NCBI RefSeq assembly: GCF_000576555.1
Contig: NZ_CP007145.1
Span: 4,672,501-4,736,500 of the forward strand
Source of the DNA: Hymenobacter swuensis DY53
GTDB lineage: Bacteria > Bacteroidota > Bacteroidia > Cytophagales > Hymenobacteraceae
DNA: 64,000 nt
Reading direction: 5' to 3'
Part shown: positions 1 through 64,000 of the stretch, piece by piece
Position numbering within the stretch: position 1 is the first letter of the stretch
Layout of the letters: each line of letters opens with the position of its first letter
Translations under genes and position numbers: made by a program
The notes under the pieces: generated by a model
The model's database searches: none
Seen by the model: only the letters and a program-made list of their open reading frames with translations
Told to the model about the DNA's origin: nothing

Positions 1-1
1 G

Positions 2-1000
2 GGCATCATGCTGGTTCCGTTTACCCTCACGCTCCTGGCACTGGAACTCTGGTTTCCAACCGGCCCGAGCATCCGTCGGCAGGTGGCTACTGTAATTGGC
101 GGCTATCTAGTGTGCGCCGTGGCCGCTATTATTGTCGGATGGCCGTATTTGTGGGCTTCGCCCTTTAACCATTTCCTGGCGGCCTTTGAGAACATGCGCC
201 GGTTCCGGTGGCCAGGTTTCGTGCTGTACATGGGCCGGCAGGAGTCGGCGCTGGCGCTACCCTGGCACTATGCCCCGGTCTGGATACTGATTACCACGCC
301 CGTTACCTACTCCGCAGCTGCTGTACTGGGCTTGCTGGGCGTGGCAATGCGGGGCATCAAGCGGCCGTTGGAGCTGCTGAAAACCTACAATGGCCGCCTC
401 GATTTGCTGTTCAGTGGCTGGCTGGTGCTGCCGGTATTCATGGTCATTGCCCTGGATTCCGTTATTTATGACGGGTGGCGGCACCTGTATTTTGTGTACC
501 CCGCTTTGCTGCTGCTAGCGGTAAGTGCCGGCTGGCAGCTGTGGCAGAGAGGCCGGACTTCCCCCCGGCTCCGGCCGGTAGTGCTGGCGCTGGGAGCCGT
601 AGTGGCCCTGGAAGCGGCCGTAACGGCCGTACGCATGGTGCTGATGCACCCCAACCAACAGGTGTACTTCAGCTTTCTGCCGGCCGAGCAGGTGGAGCAG
701 CAGTTTGAGCGCGACTACTGGGGCCTCTCCTACCGGCAGGGCCTGGAATACCTGATCAAGCGTCATCCGGAAGGCCAGATTTTTGTGGACCCAACGCACC
801 GCGCGCCTTTCGAAAACAACCGCGAAATGCTGGCCCCCGCTGACCAGCAACGTCTCATTGCCGACCCCAACGCCCCAGGACGCTACTACATTACCGGCTA
901 CCGGGACACGCCGGGCCGCGTAACGCCGGAAATGGGCCAGGAAGTATACTCCGTGAAGGCCGGGGGCGTCACGATTCTGTCGGTGTGTAAGCGCCCCTAG
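2..1000 (+). CDS. GT-C-type polytopic membrane glycosyltransferase-like protein, C-terminal part (truncated by window edge)
   Basis: The reading frame is open to the left edge, so the true start lies outside the window. The first Met (position 8) is internal: the protein aligns from its first residue with about residue 200 onward of the full-length paralogue at 2471-4087. Shared blocks include GWPYLW, LPWHYAPVWIL, YDGWRHLYFVYPALLLL and FERDYWGLS. Several strongly hydrophobic segments precede a soluble C-terminal domain of about 120 residues. By analogy with dolichyl-phosphate-mannose-type (GT-C, ArnT/PMT-like) enzymes it probably uses a lipid-linked sugar, but the acidic first-loop motif would lie outside the window. 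The gene converges on the next one with only 9 bases between stops. Confidence 0.8.
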   Translation, partial: GIMLVPFTLTLLALELWFPTGPSIRRQVATVIGGYLVCAVAAIIVGWPYLWASPFNHFLAAFENMRRFRWPGFVLYMGRQESALALPWHYAPVWILITTPVTYSAAAVLGLLGVAMRGIKRPLELLKTYNGRLDLLFSGWLVLPVFMVIALDSVIYDGWRHLYFVYPALLLLAVSAGWQLWQRGRTSPRLRPVVLALGAVVALEAAVTAVRMVLMHPNQQVYFSFLPAEQVEQQFERDYWGLSYRQGLEYLIKRHPEGQIFVDPTHRAPFENNREMLAPADQQRLIADPNAPGRYYITGYRDTPGRVTPEMGQEVYSVKAGGVTILSVCKRP

Positions 1001-1009
1001 CTCTGCCGG

Positions 1010-2296
1010 TTACGTAGCCGGCGTATCGGATTTCGGTAGCCAGCCCAGCCGGCCGGCTACCAGTAGCGGGAAGAACAGCAGGGCCGGCTCGGCAAAAAAC
1101 CGCCACCGGAACCCCACAAAAAACACCAGGCTCAGCAGCCACACGGCCAGTAACGGCGTGAGCAGCAGCGCATCGGCAGCTCGAAAATGCAGCCCCCGGT
1201 AGCGAGCCAGCGTGAGAAACAGGGCCGCGAAGAAAGCCAGATGCACCAGGGCTGTGAACGGGTTCCAGGGCATGCGGGGCGCGTCTGCAATGAAGTTTTC
1301 GGGAGAGAAGAACAGGGCGGTTTTGCGTAGCCAAAGCCGGATTTCCTGCGCCGGGTGCGCCGCTACCCACTGCCGCGCCAGCCGGGCTCGGGCCTGACTT
1401 TCCTGGTACTGGTTCAGGGAATCGAGCTGCGGAACGTGCTGGCGCACAAACTGGTCGAAGGGCCCTTGCCGCTCGTCCCAGTCGAACATGAACCGGCCCT
1501 GCGTAACGGAGTTGTGGCCCTGTAGCAGCTCGAAGCCGGCCTGGTTGCTGAGCGTGTAAGCCCCGAACAGCCGGTGGTTTTTGCGCAGGATGGGCGCGTG
1601 GGCTAGCCCCAGGGCCAGCAGCAGCCCCAGACTCAGGCCCCACGCCGCCCGCTGCTGCCGGGCCGGCCGGCGCAGCAGCAGCCCCAGAAATACCGCGAAC
1701 AGCAGCCCATACACCGCCAGCAGATAACCCCGCAATAAGCAAGAGAGCACCACACTGGCCGTAATCAGCAGGACATCGGGCAAGCGCAGGGGCCGGCCGC
1801 CGTACAGCCGCTGCAGCTTGTACACTACCAAAATCAGCAGCGGCAGAGCCAGGTTCTCAAACCACCAGAAGGCCCCGATGTAGTACATCACACTCGGCGA
1901 CACCGCCCACAGACCGGCTCCGACCCAGGCCGCGCCCGGAGCCAGGCCGCCGTAGCGTAGCGTGCGTTGCGCGTACAGGCCGCCCACGGCGTACAGGCCA
2001 GCGGCAGCGGCGTACACCAGCAGCGTGAGGTAGTGCCGGGGTAGGCCAGTGCGGCTCCAGCCTACGTACACGAATACCGGAAAGCTGGCGTGAAACGAAT
2101 CGGGGCGGAGCTGCTTCCGCTCGGGGTCTACGCTCACGTAGCCTCGGCCGGCCAGGTAGTTATCGGCAATGCGGCCGTTGCGGCGCTCATCGTAGTTCCA
2201 CTCCAAGCCGGGATTCAGGCCCAGGTTGAGGACCAGCCGAATGACGAGCAGCAGCACGGCCACGGGCCAGATAAAGCGGGGAATGGAACGCAGCAC
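1010..2296 (-). CDS. Polytopic membrane protein, GT-C glycosyltransferase-like
   Basis: A 428-residue protein with about ten hydrophobic segments, the first at residues 8-28, followed by the loop motif YDER (residues 35-38). An acidic pair in the first external loop is the usual catalytic signature of GT-C lipid-sugar-dependent glycosyltransferases, so a role in glycosylating envelope components is inferred. It has no clear sequence similarity to its two flanking neighbours, which are paralogues of each other. It is transcribed leftward, divergently from the gene at 2471, and converges on the gene ending at 1000. The substrate cannot be read from the sequence. Confidence 0.75.
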   Translation of the reverse strand: MLRSIPRFIWPVAVLLLVIRLVLNLGLNPGLEWNYDERRNGRIADNYLAGRGYVSVDPERKQLRPDSFHASFPVFVYVGWSRTGLPRHYLTLLVYAAAAGLYAVGGLYAQRTLRYGGLAPGAAWVGAGLWAVSPSVMYYIGAFWWFENLALPLLILVVYKLQRLYGGRPLRLPDVLLITASVVLSCLLRGYLLAVYGLLFAVFLGLLLRRPARQQRAAWGLSLGLLLALGLAHAPILRKNHRLFGAYTLSNQAGFELLQGHNSVTQGRFMFDWDERQGPFDQFVRQHVPQLDSLNQYQESQARARLARQWVAAHPAQEIRLWLRKTALFFSPENFIADAPRMPWNPFTALVHLAFFAALFLTLARYRGLHFRAADALLLTPLLAVWLLSLVFFVGFRWRFFAEPALLFFPLLVAGRLGWLPKSDTPAT

Positions 2297-2373
2297 AATG
2301 AAACAGAAACGCGGGTTGAAAATGAATTGCCGAATTTAGCGGCGTTTCCGCAGCTTGTTACGTCGACTCCCTT

Positions 2374-2451
2374 GTCATTCCGACGACAGGAGTAATCTGG
2401 GTTGATTAGCTAACGTCTTAACCTCAGATTCCTCGCTTCGCTCGGAATAAC
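2374..2451. repeat. Family A palindromic repeat, degenerate copy
   Basis: The left arm GTCATTCCGA and right arm AGATTCCTCGCTTCGCTCGG match the arms of the better-preserved copies at 8377, 10137, 18780 and 20744, but the left half has diverged. This is the only family A copy located between divergent gene starts. Confidence 0.6.
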
Positions 2452-2470
2452 AGCCGACTACTTTTCTTCG

Positions 2471-4087
2471 ATGTCTGATTCCGCCGCCATTTCCCGTCCT
2501 ACCTGGTTTCGCTGGCTGGTGGGTGCGTTTTTCGGGTTGCTGACGCTGCTGGGCGTAGTCCTGCACCGCGACTACGGCGTGGGCTGGGATGAGCAGCTGG
2601 ACCGGCTCAATGGCATTATCAACACCAAGTACGTGGCCCTCAAACTGGCCCCCGAACTGGCCCGCCGCCAAGCCACCTTCGCCCAGATTCCCGACATGCG
2701 CGACAACCAAGATGTGGACCACGGCGTGTTCTACCAGCTGCCCCTGGTGGTGCTGGAGAAAGTGGTCCGGGTGGAAGACTCCCGCGATGTGTACTTTTTC
2801 CGCCACTTGGTTATCTGGCTGACCTGTGTGGCGGGCACCTACGCGCTGTACCGGGTGGGGGCGCACTACCTAGGCAGCGGCCCCTGGGGGCTGGCCGTGG
2901 CGGCGGCCCTGGTGCTCTCGCCGAGGATGTTTGCCGAGTCGTTCTACAACTACAAGGACCTGGTGTTTCTGGGTTTTTTCACCGTGGGCATCGGCACGCT
3001 GCAACGGTGGCTGCGGCGGCCTACCTGGCCGCGGGCCGCTCTGCACGCCGTGGCTGTGGGGGCGGCCATTGATGTGCGCACGATGGGCGTGCTGCTGATA
3101 GCCCTCACGGTAGGTTTCGCGGGGCTGGAAGCCTGGGCGCGGCCAGCCGTGTGGCGGCGGCTGGCGGCTGGCCTGCTGTTGATGGTGCCATTGCTGATAG
3201 CCGTGGTAATAGTCGGCTGGCCCTACCTCTGGGAGCAGCCCTGGCAGCATTTCACGGCCGCTTTCAGCAGCTTCAGCCGCTACCGTGCCGATATGCTCAC
3301 GCTGTATCTGGGCCGGGAAATTCCGGTGCAGACGCTGCCCTGGCACTACGCCCCGGTCTGGATACTCGTTACCACGCCGCTGCCATATCTGGTGCTGTTT
3401 CTGGCGGGCGTGGCGGTAGTGGCAGGTGCCGCCCGCCGGCCGCTGGCCTGGCTCCGCAACGCCCCCGGCCGCCTCGATTTGCTGGTGCTGGCCTGGTTTT
3501 TCGGGCCACTGCTGGCCATTATCGTCTTGCAATCGGTGGTGTATGATGGGTGGCGGCACCTGTACTTTGTGTATCCGGCGCTGCTGCTGCTGGCGGGGCG
3601 CGGGGCGCAGGCTGCCTGGGGCAGCTGGCAGCTGGCTACCGCCCGCCCGGTGCGACTGGCGGGTTACGCAGTGGCTGCCCTGCTCACACTCGGCCTCGGC
3701 CACACGGCCCTGCGCATGGTGCTCGACCACCCCTACCAGAACGTGTATTTCAGCTTTCTGCCCGGCCCCACCGCCGAGCGGCTATTTGAGCGCGACTACT
3801 GGGGCCTCTCGGGGCGGGAGGGGCTAACCTGGATTATGGCCCACGATTCCAGTGCCACTGTGCCCGTGGCCACCGAGCCCCGCACCGCCCTGATGTTGCA
3901 CAATGCCCAGCTGCTGTTGCCCCCGGCGGAGCGGGCCCGGCTGCGCATGGTGCCACTAGCCCAGGCCCGCTATTTTCTCACTACCTACCGCTGGCACCCC
4001 GCTCCCTACCCTGACTCGCTGGGTCAGGAAGTGTACGCCTGCCGCGTAAATGGCCTTAAATTGCTGTCCGTAGTGCGGGTACGATAA
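2471..4087 (+). CDS. GT-C-type polytopic membrane glycosyltransferase-like protein
   Basis: A 538-residue protein. The first hydrophobic segment (residues 14-32) is followed by GVGWDEQ, placing the acidic pair D40-E41 in the first external loop, the catalytic position in GT-C enzymes. Nine or more further hydrophobic segments are followed by a soluble tail from about residue 410. It is the full-length paralogue of the truncated gene at the left window edge. The likely role is transfer of a sugar from a polyprenyl-phosphate donor in the inner membrane. Donor and acceptor are unknown. The ATG at 2471 gives the first hydrophobic helix a short Ser/Ala-rich cytoplasmic lead, which fits. Confidence 0.8.
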   Translation: MSDSAAISRPTWFRWLVGAFFGLLTLLGVVLHRDYGVGWDEQLDRLNGIINTKYVALKLAPELARRQATFAQIPDMRDNQDVDHGVFYQLPLVVLEKVVRVEDSRDVYFFRHLVIWLTCVAGTYALYRVGAHYLGSGPWGLAVAAALVLSPRMFAESFYNYKDLVFLGFFTVGIGTLQRWLRRPTWPRAALHAVAVGAAIDVRTMGVLLIALTVGFAGLEAWARPAVWRRLAAGLLLMVPLLIAVVIVGWPYLWEQPWQHFTAAFSSFSRYRADMLTLYLGREIPVQTLPWHYAPVWILVTTPLPYLVLFLAGVAVVAGAARRPLAWLRNAPGRLDLLVLAWFFGPLLAIIVLQSVVYDGWRHLYFVYPALLLLAGRGAQAAWGSWQLATARPVRLAGYAVAALLTLGLGHTALRMVLDHPYQNVYFSFLPGPTAERLFERDYWGLSGREGLTWIMAHDSSATVPVATEPRTALMLHNAQLLLPPAERARLRMVPLAQARYFLTTYRWHPAPYPDSLGQEVYACRVNGLKLLSVVRVR

Positions 4088-4146
4088 TAAGTAGTGCCAC
4101 CGGCTCGGCTCTTCCTACCTGCCTCTCCCCTGTTCATTGCTCCTGT

Positions 4147-5319
4147 ATGCCCTTGCTCGAAGTAAATTCCCCGGCCCGCGTCCGGCAGTTTCTGGATTTG
4201 CCGGCCCGGATCTACCAGAACCAGCCCCAGTGGATTTCGCCACTGGATAATGAAATCGAGGCCGTTTTCGACCCCAGGAAAAACCCCAACTTCGCCCACG
4301 GTGAGGCCATCCGGTGGGTGCTGACCGACGCGGCCGGCGCGGTAATTGGCCGGGTGGCGGCCTTCATCAACCACGAAACACCCCAGCCCGACCCTACCCA
4401 GCCGGTAGGCGGCATGGGTTTTTTTGAGTGCATTGATGACCAAACCGCCGCCAACGAGCTGTTCGAGGCCTGCCGGCAGTGGCTGGCCCAACGCGGACTG
4501 GCGGCCATGGACGGTCCCATCAACTTCGGGGAGCGGGACCGGTTCTGGGGGCTGCTGACAGATGGCTTCACGGAGCCCAACTACGGCATGTTCTTTCACC
4601 AGCCCTACTACCAGCAGCTGTTCGAAAACTACGGGTTTCAGCTGTATTTCAAGCAGTACACCTGCTACCGCGAAGTCGCCACGGCCCTGCACCCCACCTT
4701 CGACAAAGCCGCTGAGCGGTACGCCCAAGAGCATCCGGAGTTCAGCTTCCGCCACGCCAACAAGCGCGACGCCGAGAAGCTGGCCCACGACTTTCACCAC
4801 GTCTACAACCTGGCCTGGGCCAACCACAGCGGCATCAACCCGATGAGCCTGGACAAGGCCCGCGACCTGGTGAAGCAGATGAAGCCGGTGCTGGATGAGC
4901 GGATTCTATGGTTTGCCTACGCCGGCGAGGAGCCAGTGGCCTTCTTCGTGAGCCTGCCCGAGCTAAACCAGATTTTCAAGCACGTGGGCCGCAACTTCAA
5001 CCTGTGGGCCAAGCTGCGCTTCCTCTGGGAAAAGCGCAAATACGAGCAGCGGCGCGACAAAAAGCTGTTCGGCGTCATCTTCGGGGTGGTGCCGACCTGG
5101 CAAGGCAAGGGTGTGGAAAGCGCCCTGATGGTGCACGCCCGCCACGAGTTTATGCGCGCCGGCTACCACGATATCGAAATGAACTGGATTGGCGACTTCA
5201 ACCCGCGTATGCTGGCCGTCACGCGCTCCATCGGGGCCCGCATCTACAAAACCCACACTACCTACCGCTACCAGTTCGACCGCACCCGCCCTTTTGAGCG
5301 GTGCCCGATTATCCGGTAA
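4147..5319 (+). CDS. GNAT-fold N-acetyltransferase-like protein (YghO type)
   Basis: A 390-residue protein beginning MPLLEVNSPARVRQFLDLPA, followed by a conserved block (YQNQPQWISPLDNE) seen in a large family of two-lobed GNAT-like proteins common in Bacteroidota. The C-terminal half has the acetyl-CoA-binding beta4-alpha3 region (VVPTWQGKGVESALMVHARH, approximately residues 315-335), with an N-terminal degenerate lobe. No signal peptide, so cytoplasmic. The substrate is unknown. It lies 59 bases after the upstream membrane protein and may be co-transcribed with it. It is followed by strong hairpins in the convergent gap. Confidence 0.75.
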   Translation: MPLLEVNSPARVRQFLDLPARIYQNQPQWISPLDNEIEAVFDPRKNPNFAHGEAIRWVLTDAAGAVIGRVAAFINHETPQPDPTQPVGGMGFFECIDDQTAANELFEACRQWLAQRGLAAMDGPINFGERDRFWGLLTDGFTEPNYGMFFHQPYYQQLFENYGFQLYFKQYTCYREVATALHPTFDKAAERYAQEHPEFSFRHANKRDAEKLAHDFHHVYNLAWANHSGINPMSLDKARDLVKQMKPVLDERILWFAYAGEEPVAFFVSLPELNQIFKHVGRNFNLWAKLRFLWEKRKYEQRRDKKLFGVIFGVVPTWQGKGVESALMVHARHEFMRAGYHDIEMNWIGDFNPRMLAVTRSIGARIYKTHTTYRYQFDRTRPFERCPIIR

Positions 5320-5325
5320 ATCGTC

Positions 5326-5369
5326 TGACGCTGCTTGAGGCACGACATTTCGCGCCTCAAGCAGCGTCA
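5326..5369. terminator. Perfect 16-bp hairpin in a convergent gap
   Basis: TGACGCTGCTTGAGGC at 5326-5341 pairs perfectly with 5354-5369. It lies just after the GNAT-like stop codon and before the family B repeat. No U-tract follows, so it may be a transcript-end stabiliser rather than a classic terminator. Confidence 0.55.
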
Positions 5370-5500
5370 ATCCGTCCTTTCCCAAAAGCAACATATTGAC
5401 CTAAACAAAAGCCCCCAACGTCCGCGCGTCAGGGGCTTTTTGCTTTTCCAGGGCTTTTGATTATTTGAAGGGCAGGTTGTTTCGCGCTGCTCGCAATAAC
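5368..5500. repeat. Family B terminator-bearing palindromic element, degenerate copy
   Basis: Left arm remnant (CAATCCGTCCTTT), a central hairpin with AAAAGCCCCC and GTCAGGGGCTTTTT, and a right arm remnant ending TCGCAATAAC. The layout matches the intact copies at 14874, 30806 and 42516. It sits between convergent genes and ends 2 bases from the coaE stop codon. The core hairpin with T-tract can act as a terminator in both directions. Confidence 0.65.
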
Positions 5501-5502
5501 AC

Positions 5503-6096
5503 TCAGGCCCGAAACTCCGCGTCCAGCCGCAGCACCTGGGGCAGCAGCAGTTGCTCATCGTCGTTATACACCACGTAGTCGGCGCGTTCCAGTTTTTCCT
5601 CTTCACTCATCTGCTTGCCAATGATGATGAGGATGTCCTCGGGGGTACGGTGCGGGTCGCGGCGCAATACGCGGGCCTGCCGGATGGCCTGCGGGGCAAA
5701 CACGGTAATGATGCGGCTAAGCTGCTGGTATGCTCCCGATTCGTAAAGCAGTGCGGCTTCTTTGAGGATATAGGCGTGGCCCTCGGCTTCCTGTGCCGCT
5801 GCCCACCCGGCAAAGTCACGGCCGACGTGGGGATGGACCAGCGCATTAAGGCGGGCCAATTGAGCCGGATCCTGAAAAGCGACGCGGGCCAGGTAGGTGC
5901 GGTTGAGTTGGCCCTGGTTGTCAAACGTTTCGGGACCGAAGGCGGCCGTTAGTTCGTCGCGCAGCTGTAGGTCGTGGCTCATCACCCACTTGGCGCGGGC
6001 ATCCGAATCGTACACCGGCGCGCCCAGCGTTTGAAACAACCGGCACACCACACTTTTGCCCGAGCCAATTCCGCCCGTAATTCCTATTCGTAGCAT
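5503..6096 (-). CDS. coaE: Dephospho-CoA kinase
   Basis: A 197-residue protein of normal family length. The P-loop GGIGSGKS is at residues 8-15, and the substrate-binding YDSDARA follows at about residues 29-35. It catalyses the last step of coenzyme A synthesis, the ATP-dependent phosphorylation of the ribose 3'-hydroxyl of dephospho-CoA, in the cytoplasm. It is the last gene of a leftward block (nusB, YtxH, isocitrate dehydrogenase, DUF1573, yajC, YbbR-like, coaE). The 153-base gap to the YbbR-like gene could hold its own promoter. Confidence 0.95.
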   Translation of the reverse strand: MLRIGITGGIGSGKSVVCRLFQTLGAPVYDSDARAKWVMSHDLQLRDELTAAFGPETFDNQGQLNRTYLARVAFQDPAQLARLNALVHPHVGRDFAGWAAAQEAEGHAYILKEAALLYESGAYQQLSRIITVFAPQAIRQARVLRRDPHRTPEDILIIIGKQMSEEEKLERADYVVYNDDEQLLLPQVLRLDAEFRA

Positions 6097-6249
6097 GTGT
6101 TGTTGAGAGTTGAATGATGAATTGGGGGTATCGAACCAAGAAATAAGGAGCTGAAAATCACGACATGGAAGTGCGCAGGATTGCCAAGCCCCCCCACCGG
6201 ACTATCCTAGTTCATACCTCATTATTCATAACTCCACTCTCCTAATTCC

Positions 6250-7209
6250 TCACTCACTACGCACCTTTACGCCGCGTGTGAGCACCAGGTAGCCCCGAGC
6301 CTGGGCCGGCTTCTCCGATAGGAAGGGCCGCAGGCTGGAATCCTGGTTGGTGAACTGGCCGTAGTGCAGCTGCACCCGCACCTGCGAGGGCCGGAAGCCA
6401 GCAGTATCCTCAGGAAAAAACTGGAGCCGCACCCGCACCGTAGCTGGCGTGAAGGCATATTTCCGGCCCACCGGCGCATCCAGTAGCTCAGGCACTACAT
6501 CTACCGGAATAGTAATAACGGGGCGGCGCAGCAGCCGCACGCGCACGTCCTGCACGTTGGTCTGCACCAGCTCGGGCCCACCAATAGGCACCCGAATGTC
6601 ACCGGTGGAGGAGCCGGCCGGCGCCGTGGGCAAATGCACCGGATACGGGTTGGGCAGCGTGCTCACCTTGCTGGCCGGCCCCTGAAACACCACTTCGGCG
6701 GGCTCGAATCGGGCCGCGTAGGGCAGAGCGGCCCCATCGGTGGCGGGGCTTAGGGCCAGCGGCAGGCGGCGGCTCACCCGGCGGTCCAGTTCCACCCACA
6801 GCGTGTCGGAGAGCAGGTAGTTGTATTGCAGACCTTCCATGGCCTGCTGTAATGCCGGCCGTAAGGCGCGCGAAGTGAGGTAACGGGTGGCGGCGGGCGT
6901 ACTGAGGGTCAGCTCGGCAGGCTTTACATCCAGCAGCAACTGACGGCGCAGCAGCTTCCAACCCCTACCAGTCACGTTTACGGGCACCTCGGTAGGCAAC
7001 GGCTGCACCGGAATAAACCGACTTTCATCGTAGCGCCAGGCCAGCGGATACGTGATGCGCGTGGTGTAGGTCTTGTTGAGGGCATTGAGCAGCCAGAAGG
7101 TGCTGGCTGCCAGAAAACACGCCGTTACGGCCCGCCAATAGCTCCGCTCTTCCCCGAAGAAAGGGTCCAGAAACCAGCGCAGCATGCGGGTGGAGCGAGC
7201 GGACGACAC
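6250..7209 (-). CDS. YbbR-like domain membrane-anchored protein
   Basis: A 319-residue protein with one transmembrane segment at about residues 25-42 and a long extracytoplasmic part built of repeated beta-rich YbbR-like units (for example RLPLALSPAT and RRPVITIPVDVVPE). In Firmicutes, YbbR/CdaR partners the diadenylate cyclase CdaA. In Bacteroidota the protein is commonly encoded between yajC and coaE, as here, and its role is less clear. No cyclase gene is in the window. The short cytoplasmic N-terminus and start at 7209 fit the membrane topology. Confidence 0.8.
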   Translation of the reverse strand: MSSARSTRMLRWFLDPFFGEERSYWRAVTACFLAASTFWLLNALNKTYTTRITYPLAWRYDESRFIPVQPLPTEVPVNVTGRGWKLLRRQLLLDVKPAELTLSTPAATRYLTSRALRPALQQAMEGLQYNYLLSDTLWVELDRRVSRRLPLALSPATDGAALPYAARFEPAEVVFQGPASKVSTLPNPYPVHLPTAPAGSSTGDIRVPIGGPELVQTNVQDVRVRLLRRPVITIPVDVVPELLDAPVGRKYAFTPATVRVRLQFFPEDTAGFRPSQVRVQLHYGQFTNQDSSLRPFLSEKPAQARGYLVLTRGVKVRSE

Positions 7210-7235
7210 GGCGAACTAAGTTGGATGAAAAAGAG

Positions 7236-7336
7236 GTATCCCGAAGTACAGCTTCAGGGCGGGAACCGGCCGGGCTGGCCTGCCAAGGTACTAACCCCGG
7301 CGTTCTGACGCGAATGAAAGCAATACTTCGGGATAC
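7236..7336. repeat. Inverted repeat pair, 13 bp
   Basis: GTATCCCGAAGTA at 7236-7248 is exactly complementary to TACTTCGGGATAC at 7324-7336, with 75 bases between. The pair spans the yajC to YbbR-like gap. It has the look of another small dispersed palindromic repeat, but no second copy is in the window. Confidence 0.6.
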
Positions 7337-7350
7337 GAAACCAGCCACTG

Positions 7351-7671
7351 CTAGGCTGCGGGCGTAGTCGTTTTGCTGGCTACCTCCCGGGCAATGGCCG
7401 AGCGGTCGAAGCGCAGGCGTACGCCTTTATCAACTTCCACCGTTACGGTTTCCTCGTTCAGATCTACCACTTTGCCATGCAGGCCCCCAATGGTTACCAC
7501 GTTGGAGCCTTTGCCCAGCGCGGCCCGGAACTTCTTGGCATCAGCACTTCGCTTCTGCTGGGGCCGAATCATGAAGAAGTACATTACGATTACCATACCC
7601 ACGATGGGCAGGTAGCTGAGCAGACTGCTGGTGGTAGCCGGGGCAGTCTGGAGCAATAGGGATGCGAACAT
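7351..7671 (-). CDS. yajC: Preprotein translocase subunit YajC
   Basis: A 106-residue protein with one membrane helix at about residues 17-34, followed by the family signature MIRPQQKR and a short soluble domain with a KGSNVVTIGGLHGKV beta-turn region. YajC joins SecDF in the accessory Sec translocon complex in the inner membrane. The length is typical. It sits 108 bases after the DUF1573 lipoprotein gene and upstream of the YbbR-like gene, the usual Bacteroidota order. Confidence 0.95.
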   Translation of the reverse strand: MFASLLLQTAPATTSSLLSYLPIVGMVIVMYFFMIRPQQKRSADAKKFRAALGKGSNVVTIGGLHGKVVDLNEETVTVEVDKGVRLRFDRSAIAREVASKTTTPAA

Positions 7672-7779
7672 GAGCGGATAAAATCAGAGAATGACAAAAA
7701 GAAAGAGTTGGCAGGCTGCAGGCTGACCGGAATACCGGCCATGCCTCAACCCGCCAACTCGTTACTTCCTACACCTAGC

Positions 7780-8307
7780 CTAGCGGGTGGGGCCGTTTTG
7801 GCCTTCACCTAACACGTTGGTTTTAATCACCACTTTGGTGATGTTAGGCTGGGTATTGGCCTGAATAGCCACCTCTTTGTTCTGAATACCCATCTTGCCA
7901 TGCGAGTCGAACTGCACGTCGATGGTGCCTTTAGCGCCAGGGGCAATGGGCTCCTTGGTCCAGTTGGGCGTGGTGCAGCCGCAGCTGGCCGTGGCATTCT
8001 CAATCAGCAGCGGCGACTTGCCGGTGTTGGTGAACTCAAAGGTGTGCTTCACCACTTCGCCCTGCTTGATGTCGCCGAAATCGTGCTCCGATACGGCAAA
8101 GCTCATCACGGGAGCATTAGGGTTCGGGGCCTCCGTTTCGTTGGTTACGTTGGGGTTGTCAACGGTAGGGTTGGCGGCGGCCTCGTTGGCGTTAGCGGCA
8201 GCGGCATTCATGCCCTCAGTGCCTACCTCGGCGGCTTTATTGTTGTTGCAGGCGCCCATCAGCAGCGCGCTGGAAAGCAGAACGGCAGAAAACAGCGTAC
8301 GTTTCAT
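7780..8307 (-). CDS. DUF1573 lipoprotein
   Basis: A 175-residue protein. A signal sequence ends in the lipobox LMGAC (Cys20), then comes an Asn/Ala-rich spacer to about residue 70, then one DUF1573 domain (VSEHDFGDIKQGEVVKHTFE onward). DUF1573 is an immunoglobulin-like fold found in many Bacteroidota exported proteins, and its molecular function is not established. Lipidation at Cys20 should place it on a membrane facing the periplasm or outside. Its neighbourhood (nusB, yajC) is conserved in the phylum. Confidence 0.85.
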   Translation of the reverse strand: MKRTLFSAVLLSSALLMGACNNNKAAEVGTEGMNAAAANANEAAANPTVDNPNVTNETEAPNPNAPVMSFAVSEHDFGDIKQGEVVKHTFEFTNTGKSPLLIENATASCGCTTPNWTKEPIAPGAKGTIDVQFDSHGKMGIQNKEVAIQANTQPNITKVVIKTNVLGEGQNGPTR

Positions 8308-8376
8308 ATGTAGCAGAAAAAGAAGGCCGTCAGTGGTCTTCAGAAAGGTAAAGGTACTAACGAGTTGGCATTAGCC

Positions 8377-8471
8377 CGTCATTCCGAGCTTGCCGAGGAA
8401 TCTCGCGTGCTGACGTTGGAATAGTAGCTCAACATCAGCACGCGAGATTCCTCGGTAAGCTCGGAATGACG
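8377..8471. repeat. Family A palindromic repeat, intact copy
   Basis: Two arms of about 42 bases, 8377-8418 and 8430-8471, pair almost perfectly. The outer ends read CGTCATTCCGAGCTTGCC and GGTAAGCTCGGAATGACG, and the inner parts CTCGCGTGCTGACGTTG and CAACATCAGCACGCGAG. It starts 18 bases past the stop codon of the leftward isocitrate dehydrogenase gene. Confidence 0.9.
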
Positions 8472-8489
8472 TTCTTTTTACACAAACAA

Positions 8490-9494
8490 CTATTTGCCCA
8501 GGTTGTCGATGATGGCCTGCGCAAACTCCGACGTAGAGGCCGAGCCGCCCAGGTCACCAGTGCACTTGGCTTTGTCCTTCAGCGTCAGCTCCAGCGCCTT
8601 CTCTATTTTCACTGCCTGCTCATGCTCGCCAATGTGGTGCAGCATCATCAGGGCCGAGCGGAGTAAAGCGGTGGGGTTGGCTTTGCCCTGGCCGGCAATA
8701 TCGGGGGCCGAGCCGTGTACGGCCTCAAAAATGGCCATATCGTCGCCGATGTTAGCACCGGCTACCACGCCCAGGCCGCCTACCAGCCCAGCACAAAGGT
8801 CGGAGAGGATGTCGCCGAACAGGTTGGTGGTTACAATCACGTCAAACTGCTCGGGCTTGCCCACCAGCTGCATGCACATGTTGTCGATGATCTTGTCCTC
8901 GTACTGAATCTGGGGAAACTCGCGGGCGGCTTCCTGGGCGGCATCCAGCATGATTTTGCCGGGCACCTTCAGGATGTTGGCTTTGTGGGCCAGCGTCACC
9001 TTTTTGCGGCCGTGCTTGGCGGCGTAAGCAAAGGCCGCGTGGCAGATTTTGCGGGCTCCGTTTACCGTCACGCGGGCAATGGAGTCGCCGATGCCGTTGT
9101 GCTCGTCCCACACTTCCAAGCCAGCGTAGAGGCCCTCGGTATTCTCACGGAAGAGCACCAGATCAATACCCTCGTAGCGGGTCTTGATGCCATCGGTGGT
9201 TTTGCTGGGGCGCACGTTCTGGTACAGGTCGTACTTCTGGCGCAGCGTCACGTTGATGCTGCGGAAGCCCTTGCCTACCGGCGTAGTGATGGGGCCTTTC
9301 AGGGCTACCTTATTCTTTTCCAGCGAGGTCAGTAGGGCTTGCGGAATCAGCTCGCCCGACTGGTCGAAGGTGGTCTGGCCCGCGTTCTGTTCCTCCCACT
9401 GCACGGGCACTTGGGCCGCCGCGAAGATATCGGTTACTGCTTTCGTAATTTCGGGGCCAATGCCGTCGCCGGGGATGAGCGTGATGAGATGCAT
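8490..9494 (-). CDS. NAD-type isocitrate dehydrogenase (isocitrate/isopropylmalate dehydrogenase family)
   Basis: The start is set at 9494 because [16 protein letters not shown] matches the family N-terminus; the longer open frame to 9623 would add 43 untypical residues. The product has 334 residues. The block [20 protein letters not shown] favours isocitrate over isopropylmalate: a Ser in this position contacts the isocitrate carboxylate, where isopropylmalate enzymes have hydrophobic residues. [10 protein letters not shown] and the metal-binding Asp near [14 protein letters not shown] are present. It would oxidise isocitrate to 2-oxoglutarate in the TCA cycle. It interrupts an otherwise conserved nusB-DUF1573-yajC order. 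Confidence 0.85.
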
Positions 9495-9654
9495 GCTATT
9501 GAGTTGGGTTAATGGGCAAGAGGAGGGCGAGCCGGGCCGACGAGGGGAGAGAATAAGAGCAGCTCGCGAAAAAACCGCCGAACCGGCCAGCAAACTGCCG
9601 ACCAATCCCACAATTTTGCACAAAGGTACCGCCTGTCGGCGGGTGCTGAAAATG

Positions 9655-9703
9655 AAAATGTGCGAACGTGCTCCGTTTGTTTACGAGCACATTCGCACAT
9701 TTT
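9655..9703 (-). terminator. Terminator hairpin after the YtxH gene
   Basis: 9655-9673 pairs with 9685-9703 (18 pairs, one C-A mismatch, 11-base loop). Read leftward it ends in a T-rich tract (ATTTTCATTTT), as expected for a terminator of the leftward gene ending at 9723. Confidence 0.65.
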
Positions 9704-9722
9704 TCATCTTACCCACATTACG

Positions 9723-10034
9723 CTATACCGTTTTGCGGGAGTTAATCTGGTTGATAAGCTGGTCCACGTCGCCGAGCAACTGTTCGGCTTTGCTCTTGGC
9801 GTCCTGAATCACGCGCTGACCTTCGCTCTTGGCCGAGCTGGGGCTCTGGTCGGTGCGGCTGGTCACTAGGTTTTCGGTGAGGTCGGCCAGGGTTTCGCGG
9901 TATTTCTCCAGCTGATAACTCAGCCAGCTACGCGTTTCGCGGCCCTTTTCAGGCGCGTACAAAAGTCCGATAACGGCCCCGGTGAGGGCGCCGCCGGCGA
10001 AGCACAGAATGCCGGTGGTGGTTTTGCTACTCAT
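9723..10034 (-). CDS. YtxH domain protein
   Basis: A 103-residue protein. The N-terminal hydrophobic segment (LCFAGGALTGAVIGLLYAPE, residues 11-30) followed by KGRETRSWL is the YtxH signature. The rest is a charged, probably helical tail. YtxH proteins are small general-stress-associated membrane proteins in Firmicutes and are widespread in Bacteroidota with unknown function. The helix ending in YAPEKGRE suggests single-pass insertion with a cytoplasmic tail. Confidence 0.8.
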   Translation of the reverse strand: MSSKTTTGILCFAGGALTGAVIGLLYAPEKGRETRSWLSYQLEKYRETLADLTENLVTSRTDQSPSSAKSEGQRVIQDAKSKAEQLLGDVDQLINQINSRKTV

Positions 10035-10136
10035 GTTTCTTGCTCTAGAAGTGAGTACAGGTGGAAAATGACGTGAGAATTGGGAGTGCCCAATAGTACG
10101 TAAAAATGCGGCGGAAGATATGTGGCTTTACTGGAA

Positions 10137-10231
10137 CGTCATGCCGAGCGGAACGAAGCACCTCGCGTGCTGACGTCTGAATAGCACCACCACGCCAACA
10201 CGCGAGATTCCTCAGCAAGCTCGGAATGACG
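10137..10231. repeat. Family A palindromic repeat
   Basis: A 95-base element. The right arm (CACGCGAGATTCCTCAGCAAGCTCGGAATGACG in two pieces) is well preserved; the left arm has the variant GTCATGCCGAGCGGAACGAA. It begins 6 bases downstream of the nusB stop codon. Confidence 0.85.
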
Positions 10232-10237
10232 GGCTGC

Positions 10238-11422
10238 TTACTGGTTATCCAGCAAGCCCCGGCCCGACTTACGGATAGCGCCGCTGGCCGTCAGGTCTTG
10301 GGCCAGCTTGTCCAGAATGCCGTTCACGAACTGCTTGCTCTTGGGCGTGGAGTACATCTTGCTGATTTCGATGTACTCGTTGATAGTCACCTTCACCGGA
10401 ATGGCCCGGAACAGGTGCATCTCGCAGAGAGCCATCTTCAGCAGAATCTTGTCGGTGAGGGCTACGCGCTCCACGTCCCAGTTCTGCACCGATTCGGCAA
10501 TCAGCTTCTCGTACTTGTCGTCCTCGGCCAGCGTCTGCTGATACAGGCTTTCGGCAAACTCCTTGTCTTCCTGCCAGTTGGCCGACAGCGACATGAGCAC
10601 CAGGTTTTCGTCGGCAGCTTCGTCAAGCATCTTGACGGTTTTCACCACCAGGTTTTTCACGATGGCGCGGTTTTCCTCCCAGTTCAGGTCGTCCTCCTCA
10701 ATATAGGCGGGCAGGCTGGTGCCTTTAAACACGTAGGTTTTGTAGAGGTGCTTGAGCATCTCCTGGTCCTCGGTGTAATTGCCGGCGGGAGCGGCCAGGT
10801 AGCTCAGCAGCTCGGCGTCCTGCTTCATTTCGGTGCGCCAGGCGGTGCGCAGAGCGTCCAGCTCGTCCTCGCCGTGCCACTTCAGGGAGCGGCGAATGGT
10901 AAGGTCCTGCAGCTGCAGGTTGTTCATGAGCTTGTCGATGGCCTGGTTTTCCTGCAGGCGTGTAGCATCCAGCAGTGGCTCTTTGGCGGCCGTGTAGCGG
11001 CGCGAGTCGCGCACCTTCTCCTCCTCAATTACCTGCAGCAGGGTTTCGGGGATGTTGAGCAGGTGAATGTACTGGTCGTGGATGCTCTCGGCGGCGTGTA
11101 CCATCTGGCCGCCGTAGTACGTGGCGTCCTTGGCCACGGCCTTGCGGTAGTACTTGATGGCCTCCTTCACCGCGTCGTTCACGTCGGCATCCTCAGTAGC
11201 TTCCGGCTCCTCGCCGGATTTGTGCCACTCCTTGAAAATGAGCTCGGCCATTTTGCGCTGGCCCTGCAGAAGCTTGCGGTCCTGGGGCTCCGGCGAGTTC
11301 AAATCGGGCGCGAAGGCATCCGCAATCTGGTCGATGGCAAGTAAGAAATCGGACCCGACAGCCTGATGATAGGCGTACAGAGCCTGCATGACCTTGATGC
11401 GAAGCGTGCGACGGTTGAGCAT
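10238..11422 (-). CDS. nusB: Transcription antitermination factor NusB
   Basis: A 394-residue protein. MLNRRTLRIKVMQALYAYHQ is the usual Bacteroidota NusB start. The classical NusB RNA-binding helical domain is C-terminal (about residues 235-380, including DKILLKMALCEMHLF and KVTINEYIEISKMYSTPKS). The long helical N-terminal extension is normal for this phylum, where NusB is roughly twice the E. coli length. NusB binds boxA RNA with NusE (ribosomal protein S10) to promote rRNA antitermination. It is the first gene of the leftward yajC/coaE block. Confidence 0.93.
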   Translation of the reverse strand: MLNRRTLRIKVMQALYAYHQAVGSDFLLAIDQIADAFAPDLNSPEPQDRKLLQGQRKMAELIFKEWHKSGEEPEATEDADVNDAVKEAIKYYRKAVAKDATYYGGQMVHAAESIHDQYIHLLNIPETLLQVIEEEKVRDSRRYTAAKEPLLDATRLQENQAIDKLMNNLQLQDLTIRRSLKWHGEDELDALRTAWRTEMKQDAELLSYLAAPAGNYTEDQEMLKHLYKTYVFKGTSLPAYIEEDDLNWEENRAIVKNLVVKTVKMLDEAADENLVLMSLSANWQEDKEFAESLYQQTLAEDDKYEKLIAESVQNWDVERVALTDKILLKMALCEMHLFRAIPVKVTINEYIEISKMYSTPKSKQFVNGILDKLAQDLTASGAIRKSGRGLLDNQ

Positions 11423-11430
11423 TCTGGGGA

Positions 11431-11537
11431 GGTGAAGTTGTGAAGTTGTGAAGTTGTGAAATGACAGATTCGATACCTACACGCCCTCAAGGGCTTAGCA
11501 CATCAAATTCACCATTTTACAACTTCACAACTTCACC
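11431..11537. repeat. Inverted repeat built from GTGAAGTT units
   Basis: The left arm (11431-11463) carries tandem copies of GTGAAGTT ending in GTGAAATG. The right arm (about 11513-11537) is its complement, CATTTTACAACTTCACAACTTCACC in two blocks. It fills the gap between the leucine dehydrogenase stop and the nusB start, so it may affect nusB expression. Confidence 0.65.
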
Positions 11538-11539
11538 AT

Positions 11540-12631
11540 TTAGTAAGTTGATTTAACCTTGCCGATAGCGGCAATGCGCTCCTCGGCCTGGCGGGTGGCG
11601 GCGGCCTGGGGGTGACTGCCTTCCTGCTCGGCTTTCTGAAGCACCTGGGTGGTAATGTCGTAGATGCGCTCCGTCTGGGTCATCACCGACTGGCGGTTGC
11701 CGCCCTGTACTTCGGAGCACACGTTGATGAGGCCGCCGGCGTTGATGAGGAAGTCGGGGGCGTAGATGATGCCACGCTGCACCAGGGCTGGGCCGTGCAC
11801 GTTCTCGTCGGCCAGCTGGTTGTTGGCACAACCAGCCACCACGCGGGCTTTCAGACGCGGGATGGTGTCATCGTTGAGGGTAGCACCGAGGGCGCAGGGC
11901 GAGTATATATCCACGTCCTGGTCGTAAATTTCATCGAGGCCCACCATGCGGGCGTTGAAGCGGCTGGCGGCTTCCAGAGCGCGGTCTTCGTAGTAGTCGC
12001 AGAGTACAAGTTGGGCACCCTCCTTCTGCAGATACTCCATTAGGTAAGTACCCACGTGGCCCACGCCCTGCACGGCCACCCGCTTGCCAGCCAGCGAATC
12101 GGAGCCGAAGGCTTTATGCGCGGCGGCTTTCATGCCCATGTAGGTGCCGTAGGCCGTTACCGGCGACGGGTCGCCGGAGCCGCCCATGCTCTCGGGCAGG
12201 CCCGACACGTGCTTGGTTTCCATGCGGATGTACTCCATGTCCTTGGTGGTCATGTTCACATCCTCGGCCGTGATGTACTTGCCGTTAAGGTTCTGCACGA
12301 AGCGGCCGAACTTGCGTAGCAGGGCCTCTGTCTTCATGGTTTTGGCGTCGCCGATGATGACGGCCTTGCCCCCACCCAGGTTCAGGCCCGAAATGGCCGC
12401 TTTGTAGGTCATGCCCCGGCTCAGGCGCAGCACGTCGTTCAGGGCCTCGGCCTCGGAGGTGTAGTGCCACATGCGGGTACCGCCCAAGGCCGGCCCCAGC
12501 ACCGTATTGTGAATGCCGATGATGGCTTTCAGGCCGGTTTCGTGGTCGTGGCAGAACACAACTTGCTCATGCTGATACTCGGCAATTTGCCCGAAGACCG
12601 ACGATTCGGTCAGCACTTTCGTTTCTACCAT
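11540..12631 (-). CDS. Leucine dehydrogenase (Glu/Leu/Phe/Val dehydrogenase family)
   Basis: A 363-residue protein. The dimerisation and active-site block has K77 (SRGMTYKAA) and K89 (GLNLGGGKAVI), aligning with the substrate-binding and catalytic lysines of leucine dehydrogenase. The NAD-binding motif VQGVGHVGTYL is at about residues 186-196. It would reversibly deaminate branched-chain amino acids to 2-oxo acids with NAD. It reads leftward from a 455-base divergent gap shared with the ABC exporter gene at 13087. Confidence 0.88.
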   Translation of the reverse strand: MVETKVLTESSVFGQIAEYQHEQVVFCHDHETGLKAIIGIHNTVLGPALGGTRMWHYTSEAEALNDVLRLSRGMTYKAAISGLNLGGGKAVIIGDAKTMKTEALLRKFGRFVQNLNGKYITAEDVNMTTKDMEYIRMETKHVSGLPESMGGSGDPSPVTAYGTYMGMKAAAHKAFGSDSLAGKRVAVQGVGHVGTYLMEYLQKEGAQLVLCDYYEDRALEAASRFNARMVGLDEIYDQDVDIYSPCALGATLNDDTIPRLKARVVAGCANNQLADENVHGPALVQRGIIYAPDFLINAGGLINVCSEVQGGNRQSVMTQTERIYDITTQVLQKAEQEGSHPQAAATRQAEERIAAIGKVKSTY

Positions 12632-13086
12632 AAGAAGGGGTGGAAAAAAGAGGTGGGTGGGGTGGTTATCGTACCTTTGCGGAGCCCTCGAAAGGAAAAA
12701 GTGCTCCGTGCCTCGTTAAACGAATGATAACACCCCGTGGCTGTTTTCCCGTCGTTCAATGAAATCCACAGCCCACTTCCGGTTCGGGTGGCCTCCCGCA
12801 ATGCGGGTGCAAAAGTACGCCGTTTTTCCGATTTCAGCCACTTGGCTCCTTACTTTATCGGAAGTTTAGAGGTTTGGAATCTAGAAAGTTAGCGGGTGCT
12901 GCGGGGTCTGTCCGAGCCGAAGAAAACCCTTTTGTAAACTTTTAACTTTCTATTAGCCAAACTGCTACTCTTTCCGGGGAGCAGTTGAAAATTTAGCAAT
13001 GCCGGGAAGCCCCACCAACCCGGCGGCTTCTTATCCGCAACGTCATGGCGCGGTAACGCGTCCTTCTTTTTTCTCTGTTTTATACC
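12632..13086. other. Divergent intergenic region with a candidate -7 box
   Basis: 455 bases between two divergent gene starts. On the minus strand TACTTTTG (12810-12817) fits the Bacteroidota -7 consensus TAnnTTTG and could serve the leucine dehydrogenase gene with a long leader; no clear -33 partner is seen. On the plus strand TACCTTTG (12672-12679) also matches but points at no gene nearby. No RNA gene or leader peptide was recognised. Confidence 0.35.
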
Positions 13087-14871
13087 GTGCGCGCCCTCTC
13101 CGCTACCAACAAATACCTGTTTCGCTATAAGTGGCACTTCCTCGGGGGCGTGCTGTTTGTGGCCTTGAGCACGCTACTGGCCATTTTCCCGGCCCAGATT
13201 GTGCGTTACGCCTTTGATCTGGTGGGTGAAGGTATCGACCTCTACCACCTCTACGCCGGCACCCGGGCCCAGAGCCAGGTGTACGAACTGTTCGGGCGCA
13301 ACGTGCTGCTGTACGGCATCCTGATTCTGCTGATGGCGCTGCTACGCGGCATCTTCCTGTTCTTCATGCGCCAGACGCTCATCGTGATGAGCCGGCACGT
13401 GGAAAACGACCAGAAAAACGAAATCTACCAGCACTACCAGAGCCTGCCGCTGAGCTTTTACCGCCGCCACAGCACCGGGGATTTGATGTCGCGCATTTCG
13501 GAGGACGTGGGGCGAGTGCGCATGTATATTGGGCCGGCGCTCATGTACTTCATGCAGCTCGTGATTCTGTTCGTGCTCATTGTGCCGCTCATGTTCATGG
13601 TGAACGTGAAGCTGACGCTGTACACGTTGCTGCCGCTACCTATTCTGAGCGTGAGCATTTTCTACGTGAACAACCTCATCGAGAAGAAAAGCGACGAGAT
13701 TCAACGCTCTTTGGCCGGCATGACCACGTTCGTGCAGGAGGCGTTTTCGGGCATCCGCGTGATTAAGTCTTTTGTGCGGGAGGAGGATTCGCGCCAGCAA
13801 TTCGCGGTGGCTTCCGAGGAGTACAAGCAGAAGTCGCTGAGCCTGAACTTCGTAAACTCGCTGTTTTTTCCACTGATTCTGTTCCTGATTGGCCTGAGCA
13901 CCATCATCACCGTCTGGATTGGCGGGCAGGAAGTTATCCGGGGCACCATCACCACGGGCAGCATTGCCGAGTTCCTGATTTACGTGAACCTGCTCACCTG
14001 GCCCGTTACGGCTTTGGGCTGGACCAGCTCGTTGGTGCAGCGCGCCGAGGCCTCCCAGGCCCGCATCAACGAGTTCATGCACCAGCAAACCGACATCGTG
14101 TCGCGCCGCAACCTGGAGCTGGAGCTGAAGGGCGACATCGTGTTCGACCACGTTTCGTTCACCTACCCCGACACCGGCATTCAGGCCCTGCGCGACGTGT
14201 CATTCCGCATCCGCCACGGCCAGACGCTGGCCGTTATCGGCAACACCGGCTCGGGCAAAAGCACTGTGGCTGCTCTGCTCTCCCGCCTCTACGACGTGAC
14301 GGAAGGCAGCATCCGGGTGGACGATGAGGACGTGCGCGACCTGTCGCTCAAAACTCTGCGGGGCCAGATCGGCTACGTGCCCCAAGACGTGTTTCTGTTC
14401 TCCGACAGCATCCGCAACAACATCAACTTCGGCCTTGACCAGCCCGATGAGGCCCGCATGCAGCAGGCCGCCAAGGATGCCAACGTTTACGAGAACATCC
14501 TGCGCTTCCCCGAGGGCTTCGATACAAAGCTGGGTGAGCGGGGCATCACGCTGTCGGGCGGCCAGAAGCAGCGCGTGAGCATTGCCCGGGCGTTGGTAAA
14601 AGAGCCCAAAATCCTGATCCTCGACGATGCTCTATCGGCCGTGGACACCAACACCGAAAACGCCATTCTGAACGCGTTCCAGCGCATTATGCACAACCGC
14701 ACCAGCCTCATCATCAGCCACCGGGTAAGCTCGGTGAAACTGGCCGACGAAATCCTGGTGCTCGACGACGGCCAGATTGTGCAGCACGGCACCCACGAGG
14801 TGCTCATGCAGGACCAAAACGGCCTCTACCGGGCGCTGTACGAGCGGCAGCTGCAAAGCGAGGAAGCATAA
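13087..14871 (+). CDS. ABC exporter half-transporter (membrane domain plus ATPase), degenerate-site type
   Basis: A 594-residue protein starting at a GTG. Six membrane helices lie in residues 1-330 and the ATPase in about 345-590. Walker A GNTGSGKST is at about residue 385, the signature LSGGQKQR at about 489, and Walker B ILILDDALSAVD at about 508-519. The catalytic Glu after Walker B is replaced by Asp (LDDA), as in the non-catalytic halves of heterodimeric exporters such as the TM287 and BmrC types. Its probable partner is the canonical half at 18891-20663, about 4 kb away on the other strand. It should export a lipid or a hydrophobic compound; the substrate is unknown. Confidence 0.9.
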   Translation: MRALSATNKYLFRYKWHFLGGVLFVALSTLLAIFPAQIVRYAFDLVGEGIDLYHLYAGTRAQSQVYELFGRNVLLYGILILLMALLRGIFLFFMRQTLIVMSRHVENDQKNEIYQHYQSLPLSFYRRHSTGDLMSRISEDVGRVRMYIGPALMYFMQLVILFVLIVPLMFMVNVKLTLYTLLPLPILSVSIFYVNNLIEKKSDEIQRSLAGMTTFVQEAFSGIRVIKSFVREEDSRQQFAVASEEYKQKSLSLNFVNSLFFPLILFLIGLSTIITVWIGGQEVIRGTITTGSIAEFLIYVNLLTWPVTALGWTSSLVQRAEASQARINEFMHQQTDIVSRRNLELELKGDIVFDHVSFTYPDTGIQALRDVSFRIRHGQTLAVIGNTGSGKSTVAALLSRLYDVTEGSIRVDDEDVRDLSLKTLRGQIGYVPQDVFLFSDSIRNNINFGLDQPDEARMQQAAKDANVYENILRFPEGFDTKLGERGITLSGGQKQRVSIARALVKEPKILILDDALSAVDTNTENAILNAFQRIMHNRTSLIISHRVSSVKLADEILVLDDGQIVQHGTHEVLMQDQNGLYRALYERQLQSEEA

Positions 14872-14873
14872 TT

Positions 14874-15036
14874 GTCATTGCGAGGAGGCACGACGAAGCA
14901 ATCCTTCCTTTTCTAGGCTCCCAACTTTGATCTACTCAAAAGCCCCTGACGTTCGCGCGAACGTCAGGGGCTTTCTGCACTTCAGGGCTTGGTGCTTCTT
15001 GAAGGAAGGATTGCTTCGGCTGCGCCTCGCAATGAC
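14874..15036. repeat. Family B terminator-bearing palindromic element
   Basis: The outer arms GTCATTGCGAGGAGGCA and TGCGCCTCGCAATGAC, and the inner arms GAAGCAATCCTTCCTT and AAGGAAGGATTGCTTC, surround an 18-bp perfect palindrome (14938-14973, AAAGCCCCTGACGTTCGC) that ends in a T-rich tract. It fills the gap between convergent genes, 2 and 4 bases from the two stop codons. Confidence 0.85.
14938..14973. terminator. Bidirectional terminator core of the family B element
   Basis: Perfect 18-bp self-complementary stem with A-tract and T-tract ends, so it reads as an intrinsic terminator from either side. Confidence 0.75.
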
Positions 15037-15040
15037 GTAG

Positions 15041-16171
15041 TCACCCCATCAACTGCGCGGCCTGCCAGCCGCTGCTGGCGCCAAGGGCCACGCCCATCCC
15101 GTTGCAGCGCACGGCCACGAACAGGCCCGGCTGCACCTCGCGGATGATGGGTTCCAGCTCCCGGCCGAAGGCCATCACGCCACTCCAGCGGTAGTCAATG
15201 CGGGGGCGGTGGCCGGGCACGATGACTTCATGCAACAGCTGTTCCAGCCGTTGCTGTACCAGCCTAGTCAGGCCGGACTCGGTGGTGGTTTCGGCCTGAA
15301 AATCGAGGTTACGACCGCCCCCCAGCAGGATCCGTTCCTCCACCTGCCGGAAGTAATAATAGCCTTTATCGTAATGAAACGTGCCGGGCAGGTGCAGGCC
15401 GGGAATGGGCTCCGTCACGAGTACTTGGCCCCGACCGGGCACCACGTCCAAGTCTGGCAGCAGCTGGCGACTGAAGGCGTTGGTAGCTACCAGCACCTGC
15501 CCAGCCGCCAGTTCTAGCTCATCCAGTTGCACCCGCACGCCACCGGCCCCGGTTTCTACGCCCAGCACCGGGCAGCCATGCAGCACCGTAACGCCCGCTG
15601 CCCAGGCCCGTTGCAGCAGCGTATGCATCATCCGGCCGGTATCGAGGCTGCCTTCGGCCGTGTTTTCCAGCATCACCGTGGCACCGCCCAGGCCCAGGAC
15701 CGGCAGTTGGGCCGAGGCGTCGCGAAAGATACCGGCGGAGCCGATAACGGGGGCCAGCAGCGCGTTGTAGTATGCTACGTGTTCCCGACAGGTGGCAGCC
15801 AGGCCGGCTTCCTCGGGCCGGAACAGCTCATAACCACCCTCGGGCCGGTAGCCAATGGCCTCGTCGCCCAACAGCTCGCGCAAACGGCGCAGACCATGCC
15901 AGCGGGCCTGCACCACGCGCAGCAAGGCCTCGGGGCCGCCGCGCTGCTCCTGCTCCCGCAGCTCCGAGATGCTGCCGAAACAGGCGAAACCAGCGTTTTT
16001 GGTGCTGGCCCCGTTGGGCAGCGTATCGCGCTCCAGCACCAGCACCCGGGCCGTAGGCCGAAGCTGCCGGGTGTAGATGGCCGCCGTCAGCCCCACAAGC
16101 CCCGCCCCGATTATCACCACATCCGCGCCTTGCAGAAACGTCTGATGTTCCCAGTACGATAGGTTTTTCAT
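15041..16171 (-). CDS. FAD-dependent oxidoreductase (DadA/DAO family)
   Basis: The start is placed at 16171 (MKNLSYWEHQ); the open frame extends 21 codons further, but through the upstream terminator hairpin. 376 residues. The dinucleotide fold VVIIGAGLVGLTAA is at residues 18-31, a second FAD contact TKNAGFACFGS lies near residue 60, and a C-terminal FAD-closing region follows (VAVRCNGMGVALG). The family oxidises amines or amino acids (glycine, sarcosine, D-amino acids) to the imine, making peroxide or passing electrons on. The substrate is undefined. No signal peptide, so cytoplasmic. Confidence 0.8.
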   Translation of the reverse strand: MKNLSYWEHQTFLQGADVVIIGAGLVGLTAAIYTRQLRPTARVLVLERDTLPNGASTKNAGFACFGSISELREQEQRGGPEALLRVVQARWHGLRRLRELLGDEAIGYRPEGGYELFRPEEAGLAATCREHVAYYNALLAPVIGSAGIFRDASAQLPVLGLGGATVMLENTAEGSLDTGRMMHTLLQRAWAAGVTVLHGCPVLGVETGAGGVRVQLDELELAAGQVLVATNAFSRQLLPDLDVVPGRGQVLVTEPIPGLHLPGTFHYDKGYYYFRQVEERILLGGGRNLDFQAETTTESGLTRLVQQRLEQLLHEVIVPGHRPRIDYRWSGVMAFGRELEPIIREVQPGLFVAVRCNGMGVALGASSGWQAAQLMG

Positions 16172-16220
16172 GAGCAATCCGTCAATCAGCAGCCGAAATC
16201 TGCCGGAAATTCGGACAAAG

Positions 16221-16255
16221 AAAAAGCCCCGCAAATCTTATTTGCGGGGCTTTTT
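16221..16255 (-). terminator. Intrinsic terminator
   Basis: AAAAAGCCCCGCAAA (16221-16235) pairs perfectly over 15 bp with 16241-16255, with loop TCTTA and a T-tract on both strands. It ends the leftward gene at 16278 and insulates the oxidoreductase gene. Confidence 0.85.
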
Positions 16256-16277
16256 CAAAAAACAAAGCTGTTGTGAC

Positions 16278-16736
16278 CTACTGGCCCAGCATCACGCGCT
16301 TGAGGCCACGCCGCTCCCCGGAGGTACACTGCACGATGTAGGAGCCGGCGGGCAGGTTGCTCACGTCCAGCACCGCGGCGGCATCACCCGAAATCAGGTC
16401 CCGGGTCAGGACGGGGCGGCCATCGGTACCGTTGAGTTCCACGCGGGTGGGGCCGGTAGCATCCGTGCGCACCGTGAGGCGCTTGGTCAGCGGATTGGTT
16501 TCGGCGCGCACCTTCAGGGCGTTGGTGTTGGGTGTGGGGTCCATCATCTTATCGGTGATGAGGGCCGGGGCTGCCACCGCCACCAACGGAGCTGCTGAGG
16601 CCGCCGGCTTAGGGGCCGGAGCCGTCGGTTTAGCAACTGAAACAGCCGGCTTGGCGGCTACTTTCGTTTGCGCCTGGGCAAATTGTCCGGTCAGGAGTAA
16701 TACCAGCAGGCAACCCAGAAGAGTAAAAGTTTTCAT
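16278..16736 (-). CDS. Small secreted protein with a T9SS-type C-terminal domain
   Basis: The start is set at 16736, where MKTFTLLGCLLVLLLTGQ begins a signal peptide ending near AQAQ (residue 23). 152 residues. An Ala/Pro/Lys-rich low-complexity stretch (about 24-65) is followed by a beta-rich C-terminal domain resembling the type A T9SS sorting domain (TKRLTVRTDATGPTRVEL, then SNLPAGSYIVQCTSGERR, ending RVMLGQ). The protein is little more than a linker plus a sorting-like domain, and no catalytic module is visible. Its function is unknown. Confidence 0.7.
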   Translation of the reverse strand: MKTFTLLGCLLVLLLTGQFAQAQTKVAAKPAVSVAKPTAPAPKPAASAAPLVAVAAPALITDKMMDPTPNTNALKVRAETNPLTKRLTVRTDATGPTRVELNGTDGRPVLTRDLISGDAAAVLDVSNLPAGSYIVQCTSGERRGLKRVMLGQ

Positions 16737-16988
16737 ACGCGTTCCTGTCAGATTATGTGAACGATACGGCCGGGTAAAGGTACGAAACTCTACCCCCACA
16801 TCGGATTGGTCGAGCTTAAAGTACGTGGTGGCATATCGGGGCAATAAACGCGCCAGAGTGTTTTTTTATTTCGAGCGGGCATTATTTCTCTGGTCTTCCA
16901 ACTTCCACATTCTGAAACGTCTACCGCCTGTTGTGCCAGCTGCGGCGCGGATAATGGGAGCCGAGCACAGAAAAAAACACCACTGAAG

Positions 16989-17020
16989 TTGCGCGGATAT
17001 CATTTACCGCGTTACATTTG
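16989..17020 (+). promoter_or_regulatory. Candidate tRNA promoter, Bacteroidota type
   Basis: The -33 element TTG (16989-16991), a 21-base spacer and the -7 element TACATTTG (17013-17020), an exact TAnnTTTG match, place the start about 7 bases before the first tRNA. Confidence 0.5.
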
Positions 17021-17033
17021 CATCACAATTCCT

Positions 17034-17107
17034 CGGGGTGTAGCGTAGCCTGGTATCGCGCCAGCATGGGGTGCTGGAGGTCGTAGGTTCGAATCCTGCC
17101 ACTCCGA
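17034..17107 (+). tRNA. tRNA-Pro (anticodon GGG)
   Basis: A 74-base cloverleaf without an encoded CCA. Acceptor arms CGGGGTG and CACTCCG (one G-U pair) with discriminator A, anticodon stem CCAGC/GCTGG with loop ATGGGGT giving anticodon GGG, and T arm GTAGGTTCGAATCCTGC. The second proline tRNA follows 86 bases downstream and shares acceptor, D-arm and T-arm sequence. Confidence 0.93.
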
Positions 17108-17126
17108 CCGAAGAGTTATCTGATCG

Positions 17127-17161
17127 AAAAGCCTCTGGGAACCCCACCCGGAGGCTTTTTT
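17127..17161 (+). terminator. Terminator between the two tRNA genes
   Basis: AAAAGCCTC...GAGGCTTTTT with inner GGG/CCC pairs and a T-tract, 19 bases after the first tRNA. The two tRNAs may therefore be separate or partly read-through transcripts. Confidence 0.7.
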
Positions 17162-17193
17162 CGGCCTAAAAAAGTGAGTACCCAAGTTTCCCT

Positions 17194-17267
17194 CGGGGTG
17201 TAGCGCAGCCCGGTAGCGCGCGTCGTTCGGGACGACGAGGCCGTAGGTTCGAATCCTGCCACCCCGA
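17194..17267 (+). tRNA. tRNA-Pro (anticodon CGG)
   Basis: A 74-base cloverleaf, no encoded CCA. Acceptor CGGGGTG/CACCCCG with discriminator A, anticodon stem CGTCG/CGACG, loop TTCGGGA giving anticodon CGG, and a T arm identical to the upstream copy. It reads the CCG codon, which is abundant in this GC-rich genome. Confidence 0.93.
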
Positions 17268-17286
17268 CTTTGATACTCTCTCCCTG

Positions 17287-17323
17287 AAAAAGCCCGCTGG
17301 ACTTCGGTTTAGTGGGCTTTTTT
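17287..17323 (+). terminator. Terminator after the second tRNA-Pro
   Basis: AAAAAGCCCGCTGGA and the complementary TAGTGGGCTTTTTT form a stem with a T-tract 19 bases after the tRNA. Confidence 0.7.
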
Positions 17324-17408
17324 GCGTTTCTAATGGTTTATGGTGCGGTTTATGTTAAGATAAGTTCCATCTGAAGGCTTTTTTTATCACTCTTTCTACA
17401 TCACTTTT

Positions 17409-18113
17409 ATGAATCGTCTCTTTTTGCTGACCATAGGGCTCAGCTTTTCCTCTTTAGTAGCAGAAGCACAACTAGTTAAAGGCACTAAATTACTGGGCGG
17501 CAACCTGGGGTACACCCGATCCACCAGTACTCAAACGCTGAACAATCCATCCATTCCGGTGACGAAACGCGAGTACGAGCAGGTGAATCGCACCTTTAAC
17601 GTGAGCCCCCGGGCGGGCGTGTTTATAGCAGATAACCTGGCGGCGGGTATTTCCGTCGGCTATAATTCTCAGAAGATAACGTCTCCTTTATACGATTACT
17701 CTTACACTGGCAACCCCGTAACCTACCAGCAGACAGCCCGCAACAATAGCTTCAACATAGCTCCTTTTCTCCGCTATTACTATATGCCAACTGCTACATT
17801 TGGCGTATTCGGGCAGTTGAACGCTACGTACAGCACGGGCAAAAGCAAAGCAGAAACCACCGCGCCTAATCAGTTGGACAACGAGGGGAAAATTAATGGC
17901 TTCGGACTAGGAATCAGCCCGGCGTTAGTCTTTTTCCCCGTGGAAAAACTGGGTTTGGAGCTGGCGTTTGGCGGTATTGGTTATGGCCGCACTACATCCA
18001 AATCAGAAGCCACCCGGAATCAGCCGGAATCAAAGTCCATGTATTCCGATTTCGGCGCAAACTTTGGCCTTAACCAGTTAAGCGTGGGCGCATCATACTA
18101 TATGGGCCGCTAA
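17409..18113 (+). CDS. Outer-membrane beta-barrel protein
   Basis: A 234-residue protein. Signal peptide MNRLFLLTIGLSFSSLVAEA is followed by Gln. The mature part alternates amphipathic beta-strands with polar turns (for example YTRSTSTQTLN, VNRTFNVSPRAGVFI and LAAGISVGYNSQKI) and ends in a strand closing in SYYMGR. This is typical of 8- to 10-strand porin-family or secretion-signal barrels. Its base composition is less GC-rich than its neighbours. The ligand is unknown, and no partner gene is adjacent. Confidence 0.8.
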   Translation: MNRLFLLTIGLSFSSLVAEAQLVKGTKLLGGNLGYTRSTSTQTLNNPSIPVTKREYEQVNRTFNVSPRAGVFIADNLAAGISVGYNSQKITSPLYDYSYTGNPVTYQQTARNNSFNIAPFLRYYYMPTATFGVFGQLNATYSTGKSKAETTAPNQLDNEGKINGFGLGISPALVFFPVEKLGLELAFGGIGYGRTTSKSEATRNQPESKSMYSDFGANFGLNQLSVGASYYMGR

Positions 18114-18144
18114 CGGCCTGGTTTTCTACCTCCTCACATAACAG

Positions 18145-18181
18145 AGCGCCCGCCTGACTATCACGTCAGGCGGGCGCTTTG
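18145..18181. terminator. Bidirectional terminator
   Basis: AGCGCCCGCCTGAC (18145-18158) pairs perfectly over 14 bp with 18165-18178. It lies between the convergent genes ending at 18113 and 18196. Confidence 0.75.
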
Positions 18182-18195
18182 CGTTCTGCGGCGCT

Positions 18196-18720
18196 CTACT
18201 TCAGCACGGCCAGCACTTCTGGCTCGCCTTCGTCGGGGAAGCGTTCCAGGTAGATGTGCTGGAGGGTGAGTTTCTGGGCGGCGGCGGCATCTTTCACGCC
18301 GGTGTAGAGCTTGTCGGGGGCCAGCAGGTAACTGGCGTTGATGCGGGCGCGGAGCACACGCTGGCCCGCGGCGAAGGTGCGGTAGCGGTAGCCGGCGGGC
18401 AGCTGCTGGGCGGTGGTATCGGCCACGAACACGCCCACGAATACCTTGGCTTGGTCGCGGGAGCTTTCGGGGCTGTTGTAGAAGATGTTGCCGAAGTCGC
18501 CGCGCAGCTTGCCGGCTTTGCGCAGGTTGTAAGCCTCGCGGGTCAGGTCGCCGAAGGCTTCATCCTGGGCGGGGCCTTCGTAGTAGCGGCCGGCCAGGAA
18601 GTAGGGTTGCGCGGTGGTTTCCCGGGTGACGACGGCCGCTTTAAAGCCTCCCATTTTCCAGTAGGCTACCGAGAAACCCAACGTCAGCAGCAGGGCCAGG
18701 GCGAGAAAAATTCTGTTCAT
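18196..18720 (-). CDS. Membrane-anchored GyrI/TEX264-like domain protein
   Basis: The start is set at 18720 (MNRIFLALALLLTLGFSVAY); upstream codons run into a repeat. 174 residues: one N-terminal membrane helix (residues 3-22) and then a GyrI-like fold. Segments AGRYYEGPAQD, IFYNSPESSRDQAKVFVGVF and QHIYLERFPDEGEPEVLAVL follow the order and spacing of the small-molecule-binding domain of eukaryotic TEX264 and bacterial GyrI/SOUL proteins. The homology call is from memory of those families and is tentative. Ligand and role are unknown. Confidence 0.5.
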   Translation of the reverse strand: MNRIFLALALLLTLGFSVAYWKMGGFKAAVVTRETTAQPYFLAGRYYEGPAQDEAFGDLTREAYNLRKAGKLRGDFGNIFYNSPESSRDQAKVFVGVFVADTTAQQLPAGYRYRTFAAGQRVLRARINASYLLAPDKLYTGVKDAAAAQKLTLQHIYLERFPDEGEPEVLAVLK

Positions 18721-18779
18721 TCTGTAAGAGAAGAAATGGAAAGGGTTTTCTGGTTCGGAGATGCAAAGAAACAATAGAA

Positions 18780-18874
18780 CGTCATGCTGAGCTTGTCGAA
18801 GCATCTCGCGTGCTGACGTTGAGTTACTACTGCAACATCAGCACGCGAGATTCCTCGCTCCGCTCGGAATGACG
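18780..18874. repeat. Family A palindromic repeat
   Basis: Left arm CGTCATGCTGAGCTTGTCGA and inner CTCGCGTGCTGACGTTG match inner CAACATCAGCACGCGAG and right arm CGCTCGGAATGACG. It lies 16 bases downstream of the stop codon of the leftward ABC gene. Confidence 0.9.
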
Positions 18875-18890
18875 TTCTGTTCTTCCCGGC

Positions 18891-20663
18891 CTATTGCAGC
18901 ACGTCTTTGTACTGCATCTGGTAGAGGTTGGCGTAGAAGCCTTGGTGGCGCAGCAGTTCCTCGTGGGTGCCGGCCTCCTTAATTTCGCCCCGATCGAGCA
19001 CGATGATCTGGTCGGCTTTCTGGATGGTGCTCAGGCGGTGAGCAATGACGAGGCTGGTGCGGCCCTGCATGAGCTTTTCAATGGCCTGCTGAATCAGCTC
19101 CTCAGTTTCCGAATCCACTGACGACGTGGCCTCGTCCAGAATGATGATGCGGGGCTGGTACACCATGGCCCGCACGAAGCTGATGAGCTGGCGCTGCCCC
19201 ACCGACAGCGTGGCCCCGCGCTCCATCACTTGGTAGTCGAGGCCGCCGGGAAGACGCTCAATGAAGCGGCGGGCACCCACTAGGTCGGCGGCTTCCCAGA
19301 TCTGGGCGTCGGTGATGTCCTGCTTGCCCAGGGTGATATTGTCCCGAATAGCCCCGGCGAACAGGAACACATCTTGGAGCACCACCCCGATGTGGCGGCG
19401 CAGGTCCTTGAGGTCGTACTCGCGCAGGTCGTGGCCGTCGATTCGGATGGTGCCCTTGTTAATTTCGTAGAAGCGGCTGAGCAGGTTAATAATGCTGGTT
19501 TTGCCGGCCCCGGTAGCGCCCACGAAGGCAAACGTCTGGCCGGCCTTTACCGAGAAATCCACGTCGCGCAGTACCCATTCCTCGTCGTTGTAGGCAAACC
19601 AGACGTGCTCGAAGTTCACATCGCCGCGCAAATCGGCTGGGGCGTAGGTGCCGTTGTCGGCAATCAGCTCCTTGCTGTCGAGCAGCTTGAGCAGGCGCTC
19701 GGTGCTTACCAGGCCCAGCTGCAGGGTGTTGAATCGGTCGGCAATTTGGCGGATGGGCCGGAAGAACAAAGCGTTGTACATGATGAAGGCAATGAGTGCG
19801 CCCTTCGAGATGGTGCCCTCAATCTGGCCCTGGGCGGCGTACCACACCAGCAGGCCCACGCCGGCGGCGGCCAGCACCTCGGCCACCGGGAAGTAGATGC
19901 TATAGTAGAGCACCGAGCGAATGTTGGCGCGGGTGTGCTCCTGGTTGATGGCCTTGAACTTGCGCAGCTCCCGCTCCTCGTTGTTGAAAATCTGCACCAC
20001 GTTCATGCCCGTCAGGTGCTCCTGCACGAAGGAGTTGAGGCTGGCCACGGCCGTGCGCACCTCCTGGAACGACTTCTTCACCTTCTCCTTGAACACGTAG
20101 GTGCTGAACAGCAGCGGCGGAATCACCGAGAGGCTGATCAGCGTCAGTCGCCAGTCGATGTAGAACATGAAGCTCACGATGAACACCAGCTGCAGAATGT
20201 CGCCAATCATGGCCGCCAGCCCTTCGCTGAATACGTCGGAAAGGGTTTCCACGTCGGAGATGTTGCGCGTCACGAGCTGACCAATGGGCGTCTTGTCGAA
20301 GAACTTGAGGCGCAGGTCCAGGATGTGCTTGTAGAGGTCCACCCGAATGTCGCGCACGATGTACTGACCCAGCCAGCCCCCAAAGTAGGTTTGCAGGTAG
20401 CTGACGATGGCGTGGGCCACCAGCAGCACCAGCAGCAGCCCAAACATGCGGTTGAGCCCCTGCCAGTCGCCCTCTTCAATGGTCACGTCCACCATCTGCT
20501 GGATCAGAAAGGGCCGCAACGTGCCCAGCACCGCAGTGGCAATAGTGAGAAAAATCAGGAAATAAAACACGCGCTGGTAGGGCCGCACGTACACCATCAG
20601 CCGCCGCAGCACCTGCCAGTCGAAGATATTGCCGCTTTTTGGGGCGGTAGTTGCTTGCTCCAT
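18891..20663 (-). CDS. ABC exporter half-transporter, canonical ATPase site
   Basis: A 590-residue protein. Membrane domain about residues 20-335, ATPase about 345-585. Walker A GATGAGKTS, signature LSVGQRQL and Walker B IIILDEATSSVD with the catalytic Glu intact. The LSVGQRQL and LDEATSSVD combination is the one typical of the catalytic half of heterodimeric exporters, while the protein at 13087 has the matching degenerate half. The inferred unit is an inner-membrane heterodimer exporting a lipid or amphiphile, with ATP hydrolysed at one composite site. Confidence 0.9.
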   Translation of the reverse strand: MEQATTAPKSGNIFDWQVLRRLMVYVRPYQRVFYFLIFLTIATAVLGTLRPFLIQQMVDVTIEEGDWQGLNRMFGLLLVLLVAHAIVSYLQTYFGGWLGQYIVRDIRVDLYKHILDLRLKFFDKTPIGQLVTRNISDVETLSDVFSEGLAAMIGDILQLVFIVSFMFYIDWRLTLISLSVIPPLLFSTYVFKEKVKKSFQEVRTAVASLNSFVQEHLTGMNVVQIFNNEERELRKFKAINQEHTRANIRSVLYYSIYFPVAEVLAAAGVGLLVWYAAQGQIEGTISKGALIAFIMYNALFFRPIRQIADRFNTLQLGLVSTERLLKLLDSKELIADNGTYAPADLRGDVNFEHVWFAYNDEEWVLRDVDFSVKAGQTFAFVGATGAGKTSIINLLSRFYEINKGTIRIDGHDLREYDLKDLRRHIGVVLQDVFLFAGAIRDNITLGKQDITDAQIWEAADLVGARRFIERLPGGLDYQVMERGATLSVGQRQLISFVRAMVYQPRIIILDEATSSVDSETEELIQQAIEKLMQGRTSLVIAHRLSTIQKADQIIVLDRGEIKEAGTHEELLRHQGFYANLYQMQYKDVLQ

Positions 20664-20743
20664 TTCGGGTTGTTGGGTGGGGTCAGAGGGTAACCGGCAG
20701 GCGCGGGTATGAGTTAGATTGGGGAGGCGTGAAAACGTTAGAA

Positions 20744-20874
20744 CGTCATTCCGAGCTTGCCGAGGAATCTCGCTCGTTAGTTAGCAATCTGATTACTCCG
20801 ACAACGTCAGCACGCGAGATTCCTCGGCTGCGGCTCCGCACACTGGCTTGATGCGCCACATGCTCGGAATGACG
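20744..20874. repeat. Family A palindromic repeat with enlarged centre
   Basis: The arms CGTCATTCCGAGCTTGCCGA and TGCTCGGAATGACG are intact. The element is 131 bases rather than 95 because of extra sequence (GGCTGCGGCTCCGCACACTG) in the right half. It lies 25 bases downstream of the truA stop codon. Confidence 0.85.
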
Positions 20875-20899
20875 TTCTGGCTTTTCGTTCTGCGGGGCG

Positions 20900-21691
20900 C
20901 TACACTTCGGAGAAGTACGGCAAACCGGTGGGCAACGCTGCATCACCCAGCAGCTCCGCCGGATATTCCACGCGGCACAGGAACAGGCCGTTGGCCAGGG
21001 CCGCGCCGCCGGCATGCACGCGGTTGAGGCTGCGAAACACTTCCCCGAACTCCTGCGGCGTCATCTTGCCCCGGCCCACGCTCAGCAGCGTGCCCACCAC
21101 CAGCCGCACCATGCCCCGCACGAAACGGTTGGCCCGAATGCGGAACACCAGCCCGCCCGGCTCCTCGTGCCAGCCGGCCTCCAGGCAGGTGCAGTTATAG
21201 TGCTTCTCCGCCCCTTTCACCTTGGAAAACGTGGTAAAATCGTGGGTACCCAGCAGCATAGCCGCCGCCTCGTTCATGGCCGCCACATCGGGGGCCCGGT
21301 CGAGGTAGAGGCTGTAGTTGGCGGCAAACGGGTCGGGCGTGAGGCGCACGTGGTATTCGTAGGTCCGAATTTTGGCGCTGAAGCGGGCGTGGGCGTCGGG
21401 CGGCACCGGGTGCAGCACCTGGCAGCGGATGCTGGGCGGCAGCGCGCGGTTGAGGCGGTAGAGCAGCGTGGGCACGTCCAGACCGGCGGGTAGGTCGGCA
21501 TCGAAGTGCGCGACCTGGTGGCTGGCGTGCACGCCCGAATCGGTGCGGCCACTGCCCAGGCAGTACACCGGCTGCCGCAGCACCTGCGAGAGGCAGCGGT
21601 CCAGCTCCTGCTGTACGGTCGTCACGCCCGGCTGAATCTGCCAGCCGTGGAAGGCGGAGCCGTCGTAGGCCAGGTGAAGGAAGTAGCGCAT
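20900..21691 (-). CDS. truA: tRNA pseudouridine(38-40) synthase
   Basis: A 263-residue protein of normal length. The catalytic Asp51 lies in GSGRTDSGVHASHQVAHFD. The start MRYFLHLAYDGSAFHGWQ and the RNA-contact block NRFVRGMVRLVVGTLLSVG are family hallmarks. It isomerises uridines 38-40 in the anticodon arm of many tRNAs. It is transcribed leftward. An AT-rich hypothetical gene begins 30 bases upstream on the same strand. Confidence 0.95.
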   Translation of the reverse strand: MRYFLHLAYDGSAFHGWQIQPGVTTVQQELDRCLSQVLRQPVYCLGSGRTDSGVHASHQVAHFDADLPAGLDVPTLLYRLNRALPPSIRCQVLHPVPPDAHARFSAKIRTYEYHVRLTPDPFAANYSLYLDRAPDVAAMNEAAAMLLGTHDFTTFSKVKGAEKHYNCTCLEAGWHEEPGGLVFRIRANRFVRGMVRLVVGTLLSVGRGKMTPQEFGEVFRSLNRVHAGGAALANGLFLCRVEYPAELLGDAALPTGLPYFSEV

Positions 21692-21721
21692 GAAAAACTC
21701 AGGAAATTGAAGCTACCATTA

Positions 21722-22102
21722 TTACAAATGGCATTTATTAACAATTGTAGTATCTTGTATTGCATATTTATATTTATTGTTTTTCAAAAAATAATATCCT
21801 CGCACTTTAGCATAACTACTATCGCACATTCCTGTAATTGCAACATAGAAGGTAGCTGTATCACCTTCGTGTAGATCAGATTTACTGTATGCAAGCGTGT
21901 ATCCTCTATTCTCAACTATTGTCCTTATTATTGAGGTATCAGCTTCTATTTTATCACAGATGGAAAATAGAAAGGAGGGAGTAGTATAGAAACCATAAGT
22001 AAATATACTTGCTGCTGCTATTGTTATGACGGACATCATAATCAGCAACAGAATAGTATGTATTCTTTTAAAAAAGGCCAAGTAGCAAAACAATCCTTTC
22101 AT
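21722..22102 (-). CDS. Hypothetical AT-rich protein with one membrane segment
   Basis: 126 residues with no family recognised. A hydrophobic helix spans about residues 14-35 (HTILLLIMMSVITIAAASIF), then a small soluble domain with two Cys (CDKIEADTS and MCDSSYAKV) and a C-terminal Cys-His-Leu. The DNA is strongly AT-rich (poly-A/T and TATTTATA tracts), unlike both neighbours. The start overlaps the stop of the upstream acetyltransferase by 4 bases, suggesting translational coupling. Composition suggests recent acquisition or fast divergence. Confidence 0.6.
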   Translation of the reverse strand: MKGLFCYLAFFKRIHTILLLIMMSVITIAAASIFTYGFYTTPSFLFSICDKIEADTSIIRTIVENRGYTLAYSKSDLHEGDTATFYVAITGMCDSSYAKVRGYYFLKNNKYKYAIQDTTIVNKCHL

Positions 22103-22638
22103 ACTACCAGCGCATACAGCAACGAATCCTGCACGACACCTTCCTTTACCACGCTGCGGCGCAAACGGGCTTCCAGCGTGTAGCCTGCCTTTTCCAGCAC
22201 GCGGGCCGAAGCGGGGTTGCTTTCGAAAACTACCGCGTAGAGGCGGCAGACGTCGAAGTGGGCCAGTACGTAGGCCGTGGCCGTCTGCACGGCGGCCGTG
22301 GCCAGACCGCGCCCCCAGCAGGCCGGCGTGAGCCAGTACCCGATTTCGGCGGAGTGGCGGCGCACATCGGTCTTGAAATGGACGCCGATGCTGCCCACCG
22401 CTTCCCCGTCGACCTCCAGGGCTAAGTGCAGGTCGCGGGTGCTGTCAGCTACGAGGCAGAGAAAAAACTCCGCGTCGCTGGTCGTATACGGGTAAGGAAA
22501 CGTGTCGCGCAGATTCCGGGCAATGCGCTCATCGTTGGCGTGACGGGCCAAAGCGGCGGCATCGGAGAAGCGCCAGGGCCGCAGCCGCGCCCCGGCCACT
22601 GGTAAAGCAAGCGTCGGGGTGAGGAGCGAATCGGCCAT
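22099..22638 (-). CDS. GNAT N-acetyltransferase, RimJ/RimL type
   Basis: A 179-residue protein. LRPWRFSDAAALARHAND opens the fold; IGYWLTPACWGRGLATAAV gives the acetyl-CoA pyrophosphate loop (R/Q-x-x-G-x-A variant at about residues 105-123), and ESNPASARVLEKAGY is the C-terminal RimJ/L hallmark. It probably acetylates an amino group of a protein or small molecule; the substrate is unknown. Cytoplasmic. It is followed by an overlapping AT-rich orphan gene. Confidence 0.85.
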   Translation of the reverse strand: MADSLLTPTLALPVAGARLRPWRFSDAAALARHANDERIARNLRDTFPYPYTTSDAEFFLCLVADSTRDLHLALEVDGEAVGSIGVHFKTDVRRHSAEIGYWLTPACWGRGLATAAVQTATAYVLAHFDVCRLYAVVFESNPASARVLEKAGYTLEARLRRSVVKEGVVQDSLLYALVV

Positions 22639-22759
22639 TGGGGGAATGTGCGAAATGTGGGAAATGGAGCTAGAATGTGAGCAATGAACAGGACCAACGA
22701 GGGAACAAACTTGTCCACATTCCTCTCATTTTTCACATTCTCACCACATTATTCCCGAC

Positions 22760-23959
22760 CTACATTTTCTCGTAAATCACGGCGGCGCCCTGGCCTACGC
22801 CCACGCACATGGTGGCCAGGCCGTAGCGGATGCCTTCGCGGCGCTGCATTTCATGAATCAGGGTGGCCGTGATGCGCGAGCCGCTGGCTCCCAGGGGGTG
22901 ACCGATGGCAATGGAGCCGCCGTTCACGTTCACCTTGGTCAGGTCGAGGTCCAGGTCGCGCACGCAGGCAATGCTCTGGGCGGCAAAAGCTTCGTTCAGC
23001 TCAATCAGGTCCATATCCTGCAACGTAAGGCCGGCCCGCTGGAGCACCTTCTGGGTGGCAGGCACGGGGCCGAGGCCCATATAGGCGGGGTCGACGCCCG
23101 CCACGGCCGACGCTACCACCCGCGCCAGTGGCTTCAGGTTGTACTGCTTCAGGGCCTCCTCGCTCACAATCAGCACGGCGGCGGCCCCGTCGTTGATACC
23201 GGCCGAGTTGCCAGCCGTAACGGTGCCATCTACCTGAAAAGCGGGCCGCAGACTGGCCAGCTTTTCGAGGCTGGAAAAGCGCGGCGGCTCGTCTTGGTCG
23301 AACAGAGCCGTGTCGCCCTTGGGCTGCGGGATGAACACGGGGGAAATTTCCTTGCGGAAGCGGCCCTTCTCGAAGGCCCTCTGGTACTTGCGCTGCGAGT
23401 CGAAGGCAAACTGGTCCTGCTCCTCCCGGGTGATGTGGTAGCGACGGGCCACGTTTTCGGCCGTTTCGCCCATAGCGTACGGGTGGTGCATCTTCGAGAG
23501 CCTGGGGTTCACGAAGCGCCAGCCCAGGGTGGTGTCGTGGGCCATGAAGTCGCGGGCAAAGGCCGTGGCCGATTTGGCCATCACAAAGGGCGCGCGGGTC
23601 ATGCTTTCGGCCCCGCCGGCCAGGTACACCTCGCCTTCCCCGGCGCGGATGGCACGCGAGGCATCCATGATGCTTTGCAGGCCCGAGGCACAGAGGCGGT
23701 TTACCGTAATACCGGGCACCGTGATGGGCAGGCCGGCCAGCAGCGCGGCCATGCGGGCCACATTGCGGTTGTCCTCACCAGCCTGGTTGGCAGCTCCGAT
23801 AATGACGTCCTCTACGGCCGCTTTATCCAGGGACGGGTTGCGGCGCAGCAACTCGCGCAACACATGCGCGGCCATATCATCAGGACGGACGCTGCTGAGG
23901 GCGCCACCAAATTTTCCTATCGGGGTGCGGACGGCGTCCACAATGTATGCAGTAGGCAT
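22760..23959 (-). CDS. Acetyl-CoA acyltransferase (thiolase)
   Basis: The start is set at 23959 ([19 protein letters not shown]), the conserved thiolase N-terminus; 17 extra upstream codons are dropped. 399 residues, normal. The nucleophilic Cys90 is in [10 protein letters not shown], the His loop in [11 protein letters not shown] and the second Cys in [10 protein letters not shown]. It cleaves 3-oxoacyl-CoA in beta-oxidation, or runs in reverse to make acetoacetyl-CoA. No partner beta-oxidation genes adjoin it. It is divergent from the DUF4293 gene. Confidence 0.92.
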
Positions 23960-24047
23960 CAGGTTAAATGCGTTATTCCGGTCGTAGTTGGCTACTTTTG
24001 CCCGCCCCAAGGGAATGGTGTCGTAGCCGAAAAGTCAAAACACAAAG

Positions 24048-24521
24048 ATGATACAAAGAATCCAAAGCGTTTTCCTGCTGTTGCTGGCCCTGGCCATGCT
24101 CAGCGTTCTGTTTCTGCCCATCTGGAGCAAGTTCGACCCGAGCAGTAAGCAGACGGTGGTCCTCACGGCTACGCAGCTGGCCTTCGAGCAGCCGGCTGCC
24201 GGTACGGCCCCCGTGGCCACCTGGCCCATTGCTGTACTGGCCGTGGCTTCGGCCGCCGTGGCCGTGCTGGAAATCTTCCAGTTTCGCAACCGCTTCAACC
24301 AGCTCAAGCTGGGCGCGGTCAACTTCCTGCTGATTGTGGGCACTATCGGGGCCGGGTTCTATTACTCGGGCGTGGGCGAGCGGATGCTCAACATTAAAAT
24401 TCCGGGCGAATTCGCGGCCGGGTTCTACCTGCCCACCCTAGCCCTGCTGCTGAACCTACTAGCCAACCGCTTCATCCGCAACGACGAGCGCCTGGTGCGC
24501 AGCCAGGACCGGCTACGGTAA
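24048..24521 (+). CDS. DUF4293 membrane protein
   Basis: A 157-residue protein. Four hydrophobic segments (about 3-25, 55-75, 82-104 and 120-140) and the start MIQRIQSVFLLLLALAM are characteristic of DUF4293, a Bacteroidota-specific inner-membrane family of unknown function. A -7-like box TACTTTTG (23993-24000) lies 47 bases upstream without a clear -33 element. The gene is followed by a strong terminator. Confidence 0.85.
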   Translation: MIQRIQSVFLLLLALAMLSVLFLPIWSKFDPSSKQTVVLTATQLAFEQPAAGTAPVATWPIAVLAVASAAVAVLEIFQFRNRFNQLKLGAVNFLLIVGTIGAGFYYSGVGERMLNIKIPGEFAAGFYLPTLALLLNLLANRFIRNDERLVRSQDRLR

Positions 24522-24851
24522 TCCGTCCTTACGCTCTCCATTACAAGCTCCGGTTATTCTTAACCGGAGCTTTTTTTTGCTCTTTTTTCAAGAGTTACGC
24601 TGTCTGTTCTCCCATTTTGGGCCTATGCATTTTACCCACGTTGCCCTACTGCACATATGGCCTTAGCGCTTCGCACAGCCGGCTTCGTCTCATTCACCGG
24701 CCAGAATATCAGTCGCATTTCTACGGCTTTCTACTAAGTATCAGAGCGTTATTCAACCCTTATAGCTGACTGGTCGTTTTTGATTTTATTTCTCTTTGTT
24801 ATAGATTTCACCGCCTAAATCCATTCTCTCCCTTTTTTACTCCTATTGCGC
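24522..24851. other. Intergenic region
   Basis: 330 bases. It begins with a terminator (24545-24579). The rest is unremarkable AT-richer sequence before a lipoprotein gene, with CTTTGTTATAGATTTC near 24795 as a loose promoter candidate. No small ORF or RNA was recognised. Confidence 0.4.
24545..24579 (+). terminator. Intrinsic terminator
   Basis: AGCTCCGGTTA (24546-24556) and TAACCGGAGCT (24561-24571) form an 11-bp stem with a 4-base loop and eight T residues, 24 bases after the DUF4293 stop codon. Confidence 0.9.
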
Positions 24852-25430
24852 ATGAAACTTCTTACTCCCTTGTTTCCCACTTTGATCCTGGGCGCAGCAC
24901 TACTTTCCGGCTGTAGTGACACACTTTCCGAAATCCAGCCCAAAACCAGCAGCCAGCAGGCCGACAGTAAAACCAAACCCAGTGCAATTGGGGCGGTCCT
25001 CATTGATCTGGAGCAGGCCGAGGGACAGTTCAGCCAAGGCAATAAAGTGGTACTACCCGGAGTAAGCGCCCGCAGCTACGACCTGTTGAGTGCCACCAAC
25101 GGCCGGATCAGCCTGACGCCAGCTTTCAGCGGCACTTTGCAAAGCATACGCCTGGTGCTGGGCACCGGCAGCCAAATTCAGCTGGCCAACGGCACCCTGC
25201 TGGCCCTGGATACGCCCAGCGGCACCACTTCGGGGTTGAAAATTCAGCTGGATGATACGCCCCTGGAAGCCGGCACCACTTACCTGCTCACCATTGATTT
25301 TTCCGTGGAGCGGGATATTGTCAGCCGTGGCAACGGAACCTACGGCCTCAAGCCGGTACTGCGGGGAACCGTAATACCGGCTTCAATCATTATCAACGTT
25401 CCGCCCACGCTGCCCACCCCGCCCAGCTAG
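24852..25430 (+). CDS. DUF4382 lipoprotein
   Basis: A 192-residue protein. The start is the ATG at 24852 rather than the in-frame TTG two codons before. The signal sequence ends in the lipobox ALLSGC. The mature part is a beta-sandwich of the DUF4382 family (AVLIDLEQAEGQFSQGNKVV, and the family-typical SIRLVLGTGSQIQLANG and TTYLLTIDFSVERDI). The family occurs in secreted bacterial lipoproteins. The function is unknown. It is probably outer-membrane or periplasmic. Confidence 0.8.
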   Translation: MKLLTPLFPTLILGAALLSGCSDTLSEIQPKTSSQQADSKTKPSAIGAVLIDLEQAEGQFSQGNKVVLPGVSARSYDLLSATNGRISLTPAFSGTLQSIRLVLGTGSQIQLANGTLLALDTPSGTTSGLKIQLDDTPLEAGTTYLLTIDFSVERDIVSRGNGTYGLKPVLRGTVIPASIIINVPPTLPTPPS

Positions 25431-25476
25431 GCTAAGCGCGGTTCAGATCCGGTTCCTTTACTGCTTTACTTAAGAA

Positions 25477-25516
25477 GACGAGCGGCGTGACTGTGTCACG
25501 CCGCTCGTCCTTTTTC
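25477..25516. terminator. Bidirectional terminator
   Basis: GACGAGCGGCGTGAC (25477-25491) pairs perfectly over 15 bp with 25495-25509, loop TGT, with TTTTT following. It lies between convergent genes. Confidence 0.9.
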
Positions 25517-25520
25517 TATT

Positions 25521-26141
25521 TTAGGCCATCTGTTCTATCACGCGCAGGAGTTCGTGCTGGGTGGCCTGGGTTTTGTCTTTGGCGTACCAGCCGTGAAGTT
25601 TTTCAGCGAATTCCTCGTGGGTGGCCCCGGCGGCTTTCATCTCCAGAAACAGGTTGTGGGCTTCGGTAGGGCGCGGCCCCCAGTTGGTGACTTCCGTGAG
25701 CGTATCGGCGTGCAGGATCAGCAGCTTGGGGATGGAGCGGCCACCGTTGGTGAGGTAGTGGTCCATCAGGTCCAGGTTTTCGTCGCGCAGCAGGTAGTGG
25801 GTACGCAGGCGGCCGTGGCTGGCCCGGGCTATCTTTTCCAGCACCGGCACGATCTGGGCCGCGTCGCCGCACCAGCCTTCCGTGAGGATAACCCACTCAT
25901 AGGTGCCGGTGAGGCGGTTCAGGGCCGTTTGCACTTCGGGCAAGACCTCAGCCTTTTTATCCAGCCGCTCCATGCGCTGGATGTTGAGGCGGGCATAGGC
26001 CGTCAGTTCCGTCGTCTGAGTGTTGCCGGTGGTTTTGTCTTCGGTCATCAACTGGTCGAGCAGTTGGCGGTAAGTTTCGTAGGAGTAGGCGCCGGCGAGG
26101 CGTTCGGGGCTGAGGACGGCAGGTTGCGCGGGAGCAGTCAT
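25521..26141 (-). CDS. Thioredoxin-fold protein with a single active-site Cys
   Basis: The start is set at 26141 (MTAPAQPAVLSPERL). 206 residues. The thioredoxin fold begins near residue 80 (YEWVILTEGWCGDAAQ). The active site is W-C-G-D-A, so only the first Cys (Cys91) of the usual CxxC is present, as is common in this Bacteroidota thioredoxin subfamily. SIPKLLIL supplies the cis-Pro loop. It has no signal peptide. It may act as a monothiol reductase or a non-redox adaptor; the partner is unknown. Confidence 0.75.
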   Translation of the reverse strand: MTAPAQPAVLSPERLAGAYSYETYRQLLDQLMTEDKTTGNTQTTELTAYARLNIQRMERLDKKAEVLPEVQTALNRLTGTYEWVILTEGWCGDAAQIVPVLEKIARASHGRLRTHYLLRDENLDLMDHYLTNGGRSIPKLLILHADTLTEVTNWGPRPTEAHNLFLEMKAAGATHEEFAEKLHGWYAKDKTQATQHELLRVIEQMA

Positions 26142-26206
26142 GCGGATGGCTATGTGATGATAAGGAGTCGGCAGACAAACCACTGCTGCCTGTGGCCCTA
26201 ACAAAC

Positions 26207-26252
26207 GAAAAACCCTTCCGGTTGGCTGACACCAACGCGAAAGGGCTTCCGT
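26207..26252 (-). terminator. Terminator of the DinB gene
   Basis: On the minus strand CCCTTTCGCGTTGG pairs with CCAACCGGAAGGG and is followed by TTTTT, 20 bases after the DinB stop codon. Confidence 0.7.
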
Positions 26253-26272
26253 TTTTTCACTACTTGTATGTG

Positions 26273-26776
26273 CTACAGGCTGGGCACATCAGCGGCTTGG
26301 GCCTTAGCCGACAGCTCCCGGCAGTAGGTAATAAAATCAGTATTGATGGGCTCCAGGCCAGCGGCGCGCAACTCCTTGGCCACTTGGGCGCGGTGGTAAT
26401 TGCCATGCACCGGTACGTGGGTCAGGATGTCGGACACCTGGCTGGTGTAGCCCTCCCCGATGGAGTTGGTATAGGTGATGTGGCGGTTCAGCTCGGCCTC
26501 GTCGGCGTTGAGGCCATACTGGTGGAACCGCTCTGAGGTTTGCTGGTGCCAGTGGTGCAAACCAGCCAGATCATGCTCCTGCCATACCTTCACGGGGCTG
26601 GGAGTGCCGGTCAGGCGGCCCAGCCAGATGGCCTGGGCATTGAGGACGTGGCTGAAGATGCGCAGCGCGCCGGCGGGCAAAGTGGCCCCGCCGGCCACCA
26701 GGCCATCGAGGTGACGCAGCAGGGTGTCATTGGCCCACACTCCGTAGGCGCCCAGCTTTTCGTTGGTGTTACTCAT
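26273..26776 (-). CDS. DinB family protein
   Basis: A 167-residue protein starting at the ATG at 26776 (MSNTNEKLGAYGVWANDTLL); an in-frame TTG lies two codons upstream. Helical-bundle fold with the three-His metal site expected of DinB/YfiT proteins: IFSHVLNAQAIW, then HVPVHGNYHRAQV. The family includes metal-dependent thiol transferases (bacillithiol and mycothiol S-transferases). The specific substrate is unknown. Cytoplasmic. Confidence 0.85.
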   Translation of the reverse strand: MSNTNEKLGAYGVWANDTLLRHLDGLVAGGATLPAGALRIFSHVLNAQAIWLGRLTGTPSPVKVWQEHDLAGLHHWHQQTSERFHQYGLNADEAELNRHITYTNSIGEGYTSQVSDILTHVPVHGNYHRAQVAKELRAAGLEPINTDFITYCRELSAKAQAADVPSL

Positions 26777-26891
26777 GTACAAAAGAAGGTGAGTCCGGCG
26801 GCCGGCGACCGGGCGCGTCAGACAGGCAAAACAATAGGCAAAGGTAAGCAGCAGAACGGCGCTACCGCCGGGCGGCCCACCCGGGGCGGCC

Positions 26892-27362
26892 TTAGCGCGG
26901 GTCCTGCCACACGAGGCGCTCCTCGGTGCGGGTCTTGGCGAAGTCAGCGCATTGGCCGTCGCCCCGGCCGGTCAGGCCGCCTTCAGGGTGGCAGAGCAGC
27001 TTGCCATCAGCGGCGTACAGGTTACTGAACTGGTCGCAGCACGGGGCCGACTCTAGGTACACTGTAGCGCCGTTGTACTGGTAGCTGTAGATGTGAATGG
27101 GCGGGTTGGCTTTCTTGTCGTTGGAATGCTTAGTAATTCGCTCTTCCAGCCAGGCAGGACGTTTTTTGTTATCGAACTGAGCGTCGGGCCGGGGGGTAGG
27201 CTCCACGGTGTTGGCACTAGTGGGCGTGGGGGTCGATGCGCTGCCGGCTAGCCCGTTCTGGGGGGCATCGGTAGGGGTGGTAACGGCTACGTTGCGCTGG
27301 CAGGCGCTGAGCGAAAAAAACGCGGTAACGGTGGCCGCCGTTAGCAGGTGGGCAAAACGCAT
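26892..27362 (-). CDS. Small lipoprotein, DUF6970-like
   Basis: A 156-residue protein. Signal sequence with lipobox FFSLSAC (Cys21), a Thr/Pro-rich spacer to about residue 65, and a compact C-terminal domain with four conserved Cys (ESAPCCDQFSNLYAADG, KLLCHPEGGLTGRGDGQC). The Cys-rich pattern matches a DUF seen mainly in Hymenobacter relatives. The Cys residues probably form disulfides outside the cytoplasm. Function unknown. Confidence 0.7.
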   Translation of the reverse strand: MRFAHLLTAATVTAFFSLSACQRNVAVTTPTDAPQNGLAGSASTPTPTSANTVEPTPRPDAQFDNKKRPAWLEERITKHSNDKKANPPIHIYSYQYNGATVYLESAPCCDQFSNLYAADGKLLCHPEGGLTGRGDGQCADFAKTRTEERLVWQDPR

Positions 27363-27488
27363 AAGGCAGGAAACAGGGGTGGCAGATGATAAACGGGCCG
27401 TTCGTCGTTCCGCACCGGAACGGCCTGCAGGCCCGCGTACCGAGAGGTTACGCAGGGCGGGGCCCAGAGTTGGCCGCCCGCCCCCCGG

Positions 27489-27905
27489 TTACGCGTCCAC
27501 CGCCCAAGCCCACAGGCGCGGCCCGAACACCAGCAGGCCCACGGCCAGCGCCGCCAGGGCCATGACCAGCACGGCTCCGGCCGCCACGTCCTTGGCTCGG
27601 CCCGCCAGCGGGTGATAGTCCGGCGACACCAGGTTCACCACCGCTTCCACGGCCGTATTCACCAGCTCGGCGCACCACACGGCCCCCACGCTCAACGCCA
27701 CCGCCGCCCACTCCCAGCGTTCTAGCCCGCAGTACAGCCCCAGCCCAATAACCACTACCGTAGCCGCCGCGTGAAACCAGAGGTGCACCTCCGTGCGCAA
27801 CGCCGCCCCCACGCCCCGGAAGGCATAGCCGAAACTGGCCGCCCGCTTCCGCAGCACCGCCGGAAACCGGCGCGGCGCGGCTTTTTCCGGCTCAGCCCCG
27901 CCCAT
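27489..27905 (-). CDS. Diacylglycerol/undecaprenol kinase family protein
   Basis: The start is set at 27905 (MGGAEPEKAAPRR), giving 138 residues, normal for the family; the longer frame runs antisense-like through the upstream gene. Three membrane helices. The catalytic block ELVNTAVEAVVNLVSPDYHPLAGRAKDVAAGAV holds the Glu and Asn that bind Mg-ATP and lipid. It phosphorylates diacylglycerol or undecaprenol at the inner membrane. The start overlaps the end of the upstream GNAT gene by 14 bases, so translation is probably coupled. Confidence 0.88.
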   Translation of the reverse strand: MGGAEPEKAAPRRFPAVLRKRAASFGYAFRGVGAALRTEVHLWFHAAATVVVIGLGLYCGLERWEWAAVALSVGAVWCAELVNTAVEAVVNLVSPDYHPLAGRAKDVAAGAVLVMALAALAVGLLVFGPRLWAWAVDA

Positions 27906-28485
27906 CGAACTCCTGAAAAACGGTTTGCCGCAGCCGGCTCCACTCACTGCGCAGAATGCTGAAGATGACTGTATCGCGCCGGATGCCACCCTGGGTGCGG
28001 CGGTGGCTGCGCAACGTGCCCTCCTCGGTAGCCCCCATGCGGTGCATTGCCTCCTGCGACTTATGGTTGCGCGAATCGGTTTCCAGCTCCACCCGCTCGC
28101 AGCCCAGCCCATCGAAGGCGTAGCACAGCAGCGCGTGCTTGGCCGCCCGGTTCAGGCCGCTGCGCTGGAACTCTTCTCCTACCCAGGTATAACCGATGCT
28201 CAGCTTGGCGTCGGCCAGATCCACGTTGTAGTAGCTGGTGCTGCCGGCTACCCGGCCGGTTTCTTTGTCGAGGATGAGGAACGGGTAACGGCGCTGCTGC
28301 TCCCGGCCCCGCGTGGCTTCCGTCAGGTACGCGGCCAGACTGATGGGGTCGTCGGCGCGGGTGAGGGTGTAGGCCCAGAGCGCGGGCGCGGCGGCCAGAG
28401 GGCGCAGGGCCTCAAAATCGGTGAGGGCCAAGGGGCGCAGCCGTACGCGGCTGTTTTCAAGAACGATATCCTGGGTGAAATCCAT
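27892..28485 (-). CDS. GNAT N-acetyltransferase, RimJ/RimL type
   Basis: A 197-residue protein. LENSRVRLRPLALTDFEAL opens the fold; IGYTWVGEEFQRSGLNRAAK gives the acetyl-CoA loop and ERVELETDSRNHKSQEAMHR the C-terminal signature. The second RimJ/L-like enzyme in the window, distinct from the one at 22099. Its 3' end overlaps the diacylglycerol kinase gene. Substrate unknown. Confidence 0.85.
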   Translation of the reverse strand: MDFTQDIVLENSRVRLRPLALTDFEALRPLAAAPALWAYTLTRADDPISLAAYLTEATRGREQQRRYPFLILDKETGRVAGSTSYYNVDLADAKLSIGYTWVGEEFQRSGLNRAAKHALLCYAFDGLGCERVELETDSRNHKSQEAMHRMGATEEGTLRSHRRTQGGIRRDTVIFSILRSEWSRLRQTVFQEFDGRG

Positions 28486-28900
28486 GCGGGCAAAGCAAGT
28501 GGCGGAGTAGGCTGTAAAGATGCCGGATTTCCCCCACCCACGCCACCCGCCGCCACTGCTCCAACCAAAGCCTCATCAACACCACCCGAACAGCCCGCCA
28601 CAACGCCCAAAGGTTCTCCAACAGTAACTGAAGCTCCATTTGCCGCACCCAAAGGTGCTCTAACAGTATCCGAAGCTTTTTCAACAGCAGCCGAAGGTAT
28701 TTCCACTAGCTAATTCCGGTGCTTCGGATGGGGCGGGAACCATTTCGGGTGCTGAGGCTGGGGCAAAAAAGAAGCCGACCACCTGTTTGGAAGGTAGCCG
28801 GCTCGTTTCGGGGGGCGGTGGTTGGGGTGCAGCCCCAGGCCGCAGCGGCTTGGAAGGCGAAGGGTCTCTCTTACCTATCGCCACCAGATGCTACTGGTAC
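28486..28900. other. Non-coding gap with degenerate 42-base tandem repeats
   Basis: 415 bases between fumC and the GNAT gene. Units beginning CCCAAAGGT at 28606 and 28648 are exactly 42 bases apart and share AACAGTAnCtGAAGCT; weaker flanking units extend from about 28558 to 28735. A period divisible by three gives 14-residue peptide repeats in frames on both strands, but no frame has a convincing start. The fumC terminator lies at 28765-28802. Confidence 0.5.
28765..28802 (-). terminator. Terminator of fumC
   Basis: On the minus strand GCCGGCTACC pairs with GGTGGTCGGC (10 bp, two G-U pairs), followed by TTCTTTTTT, about 100 bases after the stop codon. Confidence 0.65.
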
Positions 28901-30307
28901 CTACTTCTTGATTTCGCCTACCATGTCTTCGGGCTTGAGCCACTCGTTGAACTGCTCCTCGGTGAGGTAGCCGAGTTGGAGGGCGGTTTCCTTCAGCGTA
29001 GAGCCGTTTTTGTGGGCCGTCTGGGCAATTTCAGCGGCTTTGTAGTAGCCGATGTGCGGGTTGAGGGCCGTTACCAGCATCAGTGACGAATCAACGTGCT
29101 TTTTGACGTTGGCTTCCAGGGGCTCGATGCCCACGGCGCACTTATCGTTGAAGCTCACACACACGTCGCCGATGAGGCGGGCCGAGTGCAGGAAGTTGTA
29201 GATCATCACGGGCTTGAACACGTTCAGCTCGAAGTGGCCGCTCATGCCGCCGATGTTGATGGCTACGTCGTTGCCCATTACCTGGGCCGCCACCATCGTC
29301 ATAGCCTCGCACTGGGTGGGGTTCACCTTGCCGGGCATGATGCTGGAGCCGGGCTCGTTGTCGGGGATGTGCAGCTCGCCGATGCCGGCGCGCGGGCCGG
29401 AAGCCAGCAAGCGGATGTCGTTGCCGATTTTCATCAGCGAAGCAGCTACCGTTTTCAAAGCGCCGTGGGCCTCCACGATGGCGTCGTGGGCGGCCAGGGC
29501 TTCAAACTTGTTTTCGGCCGTAACGAAGGGCAGGCCGGTGAGGTCGGCAATGTGCTTGGCCACATTCTCCGAGTAGCCGGCGGGCGTGTTGATGCCGGTG
29601 CCCACGGCGGTGCCGCCCAGGGCCAGCTCCGAGAGGTGGGCCAGCGTGTTCTTGATGGCGCGCAGGCCGTGGTCGAGCTGCGATACGTAGCCGCTGAACT
29701 CCTGGCCCACCGTCAGCGGGGTGGCATCCATGAGGTGGGTACGGCCGATTTTGACGATGTGCATGAACTGCTCGCTCTTGCTCTTCAGCGTGTCGCGCAG
29801 CTTCTCGATGCCGGGAATGGTGGTTTTCACCAGGATTTTGTAGGCCGCAATGTGCATGGCCGTCGGGAACGTGTCGTTGGAGCTCTGGCTCTTATTCACG
29901 TCGTCGTTCGGGGCCAGCACCTTCTTCTCATCCGAAAGCTGGCCGCCCTGCAGCACGTGGCCGCGGTAGGCCACCACCTCGTTCACGTTCATGTTGCTCT
30001 GGGTGCCCGAGCCGGTCTGCCACACTACCAGCGGGAACTCCTTATCGAGCTGGCCGTCCAGAATTTCGTCGCACACGCGGCCAATCAGCTCCGCTTTGTC
30101 GGCGGGCAGGATGCCGGCGTCGCGGTTGGTGAGGGCGGCGGCTTTCTTGAGGTAGGCGAAGGCACGGATGATTTCCTTGGGCATCCGGTTGATGTCCTGG
30201 GCAATCTGGAAGTTATCGATGCTGCGCTGGGTCTGAGCGCCGTAGTAGGCGTCGGCCGGCACCTGCACGGTGCCCATGGTGTCTTTCTCGGTGCGGAACT
30301 GCGTCAT
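28901..30307 (-). CDS. fumC: Fumarate hydratase, class II
   Basis: The start is set at 30307 ([20 protein letters not shown]); 54 further open codons upstream are unlike the family. 468 residues, normal. Hallmarks: [13 protein letters not shown], the catalytic His in [12 protein letters not shown], and the mobile SS loop [16 protein letters not shown]. It hydrates fumarate to malate in the TCA cycle and uses no iron-sulfur cluster. Monocistronic, leftward. Confidence 0.95.
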
Positions 30308-30501
30308 GCTTCTGTGGGGTGAGAAGAGGATGAGGTGACAGGGAAACAGGCTGCGGCCGGGGCCGCCGGGCAAAAGTACGCAACCCTGCCCCGTACCCGA
30401 CCCAAAATCCCCAAATTCTGCGGCTGCCCAACGCGGCCACTGGCCCGCAGGCTGCGTATAGCCGGCCAATAGCTTTCCATCCGCCTTATCTGCCCTTCCT
30501 C

Positions 30502-30789
30502 ATGAAAAAGACCTTCGAAGACGAATCCGACGCCCTGTCCACCTCGCCCGCCACGCCGACTGCACACCAGAGCGCTGCCGTTACGCCGCCTAACCACGAA
30601 AACCAGGAGTCCACCAGCACCCGCGTAGGCGGCACCTCCGCCACTAATGAAACCGCTGTGCCTACCGCTGGCAACGGTGCCCCCGATTACAGCCAGGTAG
30701 AACTGAAAACCGAGCCCGAGCTGCCCACCCCCGACAAAGCCGGCGGCAGCGCTACCGAGCCCGAAAGCGGCGGCGGCTACAGCGGATAG
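30502..30789 (+). CDS. Small acidic low-complexity protein
   Basis: 95 residues rich in Thr, Ser, Pro, Glu and Ala with almost no hydrophobic residues, so probably disordered. The start MKKTFEDESDALSTSP and codon use are plausible for a real gene, and a family B element begins 16 bases after its stop, as it does after other real genes here. No family was recognised. Short disordered proteins of this kind are common in Hymenobacter, but the coding call is not certain. Confidence 0.55.
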   Translation: MKKTFEDESDALSTSPATPTAHQSAAVTPPNHENQESTSTRVGGTSATNETAVPTAGNGAPDYSQVELKTEPELPTPDKAGGSATEPESGGGYSG

Positions 30790-30805
30790 TGGTGAATTTG
30801 TGAAG

Positions 30806-30969
30806 GGTCATTGCGAGGCATAGCCGAAGCAATCCTTCCTTTTCACTGCTCAACGCCCTGAAAAGCAGAAAGCCCCTGATGTCTGGTTCTGGCGTCAGGG
30901 GCTTTTGCGTGGGGCATGGTTGGGAACTGCGTGAAAGACGGATTGCTTCGGCTATGCCTCGCAATGACC
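30806..30969. repeat. Family B terminator-bearing palindromic element
   Basis: Arms GGTCATTGCGAGGCATAGCC and GGCTATGCCTCGCAATGACC, with GAAGCAATCC/GGATTGCTTC inside them, surround a core hairpin (AAAGCCCCTGATG and GCGTCAGGGGCTTTT). Note the compensatory change: both arms have CATAGCC/GGCTATG where other copies have CGCAGCC/GGCTGCG. Located between convergent genes. Confidence 0.9.
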
Positions 30970-30990
30970 ATTTCACAAATTCACCACTTG

Positions 30991-32388
30991 TTACCGTTGC
31001 TCAATTTTGAAGAGGACGCCTACGACTACTTTGCGAGCGGTGCGGCGGTTGTTCTGCACGGCCGGGAACCAGGTGGGGCCCTCCTTGAGGAGACGCAGGG
31101 CCTCCTCGTCGCACTCCGGCGACACGGATTTTACCACTTTAAAGTCGCTGAGCTTGCCGTCGACTCCTACTACGAACTGCACCCGCACGGTGCCTTCGCG
31201 GCGGTCCGTGAGAGCTTTTTCGGGGTAGTCGAGGCTGTCGGCCAGGTACTGGCGCAGCTTGCCGTAGCCCCCAGCCGGCGTGGCCGAAATGCTGGGCAGC
31301 ATGGGCGGAGCCTCGCGGCGCACTACCACTTCATTGAGCTGCTTGCTGTCGGGAGCCAATGCCAAGGCCAGCGTGGAATCGGTGGGGCGCAGGGTGTAGA
31401 CCTGGGTGACATAGCCAATAGAACTGATGTAAAGCTGCCGTGTAGTAACATGTCTTTTCAGACTAAAAACACCATTCTGGTTTGTTGAAACAGGATGTGA
31501 GTCACCGGGAATTGAGATGGATGCTCCCGGCAGCGGCTGGCCCTCAGTATCCGTCACGCGGCCCTGAATGGTGCGCGTAGCCGGCGGAGCCGCCGGGGCA
31601 GCCGCCACCGAAACGCCGGCCACGCGGGCCATTTTAGCCTTGGCCGCTACTGGTTCCGGGGTTGAGGCGGCCTCTTCCTTATTTTCGACGGACGTTTCCG
31701 CCATAGCCACGGTGGCCGGCTCTACTACCGGCGCAGCCGCCGAGGCGCTTAAAGTCGCGGAGCCATTACCAACCGCATCCAACCCCGCCAGATCGGCCGA
31801 CGGCTCCGGCACTACTTGCGCGTTGGCCACTAGCACCGGGCGACGCGACCGGGCCACCAGCTCCGACCGCCGGAGTGGGGAGGCCGGGGCCGCCGGTAAA
31901 ACGGCCGCCACTTCGGGCGCGGCAGCGGCCACGGCTGGCTCGGCTGGGCGTATCGTGGCCGTCGTGTTTTCTTCGCGGGTGACTTGCGAAACAGAGCGGG
32001 CGGCCAGCTCCGGCGCGTTGTTCAACCGGCTCACCGTCAGCCACCCCACCACGCCCAACGACAGCAGCAGCACGGCCGCTGCCGCCAACGGCCGCCACGC
32101 CCACAGCGGAATGACGGCGGGCTCGGGGGTTGTTTCAGAGGTCAGCTCGGCCACGCGGGTGTGCAGGCGTTGGCGTAATGCGTCCACGCTGGCCTGGTGC
32201 GCGGTGGCGGGTTGCAGTTCCAAACCTTCCAGGATATCGGCACACACGGCGCAATCCAGGGTGTGGGTTTCTACCTGGTGCTCCTCGGCGGGCGGCAGCT
32301 CCCCGGCCACGTACCGGCGCAGCAGCTCCACCGGCAGGTGGGCGCCGGCCGGGGCAGAGGGTGCGGAGGTCAGGTTAGGGCGAGGCAT
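30991..32388 (-). CDS. Anti-sigma factor fused to CarboxypepD-reg and TonB C-terminal domains
   Basis: A 465-residue protein. Residues 15-60: zinc-binding anti-sigma motif H42-x3-C46-x2-C49. Membrane helix at about 99-119. Ala/Pro-rich periplasmic linker to about 270. CarboxypepD-reg-like beta domain 274-347 (GRVTDTEGQPLPGASISIPG). TonB C-terminal domain 376-460. The gene overlaps the upstream sigma factor by 14 bases. The inferred role is to hold the sigma factor at the membrane and sense an envelope state by contact with an outer-membrane partner. The carboxypeptidase-like segment is noticeably less GC-rich than the rest. Confidence 0.85.
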   Translation of the reverse strand: MPRPNLTSAPSAPAGAHLPVELLRRYVAGELPPAEEHQVETHTLDCAVCADILEGLELQPATAHQASVDALRQRLHTRVAELTSETTPEPAVIPLWAWRPLAAAAVLLLSLGVVGWLTVSRLNNAPELAARSVSQVTREENTTATIRPAEPAVAAAAPEVAAVLPAAPASPLRRSELVARSRRPVLVANAQVVPEPSADLAGLDAVGNGSATLSASAAAPVVEPATVAMAETSVENKEEAASTPEPVAAKAKMARVAGVSVAAAPAAPPATRTIQGRVTDTEGQPLPGASISIPGDSHPVSTNQNGVFSLKRHVTTRQLYISSIGYVTQVYTLRPTDSTLALALAPDSKQLNEVVVRREAPPMLPSISATPAGGYGKLRQYLADSLDYPEKALTDRREGTVRVQFVVGVDGKLSDFKVVKSVSPECDEEALRLLKEGPTWFPAVQNNRRTARKVVVGVLFKIEQR

Positions 32389-32992
32389 CGGAGGCGGAGG
32401 CTTGCAGCAGGCGGCGCAGGTTGCGCTTCCCGTTTTGAAGGTGACTTTTTACGGCGTTCAGGTCGAACCCGGTGAGGGCGGCTACTTCGCGGTAGCTTTT
32501 CTTTTCCAGGTAAAACAGTTCCAAGCACTGGCGCTGACCGGGGGGCAGTTCGGCGAGGGTAACTTCCAACTGTTGCAGGTGCTGCTCATGCAGCTCAGCT
32601 TCGGCGGGGTCGTTTGCGGTTAGATGCCGGGCGGCCACCGATTCCATACCGGCCTCGTCGGAAAAATGCACCAGGGCCGGGCCGGCGCGCTGCCGGGCCC
32701 GCAGCGTCATCAGGCAGTAGTTGCGGGCGGTGGCGTGCAGCCAGGGCGGGAAGTTTTCCACCTCGTGCTGCCGAAGCTTGTGTAACAGCTGCTCAAATAG
32801 CTGCATTACCGCATCCTGAGCGTCGGCCTCGTCGCGGAGGTAGCGCCGGGCAATGGCCAGTACGCCGCTCATGTGCCGCTCATAGAGCACGCCCAGGTCG
32901 GCCACCTCGCCCTGGGCGTGGTAGCGGCGCAGCAGGTCCTCATCAGACAGCTCGGCGGCGGGCGTGGGGCGGGTGGAGCGGCGGAAAAACAT
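32375..32992 (-). CDS. ECF-type RNA polymerase sigma factor
   Basis: A 205-residue protein. Region 2 at about 33-100 (YERHMSGVLAIARRYLRDEADAQDAVMQLFEQL), region 4 at about 140-195 (LAELPPGQRQCLELFYLEKKSYREVAALTGFDLNAVKSHL). Co-transcribed with the overlapping anti-sigma/TonB gene. The divergent VWA gene at 33190 is the likeliest local target. Confidence 0.92.
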   Translation of the reverse strand: MFFRRSTRPTPAAELSDEDLLRRYHAQGEVADLGVLYERHMSGVLAIARRYLRDEADAQDAVMQLFEQLLHKLRQHEVENFPPWLHATARNYCLMTLRARQRAGPALVHFSDEAGMESVAARHLTANDPAEAELHEQHLQQLEVTLAELPPGQRQCLELFYLEKKSYREVAALTGFDLNAVKSHLQNGKRNLRRLLQASASDASP

Positions 32993-33189
32993 GTGTGGCG
33001 CAAGCTACGGGATTTGCGGGTTTGGGTGGACGAGAAGTTCTCGGGTTGGTTCCTGCAGAGGGATGCGCGCAGGTTCGCAGAGTCGTTCTGAAAATATTTT
33101 TCCGGGGCCGTGTGGAATCCAGGGCAAGGGCGCATCTGATGAGCAGAACCTGGCCGGATCTGCTTTTCTCACCGCTATTCCCTCTGCTG

Positions 33190-35184
33190 ATGAAACCCTT
33201 TCTGTATTGCACGCTGGCGGCCGCTTTGCTGGCCGCTCCGGCCGCCCGGGCCCAACAAGCCAACGCCCTGTATCAGGTAATCGACCCGGCCCAGACCAAA
33301 GGAACCATAACGGGCCGCGTGACCGACAAGAGTACCGGCCAGGGTCTACCGGGCGTGACGGTACTGGTGAAAGGCACCTCCGTGGGGGTCAGCACCGGCC
33401 CCGATGGCGCGTATGCCCTCACGCTGCCGGCCGAGGCCACCACGCTGACATTTTCCTCCATCGGCTTCATCACCCGGGAGGTGAAGCTTACCGGCCAGAC
33501 AATCATTAACATAGCGTTAGTCGCCGACCAGAAGACGCTCAGCGAAGTAGTGGTAACTGGCGGTAAGGCCAAGCCCCGGCGCATACCGGCTTCACCAGTG
33601 CGAGTGCGCACTAAGGAGGCATCGGACGCCGACCTGACCGGCCTCGAACCCAGTATGGACAGCTTCCCGATTCAGGAAGCATTGCAGGGCCGGGTGGCCG
33701 GCATGGCTGTCAATTCCAGTCCCGGCTACCTATACCCGCAACCCGTCCCCGGCGCGGGCGAAACCTACGCTCACGTAGCGGAAAACGGCTTCCAGCGGGT
33801 GGCGAAGGAGCCGCTCAGCACCTTCAGCATTGATGTGGATGCGGCCAGCTACAGCAACGTGCGCCGCTTCCTGCAACAGGGCCAGCTTCCCCCCACCGAC
33901 GCCGTGCGGGTGGAGGAAATGCTCAACTATTTCCAGTACGACTACCCCCAGCCCGCCGCTTCGGCCCCCGAGCCCTTCCGCGTTATCACCGAGCAGGCCC
34001 AGTGCCCCTGGAACGCCGGGCACCAGTTGGTGCAGGTGGCACTACAGGCCCGCCAGATAGCCACCGAGAAGCTGCCACCCGCCAACCTGGTGTTTCTCGT
34101 GGACGTGTCGGGCTCCATGCAGGGCGAGGACCGGCTGGGTCTGGTGCAACAGAGCCTGCGCCTCCTTACCAAGCAACTGCGTCCCCAGGACCGGGTGGCG
34201 CTGGTGGTGTACGCCGGGGCCGCCGGCACGGTGCTGCCGCCCACGGCCGGTTCCGAGCGGGCCACTATTCTCTCGGCCATTGATAACCTTTCGGCGGGTG
34301 GCTCCACGGCCGGTGGCGCAGGTCTGCGCCTGGCTTATCAGGTGGCCCGTCAGCACTTCAACAAGGAAAGCAATAACCGCGTGATTTTGTGCACCGACGG
34401 CGACTTCAACGTGGGCGAGCAGAGCGACGACGCCATGGAGCACCTCATCACGCAGGAGCGGGAAAGCGGAGTGTTCCTGACGGTACTGGGCGTAGGCCAG
34501 GGCAATTACCAGGACAAAAAAATGGAGCTCCTGGCCGACAAAGGCAATGGCAACTACGCCTACCTCGACAACCTCGACGAGGCCCGGCGGGTGCTGGTGC
34601 AGCAGTTCGGCGGCACGCTGTTCACGCTGGCCAAGGACGTGAAGCTGCAAGTGGAGTTCAACCCCCAGCGGGTGCGCGAGTACCGCTTGGTGGGCTACGA
34701 AAACCGCGTGCTGGCCGCCGAGGACTTCAATAATGACCGCAAAGACGCCGGCGAACTGGGCTCCGGTCACACCGTTACGGCCCTATATGAGGTAGTACCC
34801 GTGGGTGCCCCCGGCACAGTTGATCCGCTCAAGTATCAGTCGGCTCCTGCTGCGCCGGCCGTATCCGCCTCGGCGGAACTGCTCACCGTGAAGCTGCGCT
34901 ACAAGGAACCCCAGGGCCTCGCCAGCCGTCTGCTGGCGGTGCCGTTGGCCGGTGCGGCGCGGCCCCTTGCCGAGGCCAGTGAAAACCTGCGCTTTGCCGC
35001 CGCCGTGGCCCAGTTCGGTATGCTGCTGCGCCAGAGTGAGCACCGGGGTACGGCCACCTGGGAAAGCACCACCCGCCTCGCCGAGGGTGCTCGCCGCTTC
35101 GACCCCGACGGCTACCGCGCGGAACTGGTGCGGCTAGTAAAGCTGGCCGAAGGCCTGCGCCCCGAAGCGTACGGAGCACGGTAA
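33190..35184 (+). CDS. VWA domain lipoprotein-like secreted protein with CarboxypepD-reg domain (YfbK type)
   Basis: The start is set at 33190 (MKPFLYCTLAAALLAAPAA, signal peptide ending ARA-QQ); the much longer open frame is antisense to the sigma gene. 664 residues. CarboxypepD-reg-like domain about 39-115 (GRVTDKSTGQGLPGVTVLVKG), a plug-like remnant at about 150-180, VWA N-terminal domain about 195-290, VWA domain from about 300 with the metal site DVSGS, and DUF3520-like C-terminus. This is a surface-assembly family in Bacteroidota, probably binding other proteins through the metal site. Divergent from the sigma/anti-sigma pair. Confidence 0.88.
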   Translation: MKPFLYCTLAAALLAAPAARAQQANALYQVIDPAQTKGTITGRVTDKSTGQGLPGVTVLVKGTSVGVSTGPDGAYALTLPAEATTLTFSSIGFITREVKLTGQTIINIALVADQKTLSEVVVTGGKAKPRRIPASPVRVRTKEASDADLTGLEPSMDSFPIQEALQGRVAGMAVNSSPGYLYPQPVPGAGETYAHVAENGFQRVAKEPLSTFSIDVDAASYSNVRRFLQQGQLPPTDAVRVEEMLNYFQYDYPQPAASAPEPFRVITEQAQCPWNAGHQLVQVALQARQIATEKLPPANLVFLVDVSGSMQGEDRLGLVQQSLRLLTKQLRPQDRVALVVYAGAAGTVLPPTAGSERATILSAIDNLSAGGSTAGGAGLRLAYQVARQHFNKESNNRVILCTDGDFNVGEQSDDAMEHLITQERESGVFLTVLGVGQGNYQDKKMELLADKGNGNYAYLDNLDEARRVLVQQFGGTLFTLAKDVKLQVEFNPQRVREYRLVGYENRVLAAEDFNNDRKDAGELGSGHTVTALYEVVPVGAPGTVDPLKYQSAPAAPAVSASAELLTVKLRYKEPQGLASRLLAVPLAGAARPLAEASENLRFAAAVAQFGMLLRQSEHRGTATWESTTRLAEGARRFDPDGYRAELVRLVKLAEGLRPEAYGAR

Positions 35185-35330
35185 CGACCGGCTAGGCTTC
35201 CAGCCATCATCAAATTAATCAACAGATTTTCAGCATGATGCAACCCACTCTATCTGCTGTAGCCTCTTCATTCTAGTATAGCGGAGTACTAGGCCGCTAC
35301 TCCCGGCGTTCTGGCCGCAGAAACATCCCC

Positions 35331-35413
35331 GAAGGCGGCCCACCGTCACTCATAAGGCGGCAGGCGGAGCAGGTTGCAGCCGCTTCCGCCACCCATGCCG
35401 CCGGGCCGCCTTC
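35331..35413. other. Nested three-stem hairpin of unknown nature
   Basis: GAAGGCGGCC (35331-35340) pairs with GGCCGCCTTC (35404-35413), 10 bp. Inside it GGCGGCA (35356-35362) pairs with TGCCGCC (35396-35402), 7 bp. Inside that GGCGGA (35363-35368) pairs with TCCGCC (35385-35390), 6 bp. It lies between convergent genes, upstream of a separate terminator, so it is not needed for termination. Confidence 0.55.
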
Positions 35414-35469
35414 GGCTTGTTATTCCGATGCGGAGCTATTCCGCTTCCCTTTTATACTTTCATGAAAAG

Positions 35470-35504
35470 CAAACGGCCCCGCTGGTTAGCAGCGGGGCCG
35501 TTTG
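35470..35504. terminator. Bidirectional terminator
   Basis: CAAACGGCCCCGCTG (35470-35484) pairs perfectly over 15 bp with 35490-35504. It lies between the convergent VWA and outer-membrane protein genes. Confidence 0.85.
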
Positions 35505-35531
35505 TGTTATTTATAAGGTACTTAAAACCCT

Positions 35532-36311
35532 CTAAAAAGAGTAGTTAACGGAAGCTTTGATGACGCGGTTCTGGGCGTCGAAGTTATTGTTTTTGTCCAG
35601 GGACGACAAGCCGTAGTCGTAGCCGGCGCTCAGGCCCAGGCCGTTCTGGAATTGGTAGCCCAGGCCGCCTACTACCCCGAAGTCAACGGTGCGTAGCTGG
35701 TTTTTTACGTCGAAATCGGTATTGAAGGCGTTGAAGCCCAAGGCACCGGCCTGCACGCGGGCCTTACCCGAGAGCAGCACCGAGGCCTGCGGACCAGCGT
35801 ACACGTACAGCCCATCGGTTAGGTAGGCCTTGGCCAGCACCGGAATATCGAGGTAGGCCAAGCGGCCGGTGGCAGTTACTTTGGCGTTCAGGAAATCAAA
35901 CTGCTCCAGCGGAATGCGGCCGTTGAGCACCGTACCTTTCTCGGAGTAGCCAATGCCGGGCTCAATGGCGAAACGTGGGCCCAGGGGCAGCGTGGCGTAG
36001 AGGCCGGCGTAGAAACCGGGCTTCATTTCCTGGGTAACGGCCCCGTTAGTGTACTCCGCCAGGTCGTTGAAGGTACTCACCGCGTCGCCCGATACATCGG
36101 CCACGTTTACCCCCGCCCGCACCCCGAACTGTACGCCCCCGGTGGCCGGAGTCGACGAGTACGACGAGGTGGAACGCACGGGACGGGCTTGGGCCGGGCC
36201 GGTATACTTCGGTACGCGGTGGGTGGTTACCTGGGCCTCAGCCGCCGTGGAGAAAGCCGAAAACAAAAGGGTAGCCGCGGCCAGGCGGCCGAAAAGTCGC
36301 TTCGTATTCAT
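35532..36311 (-). CDS. Porin-family outer-membrane beta-barrel protein
   Basis: The start is set at 36311 (MNTKRLFGRLAAATLLFSAF); 41 upstream codons are dropped. 259 residues. Signal peptide to about residue 27 (AEAQ). A Ser/Thr-rich segment is followed by an 8-strand barrel with the usual pattern (GVQFGVRAGVNVADVSG, GFYAGLYATLPLGPRFAIEPGIGYSEKG, ending VIKASVNYSF with the terminal aromatic). Typical of the opacity-like porin family in this phylum. Ligand unknown. Confidence 0.85.
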   Translation of the reverse strand: MNTKRLFGRLAAATLLFSAFSTAAEAQVTTHRVPKYTGPAQARPVRSTSSYSSTPATGGVQFGVRAGVNVADVSGDAVSTFNDLAEYTNGAVTQEMKPGFYAGLYATLPLGPRFAIEPGIGYSEKGTVLNGRIPLEQFDFLNAKVTATGRLAYLDIPVLAKAYLTDGLYVYAGPQASVLLSGKARVQAGALGFNAFNTDFDVKNQLRTVDFGVVGGLGYQFQNGLGLSAGYDYGLSSLDKNNNFDAQNRVIKASVNYSF

Positions 36312-36463
36312 GGTCAGGAAGTTTTGGAAGGAGGAAGCCGGCCGCCGCGTTTGCGCAAGGTGGGCTGCCGGTGCTGACAGGTAATATTTCAAAACCGTGC
36401 CAGTTTTTTGCGTTGCTGCTCCAGCAACCCTCACTAATCCTCACTTCAGGCTTGGAAAGGGTA

Positions 36464-37660
36464 TTATTTCGACTCCGCCAAGCCTTTCTCGATGAGTTGC
36501 AACGCCGGATTATCGGGCTTCATTACCGTGGTCAGCTGCTTTTTGGCTGCCAGGAAGTGCGGCCGGGCCTGTTGGGGCCGCTTGAGCTGCATGTTCAGGA
36601 TGGCCACGTAGAAATGCAGCAGGCCCTGGGGCACCGCCTCTTTAGGCGCGGTGGACAGTTGGCTGCTGAAAAATGCCTCGGCCTCAGCCCACTGATTATT
36701 GGTCTGGTAGATGTCCATGATGTCGTTGAACATCTGGTCATCAGCCGGATTCAGCTGGTAAAGCCTGGTAGCCCAGGAGGCAGCCTCCGCTGAGTGGGCT
36801 GCCACGGCCAACCCCAGCAAGCCCCGTATCGAGGGATAATCGGTGGGGTTCAGGGCCAGGCTTTGCTGGTAAGCGACTTTGGCTTCGACGGGCTTTTGTT
36901 GCTGTTCGTACAGCATGCCCAGCAGGCGGGCGGCATCGGCTTGGCGGCGGGGCTCGGCAGCGTACAGGTCGTAGGCAGTTGTGGCGTGTGGCAGGCCTTC
37001 AGCCGATTTTTTCAGCAGCCACAGCGCGTACGCCAGGTTGTAGTGCGAGTTCGGGTAATCGGCCTTAAGGGCTACCGACTTCTCAAAAGCCACCGAGGCA
37101 GCGGCGGGTTGGTCACGCAGCAGTTGCGCGTAGCCCACTCCGAAGTAGGAGCTATAGTCGGCCTGCCCGTGGGCGTGGGCCGCGTTGTAGTAGCGCAGCA
37201 CCAGATCCAGCTTCTGCTCCTCGGACTTATCCTGCTCCCCGCACCCGCACGAAAGCACCGCGTACCAATAGTCGCCGAGGCCTTTGCTGAGGGCGTAGTT
37301 GGCGGGGTACTTCCGTTGCAGGCGGTTGAGTTCCAGCGGCAGGTTCAGCAGGTGCATGGAGTAGTCGCCCTCTTTGCCGCGGAGCTGCTCCACGGTTTCG
37401 GTGGGCTTGAGGTTGCGCAGGCCAAAGCCCTGAAAGTTCAGACTGATGAGGTAGTTATCCAGCAAGAGCTTTTCCTTAGCCAACAGCACTTCGGGCAACT
37501 GATTTTTGGGGTCAGCCTTGTCCAGTACCTCAAAGGCCGATTGGTATTTTTTCTCCTGCGTAAGTTGGGCGGCCTGAGCCAGGTCCGAAGCAACCGGTGT
37601 CTGGGCCAGGCCCGGTCGCACTGTCAGAGCCAATACGGCAAGTGGCAGATAAAAACGCAT
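36464..37660 (-). CDS. Secreted TPR-repeat protein (paralogue of the one at 42711)
   Basis: A 398-residue protein. Signal peptide MRFYLPLAVLALTVRPGLAQ. At least five TPR-like helical pairs, including NSHYNLAYALWLLKKSAEG and KVAYQQSLALNPTDYPSI. The N-terminal half is closely matched by the 261-residue protein at 42711-43496: both have FRNLK, a GDY block with a C-x-C pair (CGC here, CDC there) and AHAHGQxDYxSYF. Periplasmic or surface scaffold; partners unknown. It is divergent from the aromatic operon leader. Confidence 0.8.
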   Translation of the reverse strand: MRFYLPLAVLALTVRPGLAQTPVASDLAQAAQLTQEKKYQSAFEVLDKADPKNQLPEVLLAKEKLLLDNYLISLNFQGFGLRNLKPTETVEQLRGKEGDYSMHLLNLPLELNRLQRKYPANYALSKGLGDYWYAVLSCGCGEQDKSEEQKLDLVLRYYNAAHAHGQADYSSYFGVGYAQLLRDQPAAASVAFEKSVALKADYPNSHYNLAYALWLLKKSAEGLPHATTAYDLYAAEPRRQADAARLLGMLYEQQQKPVEAKVAYQQSLALNPTDYPSIRGLLGLAVAAHSAEAASWATRLYQLNPADDQMFNDIMDIYQTNNQWAEAEAFFSSQLSTAPKEAVPQGLLHFYVAILNMQLKRPQQARPHFLAAKKQLTTVMKPDNPALQLIEKGLAESK

Positions 37661-37761
37661 CTATCAATGAGTTATCAGATTGAGAACAGGGCGCGGATAC
37701 GGGGTCGGCAACCAAGCGGAAAGATGCAGGTTTTCCCACAAAATCTACTGACAAACAAACA

Positions 37762-37793
37762 GTTGTTCGGGCGTTTTTTGCATTTTTTATTTG
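37762..37793 (+). promoter_or_regulatory. Candidate promoter of the aromatic amino acid operon
   Basis: GTTG (37762-37765), a 20-base spacer, and TTTATTTG (37786-37793), one mismatch from TAnnTTTG, predict a start near 37800, about 45 bases before the first leader peptide. Confidence 0.4.
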
Positions 37794-37844
37794 GAATTTC
37801 CGGCGACCGGTCCCACCTTGCCGCCGTTAAAACGCCCGACACGC

Positions 37845-37904
37845 ATGGCTCAGCCCACGGCCCGCTTCTTTTTTAGCTATTACTTCTACTACGCCACCAC
37901 GTAG
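37845..37904 (+). CDS. Leader peptide 1 of the aromatic operon (Phe/Tyr attenuator)
   Basis: A 19-codon ORF encoding MAQPTARFFFSYYFYYATT. Eight of the nine residues 8-16 are Phe or Tyr (four each), the hallmark of ribosome-mediated attenuation by charged tRNA supply. Phe and Tyr are both end products of the downstream operon. The stop codon TAG (37902-37904) abuts the antiterminator segment, and a terminator follows 40 bases later. A small 6-bp hairpin (ACTACG 37888-37893 with CGTAGT 37900-37905) could be the 1:2 pause stem. No Shine-Dalgarno is seen, which is normal in this phylum. Confidence 0.75.
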   Translation: MAQPTARFFFSYYFYYATT

Positions 37905-37957
37905 TCGAGCGGCCTCCCTGTAGCCTTCCTAACCCGAACTCTTCAGCGCCTCTCGAC
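37904..37957 (+). promoter_or_regulatory. Antiterminator of attenuator 1
   Basis: GTCGAGCGGC (37904-37913, starting at the last base of the leader stop codon) pairs with GCCTCTCGAC (37948-37957), 9 of 10 positions. The second segment overlaps the 5' arm of terminator 1, so the two structures exclude each other. A ribosome stalled on the Phe/Tyr codons leaves 37904-37913 free; a ribosome at the stop codon covers it. Confidence 0.7.
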
Positions 37958-37979
37958 AACTTCGGGAGGCGCTTTTTTT
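37945..37979 (+). terminator. Attenuator terminator 1
   Basis: AGCGCCTCTCGA (37945-37956) pairs with TCGGGAGGCGCT (37962-37973), 12 bp with one G-U, loop CAACT, followed by seven T residues. Confidence 0.85.
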
Positions 37980-37996
37980 ACGCTCAATCTGCCCTG

Positions 37997-38077
37997 ATGC
38001 CCGCTTGCAGCTTCTTTTATTACGGCTACTGCTACTTCTTCTTTCTGAAGAGGCCGGGCCCGGTTTGCCGAAGCTGA
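37997..38077 (+). CDS. Leader peptide 2 of the aromatic operon (Phe/Tyr attenuator)
   Basis: A 26-codon ORF. Residues 5-16 read SFFYYGYCYFFF: five Phe and four Tyr in twelve residues, followed by a basic tail and a TGA stop (38075-38077). It starts 18 bases after the T-tract of terminator 1, so it is translated only from transcripts that escape the first attenuator. The control codons (38012-38044) lie just upstream of the antiterminator segment 38056-38066. The same DNA in the pheA frame reads as poly-Leu, which explains the misleading upstream extension of the pheA frame. Confidence 0.78.
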   Translation: MPACSFFYYGYCYFFFLKRPGPVCRS

Positions 38078-38110
38078 CTTATCCGCAGCCATCCAGCAAA
38101 ACCAGGGCCC
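38056..38110 (+). promoter_or_regulatory. Antiterminator of attenuator 2
   Basis: GGGCCCGGTTT (38056-38066) pairs over 11 bp with AAACC plus GGGCCC (38099-38110), with one bulged A (38104). The second segment overlaps the 5' arm of terminator 2. The first segment begins 11 bases past the last Phe codon and ends 8 bases before the leader stop codon, so a ribosome finishing the leader would mask it. Confidence 0.75.
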
Positions 38111-38132
38111 CGCACACCGGAGGCCCTTTTTT
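38104..38132 (+). terminator. Attenuator terminator 2
   Basis: AGGGCC (38104-38109) pairs with GGCCCT (38122-38127), extended by CCG/CGG across a bulged A; loop CACAC; six T residues. It ends 22 bases before the pheA start codon. Confidence 0.8.
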
Positions 38133-38154
38133 AGTGTCTTTTTCAGTTCACAGT

Positions 38155-38991
38155 ATGCTTCCCATCGTCGCCATTCAAGGATTTGAAGGTTGTTTCCACC
38201 AGATTGCCGCCCGCCGCCATTTCGGGCCGCAGGTGGCGGTGTTGCCCTGCGCTACGTTTGGGGAAGTAGTGCGGAGCGTTGTGAGCGGAGCAGCCGGCGC
38301 GGCGGTTATGGCCATCGAGAACTCCATTGCCGGCAGCATTCTGCCTAACTACACGCTGCTGCGCAAGGCCGGCCTGCGGGTGGTGGGCGAGGTGTACCTG
38401 CACATCCGGCAGCACCTGATGGCCCTGCCGGGGCAGCAGCTACTGGATATTAAGGAGGTACATTCCCACCCGATGGCGTTGCTGCAGTGCGCCGACTACC
38501 TGGGGCAATACCCGCACTGGAAGCTGGTGGAAACCGAGGATACGGCCCTGAGCGCCCAGCGCATCCGGGAACAGCTGCGGCCGGGCGTGGCGGCCGTAGC
38601 AGGCCAGCTTGCCGCTGAGCTGTTCGACCTGGATATTGTGGCGGGCGACATTCATGAGGAACAGCATAACTACACCCGTTTTCTGGTGCTAATGCGGGCT
38701 GAGGATGCCCCACTGCAACACCACCCCACAAAAGCTTCGCTGTACTTTGAAGCCCCGCACGCCATCGGCAGCCTGGCCCGCATCCTGACGGCCGTGGCCG
38801 GGCAGGGTGTTAATCTGAGCAAGTTGCAGTCGTGTCCGCAACCGGGCCGTACGTGGCACTACTTCTTCCACGCCGACCTGGAATTCGACGCGCCGACGCA
38901 GCTTGCCGCCACGCTGGATGCCTTGGTTCCGCTCACGGAAGGCCTGCAACTGCTGGGCACATATAAGGGAGAAGTGAGTTATGAGAGATGA
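38155..38991 (+). CDS. pheA: Prephenate dehydratase
   Basis: The start is set at 38155 (MLPIVAIQGFEGCFHQIA), the family N-terminus; the 50 in-frame codons upstream overlap leader peptide 2 and terminator 2. 278 residues. Dehydratase domain 1-185 with AIENSIAGS, EVHSHPMALLQC and the catalytic TRF motif (NYTRFLVL). ACT domain about 195-275 (SLARILTAVAGQGVNLSKLQSCP), which normally gives Phe feedback inhibition. It makes phenylpyruvate from prephenate. First gene of the operon, behind two tandem attenuators. Confidence 0.95.
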   Translation: MLPIVAIQGFEGCFHQIAARRHFGPQVAVLPCATFGEVVRSVVSGAAGAAVMAIENSIAGSILPNYTLLRKAGLRVVGEVYLHIRQHLMALPGQQLLDIKEVHSHPMALLQCADYLGQYPHWKLVETEDTALSAQRIREQLRPGVAAVAGQLAAELFDLDIVAGDIHEEQHNYTRFLVLMRAEDAPLQHHPTKASLYFEAPHAIGSLARILTAVAGQGVNLSKLQSCPQPGRTWHYFFHADLEFDAPTQLAATLDALVPLTEGLQLLGTYKGEVSYER

Positions 38992-39103
38992 ATGCTGAAT
39001 TGAATGGGTTGTAAAACTCCTTCCACCCGGACCAGCTCCGGATTCGCACTTCATCACCCCTCTCCTCCCTCCCCAACTCAATACTCCTAATTCAACTTTC
39101 ATC

Positions 39104-40267
39104 ATGCACGTTGCCAGCCGCCTTCAGCATATTCAGGAATACTACTTCTCGCAGAAGCTGCGCGAGATTGAGGGCCTGAACAAAGCGGGGGCCCAGATCA
39201 TCAACCTGGGCATCGGCAGCCCCGATATGCCGCCGCACCCGAACGTAATTGCGGCCCTGACGGCCGCCGCTCAGCAGCCCAACACCCACGCCTACCAGGG
39301 TTACAAGGGCGTGCCGGCCCTGCGCCAGGCCATGGCCGGCTGGTACCAGCGGCAATACGGCGTAGAGTTGAACCCCGACACGGAAATTCTGCCCCTGCTG
39401 GGCTCCAAGGAAGGCATCATCCACATCAGCATGACGCTGCTGGAGGCCGGCGACGAGGTGCTGATTCCGAACCCGGGCTACCCCGCCTACCGGGCCGCCG
39501 CCCACCTGAGCGGGGCCACGCCCCTCGACTACGACCTGACCGAAGAAAACAACTGGCTGCCCGACCTGGACGCGCTGGCCCGCCGCGACCTGAGCCGGGT
39601 GAAGCTCATGTGGGTGAACTACCCGCATATGCCCACCGGCACGCCCCCTCCGGCCGGCTTCTTCGAGCGGCTGGTAGCTTTTGCCGCCGCCCACGATATC
39701 CTGCTGGTCCACGACAACCCGTACAGCTTCATCCTGAACACCGAGCCGCCCCGCAGCCTGCTGGCGGTACCGGGGGCGCGGGCGGTGGCCCTGGAGCTGA
39801 ATTCCCTGAGCAAGTCGCACAACATGGCGGGCTGGCGGGTGGGTCTGCTGGCCGGCCGCGCCGACGTGCTCCAGGACGTGCTGCGCTTCAAGAGCAACCT
39901 CGACTCGGGAATGTTTCTGCCGGTGCAGCTGGCCGCCGTGGAAGCCCTGAACCTGGACGCCAGCTGGTACGCGGAACTCAACGCCCACTACCGCGCCCGG
40001 CGCACTTTGGTGCTGGAGTTGCTGAAGCTGCTGAAATGCACCGTGGCCCCCAACCAGGTAGGCCTGTTTGTGTGGGCGAAAGTGCCAGCACAGTACCCCG
40101 ACGCTTACGCCCTCAGCGACGAGGTGCTGCGGGCGGCCCGGGTGTTTCTGACGCCGGGCGGCATCTTTGGCAGCAATGGCAACGGCTACATTCGCCTCAG
40201 CCTATGCCAGCCGGTGGAGGTGCTGCAGCAAGCCCTGGCGCGCGTACGAGAGTCTACCGGGCAGTAA
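39104..40267 (+). CDS. PLP-dependent aminotransferase, class I/II
   Basis: A 387-residue protein. Fold type I: GIGSPDMPPHPNV, YQGYKGVPALRQAMAGWY, NPGYPAYRAA, and the Schiff-base Lys in NSLSKSHNMAGWRVG (about residue 236). It resembles aspartate/LL-diaminopimelate-type aminotransferases. Its place between pheA and tyrA points to transamination of phenylpyruvate and 4-hydroxyphenylpyruvate (or prephenate) as the last step to Phe and Tyr. The 112-base gap after pheA holds no strong structure. Confidence 0.88.
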   Translation: MHVASRLQHIQEYYFSQKLREIEGLNKAGAQIINLGIGSPDMPPHPNVIAALTAAAQQPNTHAYQGYKGVPALRQAMAGWYQRQYGVELNPDTEILPLLGSKEGIIHISMTLLEAGDEVLIPNPGYPAYRAAAHLSGATPLDYDLTEENNWLPDLDALARRDLSRVKLMWVNYPHMPTGTPPPAGFFERLVAFAAAHDILLVHDNPYSFILNTEPPRSLLAVPGARAVALELNSLSKSHNMAGWRVGLLAGRADVLQDVLRFKSNLDSGMFLPVQLAAVEALNLDASWYAELNAHYRARRTLVLELLKLLKCTVAPNQVGLFVWAKVPAQYPDAYALSDEVLRAARVFLTPGGIFGSNGNGYIRLSLCQPVEVLQQALARVRESTGQ

Positions 40268-40274
40268 AACAGAA

Positions 40275-40304
40275 CGTCATTCCGAGCTTGACAAGGAATG
40301 ACAT
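40275..40304. repeat. Family A remnant
   Basis: CGTCATTCCGAGCTTGACAA followed directly by GGAATGACATTC: the outer ends of a family A element with the centre deleted. Confidence 0.65.
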
Positions 40305-40361
40305 TCTAATAACATCCTCCACGCATTCCATCACATTTCGCACATTCCACCGCTTCACCTA

Positions 40362-41207
40362 ATGGTAGTTACCATCATCGGAATTGGCCTGATTGGCGGG
40401 TCGCTGGCTTTGAGCCTGAAGGAAACCGGCCTGGCCCACCACATCATTGGGGTGGACCGCAGCCCGGACAACCAGCGGCAGGCCGTGGCCCTGGGCCTGA
40501 TTGATGAGCCGGCCCAGGACCTGACTGAGGCCGTGCAGCGTGCCGACCTAGTGGTTGTGGCCGTACCCATGGATGCCATGCTCACGGTGCTGCCCCTGGT
40601 GCTCGACGCAGCTACCGACCGCCAGACGGTTATCGACGTAGGCTCCACCAAGGCCCTGCTGCTGCAGGCCGTGGAGCACCACCCACAGCGCAGCCGCTTC
40701 GTGGCGGTGCACCCGATGGCTGGCACCGAGTACTCAGGCCCCTCGGCGGCGCTGCCGGGTCTGTTCCGGGATAAGACGCTGGTAATCTGTGACGCTCCGC
40801 GCAGCGCCCCCGACGCCGTGGCCCGGGTGGAGGCTGTATTCGGGCGACTGGCCATGCGGCTGGTGTACATGGATGCCACCGCCCACGACCTGCACACGGC
40901 CTACATTTCGCACATTTCGCACATCACCTCCTTTGCCCTGGCCCTCACGGTACTGGAAAAGGAAAAGGAAGACGAGCAGATTTTTGCCCTCGCCAGCGGT
41001 GGTTTCGAGTCGACGGTACGTTTGGCCAAAAGCTCGCCCGATATGTGGGTGCCCATCTTCCGTCAGAACCGCGAGAACGTGCTGGATGTATTGGATGAGC
41101 ACATTCACCAACTCCAGCACCTGCGCGAGCTGCTGCACCAGGAAAACTACCCCGCCGTGTACCAGCAAATTCAGCAGGCCAACCTCATCAAGAAAATTCT
41201 GAAATGA
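40362..41207 (+). CDS. tyrA: Prephenate dehydrogenase
   Basis: A 281-residue protein. NAD-binding GIGLIGGSLALSLKE near the N-terminus, DVGSTKALL, the substrate-binding His in VHPMAGTEYSG, and the helical dimer domain with HDLHTAYISHISHITSFALA. It oxidatively decarboxylates prephenate to 4-hydroxyphenylpyruvate for Tyr. No ACT domain is visible, so feedback control may rest elsewhere (PheA ACT, attenuation). Confidence 0.94.
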   Translation: MVVTIIGIGLIGGSLALSLKETGLAHHIIGVDRSPDNQRQAVALGLIDEPAQDLTEAVQRADLVVVAVPMDAMLTVLPLVLDAATDRQTVIDVGSTKALLLQAVEHHPQRSRFVAVHPMAGTEYSGPSAALPGLFRDKTLVICDAPRSAPDAVARVEAVFGRLAMRLVYMDATAHDLHTAYISHISHITSFALALTVLEKEKEDEQIFALASGGFESTVRLAKSSPDMWVPIFRQNRENVLDVLDEHIHQLQHLRELLHQENYPAVYQQIQQANLIKKILK

Positions 41208-41212
41208 GAACC

Positions 41213-41315
41213 CTGTAGAGACGCGACGCTTCGCGTCTCCCGCCAGAACAACCAGGACCGCGCTACATATGCAACCCCAACCCACGCCAAGACGCGGAGT
41301 GTCGCGTCTCTACAG
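41213..41315. repeat. Family C inverted repeat (CTGTAGAGACGCGAC ends), with a family A half next to it
   Basis: CTGTAGAGACGCGAC (41213-41227) is exactly complementary to GTCGCGTCTCTACAG (41301-41315). Each arm is itself partly palindromic (GACGCGACGCTTCGCGTC). Immediately after it, 41316-41338 resembles the right half of a family A element. Located inside the operon, between tyrA and the DAHP synthase gene. Confidence 0.75.
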
Positions 41316-41396
41316 CTAACGTCAGCCCGCGAGATTCCACTCTCCTATCGGCATGATGTTCCTTTTCTCCTCTTCATCTCGACACACAACATACGC

Positions 41397-42494
41397 ATGG
41401 AACAGCTCCTGACCTCCTCCGCCGACGCGGCCGAAAACCCCAAATTTCTCAAGAAAAAGCCGCTTATCATCTCCGGTCCTTGTTCGGCTGAAACCGAAGA
41501 ACAGCTCATTGCCACCTGCACCCAGCTGGCCGCCACCGGCAAGGTGGATATGCTGCGGGCCGGCATCTGGAAGCCGCGCACCAAGCCGGGCCTGTTCGAG
41601 GGCATAGGGACCAAGGGCCTGCCGTGGCTGCAAAAGGCCAAGCAGCTCACCGGCCTGCCCACTACCGTGGAGGTGGCCACGCCCAAACACGTAGAGGATG
41701 CTCTGGCCTTCGACGTGGACGTACTCTGGATTGGGGCCCGCACCACGGTAAACCCCTTCTCAGTGCAGGCCCTGGCCGATGCGCTACGGGGCGTGGACAT
41801 CCCAGTGTTCATCAAAAACCCCGTGCACCCCGACCTGGAATTGTGGATGGGCGCGGTGGAACGGCTGCAGAAAACCGGCAACCAGAAAATTGGGCTGATT
41901 CACCGAGGCTTCGCCAGCTACGGCAACACGGAATTCCGCAACGCGCCCATGTGGCATTTGCCCATTGAGATGAAGCGCCGCCTACCCGAGCTGCCTATCA
42001 TCTGCGACCCAAGCCACATCTGCGGCAACCGCACCGGCTTGGCTGCCGTGGCCCAGAAAAGCATCGACCTGGATTTCGACGGGCTGATGCTGGAGTCGCA
42101 CATTGACCCCGACAACGCCTGGAGCGACGCCAAGCAGCAGGTGACGCCCCAGCGCCTGGCCGAGCTGCTCGACGGCCTGACCTGGCGCCATGAAACCACC
42201 GACCAGCAGGAGTTCCTTAACAAGCTCAGCCAGCTCCGCGCCCAGATCAACCAGCTCGACGAAGAGATTCTGCACCTGCTGGGCCGCCGCATGCAGGTGG
42301 CCGAGAGCATCGGCAGCTACAAAAAGGAGAATAACATCACCATTCTGCAGGCCAGCCGCTGGAACGAAATCCTGGAGCACGGCATCCAGCAGGGCCAGCG
42401 CCTGGGCCTGACGGAAGACTTCATCCTCAAGTACTTCGACGCCGTCCACTTGGAATCCATCAACCGCCAGAACCGCGTGATGAATCAGAAGTAG
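41397..42494 (+). CDS. Bifunctional DAHP synthase / chorismate mutase
   Basis: A 365-residue protein. DAHP synthase of the KDO8P-synthase-like type at about residues 15-260 (PLIISGPCSAETEEQ, GIWKPRTKPGLFEGIG, VKNP-like FIKNPVHPD, CDPSHICGNR). Chorismate mutase of the AroQ type at about 270-355 (LRAQINQLDEEILHLLGRRMQVAESIGSYKKENN). The mutase is C-terminal, as usual in Bacteroidota. It catalyses the first step of the shikimate route and the branch step to prephenate, so the operon controls both entry to and exit from the aromatic pathway. Last gene of the operon. Confidence 0.95.
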   Translation: MEQLLTSSADAAENPKFLKKKPLIISGPCSAETEEQLIATCTQLAATGKVDMLRAGIWKPRTKPGLFEGIGTKGLPWLQKAKQLTGLPTTVEVATPKHVEDALAFDVDVLWIGARTTVNPFSVQALADALRGVDIPVFIKNPVHPDLELWMGAVERLQKTGNQKIGLIHRGFASYGNTEFRNAPMWHLPIEMKRRLPELPIICDPSHICGNRTGLAAVAQKSIDLDFDGLMLESHIDPDNAWSDAKQQVTPQRLAELLDGLTWRHETTDQQEFLNKLSQLRAQINQLDEEILHLLGRRMQVAESIGSYKKENNITILQASRWNEILEHGIQQGQRLGLTEDFILKYFDAVHLESINRQNRVMNQK

Positions 42495-42515
42495 CTTGTT
42501 GAATGGATGGGTGAA

Positions 42516-42677
42516 CGGTCATTGCGAGGCGCAGCCGAAGCAATCCGTCCTTCACGCAGTCAAAAGCCCTGATAAAACACAAAGCCCCTGACGTATGGAC
42601 GCCAGGGGCTTTTTAGTAGGTCGAAGGTAGGAGCTTCGTGAAGGACGGATTGCTTCGGCTGCGCCTCGCAATGACCG
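42516..42677. repeat. Family B terminator-bearing palindromic element
   Basis: Arms CGGTCATTGCGAGGCGCAGC and GCTGCGCCTCGCAATGACCG, inner GAAGCAATCCGTCCTTCACG/CGTGAAGGACGGATTGCTTC, and a core hairpin AAAGCCCCTGACGTATGG to GCCAGGGGCTTTTT. Pairing continues outward into GGTGAA and TTCACC and flanking GTTGAATGG/CCATTCAAC. Located between convergent genes; its core is the likely end of the aromatic operon. Confidence 0.92.
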
Positions 42678-42710
42678 TTCACCCATTCAACAATCCACCC
42701 ATCCACCCAT

Positions 42711-43496
42711 TCACTTCATCCGCTCCTCAATCTGGCTGAGCAAAAAGCCGGCGTCTTCGCGGTGCTGGGCATCAGGGAAGAGCTCTACGGCACGGCGGGC
42801 GTGCTCCCGGGCCTTCTCAAATTCCTTGAGCTCCAGCAGCACGAAGGCCAGGTTGAGGTGGGCGGTGGCGTAGGTGGGACGTAGCTGCAAGGCCCGCTCG
42901 AAGGGCGCGAGGCTCTCCTGAAACCGGCCCAGCCGCTGGTAGGCGTAGCCGAGGGCAAAGTAGGAGAGGTAATCGCCCTGGCCGTGGGCGTGGGCCTGCT
43001 GGTACTGGGCAATGGTGCGGCGGAACACTTCGTCCTCGCCCAACTCGGCCTCGGCGCAGTCGCACTGCTGCACAGTGAAGTAATAGTCGCCGAGGGCCCG
43101 ACTGAGCTTGTAGTTATCGGGGAAGCGGCCCTGCAGGCGCTCCAACACTAGGCGCACGGCAAAAGCGTAGCGCACCGAGTCCTGGCCCAGCTGGCGGAGG
43201 CTGTCGGGGCTGAGGTCCAGGAGCTTTAGGTTGCGAAAGGCGAAGCGGCGAAGCTCGTCGGTAGCGGTGTAGTAGTTAAGGGCCAGATCAGCCTTCTGCA
43301 GCACTACGGCCGGGTCGGCATTGGTGGGGTCAGTGAGGGCAAGCAGCTGCCAGGCACTTTCGTAGCGGCGCTCCAGCACCAGTTGCCGGGCGCGACGCAG
43401 GGCCGTAGCCGTGGCGGCCGCGGTGGCCGTCTGGGCCGGAGCCACGTGGGGTAGTAGCAGCAGGCTACCAAAAAGCAGGAGAAACAGGCGCACCAT
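42711..43496 (-). CDS. Secreted TPR-repeat protein (paralogue of the one at 36464)
   Basis: A 261-residue protein. Signal peptide ending near APAQ (residue 22). Two to three TPR units in the C-terminal half (GRFQESLAPFERALQLRPTYA, ATAHLNLAFVLLELKEFEKA). It shares the FRNLKLLDLSP block, a GDYYFTVQQCDCAEAE block and AHAHGQGDYLSYFALGYA with the longer paralogue on the other side of the aromatic operon. Function unknown. It converges on the end of the DAHP synthase gene. Confidence 0.78.
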   Translation of the reverse strand: MVRLFLLLFGSLLLLPHVAPAQTATAAATATALRRARQLVLERRYESAWQLLALTDPTNADPAVVLQKADLALNYYTATDELRRFAFRNLKLLDLSPDSLRQLGQDSVRYAFAVRLVLERLQGRFPDNYKLSRALGDYYFTVQQCDCAEAELGEDEVFRRTIAQYQQAHAHGQGDYLSYFALGYAYQRLGRFQESLAPFERALQLRPTYATAHLNLAFVLLELKEFEKAREHARRAVELFPDAQHREDAGFLLSQIEERMK

Positions 43497-43538
43497 TAGC
43501 GGCCAAAGATGCAGGTTTTCATTCGCTATTCAGGACCT

Positions 43539-45365
43539 TCAGGGCTGGGCAAACAGACTGGCATCCAGCTGCTGCAGGGCCGCGTGTTGAGCCGGGGTGA
43601 GGTACATGTACGCCTCGCCCTGCTCGATGCTATAGAACCGGCCGCCTTGCCCCTGCTCGCGGGCAGCCCGCTCGACCAGCTCTATTGCCTTACTATCGAG
43701 CCACTCGTTTTTGGTTAGCAGGGTGGTCTGGTACGTGGCATTGCCTAGCCGAAAGGAAAAGCTGGTCTTCCGGCCGTAGCTCACCTCCGGCCGGAATGTA
43801 TCCTGCACTTGGGCAGGCGCAAAGTCGCCGCGCGAAATAGCCGCCATTTCCCGCAGGTAGCGCGCGTAGGGCGCATCCTCTACCGCCATTTCCCAATCGG
43901 GCCAGTACAGCAGTTGCGGAAAGCAGGCCAGGAGCTCCGCCAGGGTTTGCTTCTGGCCCTGCCCCAGCTGCTGCCGGGCAGTAGCCAGCTGAGCCGGCGT
44001 CAGGTGGCGTAGCAGCCCCAGTGCCTGCAGGCGGTCGGTGAGGCTGTCTATCCACACGGAGGTAAACCGGTTGTCGTGATTTTCTTGGGTGAGGAAGTAG
44101 GCCGCCGTGCCCCATACCTGGCGCTGGGGCCGGGTCAGCATGGCCAGCCCCAGCCGTTCCTGCCCGTATCCCCCTTGGTTATCCGGCTGGTAAGCCAGGT
44201 ACAGCCGCTCGGGTGCCCCCTGGTCGCGCAGCCATTGGTTGAGGCTGGTCCGGAATTCCTCGCCCACCTCCGGCCCGTGCGCCGGGCGCTCATCTTGGCG
44301 CATGTAGCCGTGCAGAAACCGGTTGGTATAGCGACGGCCATCGGCCCGAAAGCTCAGGGTTACATAATCAGCCCACAGGGTCCCCCCTTCGGCCCGCCGC
44401 TCCACCAGGGCCTGCACTTCCGAGGGCTGAAAACGGGGCCAGAGCCGGGCTACCTGCCCCAGCAGGGCCGGATACAGTTGCCCAGGCTCCGAGGGCAGCT
44501 CCCGCAGTTGCAGTACCCGGGCATGCGTCGTAAAGCCCAGCAACTGCAGTGGCGGCAGCAGTTGCTGCGGCGGAGTAGCCGCCTCGGCCTCCTGCCGACG
44601 GGAGGCCGTCAGCTGCCCCGTGAGCTGCAGACTATCGAGCAGCGCGCGGCGAGCCACCCGGCGGGCGGGCAGGGTGGCCTCCGCCAGCATCAGCGCGGCA
44701 CCCCGCTCGCACACGGCTTGCTCAGAAGTCAGCTCCTGCCGGAGCAGCGCGGCCTGCACCTGCTCGTAGGCCGCGTTGCTGAGTAGCCCCAGGGCGTGCA
44801 GGTCGCGGGCCAGGCGGGTGCGGGTTTTTCCCAATACACTGCGGCTTTCATGAATGAGGTGGCCGCTCGTCAGTATACCGCCTTGGCCCAGGGGCGGATA
44901 GATGGTCCTGTTCTTCAGTACTACTGCGTCCTCGGCCGGAATGGCGGCTTCCAGCTGCATGGGAGCCGGGCCGTGGGCCATCAGGTAGTTGGCAATGGCG
45001 GCGGTGTCGGTTTTGAACAGCCCGATGGCCGTTGCAACCAGTGCCTCCTGCTTTTTCTGTTCCGCTGGCGTATGCGGGAAATCGGTGCGGTAGAGCAGTT
45101 CAACAACAAATGCCTGGGCGCAGAAGGTGAGGACGGCCGCCGCACCCTGCCGGGGGGCGAATTCGCCGCTGCCCGACAACAGCTCCTGCGCATCCAGAAC
45201 CTGCAGGCGTCCTTCGGCGGTGGTTTTGCGGAGCAGGTCGCGCCCCTCGGCCGTGAGAATGTGCTGCTGATACAGCCGGTCGGGCAGCTCCTGTACCGGC
45301 GGCTGCCCCCGGCAAGTCAGCGCCACACTGGTAATCAGGAGCCATAGGAATACTACACGTTTCAT
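43539..45365 (-). CDS. Secreted protein of unknown function
   Basis: The start is set at 45365 (MKRVVFLWLLITSVALTCRG, a signal peptide); 63 further upstream codons overlap a GC-rich leader and are dropped. 608 residues, mostly helical by composition with many Leu/Gln/Arg and few Cys. No family was recognised. Repeating short stretches such as LTPAQLATARQQLGQGQKQTL and LTPAQHAALQQLD resemble peptidoglycan- or TPR-like helical solenoids, but this is weak. It lies 42 bases downstream of the TPR gene on the same strand, possibly co-transcribed. Confidence 0.7.
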   Translation of the reverse strand: MKRVVFLWLLITSVALTCRGQPPVQELPDRLYQQHILTAEGRDLLRKTTAEGRLQVLDAQELLSGSGEFAPRQGAAAVLTFCAQAFVVELLYRTDFPHTPAEQKKQEALVATAIGLFKTDTAAIANYLMAHGPAPMQLEAAIPAEDAVVLKNRTIYPPLGQGGILTSGHLIHESRSVLGKTRTRLARDLHALGLLSNAAYEQVQAALLRQELTSEQAVCERGAALMLAEATLPARRVARRALLDSLQLTGQLTASRRQEAEAATPPQQLLPPLQLLGFTTHARVLQLRELPSEPGQLYPALLGQVARLWPRFQPSEVQALVERRAEGGTLWADYVTLSFRADGRRYTNRFLHGYMRQDERPAHGPEVGEEFRTSLNQWLRDQGAPERLYLAYQPDNQGGYGQERLGLAMLTRPQRQVWGTAAYFLTQENHDNRFTSVWIDSLTDRLQALGLLRHLTPAQLATARQQLGQGQKQTLAELLACFPQLLYWPDWEMAVEDAPYARYLREMAAISRGDFAPAQVQDTFRPEVSYGRKTSFSFRLGNATYQTTLLTKNEWLDSKAIELVERAAREQGQGGRFYSIEQGEAYMYLTPAQHAALQQLDASLFAQP

Positions 45366-45571
45366 ACAGGGGCAAATATGCACGTTTTGGCCCTGTATGG
45401 AACGGGCACAGCAGTTCGTGCAAAGGCCGTACCCCACCCGAAAAGTCAGAATCCGGCGGCTTGTGGTTTGGGCAGGCGGGCAGAAAGCCCGAAGTAGCAG
45501 CCCGTACCGGCCCCGGCAACTCTGCCCCGGCAGCCGAGTATAACCCCCACCCAATTTCCTTTCTTGCGGCT

Positions 45572-46942
45572 ATGCTTTTTTACACGGTTATGAAGCCCCT
45601 CGTGCAGGTGGCCTTGCGCGTTTTCTTCCGCAAGCTCGAAATCCGCCACCGGGAGCGGCTGCAGCTGCCGGGGCCGCTGCTTATCTGCAGCAACCACCCC
45701 AACACGCTCATGGACCCGCTGATTGCGGCAGCCAGCCGGCGGCAGTCGGTGGCGTTTCTGGCCAAAAGCACTTTCTTCAAAAATCCGATTTCCCGGGCCA
45801 TTATGGAGTCGGGCAACTCCATTCCCATCTACCGCCGTCAGGACCTCGATACCGGCGCCGAAACCCTGACCCCGGCCCAGCTCGAAGCTCAGAACGAAAA
45901 GGCCTTCGGGCGCTGCTACGACTATTTTGACCGGGGCGGCACCATCATGATTTTCCCCGAGGGCACCAGTGTGTCGGAGCGGCGGCTGCGGCCCCTCAAA
46001 ACCGGGGCGGCCCGCATTGCGCTGGGCGCCGAAGCCCGCCACGACTTCCGCCTGGGCCTGCGAATTATGCCCCTGGGCATCAACTACTTCGACCCGCAAC
46101 GCTTCCGCTCCGACGTGTTCGTGAACATGGCAGAGCCCATTACGGTAGCCGACTACGCCGACCAGTACCGCCAGGACCCCGAAGCCGCCGCCGACGCCCT
46201 GACCGAGGAAATCCGCCACCGCATGGAGCAGCGCCTCGTTATCACACGCACCGATGAAGAAGATGAGCTGGTGACGCAGGTGGAGCGCACCTTCGGCCAG
46301 CACCTGATTCAGGACGACGAGGAAACCCTTTACGACAACTTCCAGCTCAGCCGCACCCTACTACGGGCCGTGCGCTACTTCGAGCAGCACGACGCCGGCC
46401 GCCTGGGCGACGTACGGGAACGGCTGCACAGCTACCACCAAGAGCTGCACCGCCTGCGCCTCACCGACGATGCCCTCGAAACCCGGGGCCCGGCCGGAGC
46501 CCGCCGTAACCGCGCTCTGGAGGCTGGCCTGCGCCTAACGCTGGGGGCCCCGGTGTACCTATACGGGCTTATTAACAGCTACATTCCCTACAAAATACCG
46601 TCCGTTATTGCCCAACGGGCCACTAAAGACGTGGAGTTCGTGTCTCCCATCCTGCTGGTAACAGGGATGCTGACGTTCACCCTGTTCTACTTGGGCCAGA
46701 CGGCGCTGGTGCACTACCTCACGGACAGCTGGCTCTGGACGCTGCTGTATTTTATCAGCCTGCCGCTCACCGGCTTTTACGCCCTGAGCTACGCCGGCAA
46801 CCTGGCCGAGCGGCTGCGCCGCCTGCGGGCGCTGCGCCTGTTCCGCCAAGAGCGCCCCGTGATGGAAAGTCTGCTCCGCCAGCGCACTGAGCTCATCCGC
46901 CTCCTGCGCGAAGCCCGTGCCGCCTACCTAGCGAAAGTATAA
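45572..46942 (+). CDS. Lysophospholipid/glycerol acyltransferase family protein
   Basis: The start is set at 45572 (MLFYTVMKPLVQVALRVF). 456 residues. The PlsC-type acyltransferase domain covers about 30-240: SNHPNTLMDP (His and Asp separated by five residues rather than the usual four, a variant known in Bacteroidota members), MIFPEGTSV and the RLRPLKTGAARIAL region. Two or three C-terminal membrane helices (about 315-420) end in a basic tail. It probably acylates lysophosphatidate or a related lipid at the inner membrane. Divergent from the gene starting at 45365. Confidence 0.85.
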   Translation: MLFYTVMKPLVQVALRVFFRKLEIRHRERLQLPGPLLICSNHPNTLMDPLIAAASRRQSVAFLAKSTFFKNPISRAIMESGNSIPIYRRQDLDTGAETLTPAQLEAQNEKAFGRCYDYFDRGGTIMIFPEGTSVSERRLRPLKTGAARIALGAEARHDFRLGLRIMPLGINYFDPQRFRSDVFVNMAEPITVADYADQYRQDPEAAADALTEEIRHRMEQRLVITRTDEEDELVTQVERTFGQHLIQDDEETLYDNFQLSRTLLRAVRYFEQHDAGRLGDVRERLHSYHQELHRLRLTDDALETRGPAGARRNRALEAGLRLTLGAPVYLYGLINSYIPYKIPSVIAQRATKDVEFVSPILLVTGMLTFTLFYLGQTALVHYLTDSWLWTLLYFISLPLTGFYALSYAGNLAERLRRLRALRLFRQERPVMESLLRQRTELIRLLREARAAYLAKV

Positions 46943-46992
46943 GGGTTCAGGAGCATAGAGTGCGCGGGGATTTTCATCCTCCACGTATCAAA

Positions 46993-47589
46993 TCACCGCA
47001 TATCTTGCTTCAGGCCGCCGCCCAGCGTGAGGATATCGGGTAAGCGGAGGGTGCGGTTGGTGAGGGCACTGATCAGGTGCAGGTCGTTGGCGCTAAGCTC
47101 GGCGTAGGCGGCAGTGCGGGTTGAGCCGGTACGGCCATAATTTAGGCGGGTGCCAGCCAGCAGGCCCAGGCGCACCGCCGAGGACCACCAGTAGTAGCCA
47201 GGCCGGTAGCGGCCGGCCGTATTGTTGGTCAGGAAAAACTGTTTTCCCGTGGTGTAGTTCACCATAGCCCCGAGCGTAAACGGCTGGGCCTGCCAGCGGG
47301 CGTCGCCCAACCCAGCTTTCCAGGGCAGCCAGGTAGTTTTCAGGGTGACGATGGCCAGCGGCTTACTTCCGCTCAGCCGGCGCGGCACGTAACCCACCAG
47401 CAGCTCCGGCTCCAGCCGCTCGTGGGCCAGCCGGTAGCCACCGCCCAGCGCCACCAAGCCCGTACCGCCCGCTACGTGTAGCGTCAGAAAATACGGCCCG
47501 GCGGCGGCTTGTTGCGCCCGCGCTGGTATGCTTGCCAGCAAAACTACCGCCAACGCCCTGAGAGCCGTGATATTAGCTACCCGCCCCAT
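46993..47589 (-). CDS. Small outer-membrane barrel protein B (cassette copy 2)
   Basis: A 198-residue protein starting at the ATG at 47589, overlapping the stop of the phosphoesterase gene by 17 bases (an in-frame TTG lies two codons upstream). Signal peptide ending ARAQ. Eight or so beta-strand segments (GTGLVALGGGYRLAHERLEPELLVGYVP). It aligns with the protein at 48459-49115: both have LVGYVP followed by a hydrophobic strand, YWWSS/YWFST and ANDLHLIS/TNDLYILS near the end. Ligand unknown. Confidence 0.75.
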   Translation of the reverse strand: MGRVANITALRALAVVLLASIPARAQQAAAGPYFLTLHVAGGTGLVALGGGYRLAHERLEPELLVGYVPRRLSGSKPLAIVTLKTTWLPWKAGLGDARWQAQPFTLGAMVNYTTGKQFFLTNNTAGRYRPGYYWWSSAVRLGLLAGTRLNYGRTGSTRTAAYAELSANDLHLISALTNRTLRLPDILTLGGGLKQDMR

Positions 47590-48385
47590 ACGCAACGGTT
47601 TCGAGGCGAAATTCCCGCTGCCCCCACACCGTGAGAATGTGGTAGCGTTTCTTCTGCAGGCTGTAGGTGGTCAGGTAAGTTACACCGTCGTGGAAGGGCT
47701 GCCCGGCCGTGAAACGGTGGACGTGCGCCGCCAGATGAAACACTAGTTGCGGACAGCTGCGCAGCGCCGCCGTATACGCCGACACCAGTTCCGGGTCAAA
47801 ATCCTCATCGGTGGGCGGCATGTGGCCCACTACAATCGTGCGCCGGCTGCCAGCAGTGTCGGCCAGTTGCTGCCGGAGCCAAGCCATATCAGGCACTTGG
47901 CGGCCAAAACCGTATTCCCGCCCGTTGGTATCGAGGCAGATGAAGCGGGTTTGCTGGTACTGGAAGCTGTAGTTCAGAGGGCCGTAAATGTGCTGGTACA
48001 CGGCCCGGCCATTACCGACCAGGTCGTGGTTGCCGATAACGGTCAGAAAGGGCACCCGCAGTGCGTTCAGCCGCTGGTTTACCCATCGGAACTCCCGCGT
48101 GAGGCCAAAATCGGAAATATCCCCGCCCACCAGCACGAAATCAACGGCTCGCTGCTGGTTTACGCTGGCGACGAAGGCCTCCGTTTCATCGTAGAACCGC
48201 TGGGTGTCGCCCACGAACACGAAGCGTAGCGTGTCATCGGCCGGCTGAACCTCCAGACGGCGCAGGTTTTGCGCCGTGAGGCTCCGCTCCCGAGCGGGCA
48301 CGTAGGCTTGGTTGGGGCTGAACTCCACCAGCTGACACCCGGCCAGCCACAGCAATACAATTACTCCCAAGCCCCGAAGCTGCAT
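47573..48385 (-). CDS. Metallophosphoesterase lipoprotein B (cassette copy 2)
   Basis: A 270-residue protein. Lipobox LWLAGC (Cys17). Calcineurin-like metal site in order: FVGDTQ (the second ligand His is replaced by Gln), VGGDISDF, GNHDLVG, VVGHMPP and AAHVHRF. Attached to a membrane outside the cytoplasm, with an unknown phosphoester substrate. It closely resembles the product at 49121, both beginning the mature part with VEFSPN or LEFSPN. Translationally coupled to the barrel gene that follows. Confidence 0.85.
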   Translation of the reverse strand: MQLRGLGVIVLLWLAGCQLVEFSPNQAYVPARERSLTAQNLRRLEVQPADDTLRFVFVGDTQRFYDETEAFVASVNQQRAVDFVLVGGDISDFGLTREFRWVNQRLNALRVPFLTVIGNHDLVGNGRAVYQHIYGPLNYSFQYQQTRFICLDTNGREYGFGRQVPDMAWLRQQLADTAGSRRTIVVGHMPPTDEDFDPELVSAYTAALRSCPQLVFHLAAHVHRFTAGQPFHDGVTYLTTYSLQKKRYHILTVWGQREFRLETVAYGAGS

Positions 48386-48458
48386 GATTCGTGCAGGTCA
48401 AGTTGCAAAAGATGGTTCAGCCGCTGCCTGCCAGCCGCTTATCATCAGCCTGCCGGAC

Positions 48459-49115
48459 CTAGATATCCAGCTTCAGCCCTAGGCTCAACACCAGAATATC
48501 CGCCGGCGAAAGGCTTTTTCGATTCTGAGCGTAGCTCAGAATATACAAGTCATTAGTCCCTAGCTCGTAGAAAGCCGAGAGGTTGCGAGCGTAGCCGGAG
48601 GCGGTGGGCGGCAAGGCGTAGCTTAGGCGGCTGCCCAGTAAAGCCCCGATGCGTGTATCGGTAGAAAACCAATAGTATCCCTTGGTGTACTGGTTGGGTT
48701 CTTCGTCGTTGATGGTGCCGTGGGTGTAGCTGAAATAGCCGCCCACCGTGAGCGGCTTCACCGACCACTTATCCTTGATGGGCAAGGTCCAGGGCGAGTA
48801 CAGCAGCTTGGCCGATGCCAGGGACAGAGCCGAGCCGGCATACTTTTCGGGTACGTAGCCCACCAGAATATCCAGCTCCAGCCGGTCCTTAAGTGTGAAG
48901 CCGGCCCCACCGGCTACCATCCCCAGGCCGCCGCCGGTTTGCAGCACTACGTGGTTGGGGCGATACCAAGGCCGGCTATTGCCGGAAGTCGCTCGGGGAA
49001 TTGACGCTGTCGTGGTTACGCCCAAAGTATCGGGCGCGGCAACGGAAGAAATAGGGCTAGCCGACGCGACCAGCGGAGCAGCCACTAGGGCCACTGAGAG
49101 TATATGCTGTAGCAT
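48459..49115 (-). CDS. Small outer-membrane barrel protein A (cassette copy 1)
   Basis: A 218-residue protein. Signal peptide to about residue 20. A Ser/Thr-rich spacer is followed by a barrel (HVVLQTGGGLGMVAGGAGFTLKDRLELDILVGYVPEKY) ending in ILVLSLGLKLDI. Paralogue of the protein at 46993. Only 5 bases separate it from the upstream phosphoesterase stop, so the two are one transcription unit. Confidence 0.78.
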   Translation of the reverse strand: MLQHILSVALVAAPLVASASPISSVAAPDTLGVTTTASIPRATSGNSRPWYRPNHVVLQTGGGLGMVAGGAGFTLKDRLELDILVGYVPEKYAGSALSLASAKLLYSPWTLPIKDKWSVKPLTVGGYFSYTHGTINDEEPNQYTKGYYWFSTDTRIGALLGSRLSYALPPTASGYARNLSAFYELGTNDLYILSYAQNRKSLSPADILVLSLGLKLDI

Positions 49116-49120
49116 CGGAC

Positions 49121-49948
49121 TTAGAACGTTACTTGTTTGAGGCGGAAGCCTTTGTCACCCCACACCGTCAGAATCACGTACTGGCGCGACTCGAACGACG
49201 ACGAATTAATATAGGTCACCCCGTCCTCGAACGGCTCCCCAATGCTAAACGCGTGGCGGTGCCCGTTCAACTCGAATATCAGGCGCGGATCCTGGCGCAA
49301 AGCACCCGCATAGGCCTCCCGCAACGCCGGGTCAAAGTCCTCATCCTGGGGCGGGACGTGGCTGATGATGACGTGGCGGCGGGCCGTGCGGTCGGCCAGT
49401 TCCTTATTCACCCACGTCATGTCGGGAGCTGTGCGGTCGAAATTGTACTCGCGGCCGTTGGTGTCGGTGAAGATGAACTTGGTGTCGCCGTACACGAAGG
49501 AGTAGTTGCGAGGGCCGAAGATGGCCTCGTAGGCCTTGCGGCCGTTGCCCACCAAATCGTGGTTGCCCACTACGGTCAGGTACGGCACTTTCAGCTTGCG
49601 CAAATCGTCGTTGACCCAGCGCATTTCGCGGGCAAACCCGAAGTCAGAGATGTCGCCAGCCACCAGCATGAACTGGATGCCGGGCTGCTGATTCACGCTT
49701 TTTACCAGGTCCTCGGCGTCGTCATAGAACCGCTGCGAGTCGCCGGTAAACACGAACCGGAGCGTATCACCGGCGGGCAGCGGGTTTTGCAGCAGGCGCG
49801 CCAGATTCTTCTCCGTCAGGTCGCGCTCCGACTCGGGCGCACGGTGGTCATTGGGGCTGAATTCGAGCAGGTCGCAACTGCTGAACAAGAAGGCAGCGGC
49901 CACAGGCAGCAAGGCCCGGACCGGTAGGTTTTGAAGAAATGAGCGCAT
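49121..49948 (-). CDS. Metallophosphoesterase lipoprotein A (cassette copy 1)
   Basis: The start is set at 49948 (MRSFLQNLPVRALLPVAAAF). 275 residues. Lipobox LFSSC. Metal-site blocks FTGDSQ, VAGDISDF, GNHDLVG, ISHVPPQDE and LNGHRHAF. The position usually His in GDxH is Gln in both copies. Substrate unknown; extracytoplasmic. Paralogue of 47573-48385 and first gene of the four-gene duplicated cassette. Confidence 0.86.
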   Translation of the reverse strand: MRSFLQNLPVRALLPVAAAFLFSSCDLLEFSPNDHRAPESERDLTEKNLARLLQNPLPAGDTLRFVFTGDSQRFYDDAEDLVKSVNQQPGIQFMLVAGDISDFGFAREMRWVNDDLRKLKVPYLTVVGNHDLVGNGRKAYEAIFGPRNYSFVYGDTKFIFTDTNGREYNFDRTAPDMTWVNKELADRTARRHVIISHVPPQDEDFDPALREAYAGALRQDPRLIFELNGHRHAFSIGEPFEDGVTYINSSSFESRQYVILTVWGDKGFRLKQVTF

Positions 49949-50198
49949 ACGCCTCGGCACAAAAAGCAACAGAAACGGACCCGTCCGGCGGGATAGGTCC
50001 GGCGCTATATACCGGGGAAGCCGCCGGATGGTTTACCCAAAAACTTCCCTCAGGCATCTGGGAGGCACATTCCAAGACAGGCGTTTCCGGGCGCAACGCG
50101 CTTTACAGGCTACCAACGGCCAAAATCAATTCTGAAGCCATTCTGAAGAAAGCCCCGCGTTTCCGGCAAATAACTTCCTTACCAGGTCGGCAGCCAGC

Positions 50199-51854
50199 TT
50201 ATTCATCCAGATACTGATGCACAAATTTGATGGCCATGCTGCCCTCACCCACGGCCGAAGCTACCCGGGCCATAGCCCCTGCCCGGCTGTCACCGGCCGC
50301 AAAAATGCCAGGTACGCAGGTTTCGAGCAGGTAGGGCTCCCGGCGCGGGTGCTGCCATGCAGTGGCGTAGCGCGGGTCCGTCACTAGGTCGCGGCCCGTG
50401 AGCACGAAGCCTTTGCCGTCGCACACAATCGTGTCGCACACCCACTCGGTGCTGGGCTTGGCCCCTATGAACACGAACAGCGCCCGGGCCGGCCGCCGCT
50501 CCAGCTGGCCCTGCCGGCGCACTACCACCTCCTCCAGATGGTCGGCGCCGCACACTTCGGCTATTTCGGCAAAGGGCAGCAGCTCAATATTCGGGGTCTG
50601 CCCAATCTGCTCAATCAGGTAAGCCGACATGCTGGCGGCCAGGCTTTCGCCCCGAATCAGGATGAACACCCGACGGGCGTACGTGGCCAAGTACATAGCC
50701 GCCTGCCCCGCCGAGTTGCCGCCGCCCACAATGTACACGTCCTGCTCCTGACAGGAGCGGGCCTCGGTGCGGGCGGCCCCGTAGTACACGCCCGCGCCGC
50801 TGAGACGGTCCATGCCGGGCACGTCGAGGGTGCGGTAGCTCACACCGGTGGTCAGAATCACGGCCCGGGTTTTCACCTCGTTGCCATCCGTGAGGGTCAG
50901 CACTTTGTAGCCATCCTGCACGCACAGGCCGGTTACCTCCTGCGGGGCCAGAATTTCGGCTCCCAGGCGCACGGCCTGCGTCCAGGCGCGGTGGGCCAGC
51001 TCACTGCCGCTCAGGCCCGTCGGGAAGCCCAGGTAATTCTCGATGCGGGAACTGGTACCGGCCTGGCCGCCGGGCGTCTGCCGCTCAATTACCAGGGTTT
51101 TCAGGCCTTCAGAAGCGCCGTACACGCCGGCTGCCAACCCGGCTGGGCCGCCCCCGATGACCACCACATCGTAGAGCTCCTGCGAGGCCTGCACCGTGAG
51201 GCCGATGCGGGTGGCCACCTCGGTGGGCGTGGGGCTGGCCAGGGCGGTACCGTCTTCCAGCACCACCACCGGCAGGTCGTGGGCAGTGAGGTTTTTGCGG
51301 GCCAGCAGGGTCTGGGCCTCGGCGTCCGTCTCGAAATCAAGCCACTGGTAGCCCACCATGTAGCCCGCCAGAAAGTCCTTGAGCTCGTGCGACTTCGGTG
51401 ACCATTGAAACCCGATCAGGCGCACGCCCCCGAAGGCCGGCTTGTAGGCGCGCTGCCAGGCCGCCAGCAAATCGTGCAGGGTGGGATAGAGCAGCTGCTG
51501 GGGCGGGTCCCAGGGCTTCATCAGGTAGTGGTCGAGGCGGGCGGAGTTGATGGCCCGGATGGCGGCTTCGGTATCGGCGTAGGCCGTGAGCAGCACCCGC
51601 TTGGCCTCCGGAAACAGCTCCCGGGCCTGGGTCAGCACCTCCACGCCTTCCAGGTCGGGCATGCGCTGGTCGGCCAGAATGAGGGCCAGCGGTTCCTCCC
51701 GCTCGTGCAGCTCCCGCACAATGGCCAGCGCTTCCCGCCCCGAGCCGGCCCGCACCACCCGGTAGTCGCGCCGGAACTCCTGGCGCAGGTCCCGGTCAAT
51801 GGCGCTCAGCACCTGCGGATCATCATCCACACACAGTAAAACGGGCTTTTTCAT
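50199..51854 (-). CDS. Response-regulator receiver fused to a thioredoxin-reductase-like FAD oxidoreductase
   Basis: The start is set at 51854 (MKKPVLLCVDDDPQVLSAID). 551 residues. Receiver domain 1-125 with acidic pocket D10-D12, phospho-acceptor D62 (LILADQRMP) and K113 (MKPW). A glutaredoxin-like segment at 142-215 has WSPKS where a CxxC would be. FAD/NAD reductase module from 228 (VVIGGGPAGLAAG, VYIVGGGNSAGQAAMY, FAAGDSRAGAMARVASAVGEG). The redox-active CxxC of thioredoxin reductase is absent (only a lone Cys in ARSCQEQ). It pairs with the kinase gene immediately upstream. The function is inferred to be phosphorylation-controlled redox signalling; the electron acceptor is unknown. Confidence 0.88.
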   Translation of the reverse strand: MKKPVLLCVDDDPQVLSAIDRDLRQEFRRDYRVVRAGSGREALAIVRELHEREEPLALILADQRMPDLEGVEVLTQARELFPEAKRVLLTAYADTEAAIRAINSARLDHYLMKPWDPPQQLLYPTLHDLLAAWQRAYKPAFGGVRLIGFQWSPKSHELKDFLAGYMVGYQWLDFETDAEAQTLLARKNLTAHDLPVVVLEDGTALASPTPTEVATRIGLTVQASQELYDVVVIGGGPAGLAAGVYGASEGLKTLVIERQTPGGQAGTSSRIENYLGFPTGLSGSELAHRAWTQAVRLGAEILAPQEVTGLCVQDGYKVLTLTDGNEVKTRAVILTTGVSYRTLDVPGMDRLSGAGVYYGAARTEARSCQEQDVYIVGGGNSAGQAAMYLATYARRVFILIRGESLAASMSAYLIEQIGQTPNIELLPFAEIAEVCGADHLEEVVVRRQGQLERRPARALFVFIGAKPSTEWVCDTIVCDGKGFVLTGRDLVTDPRYATAWQHPRREPYLLETCVPGIFAAGDSRAGAMARVASAVGEGSMAIKFVHQYLDE

Positions 51855-51969
51855 GGGAGAGGGGAGTAAATGAGTAACTGAGCAGCGGAGTAACGGAGTC
51901 GAATACAACGGCAAAGTAACCGGCTGCCAGCCATACCGGACCTGTTGCCCTGAGAGAACAACTACTCAG

Positions 51970-53361
51970 TTACTCCGCTATTCCGTTACTCTTCGGTAGC
52001 CAGATGGCAAATTCCGTACGGCCGGGCTCCGACTGGACTTCCAGCTGGCCGCCGTGCTGCTCCACAATGCGCAGCGCAATATCGAGGCCCAGGCCGGTAC
52101 CTTCGCCGGCGGGCTTGGTGGTGAAGAAGGGCTCCAGAATCCGGGGCAGCACCTCGGCGGGAATCCCGGGGCCGTTGTCGATGATAAATACGCGCACGAA
52201 GTCGTCTTCCAGTCGGGTCCGGATGGTGATTTCGCCGCCGGGCGGCAGCGCGTCGAGAGCGTTATCAAGTAGGTTGGTCCAGACCTGGTTGAGGCTGCTG
52301 ACCTGGCCCTGCACCAGCGGCAGATCGGGCGCGTAGTCTTTCACGATGCGCAGGTTTTTTCCGCGCAGCGCGAAGCCCAGCATGTTGAGGGTGCTGTCCA
52401 GGCCACTGTGCACATCGAGCGGGGCGAAATCCTGGCCCCGGTCCATGTGGCTGTATGTTTTCACGTTGGTAACCAGCGTAGTAATGCGGGTGCCGGCCTC
52501 CTGCAATTCCTGCACCAGCCGCAGCCCCGTTACCTGGCCTTCCAGCCAGGCCAGCGCGGCCGGACGGGCGGCCGGGGCCCACCCCGCCAGCACCGGTTGA
52601 AGGATAGCCTGCGGGAGGCCGGCATCCAACAGTCCCGCCGCCAGCTGAAAGCCATCGGGCACGCCCTGCTCTTCCAGCCAGTCGGCCAGCTCGTCTTCCG
52701 CGTCGGAGCGGTCCAGGGCCGGGAGGGTGGAAGGCGGGTAAACGGTGGTAGCCAGGGCTGTGAGCCGGGCCAGGGCCTCGGGGCTGGGGCAGTGTTGCAC
52801 CAGCTGCTGCAACAGCGTCGGCCGCGCCCGCAGGTTGGTAGCCAGCACCTCGGCGGCCCGCATAATGGCGGCGGCAGGGTTGTTGAGCTCGTGGGCCAGG
52901 CCGGCCGAAAGCTTGCCCAACGCTCGCAGCTTATCGTCGCGCTCCTGGGCCCGGGCTTCCAGGCGGGCCCGGTCGCTCATCAGGCTCACCAGCCGCTGCA
53001 CCAGCTCGGGGCTGGCCTGTTCCAGCTCCGGAAACTTGTTGCGGTGCAGCAGAAACAGCGTGGTTTCGCCCACCGCCACGCCCTCGCCCCGGATTACGCG
53101 CAGCCGGGAATAGGGCAGCACCCCACTGATGTTGCCTGCCTCCACCCGAAACACAGGCTCCCGGTTGCCGTTGTGGGTCATGTAAAACTGCAGGCCGCCC
53201 GCCAGCACAGCCATCATAAACTCGGCCTCGTCGCCGGCCCGGGTAATGACTTCGTTGGGCGCGAAGCGGCGGATTTCTCCGTGCGCGGCAAGCCAGGCCA
53301 GGGTTTCGGGCGGCAGGCCGGCAAAGGCCGTAACGCGGGTAAGAGGTGAGGCAGGCAGCAT
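51970..53361 (-). CDS. Cyclic-nucleotide-binding-domain histidine kinase
   Basis: A 463-residue protein. Residues 12-120: cNMP-binding-like domain (PNEVITRAGDEAEFMMAVLAGG). Residues 140-330: dimerisation region with phospho-acceptor His in SAGLAHELNNPAAA (about residue 158) and a long helical insert. Residues 335-455: HATPase with N-box (LNQVWTNLLDNALDAL), G1 DNGPGIP, F-box EPFFTTKPAGEGTGLGLDIA. No membrane segments, so a soluble sensor. The receiver-oxidoreductase gene follows 115 bases later and is the obvious partner. Confidence 0.9.
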   Translation of the reverse strand: MLPASPLTRVTAFAGLPPETLAWLAAHGEIRRFAPNEVITRAGDEAEFMMAVLAGGLQFYMTHNGNREPVFRVEAGNISGVLPYSRLRVIRGEGVAVGETTLFLLHRNKFPELEQASPELVQRLVSLMSDRARLEARAQERDDKLRALGKLSAGLAHELNNPAAAIMRAAEVLATNLRARPTLLQQLVQHCPSPEALARLTALATTVYPPSTLPALDRSDAEDELADWLEEQGVPDGFQLAAGLLDAGLPQAILQPVLAGWAPAARPAALAWLEGQVTGLRLVQELQEAGTRITTLVTNVKTYSHMDRGQDFAPLDVHSGLDSTLNMLGFALRGKNLRIVKDYAPDLPLVQGQVSSLNQVWTNLLDNALDALPPGGEITIRTRLEDDFVRVFIIDNGPGIPAEVLPRILEPFFTTKPAGEGTGLGLDIALRIVEQHGGQLEVQSEPGRTEFAIWLPKSNGIAE

Positions 53362-53442
53362 GGCAGAAAGGTAATCAAGCGTACCGATGCAGTCGGTTGA
53401 CGGGCCAATGTACTTTTTCCTGCCTCCACAAACTGTGTAAAC

Positions 53443-53483
53443 AGCACAACCGCCAGCCTTATGAAAGGGCTGGCGGTTGTGCT
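53443..53483 (-). terminator. Hairpin after the lectin-like gene
   Basis: AGCACAACCGCCAGCC (53443-53458) pairs perfectly over 16 bp with 53468-53483, 21 bases past the stop codon of the leftward gene at 53505. Only a weak T-run (TGTTT) follows on that strand. Confidence 0.65.
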
Positions 53484-53504
53484 GCTACGGCAACCTGCCG
53501 CTGC

Positions 53505-55661
53505 TTACTGACGGACAGCCTTGACGCTATACTGCTGCTGGCCTTGGATAATGCGCACGAAATACAAGCCCGCTGCCCAGGTTGCTGCCTGCGGTACTAC
53601 CAATGTGGTAGTGCCGGCCTGCAACATTACGGCCTGCACCAGTTGGGGCCTGCCGGTAGCATCCAGTACTTCCAGCGTAGCCGTCCCAGCCACAGTTTGT
53701 GGCAGCTGCAGCGTAAGCTCGGTAGTGAAAGGCGTCGGCAGGGCTACCATGGTGCTACGCCGGTTGCTGACAACCAGGGTCTGCACCGCCGAAAATTGCA
53801 CCGCCCCGTTCGTATCAACCTGGCGCAGACGGTAATACACTACAGCCACTGCATAACGAGCCAGGTTGACATCGGTATAGCGGTACTCATGCCGCTGGGT
53901 AGTTGTACCCTTACCGGCAACTTCGGCAAGGGCTGCAAACGTCTGCCCGTCGGTGCTGATTTCCACTACGAAGTAGGCGTTATTCACCTCGGAGGCCGTG
54001 GCCCAAACGAGTTGTGCCTGCGCGCCGGCAGCCCGCGCCGTGAAGGATACCAGCTCTACCGGTAGCGGGGTTACCAGGGCGGCGTCCCGGTAATCTGGCA
54101 CGGAGTTGCTGTTGCGGTCGGGGTAGCTGGTTACGTCCGCGTAGCCTTTTCCTAGGTTGGAAGCATCCAGCAGATCAACCAGTCCATCGCCATCCGTGTC
54201 CCGGTAGAATGGGCTGGTGATGTCCAGGAAATTGGGAATCCCGTTGGCATTGGTATCATCAAGCCAGTCACGGGTACCGTTGGCATTGGCGTCGGTGGCA
54301 GGATAGTAGGTGCTGTTACCCCCGGCAGTTACAAAAGCAGCGGCCCGCACTACCAGATCATCAGAGGAGTAGCCGCTGTTGTTATCATCAAAGGCCTCCA
54401 TCCAGTCCGGCACTGCGTCGTTATCAGTGTTGGTATCGAGGTAATCGGGCTTACCGTCGCCATCGGTATCCGGCAGGGTAGTATAAGAGGCTGTATTTTG
54501 GGGCCGCCCTACGGCATCTACTGCCTGAGTATATTGTGCATCGGCAGCACTATATAGGGCCCGGAAGCCGCTGCTCATGCGGCCATCAGTGCCTTCCACC
54601 ACATCCGGAATACCGTCGGCGTCAGCATCCAGATCAAACTGGTTGATGATACCGTCGCCATCCGCGTCCAGCGTACTCACGACACCTCTGGCATTAAGCG
54701 CCCCAAAATCCGCATCCTGGTAGTTCAACACTCCGTCACTGTCCGCATCGGCGGTGGCATCCACGTTATTTGCTTCGGCCGTATCGGCAATACCATCGTT
54801 GTCGTCGTCGGCATCCTGCCTGTCGGTCAGGCCATCGGTATCCTGGTCGTAATCGAAAGCCAGGCTGCAGGCTTCCATCTTATTGAGAGCCCCGCCGGTA
54901 GAGGCCGTAAAGCCCCAATAGACCGATGGGTTATTGCCGAATATCGTAGCTACGAAGTCTTCAGAGTATGTGGCCCGCAGGACATTATTAAAGTACACCT
55001 GCAGTGTTTTGGTCTTCACGTTCCAGGCTACTCGAACCGGGTAGTACGTGCCGTTTTCGATGTTAAGCGCCGTACCCCCGGCATCAACGGCCGCTGGAGT
55101 GGCTCGTACGGCTGTGGCGGCTGAGTTCGTAAACGTAAGCGGATTACCGAAGTCGCCATTCTTCACCAATCCGATATGGTCGGCAGCTATGTCGTTGATG
55201 CCGGTGCCGTTGTCATAGGTATCAAACTCCACAATTACGGATGGCGAAATAGCAGCCATACCCATATTTTGCCCGCCGCCGCCCAAGGCGTTGGTGCCCA
55301 CATTGCTTCGTTGCAGGCCAAACACCATCCCGTCGCCCCCATTCCCATCCCGGGTACCGAGGTAGACGGAGAAATTGAAGACAAACGACTTGGCCAGCGT
55401 AATCTGCTGCAGCCGCCACACGGAGCCCGATTTGTTGCCTAACTCGGGAGTAAGCGTAAAGCCACCGGTGCAGGTAGTGCTGGCAACAGCGTCGCCGTTG
55501 GTTTTATACAGTGCCTGAGCACTTGTATGGTGGGGCCGGGCCGCCGCAAAAGCCGTGGCCATACCAGTCAGTAGCAACAGCCGACGAGACCAAGAGAAGG
55601 CAGTAGCTGCCAGAGGTTGAGCCGATAGGTAGGTGAAGGTGTGTTTGGCAGAAAAGCGCAT
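53505..55661 (-). CDS. Secreted L-type-lectin-like protein with thrombospondin type 3 repeats and T9SS sorting domain
   Basis: The start is set at 55661 (MRFSAKHTFTYLSAQPLAAT). 718 residues. Signal peptide ending near TSAQ. Legume-type lectin-like domain about 45-255 (VFGLQRSNVGTNALGGGG, VIVEFDTYDN). Ca-binding thrombospondin type 3 repeats about 258-540 (DQDTDGLTDRQDADDDNDGI, DADGDGIINQFDLDADADGI, DTDGDGKPDYLDTNTDNDAV). Fibronectin-like region about 545-640 (LVSFTARAAGAQAQLVWATA). Type A T9SS domain about 645-718 ending YSVKAVRQ. Exported to the surface; probably an adhesin. Confidence 0.88.
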   Translation of the reverse strand: MRFSAKHTFTYLSAQPLAATAFSWSRRLLLLTGMATAFAAARPHHTSAQALYKTNGDAVASTTCTGGFTLTPELGNKSGSVWRLQQITLAKSFVFNFSVYLGTRDGNGGDGMVFGLQRSNVGTNALGGGGQNMGMAAISPSVIVEFDTYDNGTGINDIAADHIGLVKNGDFGNPLTFTNSAATAVRATPAAVDAGGTALNIENGTYYPVRVAWNVKTKTLQVYFNNVLRATYSEDFVATIFGNNPSVYWGFTASTGGALNKMEACSLAFDYDQDTDGLTDRQDADDDNDGIADTAEANNVDATADADSDGVLNYQDADFGALNARGVVSTLDADGDGIINQFDLDADADGIPDVVEGTDGRMSSGFRALYSAADAQYTQAVDAVGRPQNTASYTTLPDTDGDGKPDYLDTNTDNDAVPDWMEAFDDNNSGYSSDDLVVRAAAFVTAGGNSTYYPATDANANGTRDWLDDTNANGIPNFLDITSPFYRDTDGDGLVDLLDASNLGKGYADVTSYPDRNSNSVPDYRDAALVTPLPVELVSFTARAAGAQAQLVWATASEVNNAYFVVEISTDGQTFAALAEVAGKGTTTQRHEYRYTDVNLARYAVAVVYYRLRQVDTNGAVQFSAVQTLVVSNRRSTMVALPTPFTTELTLQLPQTVAGTATLEVLDATGRPQLVQAVMLQAGTTTLVVPQAATWAAGLYFVRIIQGQQQYSVKAVRQ

Positions 55662-55719
55662 AACAGCAGGTGATGTATCGGGCAAAACCAGATACAGTTG
55701 ACATTCAGTGGTATGCGCA

Positions 55720-55748
55720 CAAAACTACCAACCAAATATATGTAACAA
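55720..55748 (-). promoter_or_regulatory. Candidate promoter of the lectin-like gene
   Basis: On the minus strand: TTG (55748-55746), 18 bases, TAGTTTTG (55727-55720), an exact TAnnTTTG match; start predicted near 55713, about 50 bases before the ATG. Confidence 0.45.
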
Positions 55749-56151
55749 CACGCATAACAGATAAATACAATTTCATTGAATACCAATCGAGGGAAGCAAC
55801 CTGCTGCTGTACCGGCCCAACAAGCTAAATACAGCTCATTTTTTAGCCAGAAAGCTCAGTTAAGTTCCCTCATACCTGGTTTGCCTCACTAAATCGGCTC
55901 AAACAACAGGCCTACACCTCCAACCAGCAAATTTTAGTTCCTCATACAGTTGACAATCATTATAGTAGTATAGTCTAACCGTTTCCGGTTCGTACCTATA
56001 TATGAATGCACAACTATATGGTCGACGGCTATCCTCTTGTCCTCTATCAGTAAGCTCTCCTATCGGGGGTAAGTGCGTAGGTGTGCGCAGGCACTTGTGC
56101 AGCCCCCGGTACGACTGCCAACAAAAGGAAAAGATGTTTCTTGCCAAACTT

Positions 56152-56181
56152 TTTGGCCGCGTGCTGCATTCTTTAGTTTTC
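56152..56181 (+). promoter_or_regulatory. Candidate radA promoter
   Basis: TTTG (56152-56155), 18 bases, TAGTTTTC (56174-56181), one mismatch from TAnnTTTG; 25 bases before the radA ATG. Confidence 0.45.
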
Positions 56182-56206
56182 CCTTCTTGCTTCTGACCTT
56201 ACCGGT

Positions 56207-57595
56207 ATGGCGAAAGTCAAAACCCTTTATTTCTGCCAGAACTGCGGCGCCCAATCCGCAAAATGGATTGGACGCTGCCCCAGCTGCGGCGAGTGGAACA
56301 CTTACGTGGAGGAAGTGGTGGAGAAAACCGACACTGCTACGGCCGCCAACGCCTGGAAGGCCTCTTCCTCAGTGGGTACCACCTCCAAAGCCGCCAAACC
56401 CAAGCCGCTGGGCGACATTCTGTACGAGGAGGAGTCGCGCCTGAATACCCACGACGACGAGCTGAACCGGGTGCTGGGTGGTGGCCTCGTGCCCGGCTCC
56501 CTGGTGCTTATTGGGGGCGAGCCAGGCATCGGCAAAAGCACCCTCATGCTTCAGATTGCCATGCAGCTCAACGGGTTGCGTATTCTGTACGTGAGCGGGG
56601 AGGAAAGCGAGCAGCAGATTAAGATGCGGGCCGAGCGCCTGGGCCGCCAGCACCCGGGTCTCTACATCCTTACTGAAACCAACACCCAGAATATCTTCCG
56701 TCAGATCGACCAGCTCCAACCCAACGTGGTGGTGGTCGATTCCATCCAGACCCTGCACAGCACCTTGGTAGAAAGCGGGGCCGGCTCTGTGAGCCAGGTG
56801 CGCGAGTGCACCACCGAGCTACTCAAATACGCCAAGGATACCGGCGTGCCCGTGCTGCTCATCGGCCACATCACCAAGGATGGCTCCATTGCCGGCCCTA
56901 AGATTCTGGAGCACATGGTGGATACCGTGCTGCAGTTTGAGGGCGACCGGCACCTGACCTACCGCATCCTGCGCACCATCAAAAACCGCTTCGGTTCCAC
57001 CTCTGAGCTAGGCATTTACGAGATGCAAGGCGCAGGCCTGCGGCAGGTGAGTAACCCGTCAGAAATCCTGCTTAGTCAGCGCACCGAGGTGCTTAGCGGT
57101 TTGGCCATCGGGGCCACGCTGGAGGGCAACCGGCCGCTGCTGGTGGAAGTGCAGGCCCTCGTGACGCCCGCCACCTACGGCACCCCTCAGCGCAGCTCCA
57201 CCGGCTTTGATGGTAAGCGTCTGCAGATGCTGCTGGCGGTGCTGGAGAAACGCAGCGGCCTGCGCCTGGGTCAGCACGACGTATTTCTGAACATTGCCGG
57301 TGGCCTGCGCCTCGAAGACCCGGCCCTGGATTTGGCCGTGTGTGCCGCCGTGGTCAGCTCCCTCAACGATGTGCCTATCCGGGGCGAAATCTGTCTGGCG
57401 GCGGAAGTGGGCCTGAGCGGCGAAATCAGGGCCGTGAGCCGGCTGGATCAGCGTCTGAGCGAGGCGGAAAAGCTGGGTTTTGCGGAAATGTACATTTCGC
57501 AGTTCAACGCCAAGGGCCTCGACCTAGCGCGCTACGGTATCCGGGTACACCCGGCGGGCCGCCTGGATGAGGTTCTGACGGGCTTGTTTGGGTAG
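56207..57595 (+). CDS. radA: DNA repair protein RadA
   Basis: A 462-residue protein. Zinc finger C10-x2-C13...C24-x2-C27, RecA-like ATPase with Walker A GGEPGIGKS at residues 103-111 and the RadA-specific KNRFG at 259-263, then a Lon-protease-like C-terminal domain. A branch-migration helicase in homologous recombination. Complete and of normal length. Confidence 0.96.
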   Translation: MAKVKTLYFCQNCGAQSAKWIGRCPSCGEWNTYVEEVVEKTDTATAANAWKASSSVGTTSKAAKPKPLGDILYEEESRLNTHDDELNRVLGGGLVPGSLVLIGGEPGIGKSTLMLQIAMQLNGLRILYVSGEESEQQIKMRAERLGRQHPGLYILTETNTQNIFRQIDQLQPNVVVVDSIQTLHSTLVESGAGSVSQVRECTTELLKYAKDTGVPVLLIGHITKDGSIAGPKILEHMVDTVLQFEGDRHLTYRILRTIKNRFGSTSELGIYEMQGAGLRQVSNPSEILLSQRTEVLSGLAIGATLEGNRPLLVEVQALVTPATYGTPQRSSTGFDGKRLQMLLAVLEKRSGLRLGQHDVFLNIAGGLRLEDPALDLAVCAAVVSSLNDVPIRGEICLAAEVGLSGEIRAVSRLDQRLSEAEKLGFAEMYISQFNAKGLDLARYGIRVHPAGRLDEVLTGLFG

Positions 57596-57884
57596 ACCTG
57601 GCGTGATGTGGCGTTGGTGAAAATCGAGCTAGGGCATCACGCATCCTGGTAAAGCCCTATTTTTTAGATAGCCGGTACAGTCGCCTACCGGGAAGTGTTC
57701 AAAACTTTGGTATCGACCGGCGGGTTACGAAAAAAGTAACCTGCCGGATTGGACTTTCTCAACCATTACCGCGTATCTTCGGATAAGGAATTGACTTTTA
57801 CCGCGAATCAACTGACGCGGTAGCGCGAAAACCGGCCCTCCGGTTAAGCAGGGTCCGATTTCTAACCTGCTAAGCCCCTCCCCG
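57596..57884. other. Intergenic region with two hairpins
   Basis: 289 bases. A weak terminator (57633-57666: TAGGGC/GCCCTA with six T) follows radA. A strong hairpin lies at 57717-57747. A loose promoter candidate (TTG at 57749, TATCTTCG at 57774) precedes the TlpA-like gene. Confidence 0.5.
57717..57747. promoter_or_regulatory. 12-bp hairpin or operator-like palindrome
   Basis: CCGGCGGGTTAC (57717-57728) pairs with GTAACCTGCCGG (57736-57747), 12 bp with one G-U, loop GAAAAAA. No U-tract follows, so it is either a palindromic protein-binding site or an RNA stem rather than a terminator. Confidence 0.5.
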
Positions 57885-59339
57885 ATGGCCTATAGATTTC
57901 CTCTCACTGCCGCCCTGTTATGGGCCGGGCTGCTGGCCGCCCCGCTATTGGGGCGGGCCCAGGGTACCGTGGTGCTGACCGGCAAAGTCAGTGGCCGGAC
58001 GGCCGATACCGTGGCCGTTTCGGTGCGCGAGAACCCGCTCGATGTGAAAGAGCAGATTACGTATGCCCGCCTCGACAGCAAAGGCGAATTCCGGCTGGCT
58101 CTCACCGTAAACGGCCCCACCCGCGCTGATTTGGTGTACGGCGACGACGTAACCGACCTGTTTCTGGAGCCCGGCAACCAGATGGAAGTCCGCTTCAAAG
58201 GGTCCGACCTGGCCAGTTCCGTCCGCTATAAGGGTAAAGGCGCGGAGGCCAATACCTTCCTCACGGAAATGGACGACAAGTTCGTGGAAAACGATGGTTT
58301 CCAGGTTCTTCCCGACAATATCACGTTCTACGAAGCCCCGTTCCTGTCCTTTCTGGACTACCGTCGGAAGGAGGAAACCAAGTTTCTGGAGGAAAGCTCC
58401 GAAGGACTCTCGCCGGCTTTTAAGGAGTACGTGAAGGCCGAAATCACTTACGGCTATGCCAATGACCGGCTAACGTTTCAGGATTTGCGCGAACAGGTAG
58501 TAGCTACTGAGGGCCGCCTGAAAATGACACCCTCGTACTACGAGTTCCTCAACGACAAATCCCTGATCAACAATCCGGCAGCGGTGCAGAGCGAGCAGTA
58601 CCAAGAGTTTCTGCTCAACTATATTCACTACCTGGCCACCAGCAGCGGCAAGCTGCGCTCCGACCCCGACTTTTACCAGGTATGCTACGATATGGCCAAA
58701 AACCAGCTCACTGGCCCGGCCAAACCCATTGTGATGGGTCGGGTGCTGAAAGAGTCGTTCCGGTTTGGGCACGTAAAGCAGTCGGCGGCTATGCTGGAGG
58801 ATTTCCGTGCGGTAGATGCCAAAAATCAGTATTACCCGCTGCTGAGGCAGGATTTTGAAACTCACAAAGCCTTTGCCATCGGCTCGCCGGCCCCCGATTT
58901 CCGGCTGGTTTCCTCCAAGGGCGACACGCTGAGCCTGAAGAACTTTGCCGGAAAGCTGGTGTACCTGAACTTCTGGCGCACCACCAGCGGCTTGGCCCTG
59001 CGCGACCTGCCCTACGAGGCGGAGCTGGCCAAGAAGTTTGAGGGCAAGAACATCGTGTTCCTGAACGTGGCCCTCGACGACAACGAAGGAGCCTGGAAGC
59101 AGCTGGTTATCAGCAAGAAGCTACCGGGCGTGCACGTCCGGTCGGGCGGCGGACTTCGCTCGGCGGTAGCCCGGGCCTACGCCGTGCAGGACGTGCCCAG
59201 CTACTTCCTGCTGGCCGAAGACGGCACCTTCCTCAACACTAAGCCCAAGCGCCTGAGCAGCCGCGCCGCCGTGGACGAAATCAAGGAATCGTTCGGCAAA
59301 GCCAATACGTACAGCAGCTCCATGCCAACGGGCCGGTAA
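57885..59339 (+). CDS. TlpA/AhpC-like thioredoxin-fold secreted protein lacking the CxxC
   Basis: A 484-residue protein. Signal peptide ending GRAQ (about residue 25). DUF4369-like beta domain about 28-110 (VVLTGKVSGRTADTVAVSV), a helical middle to about 325, then a thioredoxin fold from about 332 (GSPAPDFRLVSSKGDTLSLKNF, GKLVYLNFW). Where TlpA-type proteins have WCGPC, this one has FWRTTSGLALRDLP, with no Cys at all. It cannot be a thiol-disulfide oxidoreductase; a binding or structural role is inferred. Periplasmic. Confidence 0.82.
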   Translation: MAYRFPLTAALLWAGLLAAPLLGRAQGTVVLTGKVSGRTADTVAVSVRENPLDVKEQITYARLDSKGEFRLALTVNGPTRADLVYGDDVTDLFLEPGNQMEVRFKGSDLASSVRYKGKGAEANTFLTEMDDKFVENDGFQVLPDNITFYEAPFLSFLDYRRKEETKFLEESSEGLSPAFKEYVKAEITYGYANDRLTFQDLREQVVATEGRLKMTPSYYEFLNDKSLINNPAAVQSEQYQEFLLNYIHYLATSSGKLRSDPDFYQVCYDMAKNQLTGPAKPIVMGRVLKESFRFGHVKQSAAMLEDFRAVDAKNQYYPLLRQDFETHKAFAIGSPAPDFRLVSSKGDTLSLKNFAGKLVYLNFWRTTSGLALRDLPYEAELAKKFEGKNIVFLNVALDDNEGAWKQLVISKKLPGVHVRSGGGLRSAVARAYAVQDVPSYFLLAEDGTFLNTKPKRLSSRAAVDEIKESFGKANTYSSSMPTGR

Positions 59340-59362
59340 ATCAGTATTCAAACTATGCCTTC

Positions 59363-59396
59363 AAAACGCCTTTCGCCCTGCGGCGAAAGGCGTTTT
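59363..59396 (+). terminator. Intrinsic terminator
   Basis: AAAACGCCTTTCGCC (59363-59377) pairs perfectly over 15 bp with 59382-59396, loop CTGC, ending in TTTT; 23 bases after the TlpA-like stop codon. Confidence 0.85.
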
Positions 59397-59615
59397 GCTG
59401 TTTTGTGTACGATAGACAGACAGTTCTGGCCGCCCCCGGAGCCACTACCTCACCCGCACCGCCGTGGCCGTGGCTCCTACCGAGGCGGTTGCCTTTCTGC
59501 GCCCGGCCGCGTAGCTTGGCCATACTGCGCTGCTTCTCTTATCTACCTATTGCTAGCCCCTCCCGCTGCGGCGGGCCTGTCTCATCCTTCTTACCCCTTT
59601 ATCCCGTTTCGCCCC

Positions 59616-60161
59616 GTGAAACTTATTCGCTCACCCCTGTACCTAGCCCTGGCCCTGCTCACCCAGTGCAGCAGCTGCAAAGAGGGCGACCCCGCTCCCG
59701 AACCACTGCCCGAACTGCCCCCCGCCACCCAGACCGGGGCCAGCACTTTCGGCTGTCTGGTCAACGGCAAACCTTATGTCGCAAAGGGTATAAATCAAAC
59801 TGGTGGAGATTGGTTTACACTTAATAAACTGTCAATCGGCGCTGACATGAGAAGTCAAGGGCAGAAGTCGACACTCAGTTTGCTGCTATCAGATACTGTT
59901 TCTTTCGGCATATTGACGACTACCTATAAGATACTGTCAATAACGCAGATATTTCCGCCACCTCAAAGGGTAGGATTTACTGTCCGAGCTAACACAGACA
60001 GGTGCTCCTACGATGGAGTCAACACCCGCACGGGCACGCTGACACTGACGCGCTACGACCCGGTGGCCCGCATTGTGGCCGGCCGCTTTGCCTTCACGCT
60101 CTACGAGCCCGGCTGCGATACGCTGCGCGTTACCGACGGACGCTTTGACGTCCAGTTCTAA
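59616..60161 (+). CDS. Small lipoprotein, DUF6252-like
   Basis: The start is placed at the GTG at 59616 (VKLIRSPLYLALALLTQCSS); the frame is open further up, but through the terminator at 59363. 181 residues. The hydrophobic signal is followed by a lipobox-like LTQCSSC. The mature part has FGCLVNGKPYVAKG, a signature shared with DUF6252 lipoproteins of the phylum, and a C-terminal beta domain with a Cys pair (DRCSYDG, EPGCDTLRV). The central DNA (about 59780-59990) is clearly AT-richer than either end. Function unknown. Confidence 0.65.
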   Translation: MKLIRSPLYLALALLTQCSSCKEGDPAPEPLPELPPATQTGASTFGCLVNGKPYVAKGINQTGGDWFTLNKLSIGADMRSQGQKSTLSLLLSDTVSFGILTTTYKILSITQIFPPPQRVGFTVRANTDRCSYDGVNTRTGTLTLTRYDPVARIVAGRFAFTLYEPGCDTLRVTDGRFDVQF

Positions 60162-60183
60162 TTCCTCTATCCCCTTATTTTCT

Positions 60184-60797
60184 ATGCGAAAATTATTCGT
60201 TTTGCTCGCCCTCTGCTGGGCGAGTGGCTCGCTCGTACGTGCCCAATCCGCTGACCCCGTCCGCCAACAGCTCGACCAGCTGCTGGGCCCCCTCGACAAA
60301 ATGAAATAGACGGCTGTGATCCGGCGGCTACGTATCAGGTCCGGCCCTATGACCCGTCCCTTACCTATACCATTACGTCCTCTGGCCGGGTGCGTCACAA
60401 GCCGTTAAGCCGCGATGGCAGTTTCGCAGTTCTTACCTACGGAGCCGGCTATGGCGAAATACGCATTACGGCTACCAATGCCTGTGGTAGCACCGGCAGC
60501 ACCTTACCGGTTACCGTGACTCAATGCGACTATTCGCCTTCTTATACTGTGTACCCCAACCCGGCCCGGGATGAGGCTACCGTAGTGGCCACTGAGCCGG
60601 CGCCAGCAGCCCGCGCCATCACCGCGCCGGGGTTCGACGTAGTGCTCTACAACGAGCAGGGCCGCCGCGTGTATCAGGGCCGCAGCCAGCATGGCCAGGC
60701 GAAACTGCCGCTGCGGGAGCTGCCTGCCGGCCTCTACCAGTTGCACGCCGGCCAGGGCAACCGGCAGGAGCGCCACACGGTGCAGGTGCGGCCGTAG
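60184..60797 (+). pseudogene. Remnant of a secreted T9SS protein with an internal deletion
   Basis: The 5' part (60184-60309) encodes a clean signal peptide (MRKLFVLLALCWASGSLVRA) and 20 more residues, then hits TAG. A second frame open from about 60300 to 60797 without its own proper start encodes EIDGCDPAATYQV, a beta-sandwich segment and a C-terminal type A T9SS sorting domain (YTVYPNPARDEATVV to ERHTVQVRP). Head and tail lie in different frames, with the junction near 60297-60309, and the middle of the protein is missing. The best reading is a large deletion with a frameshift. Confidence 0.65.
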
Positions 60798-60911
60798 GCC
60801 ACGCTATTGTAATAGCCACAGGCCTCTTCTTCCCGTGAACCGAAGAGGGGGCCTTTGGTTATTAGGGCCAGTGGCTCGTTTCGCCACCGCGCCCCGTACC
60901 TTTAGCCCCGC

Positions 60912-61934
60912 ATGGCCTCCTTACTCACCGACGGACTTAATTTCTTTTCAAAAGCTACTCCCGGCCGCCTCTGGAACGGGGCGCAAGTGGTAGGGGGCTA
61001 CGTGCTGAGCAAACTCACGGGCAAGGCGCGCCACTGGGGCCTGCCGGTGGCTTTGAGCTTCGAGCCCACCACCAGCTGCAACCTGCGCTGCCCCGAGTGC
61101 CCCAGCGGCCTGCGTTCCTTCACGCGCCCCACCGGCATGCTGCCCGATGAGCTGTTCCGCAAAACCATTGACGAGGTGGCCTCCCGGCTCTGGTACCTGA
61201 TTTTCTACTTCCAAGGCGAGCCGTACCTGCACCCCAACTTCCTGGAGCTGGTGAAGTACGCCGCCGATAAGGGCATCTATACCGCCACCAGTACCAACGC
61301 CCACTACCTCAACGACCACAACGCCCGCCGTACCGTGGAATCGGGCCTCGACCGGCTCATTATTTCCCTTGATGGTACCACTCAGGAGGTGTACCAACAG
61401 TACCGCGTGGGCGGCAAGCTCGACAAAGTGCTTGAGGGTACCCGCAACCTGATTAAGTGGCGGCGGGAGCTGAAAAGCCAGACGCCGCGGGTGGTGTTCC
61501 AGTTTCTGGTGGTGCGGCCCAACGAGCACCAGTTGGAGGAGGCAAAGGAGTTGGCCCGGGAGCTGGGCGTGGACGACGTGTGGTTTAAAACTGCCCAGAT
61601 CTACGACTACCACAACGGCAGCCCGCTCATTCCCACCATCGACTACTACTCGCGCTATGAAAACCAGGGCGACGGCACCTGGAACATCAAGAACCGGCTG
61701 CTCAACCATTGCTGGAAGATGTGGCACTCGTGCGTTATCACCTGGGATGGGCTGGTGGTGCCCTGCTGCTTCGATAAGGATGCCGAGTACCGCCTCGGCG
61801 ACCTCAAAACCCAGACCTTCCGCCAGCTCTGGCACGGCAGTAAATACCGCAACTTCCGCGCCGCCCTGCTCAAGGGCCGCGACCAGATTGACATGTGCCG
61901 CAACTGCACCGAGGGAACCAAAGTGTGGGGGTAG
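60912..61934 (+). CDS. Radical SAM/SPASM domain protein
   Basis: A 340-residue protein. The 4Fe-4S/SAM motif C56-x3-C60-x2-C63 (TTSCNLRCPECPSG), then the glycine-rich and beta-strand SAM-binding segments (YFQGEPYLHPNFLELVKYA, SLDGTTQEVYQQYRVGG). The C-terminal SPASM region has five or more Cys (CWKMWHSCVITWDGLVVPCC, DMCRNCTEGT) for auxiliary clusters. Such proteins modify peptides or small molecules. No precursor-peptide gene is obvious nearby, so the substrate is open. Confidence 0.9.
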   Translation: MASLLTDGLNFFSKATPGRLWNGAQVVGGYVLSKLTGKARHWGLPVALSFEPTTSCNLRCPECPSGLRSFTRPTGMLPDELFRKTIDEVASRLWYLIFYFQGEPYLHPNFLELVKYAADKGIYTATSTNAHYLNDHNARRTVESGLDRLIISLDGTTQEVYQQYRVGGKLDKVLEGTRNLIKWRRELKSQTPRVVFQFLVVRPNEHQLEEAKELARELGVDDVWFKTAQIYDYHNGSPLIPTIDYYSRYENQGDGTWNIKNRLLNHCWKMWHSCVITWDGLVVPCCFDKDAEYRLGDLKTQTFRQLWHGSKYRNFRAALLKGRDQIDMCRNCTEGTKVWG

Positions 61935-61987
61935 CGGTGAGATTGTGAAGTAGTGCAATGGTGAGTGTGGACAGTGCGCGAACAGTA

Positions 61988-62029
61988 CGTCATTGCGAGC
62001 CTGTTGAGGAATCCTGTGTGCTGACGTTG
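61988..62029. repeat. Family A half-element
   Basis: CGTCATTGCGAGCCTGTTGA and GTGTGCTGACGTTG match the left arm of family A (with the family-B-like TTGCGAG variant). No right arm follows, so this is a decayed copy. Confidence 0.6.
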
Positions 62030-62151
62030 CAGTAGTACAGCAAGGCCGGTGAACCGTAGCCGGGCAGGTTGATTTCGGCTGGTGAATACGACTGAGGAAA
62101 TATTCCCAATTTCACCTTTTCCGATTTCGCCTTTTCCACTGCCGCCGCGCT

Positions 62152-62769
62152 ATGTTTTCAGCTGCCCGTATTCTGGCCATCCGCAAGAGCAAAGGCCTTT
62201 CTCAGGAAGTGCTGGCTGAGCAATCGGGCGTGAGTCTGCGCACTATTCAGCGGGTGGAGCAGGGCGACACAGTGCCGCGCGGCTACACGCTGCAGGCCCT
62301 GGCTACCGCCCTCGATGTGCCGTTGGAAGCCTTCCGGCCGGAGCCCGAAGCCGCCGCTCCGGCTGCTGAAACAGCTGCCCCGTTGCCTATCACGGCAGCA
62401 CCCTCCACGCTCCCCGATCCGCAGTTTCTGCAGCTACTGAACCTGAGTGCGCTGAGCTTTCTGGTATTGCCACTGCTGAACCTGGTGGTGCCATGGCTGC
62501 TCTGGCGAAAGCACCGCCACGAGGTGGAGCACGCCGCCGAAGTCGGGCGGCGCGTGCTGGGCTTTCAGATTCTGTGGCAGGTGGGCTGCTTTCTGGCATA
62601 CCTACTGGCCGGATTGGTGCAAGTGGTGGCGCATGCCTTCCATACCTTTATACCGGGGCTGTACGTGGGCGTTTTCATCGGTTCCTATCTGCTCAACCTG
62701 GGGGTGGTGATTTACTATGGCTGGCAGTTACGCCAGGGCCACCTGGATATCTACCGGTTTCGGCTATAG
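62152..62769 (+). CDS. XRE-family DNA-binding domain fused to DUF4870 membrane domain
   Basis: A 205-residue protein. Helix-turn-helix at about 5-60 (RKSKGLSQEVLAEQSGVSLRTIQRVEQG). Pro/Ala-rich linker to about 82. DUF4870-like membrane domain about 90-200 (LNLSALSFLVLPLLNLVVPW, LWRKHRHEVEHAAEVGRRVL) with three helices. A membrane-tethered transcription regulator is inferred, but the target is unknown. The HTH is closest to SinR/Cro-type repressors. Confidence 0.85.
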   Translation: MFSAARILAIRKSKGLSQEVLAEQSGVSLRTIQRVEQGDTVPRGYTLQALATALDVPLEAFRPEPEAAAPAAETAAPLPITAAPSTLPDPQFLQLLNLSALSFLVLPLLNLVVPWLLWRKHRHEVEHAAEVGRRVLGFQILWQVGCFLAYLLAGLVQVVAHAFHTFIPGLYVGVFIGSYLLNLGVVIYYGWQLRQGHLDIYRFRL

Positions 62770-62865
62770 CAACATCCACGCACAACGTTCTTATTGTCAA
62801 TAAATTGCTTCAAACGGCGGCTAAATGACGGAGGAATGACGCACGGGGTAACAGTGCAAGGCAGC

Positions 62866-62873
62866 TATGTTTG
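62866..62873 (+). promoter_or_regulatory. Candidate -7 box of the aspartyl-protease-like gene
   Basis: TATGTTTG is an exact TAnnTTTG match 31 bases before the ATG at 62904. No clear -33 element at the right distance. Confidence 0.35.
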
Positions 62874-62903
62874 AGATGTACTCCACTCCTCACTTAGTGC
62901 GCC

Positions 62904-63878
62904 ATGAAACTCCTTCGCAACGTCCTGCTCGTTATCCTTACCCTGCTACTGCTTGGTGGCGTGGGCGGCTACTTTTACATGCGGAAAAAGTTTGAGCCGG
63001 CCCCCAACCAGCTGGCCGTTGCGGGGCTGCCTGCCACCTGCACCTTCGTGTGGCAGGCCGATAGCTCAGCCCGACCCGTGGTGGCCCAGGCAGCGTTGTT
63101 GCTGCCCGTGTCGTTGCCCGGCTGTGCCCGCACCTGTTACCTGCAGTTCGATACCGGGGCTCCTACCTCCCTACTCTATACCCATCCGCTGGCCGCTTTA
63201 CGGGCCCGTTACCCCGACACCCGCCAGTACCTGCTACCCCAGGCCGATACTCTCCATAACTTCCGCTTCGCACTGGGCCAAAGCCAGGTGCAGGCCCGCC
63301 GGATGCGCGTACTGACCTACGGTGCGCACCAGCTGCCCGCCGACAGTACCGCCCCGTTCATCATTGGTACCCTGGGGGCCGACGTGCTGGAGAACCGGGT
63401 CCTTGTACTCGACTACCCTGGTCAGCGTTTCAGCCTCGAAGCTCAGTTTCCCGACAGCCTGAGCCGCCGCACGGAGTTCGTGCCCCTGGCTTTTGACAGC
63501 CGCCGAATCATGCTGAGTGCCGGAGTGGCCGGGGAAACCAAGCCGCTGCTGTTTGACTCGGGCAGCAGCGCATTTGCTCTCCTCACTAGCCAGGCTACGT
63601 GGCAGCAAATGGCTCGTCCCCAGGCCCTAGCCCGTACTTCCGCCGTCAATTCAATGGGCCGCACGCTCACTTCGCATACCATAGCTACGGCGGCTGCTTT
63701 GCAGCTGGGCGCGGTGGCACTGCCCCTGCAAACCGTCACGTACATTGAAGGCACCAGCTTGATGGAAAGCCTGCTGATGCGCTTTTCCGGCATGGGTGGT
63801 ATGCTGGGCAACCGGCCCTTCAACCAGCATACTATTGTGGTGGATGTGAGCCATCAGCGGTTCGGACTGGTGCGGTAG
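62904..63878 (+). CDS. Membrane-anchored two-lobed retropepsin-like aspartyl protease
   Basis: A 324-residue protein. N-terminal membrane anchor at residues 5-25. Lobe 1: D83-T-G (QFDTGAPTSLLY) and IIGTLGADVLENRVLVLDY. Lobe 2: D218-S-G (LFDSGSSAFALL) and GGMLGNRPFNQHTIVVDV. Both lobes end in a similar strand (QRFSL, QRFGL), so the chain appears to be an internal duplication with one catalytic Asp per lobe, the pepsin plan. Extracytoplasmic; substrate unknown. Confidence 0.75.
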   Translation: MKLLRNVLLVILTLLLLGGVGGYFYMRKKFEPAPNQLAVAGLPATCTFVWQADSSARPVVAQAALLLPVSLPGCARTCYLQFDTGAPTSLLYTHPLAALRARYPDTRQYLLPQADTLHNFRFALGQSQVQARRMRVLTYGAHQLPADSTAPFIIGTLGADVLENRVLVLDYPGQRFSLEAQFPDSLSRRTEFVPLAFDSRRIMLSAGVAGETKPLLFDSGSSAFALLTSQATWQQMARPQALARTSAVNSMGRTLTSHTIATAAALQLGAVALPLQTVTYIEGTSLMESLLMRFSGMGGMLGNRPFNQHTIVVDVSHQRFGLVR

Positions 63879-63908
63879 CAGCAAAGCTGTGCAAGATGGG
63901 CCCCACCA

Positions 63909-63946
63909 AAAAAGCGCGACGCAACTTCCGTTGCGTCGCGCTTTTT
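63909..63946. terminator. Bidirectional terminator
   Basis: AAAAAGCGCGACGCAAC (63909-63925) pairs perfectly over 17 bp with 63930-63946, loop TTCC, T-tracts on both strands. Confidence 0.9.
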
Positions 63947-63970
63947 CATTTTTTCACCTGAAAAAGGTGT

Positions 63971-64000
63971 TTACTTATGCTTCGGCTTGGTCAGGTTTTT
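63971..64000 (-). CDS. Possible 3' end of a leftward gene cut by the window edge
   Basis: On the minus strand the last bases read a frame ending KNLTKPKHK and a TAA stop (63973-63971). A bidirectional terminator just beyond it is consistent with a convergent gene entering from the right. Only nine codons are visible, so this is a weak call. Confidence 0.3.
   Translation of the reverse strand, partial: KNLTKPKHK

Follow-up and report, generated by a model that had tools for sequence, protein, structure and literature searches.

Attenuation is, in the textbooks, a single-gate device. In the enterobacterial pheA and trp type, a short ORF with control codons is followed by an antiterminator after the codon run and by an intrinsic terminator before the first structural gene. 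The locus described here, from a stretch of 64,000 nucleotides of Hymenobacter swuensis DY53 (hereafter the window), raises the question of whether two such devices stand one behind the other ahead of a single operon, and of how they would work together. The operon lies on the + strand and comprises pheA, encoding prephenate dehydratase (38155..38991; PF00800, 8.8e-55, the ACT-domain match of the product being under the curated cut-off), a class I/II aminotransferase gene (39104..40267; PF00155, 2.6e-56), tyrA, encoding prephenate dehydrogenase (40362..41207; PF02153, 1.4e-33), and a DAHP synthase/chorismate mutase fusion gene (41397..42494; PF00793, 3.2e-34, and PF01817, 2.7e-21). On the other side, a TPR-protein gene is divergent (36464..37660, - strand), and the 494 bases separating its start (37660) from pheA (38155) contain both attenuator units. 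The order on the + strand is therefore two units, then pheA and three more aromatic-pathway genes. Being on the - strand, the TPR-protein gene cannot own the + strand terminators.

All parts of the two units are on the + strand. Leader ORF 1, MAQPTARFFFSYYFYYATT, spans 37845..37904 and is followed by intrinsic terminator 1 (37945..37979), a hairpin at 37945-37973 (-22.1 kcal/mol, z -6.4) with a T-tract to 37979. Leader ORF 2, MPACSFFYYGYCYFFFLKRPGPVCRS, spans 37997..38077 and is followed by intrinsic terminator 2 (38104..38132), a hairpin at 38104-38127 (-15.7 kcal/mol, z -3.6) with a T-tract to 38132. In both leaders the Phe/Tyr run is conserved in relatives. The initial annotation had placed two short ORFs with dense Phe/Tyr runs and two terminators here; the coordinates of the ORFs hold, and folding confirms the hairpins with their T-tracts. 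A generic terminator scan listed terminator 1 on the + strand, and terminator 2 was absent from its list. The antiterminator strand of unit 1 (37900..37916) overlaps the leader 1 stop codon and pairs with 37945-37961, in a duplex of -17.7 kcal/mol (p 0.005 against shuffled spacers) that encloses the pairing first claimed. The strand of unit 2 (38052..38066) is within the leader 2 ORF. Its claimed pairing, 38056-38066 with 38099-38110, reappears in the minimum-energy fold of 38040-38140. Our scripts used a shorter register, 38052-38062 with 38104-38114, and at the window locus the unit 2 duplex amounts to -18.2 kcal/mol (p 0.055 against shuffled spacers). The Phe/Tyr codons of both leaders match the amino-acid product of the downstream operon, and an intrinsic terminator is present between leader and first gene.

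Because codons for Phe and Tyr are T-rich, T-rich DNA could read as Phe/Tyr by chance and have unrelated hairpins next to it. A unit was defined as at least six Phe/Tyr making up at least half of a 12-residue stretch, with a terminator within 130 nt. A search of the whole 64 kb window, both strands included, yielded just these two units. When 37780-38154 was shuffled 2000 times with its dinucleotides preserved, one unit arose in 15 shuffles and two units in none. The units are also conserved in relatives, in the genus as well as in the wider loci and the phylum sample described below, and the gene upstream is divergent. Chance can hence be set aside with near certainty.

Conservation among congeners, on which the initial annotation had staked its reading, was borne out. 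A PheA match was present in 107 of 120 Hymenobacter genomes searched, and the upstream region was read in 104; outside these are G100 and G108, with matches at contig ends, and G114 (L288), where a one-unit leader precedes a pheA with a large internal deletion. By script, 79 of the 104 regions had two units and 25 had one. In two further loci both units were recognisable by eye and one by script: L021, in which leader 1 is worn, and L181, in which the leader 2 ORF continues beyond terminator 2 without an intervening stop. Including these by-eye calls, the genus total is 81/104 with two units, 23/104 with one, and none without. Both terminators reached -10 kcal/mol or better in 79/79 scripted pairs, and the median content was 4 Phe and 4 Tyr for leader 1, and 5 Phe and 4 Tyr for leader 2. 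In the Phe/Tyr columns, minority residues were 105 Phe/Tyr versus 29 other among 59 distinct leaders 1, and 95 versus 96 among 73 distinct leaders 2, counts that carry no correction for shared descent. The alignments indicate that Phe and Tyr swap for each other in the leaders while the Phe/Tyr content stays. Compensatory stem changes, expected by the same annotation, were found in part: terminator pairs with two-sided changes numbered 5/11 and 4/9, a modest covariation. Three genus genomes without a PheA match (L226, L227, L228) retain the DAHP synthase/chorismate mutase gene, and within 1.5 kb before it no Phe/Tyr leader was found. In L226, the fusion gene adjoins what appears by eye to be the counterpart of the 35532-36434 gene of the window, and neither pheA nor tyrA intervenes.

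Do the conserved parts form a switch? In the genus, the antiterminator strand starts at a median of 9 nt (unit 1) and 7 nt (unit 2) past the Phe/Tyr run. An antiterminator exclusive with the terminator and directly past the codon run was individually significant, at p<0.05 against shuffled spacers, in 67/79 loci for unit 1 and 36/79 for unit 2. The same duplex test on the wider set of loci was positive for 15/16 (unit 1) and 16/16 (unit 2) of the tandem loci and for 45/50 single units; L304, a tandem locus met below, lies outside it. Antiterminators of the family sample were weak by this measure (3/12 for unit 1, 8/29 for single units). An alignment of unit 1 antiterminators mixes two registers (72% of cells paired, 39-45% when slid), and it was discarded as evidence.

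A ribosome was then modelled as a 30-nt mask moved codon by codon over the window locus. The share of the 5' arm held by the upstream strand drops most steeply at the step from codon 15 to codon 16 in each leader, from 0.83 to 0.49 in leader 1 and from 0.70 to 0.51 in leader 2, and this is the end of the run. In the genus, the switch fell no more than two codons from where the Phe/Tyr run ends in 56/79 loci for unit 1 and 56/79 for unit 2, versus 47/237 and 12/237 in the shuffled-spacer control. The drop from run to stop codon exceeded 0.3 in 37/79 and 41/79 (24/237 and 23/237 when shuffled), and in 4/79 loci unit 1 changed in the opposite direction. On the complete RNA, moving the ribosome from the run to the stop codon raised the mean terminator probability from 0.68 to 0.94 (unit 1) and from 0.62 to 0.95 (unit 2). 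At the window locus, terminator 1 stays at 0.98 for every ribosome position in the full equilibrium fold, and equilibrium folding alone fails to show the unit 1 switch there. Since terminator 1 always wins at equilibrium, the model implies that the unit 1 switch must act kinetically, during transcription, and that at this locus its antiterminator must form before the 3' arm is made. Even without a ribosome, the 5' arm is for the most part already held by the time the 3' arm is synthesised (means of 0.68 and 0.65), and termination of an untranslated leader is therefore not clearly predicted. The proposal of mutually exclusive antiterminators starting past the control codons is thus supported in silico, by the duplex tests and by ribosome-position folding.

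Whether the two units share one transcript depends on where transcription starts. A promoter-like element (TTTGG ... CACCTTG, 37790..37820, + strand) is found 24 nt before leader 1; a sigma-70 promoter scan found none. For scoring we used TTTG/TAnnTTTG, which we take to be the Bacteroidota-type promoter consensus. Within 90 nt ahead of leader 1, scores of at least 8 of 10 were reached at 59/79 scripted tandem genus loci (11 when shuffled). One could imagine that a promoter between the units lets unit 2 act alone, on a separate transcript, all the more as unit 2 is self-complete and single units outside the genus share its geometry. However, between the leader 1 stop and the leader 2 start, where the promoter-like score is not enriched (4/79, versus 8 shuffled), such a promoter is quite improbable. 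Terminator 1 and leader 2 are separated by a median of 24 nt (range 10-39). With a promoter-like site ahead of both units and no enrichment of such sites between them, the units should act in series, and a transcript begun at the predicted upstream site has to get past both terminators before it extends into pheA. As each leader has both Phe and Tyr codons, each gate should open when either amino acid runs short, and the opening of both is required.

We therefore consider it highly probable that the region encodes two complete ribosome-mediated transcription attenuators of the trp/phe type, arranged one after the other along a single transcript. When Phe-tRNA and Tyr-tRNA are in sufficient supply, a ribosome would clear the run of leader 1 and cover the antiterminator strand, whereupon terminator 1 would form and RNA polymerase would leave. 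With Phe or Tyr short, the ribosome would stall in the run, the antiterminator would capture the 5' arm of terminator 1, and the polymerase would continue. Passing terminator 2 would then need a second ribosome, stalled on leader 2. We infer in this way that the leaders are translated, that ribosomes stall on them, that transcription ends at both sites and that the read-throughs of the two gates multiply, which would give low basal expression and a steeper response to an operon making both amino acids. A sharpening of the response by a double gate is a fair expectation, and we would infer that the benefit of having two gates lies in such effects. The two main proposals of the initial annotation, a serial arrangement of the units and ribosome-mediated attenuation sensing Phe and Tyr, are both strongly supported by comparison and folding. 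The tandem attenuator is, on the genomic evidence, real and conserved, and its mechanism is well supported in silico.

A different sensor could in principle read the same RNA: the Phe/Tyr-rich peptides themselves might act, as passages on peTrpL describe leader peptides working in trans in other systems, or the RNA might respond to Tyr or Phe as a T-box or a protein-bound element. Such sensing is very improbable here, since Phe and Tyr exchange freely at steady Phe/Tyr content, the switch follows the end of the codon run, and no Rfam match reaches the gathering score. The Rfam library presumably includes leader-peptide, T-box and Bacteroidetes motifs; over 37600-38250, with matches accepted to E 10, nine were listed and none was at gathering score, the best having 24.7 bits versus 41 (suhB). 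An NCBIfam scan of both leader peptides gave no match.

How far does the arrangement extend beyond Hymenobacter? In the family sample (40 loci fetched of 61 further PheA matches), 12/40 had two units and 28/40 had one. A wider set of PheA matches held 80 loci, of which 69 were counted, L031-L040 and L066 being excluded as repeats of genus genomes. It contains a Chitinophaga clade of 19 loci with both leaders in 18/18 readable ones, and both terminators by script in 17; the unreadable locus, L043, has a sequence that ends 118 bases upstream. The other 50 loci comprised 49 with one unit and L094, which ends 178 bases upstream. In an order sample of 30 loci chosen by E-value, 22 were without leader, four of one other family had a short single leader, and the remaining four repeat family members with one unit. 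In a phylum sample of 40 loci, picked for family diversity among 257 matches, a Phe/Tyr leader was present in 24, 23 of these with a terminator by script, and absent from 16; one locus of another family, L304, was tandem. Overall, tandem pheA loci number 81 + 12 + 18 + 1 = 112, and single Phe/Tyr attenuators ahead of pheA are, judging from these leaders, common in this part of Bacteroidota.

Some loci of these samples deserve separate mention. Within the Chitinophaga clade, the leader 1 run of L042, L045 and further loci also has a Trp codon (FFWYQ or alike), and this gate may respond to Trp as well as to Phe and Tyr. At L047, a third unit was called whose antiterminator did no better than shuffles, and it was taken as noise. 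L054 comes from a record titled Beijerinckiaceae, yet its PheA and leader cluster with Bacteroidota; it is probably a misplaced contig.

Single units are thus frequent, in 23/104 congeners and in most of the other relatives examined, and one member of a pair can be degraded, as leader 1 is worn in L021 and the leader 2 ORF extends past terminator 2 in L181. This would suit a locus at which just one unit regulates, the other being a leftover or a fixed leaky terminator. However, in the 79 scripted pairs both units retain their Phe/Tyr run, terminator and switch geometry, and pairs are found in other groups too, so that we hold a single working unit to be unlikely and retain two attenuators acting in series.

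The two members of a pair differ in a regular manner. Leader 1 ends sooner after its Phe/Tyr run than leader 2 in 105/107 scripted pairs (77/79 in the genus, 16/16 in the wider set, 3/3 and 9/9 in two family groups). Relative to the stop codon, group medians of the antiterminator start are -3 to 0 for unit 1 and -18 to -27, inside the ORF, for unit 2. Single units outside the genus resemble unit 2 in this geometry (medians -18 and -27). The 23 one-unit genus loci have a 17-residue leader in 17 cases and a 25-residue leader in six; in two of the latter, L003 and L016, the antiterminator strand is inside the ORF. The length rule is compatible both with inheritance of a short-plus-long pair from a common ancestor and with a division of labour between the leaders. 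With less assurance than for the series arrangement itself, we think it rather likely that the locus is a widely kept two-stage gate, in which units with the same signal multiply, geometries differ by rule and each unit has a distinct job.

The PheA tree distributes the tandem rows among separate groups. We had expected the tandem to have arisen several times independently, and this was not shown: constraining the tandem rows to one clade was not rejected (p-AU 0.0515, on a 57-row subset that leaves out the one-unit genus rows). One tandem origin followed by losses is possible. The tree has 8 state changes with L061 labelled as one-unit; terminator 1 of this locus, with its short T-tract, was missed by script, and the right label should lower the count. 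Among the rows listed, the window PheA has 53-58% identity to Chitinophaga versus 38-44% to the own-family genera g2, g4 and g5; it has 59-67% identity to the own-family genus g6. Operon and leaders may have moved between lineages.

Is doubling a general habit of this genome? For the trp genes there is one attenuator-like leader, ahead of trpE: MNLQAWWWPYGESGRDSLCVR (L290:1283-1348), with a strong terminator (L290 1379-1406) and no Rfam match at gathering score. An upstream ORF rich in His precedes hisG (L291:1024-1152, ending KHHHHHGHHSSF), and the script found no terminator before the gene; this is perhaps a His leader of another type. For ilvD no convincing leader was found. Among the four operons viewed (pheA, trp, hisG, ilvD), the doubled unit is confined to pheA.

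In our limited literature search, no published case came up of two amino-acid attenuators that stand in series and share one signal. If confirmed, the 112 pheA loci would be the first class to be described of tandem amino-acid attenuators with the same signal at both gates. They also extend leader-peptide attenuation of pheA to several Bacteroidota families, in which, within the same limited search, it is little described. With one-gate relatives in the genus and a series gate for one signal, the system can be used to probe what a second gate adds; possible gains are less leak, a steeper response or different thresholds, which could be compared via the leaders of close species.

Compared with the enterobacterial pheA and trp attenuators, the units described here are alike in having control codons for the product, an antiterminator after the codon run and a terminator before the first gene. 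They differ in forming two full units in series with mixed Phe and Tyr codons, in the antiterminator strand of unit 2 being inside the ORF, and in the Bacteroidota-type promoter-like site.

Within the phylum, the initial annotation knew of no Phe/Tyr attenuator. This was too wide, as passages of one report describe a structured 5' element upstream of pheA, without Rfam hit, in Flavobacterium psychrophilum and other Flavobacteriaceae, and suggest leader-peptide attenuation for amino-acid operons of F. psychrophilum (PMC9723704). That element resembles ours in being a structured region 5' of pheA; the passages in question describe neither a tandem attenuator nor codons. A Bacteroidetes RNA motif named for trp, Bacteroid-trp, is given in part of another work (PMC2864571); unlike it, neither the window locus nor the genome's trp leader has an Rfam match at gathering score. 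The rimP-leader, according to the passages seen in its description, has a second tandem terminator and a potential antiterminator (PMC2965389), a likeness to our locus; it differs in the gene concerned, and those passages name no leader peptide for it. The same source, writing in 2010, presents its Firmicutes case as the first leader peptide, so far as its authors knew, to be shown outside Proteobacteria and Actinobacteria (PMC2965389).

The closest parallel is Salmonella mgtCBR, whose tandem leader-ORF attenuators mgtM and mgtP respond, according to passages of PMC3641672, to ATP and proline signals in an additive way. The statement that no tandem leader-peptide attenuators were known was accordingly too broad. 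As described in those passages, mgtCBR has, as here, a single leader with two ORFs whose attenuators follow one another, and one of its two ORFs stalls on charged-tRNA shortage, as we propose for both of ours. Unlike mgtCBR, with its distinct signals and with hairpins said in the same passages not to resemble intrinsic terminators (PMC3641672), the Hymenobacter locus has Phe and Tyr codons in both leaders and an intrinsic terminator in both units.
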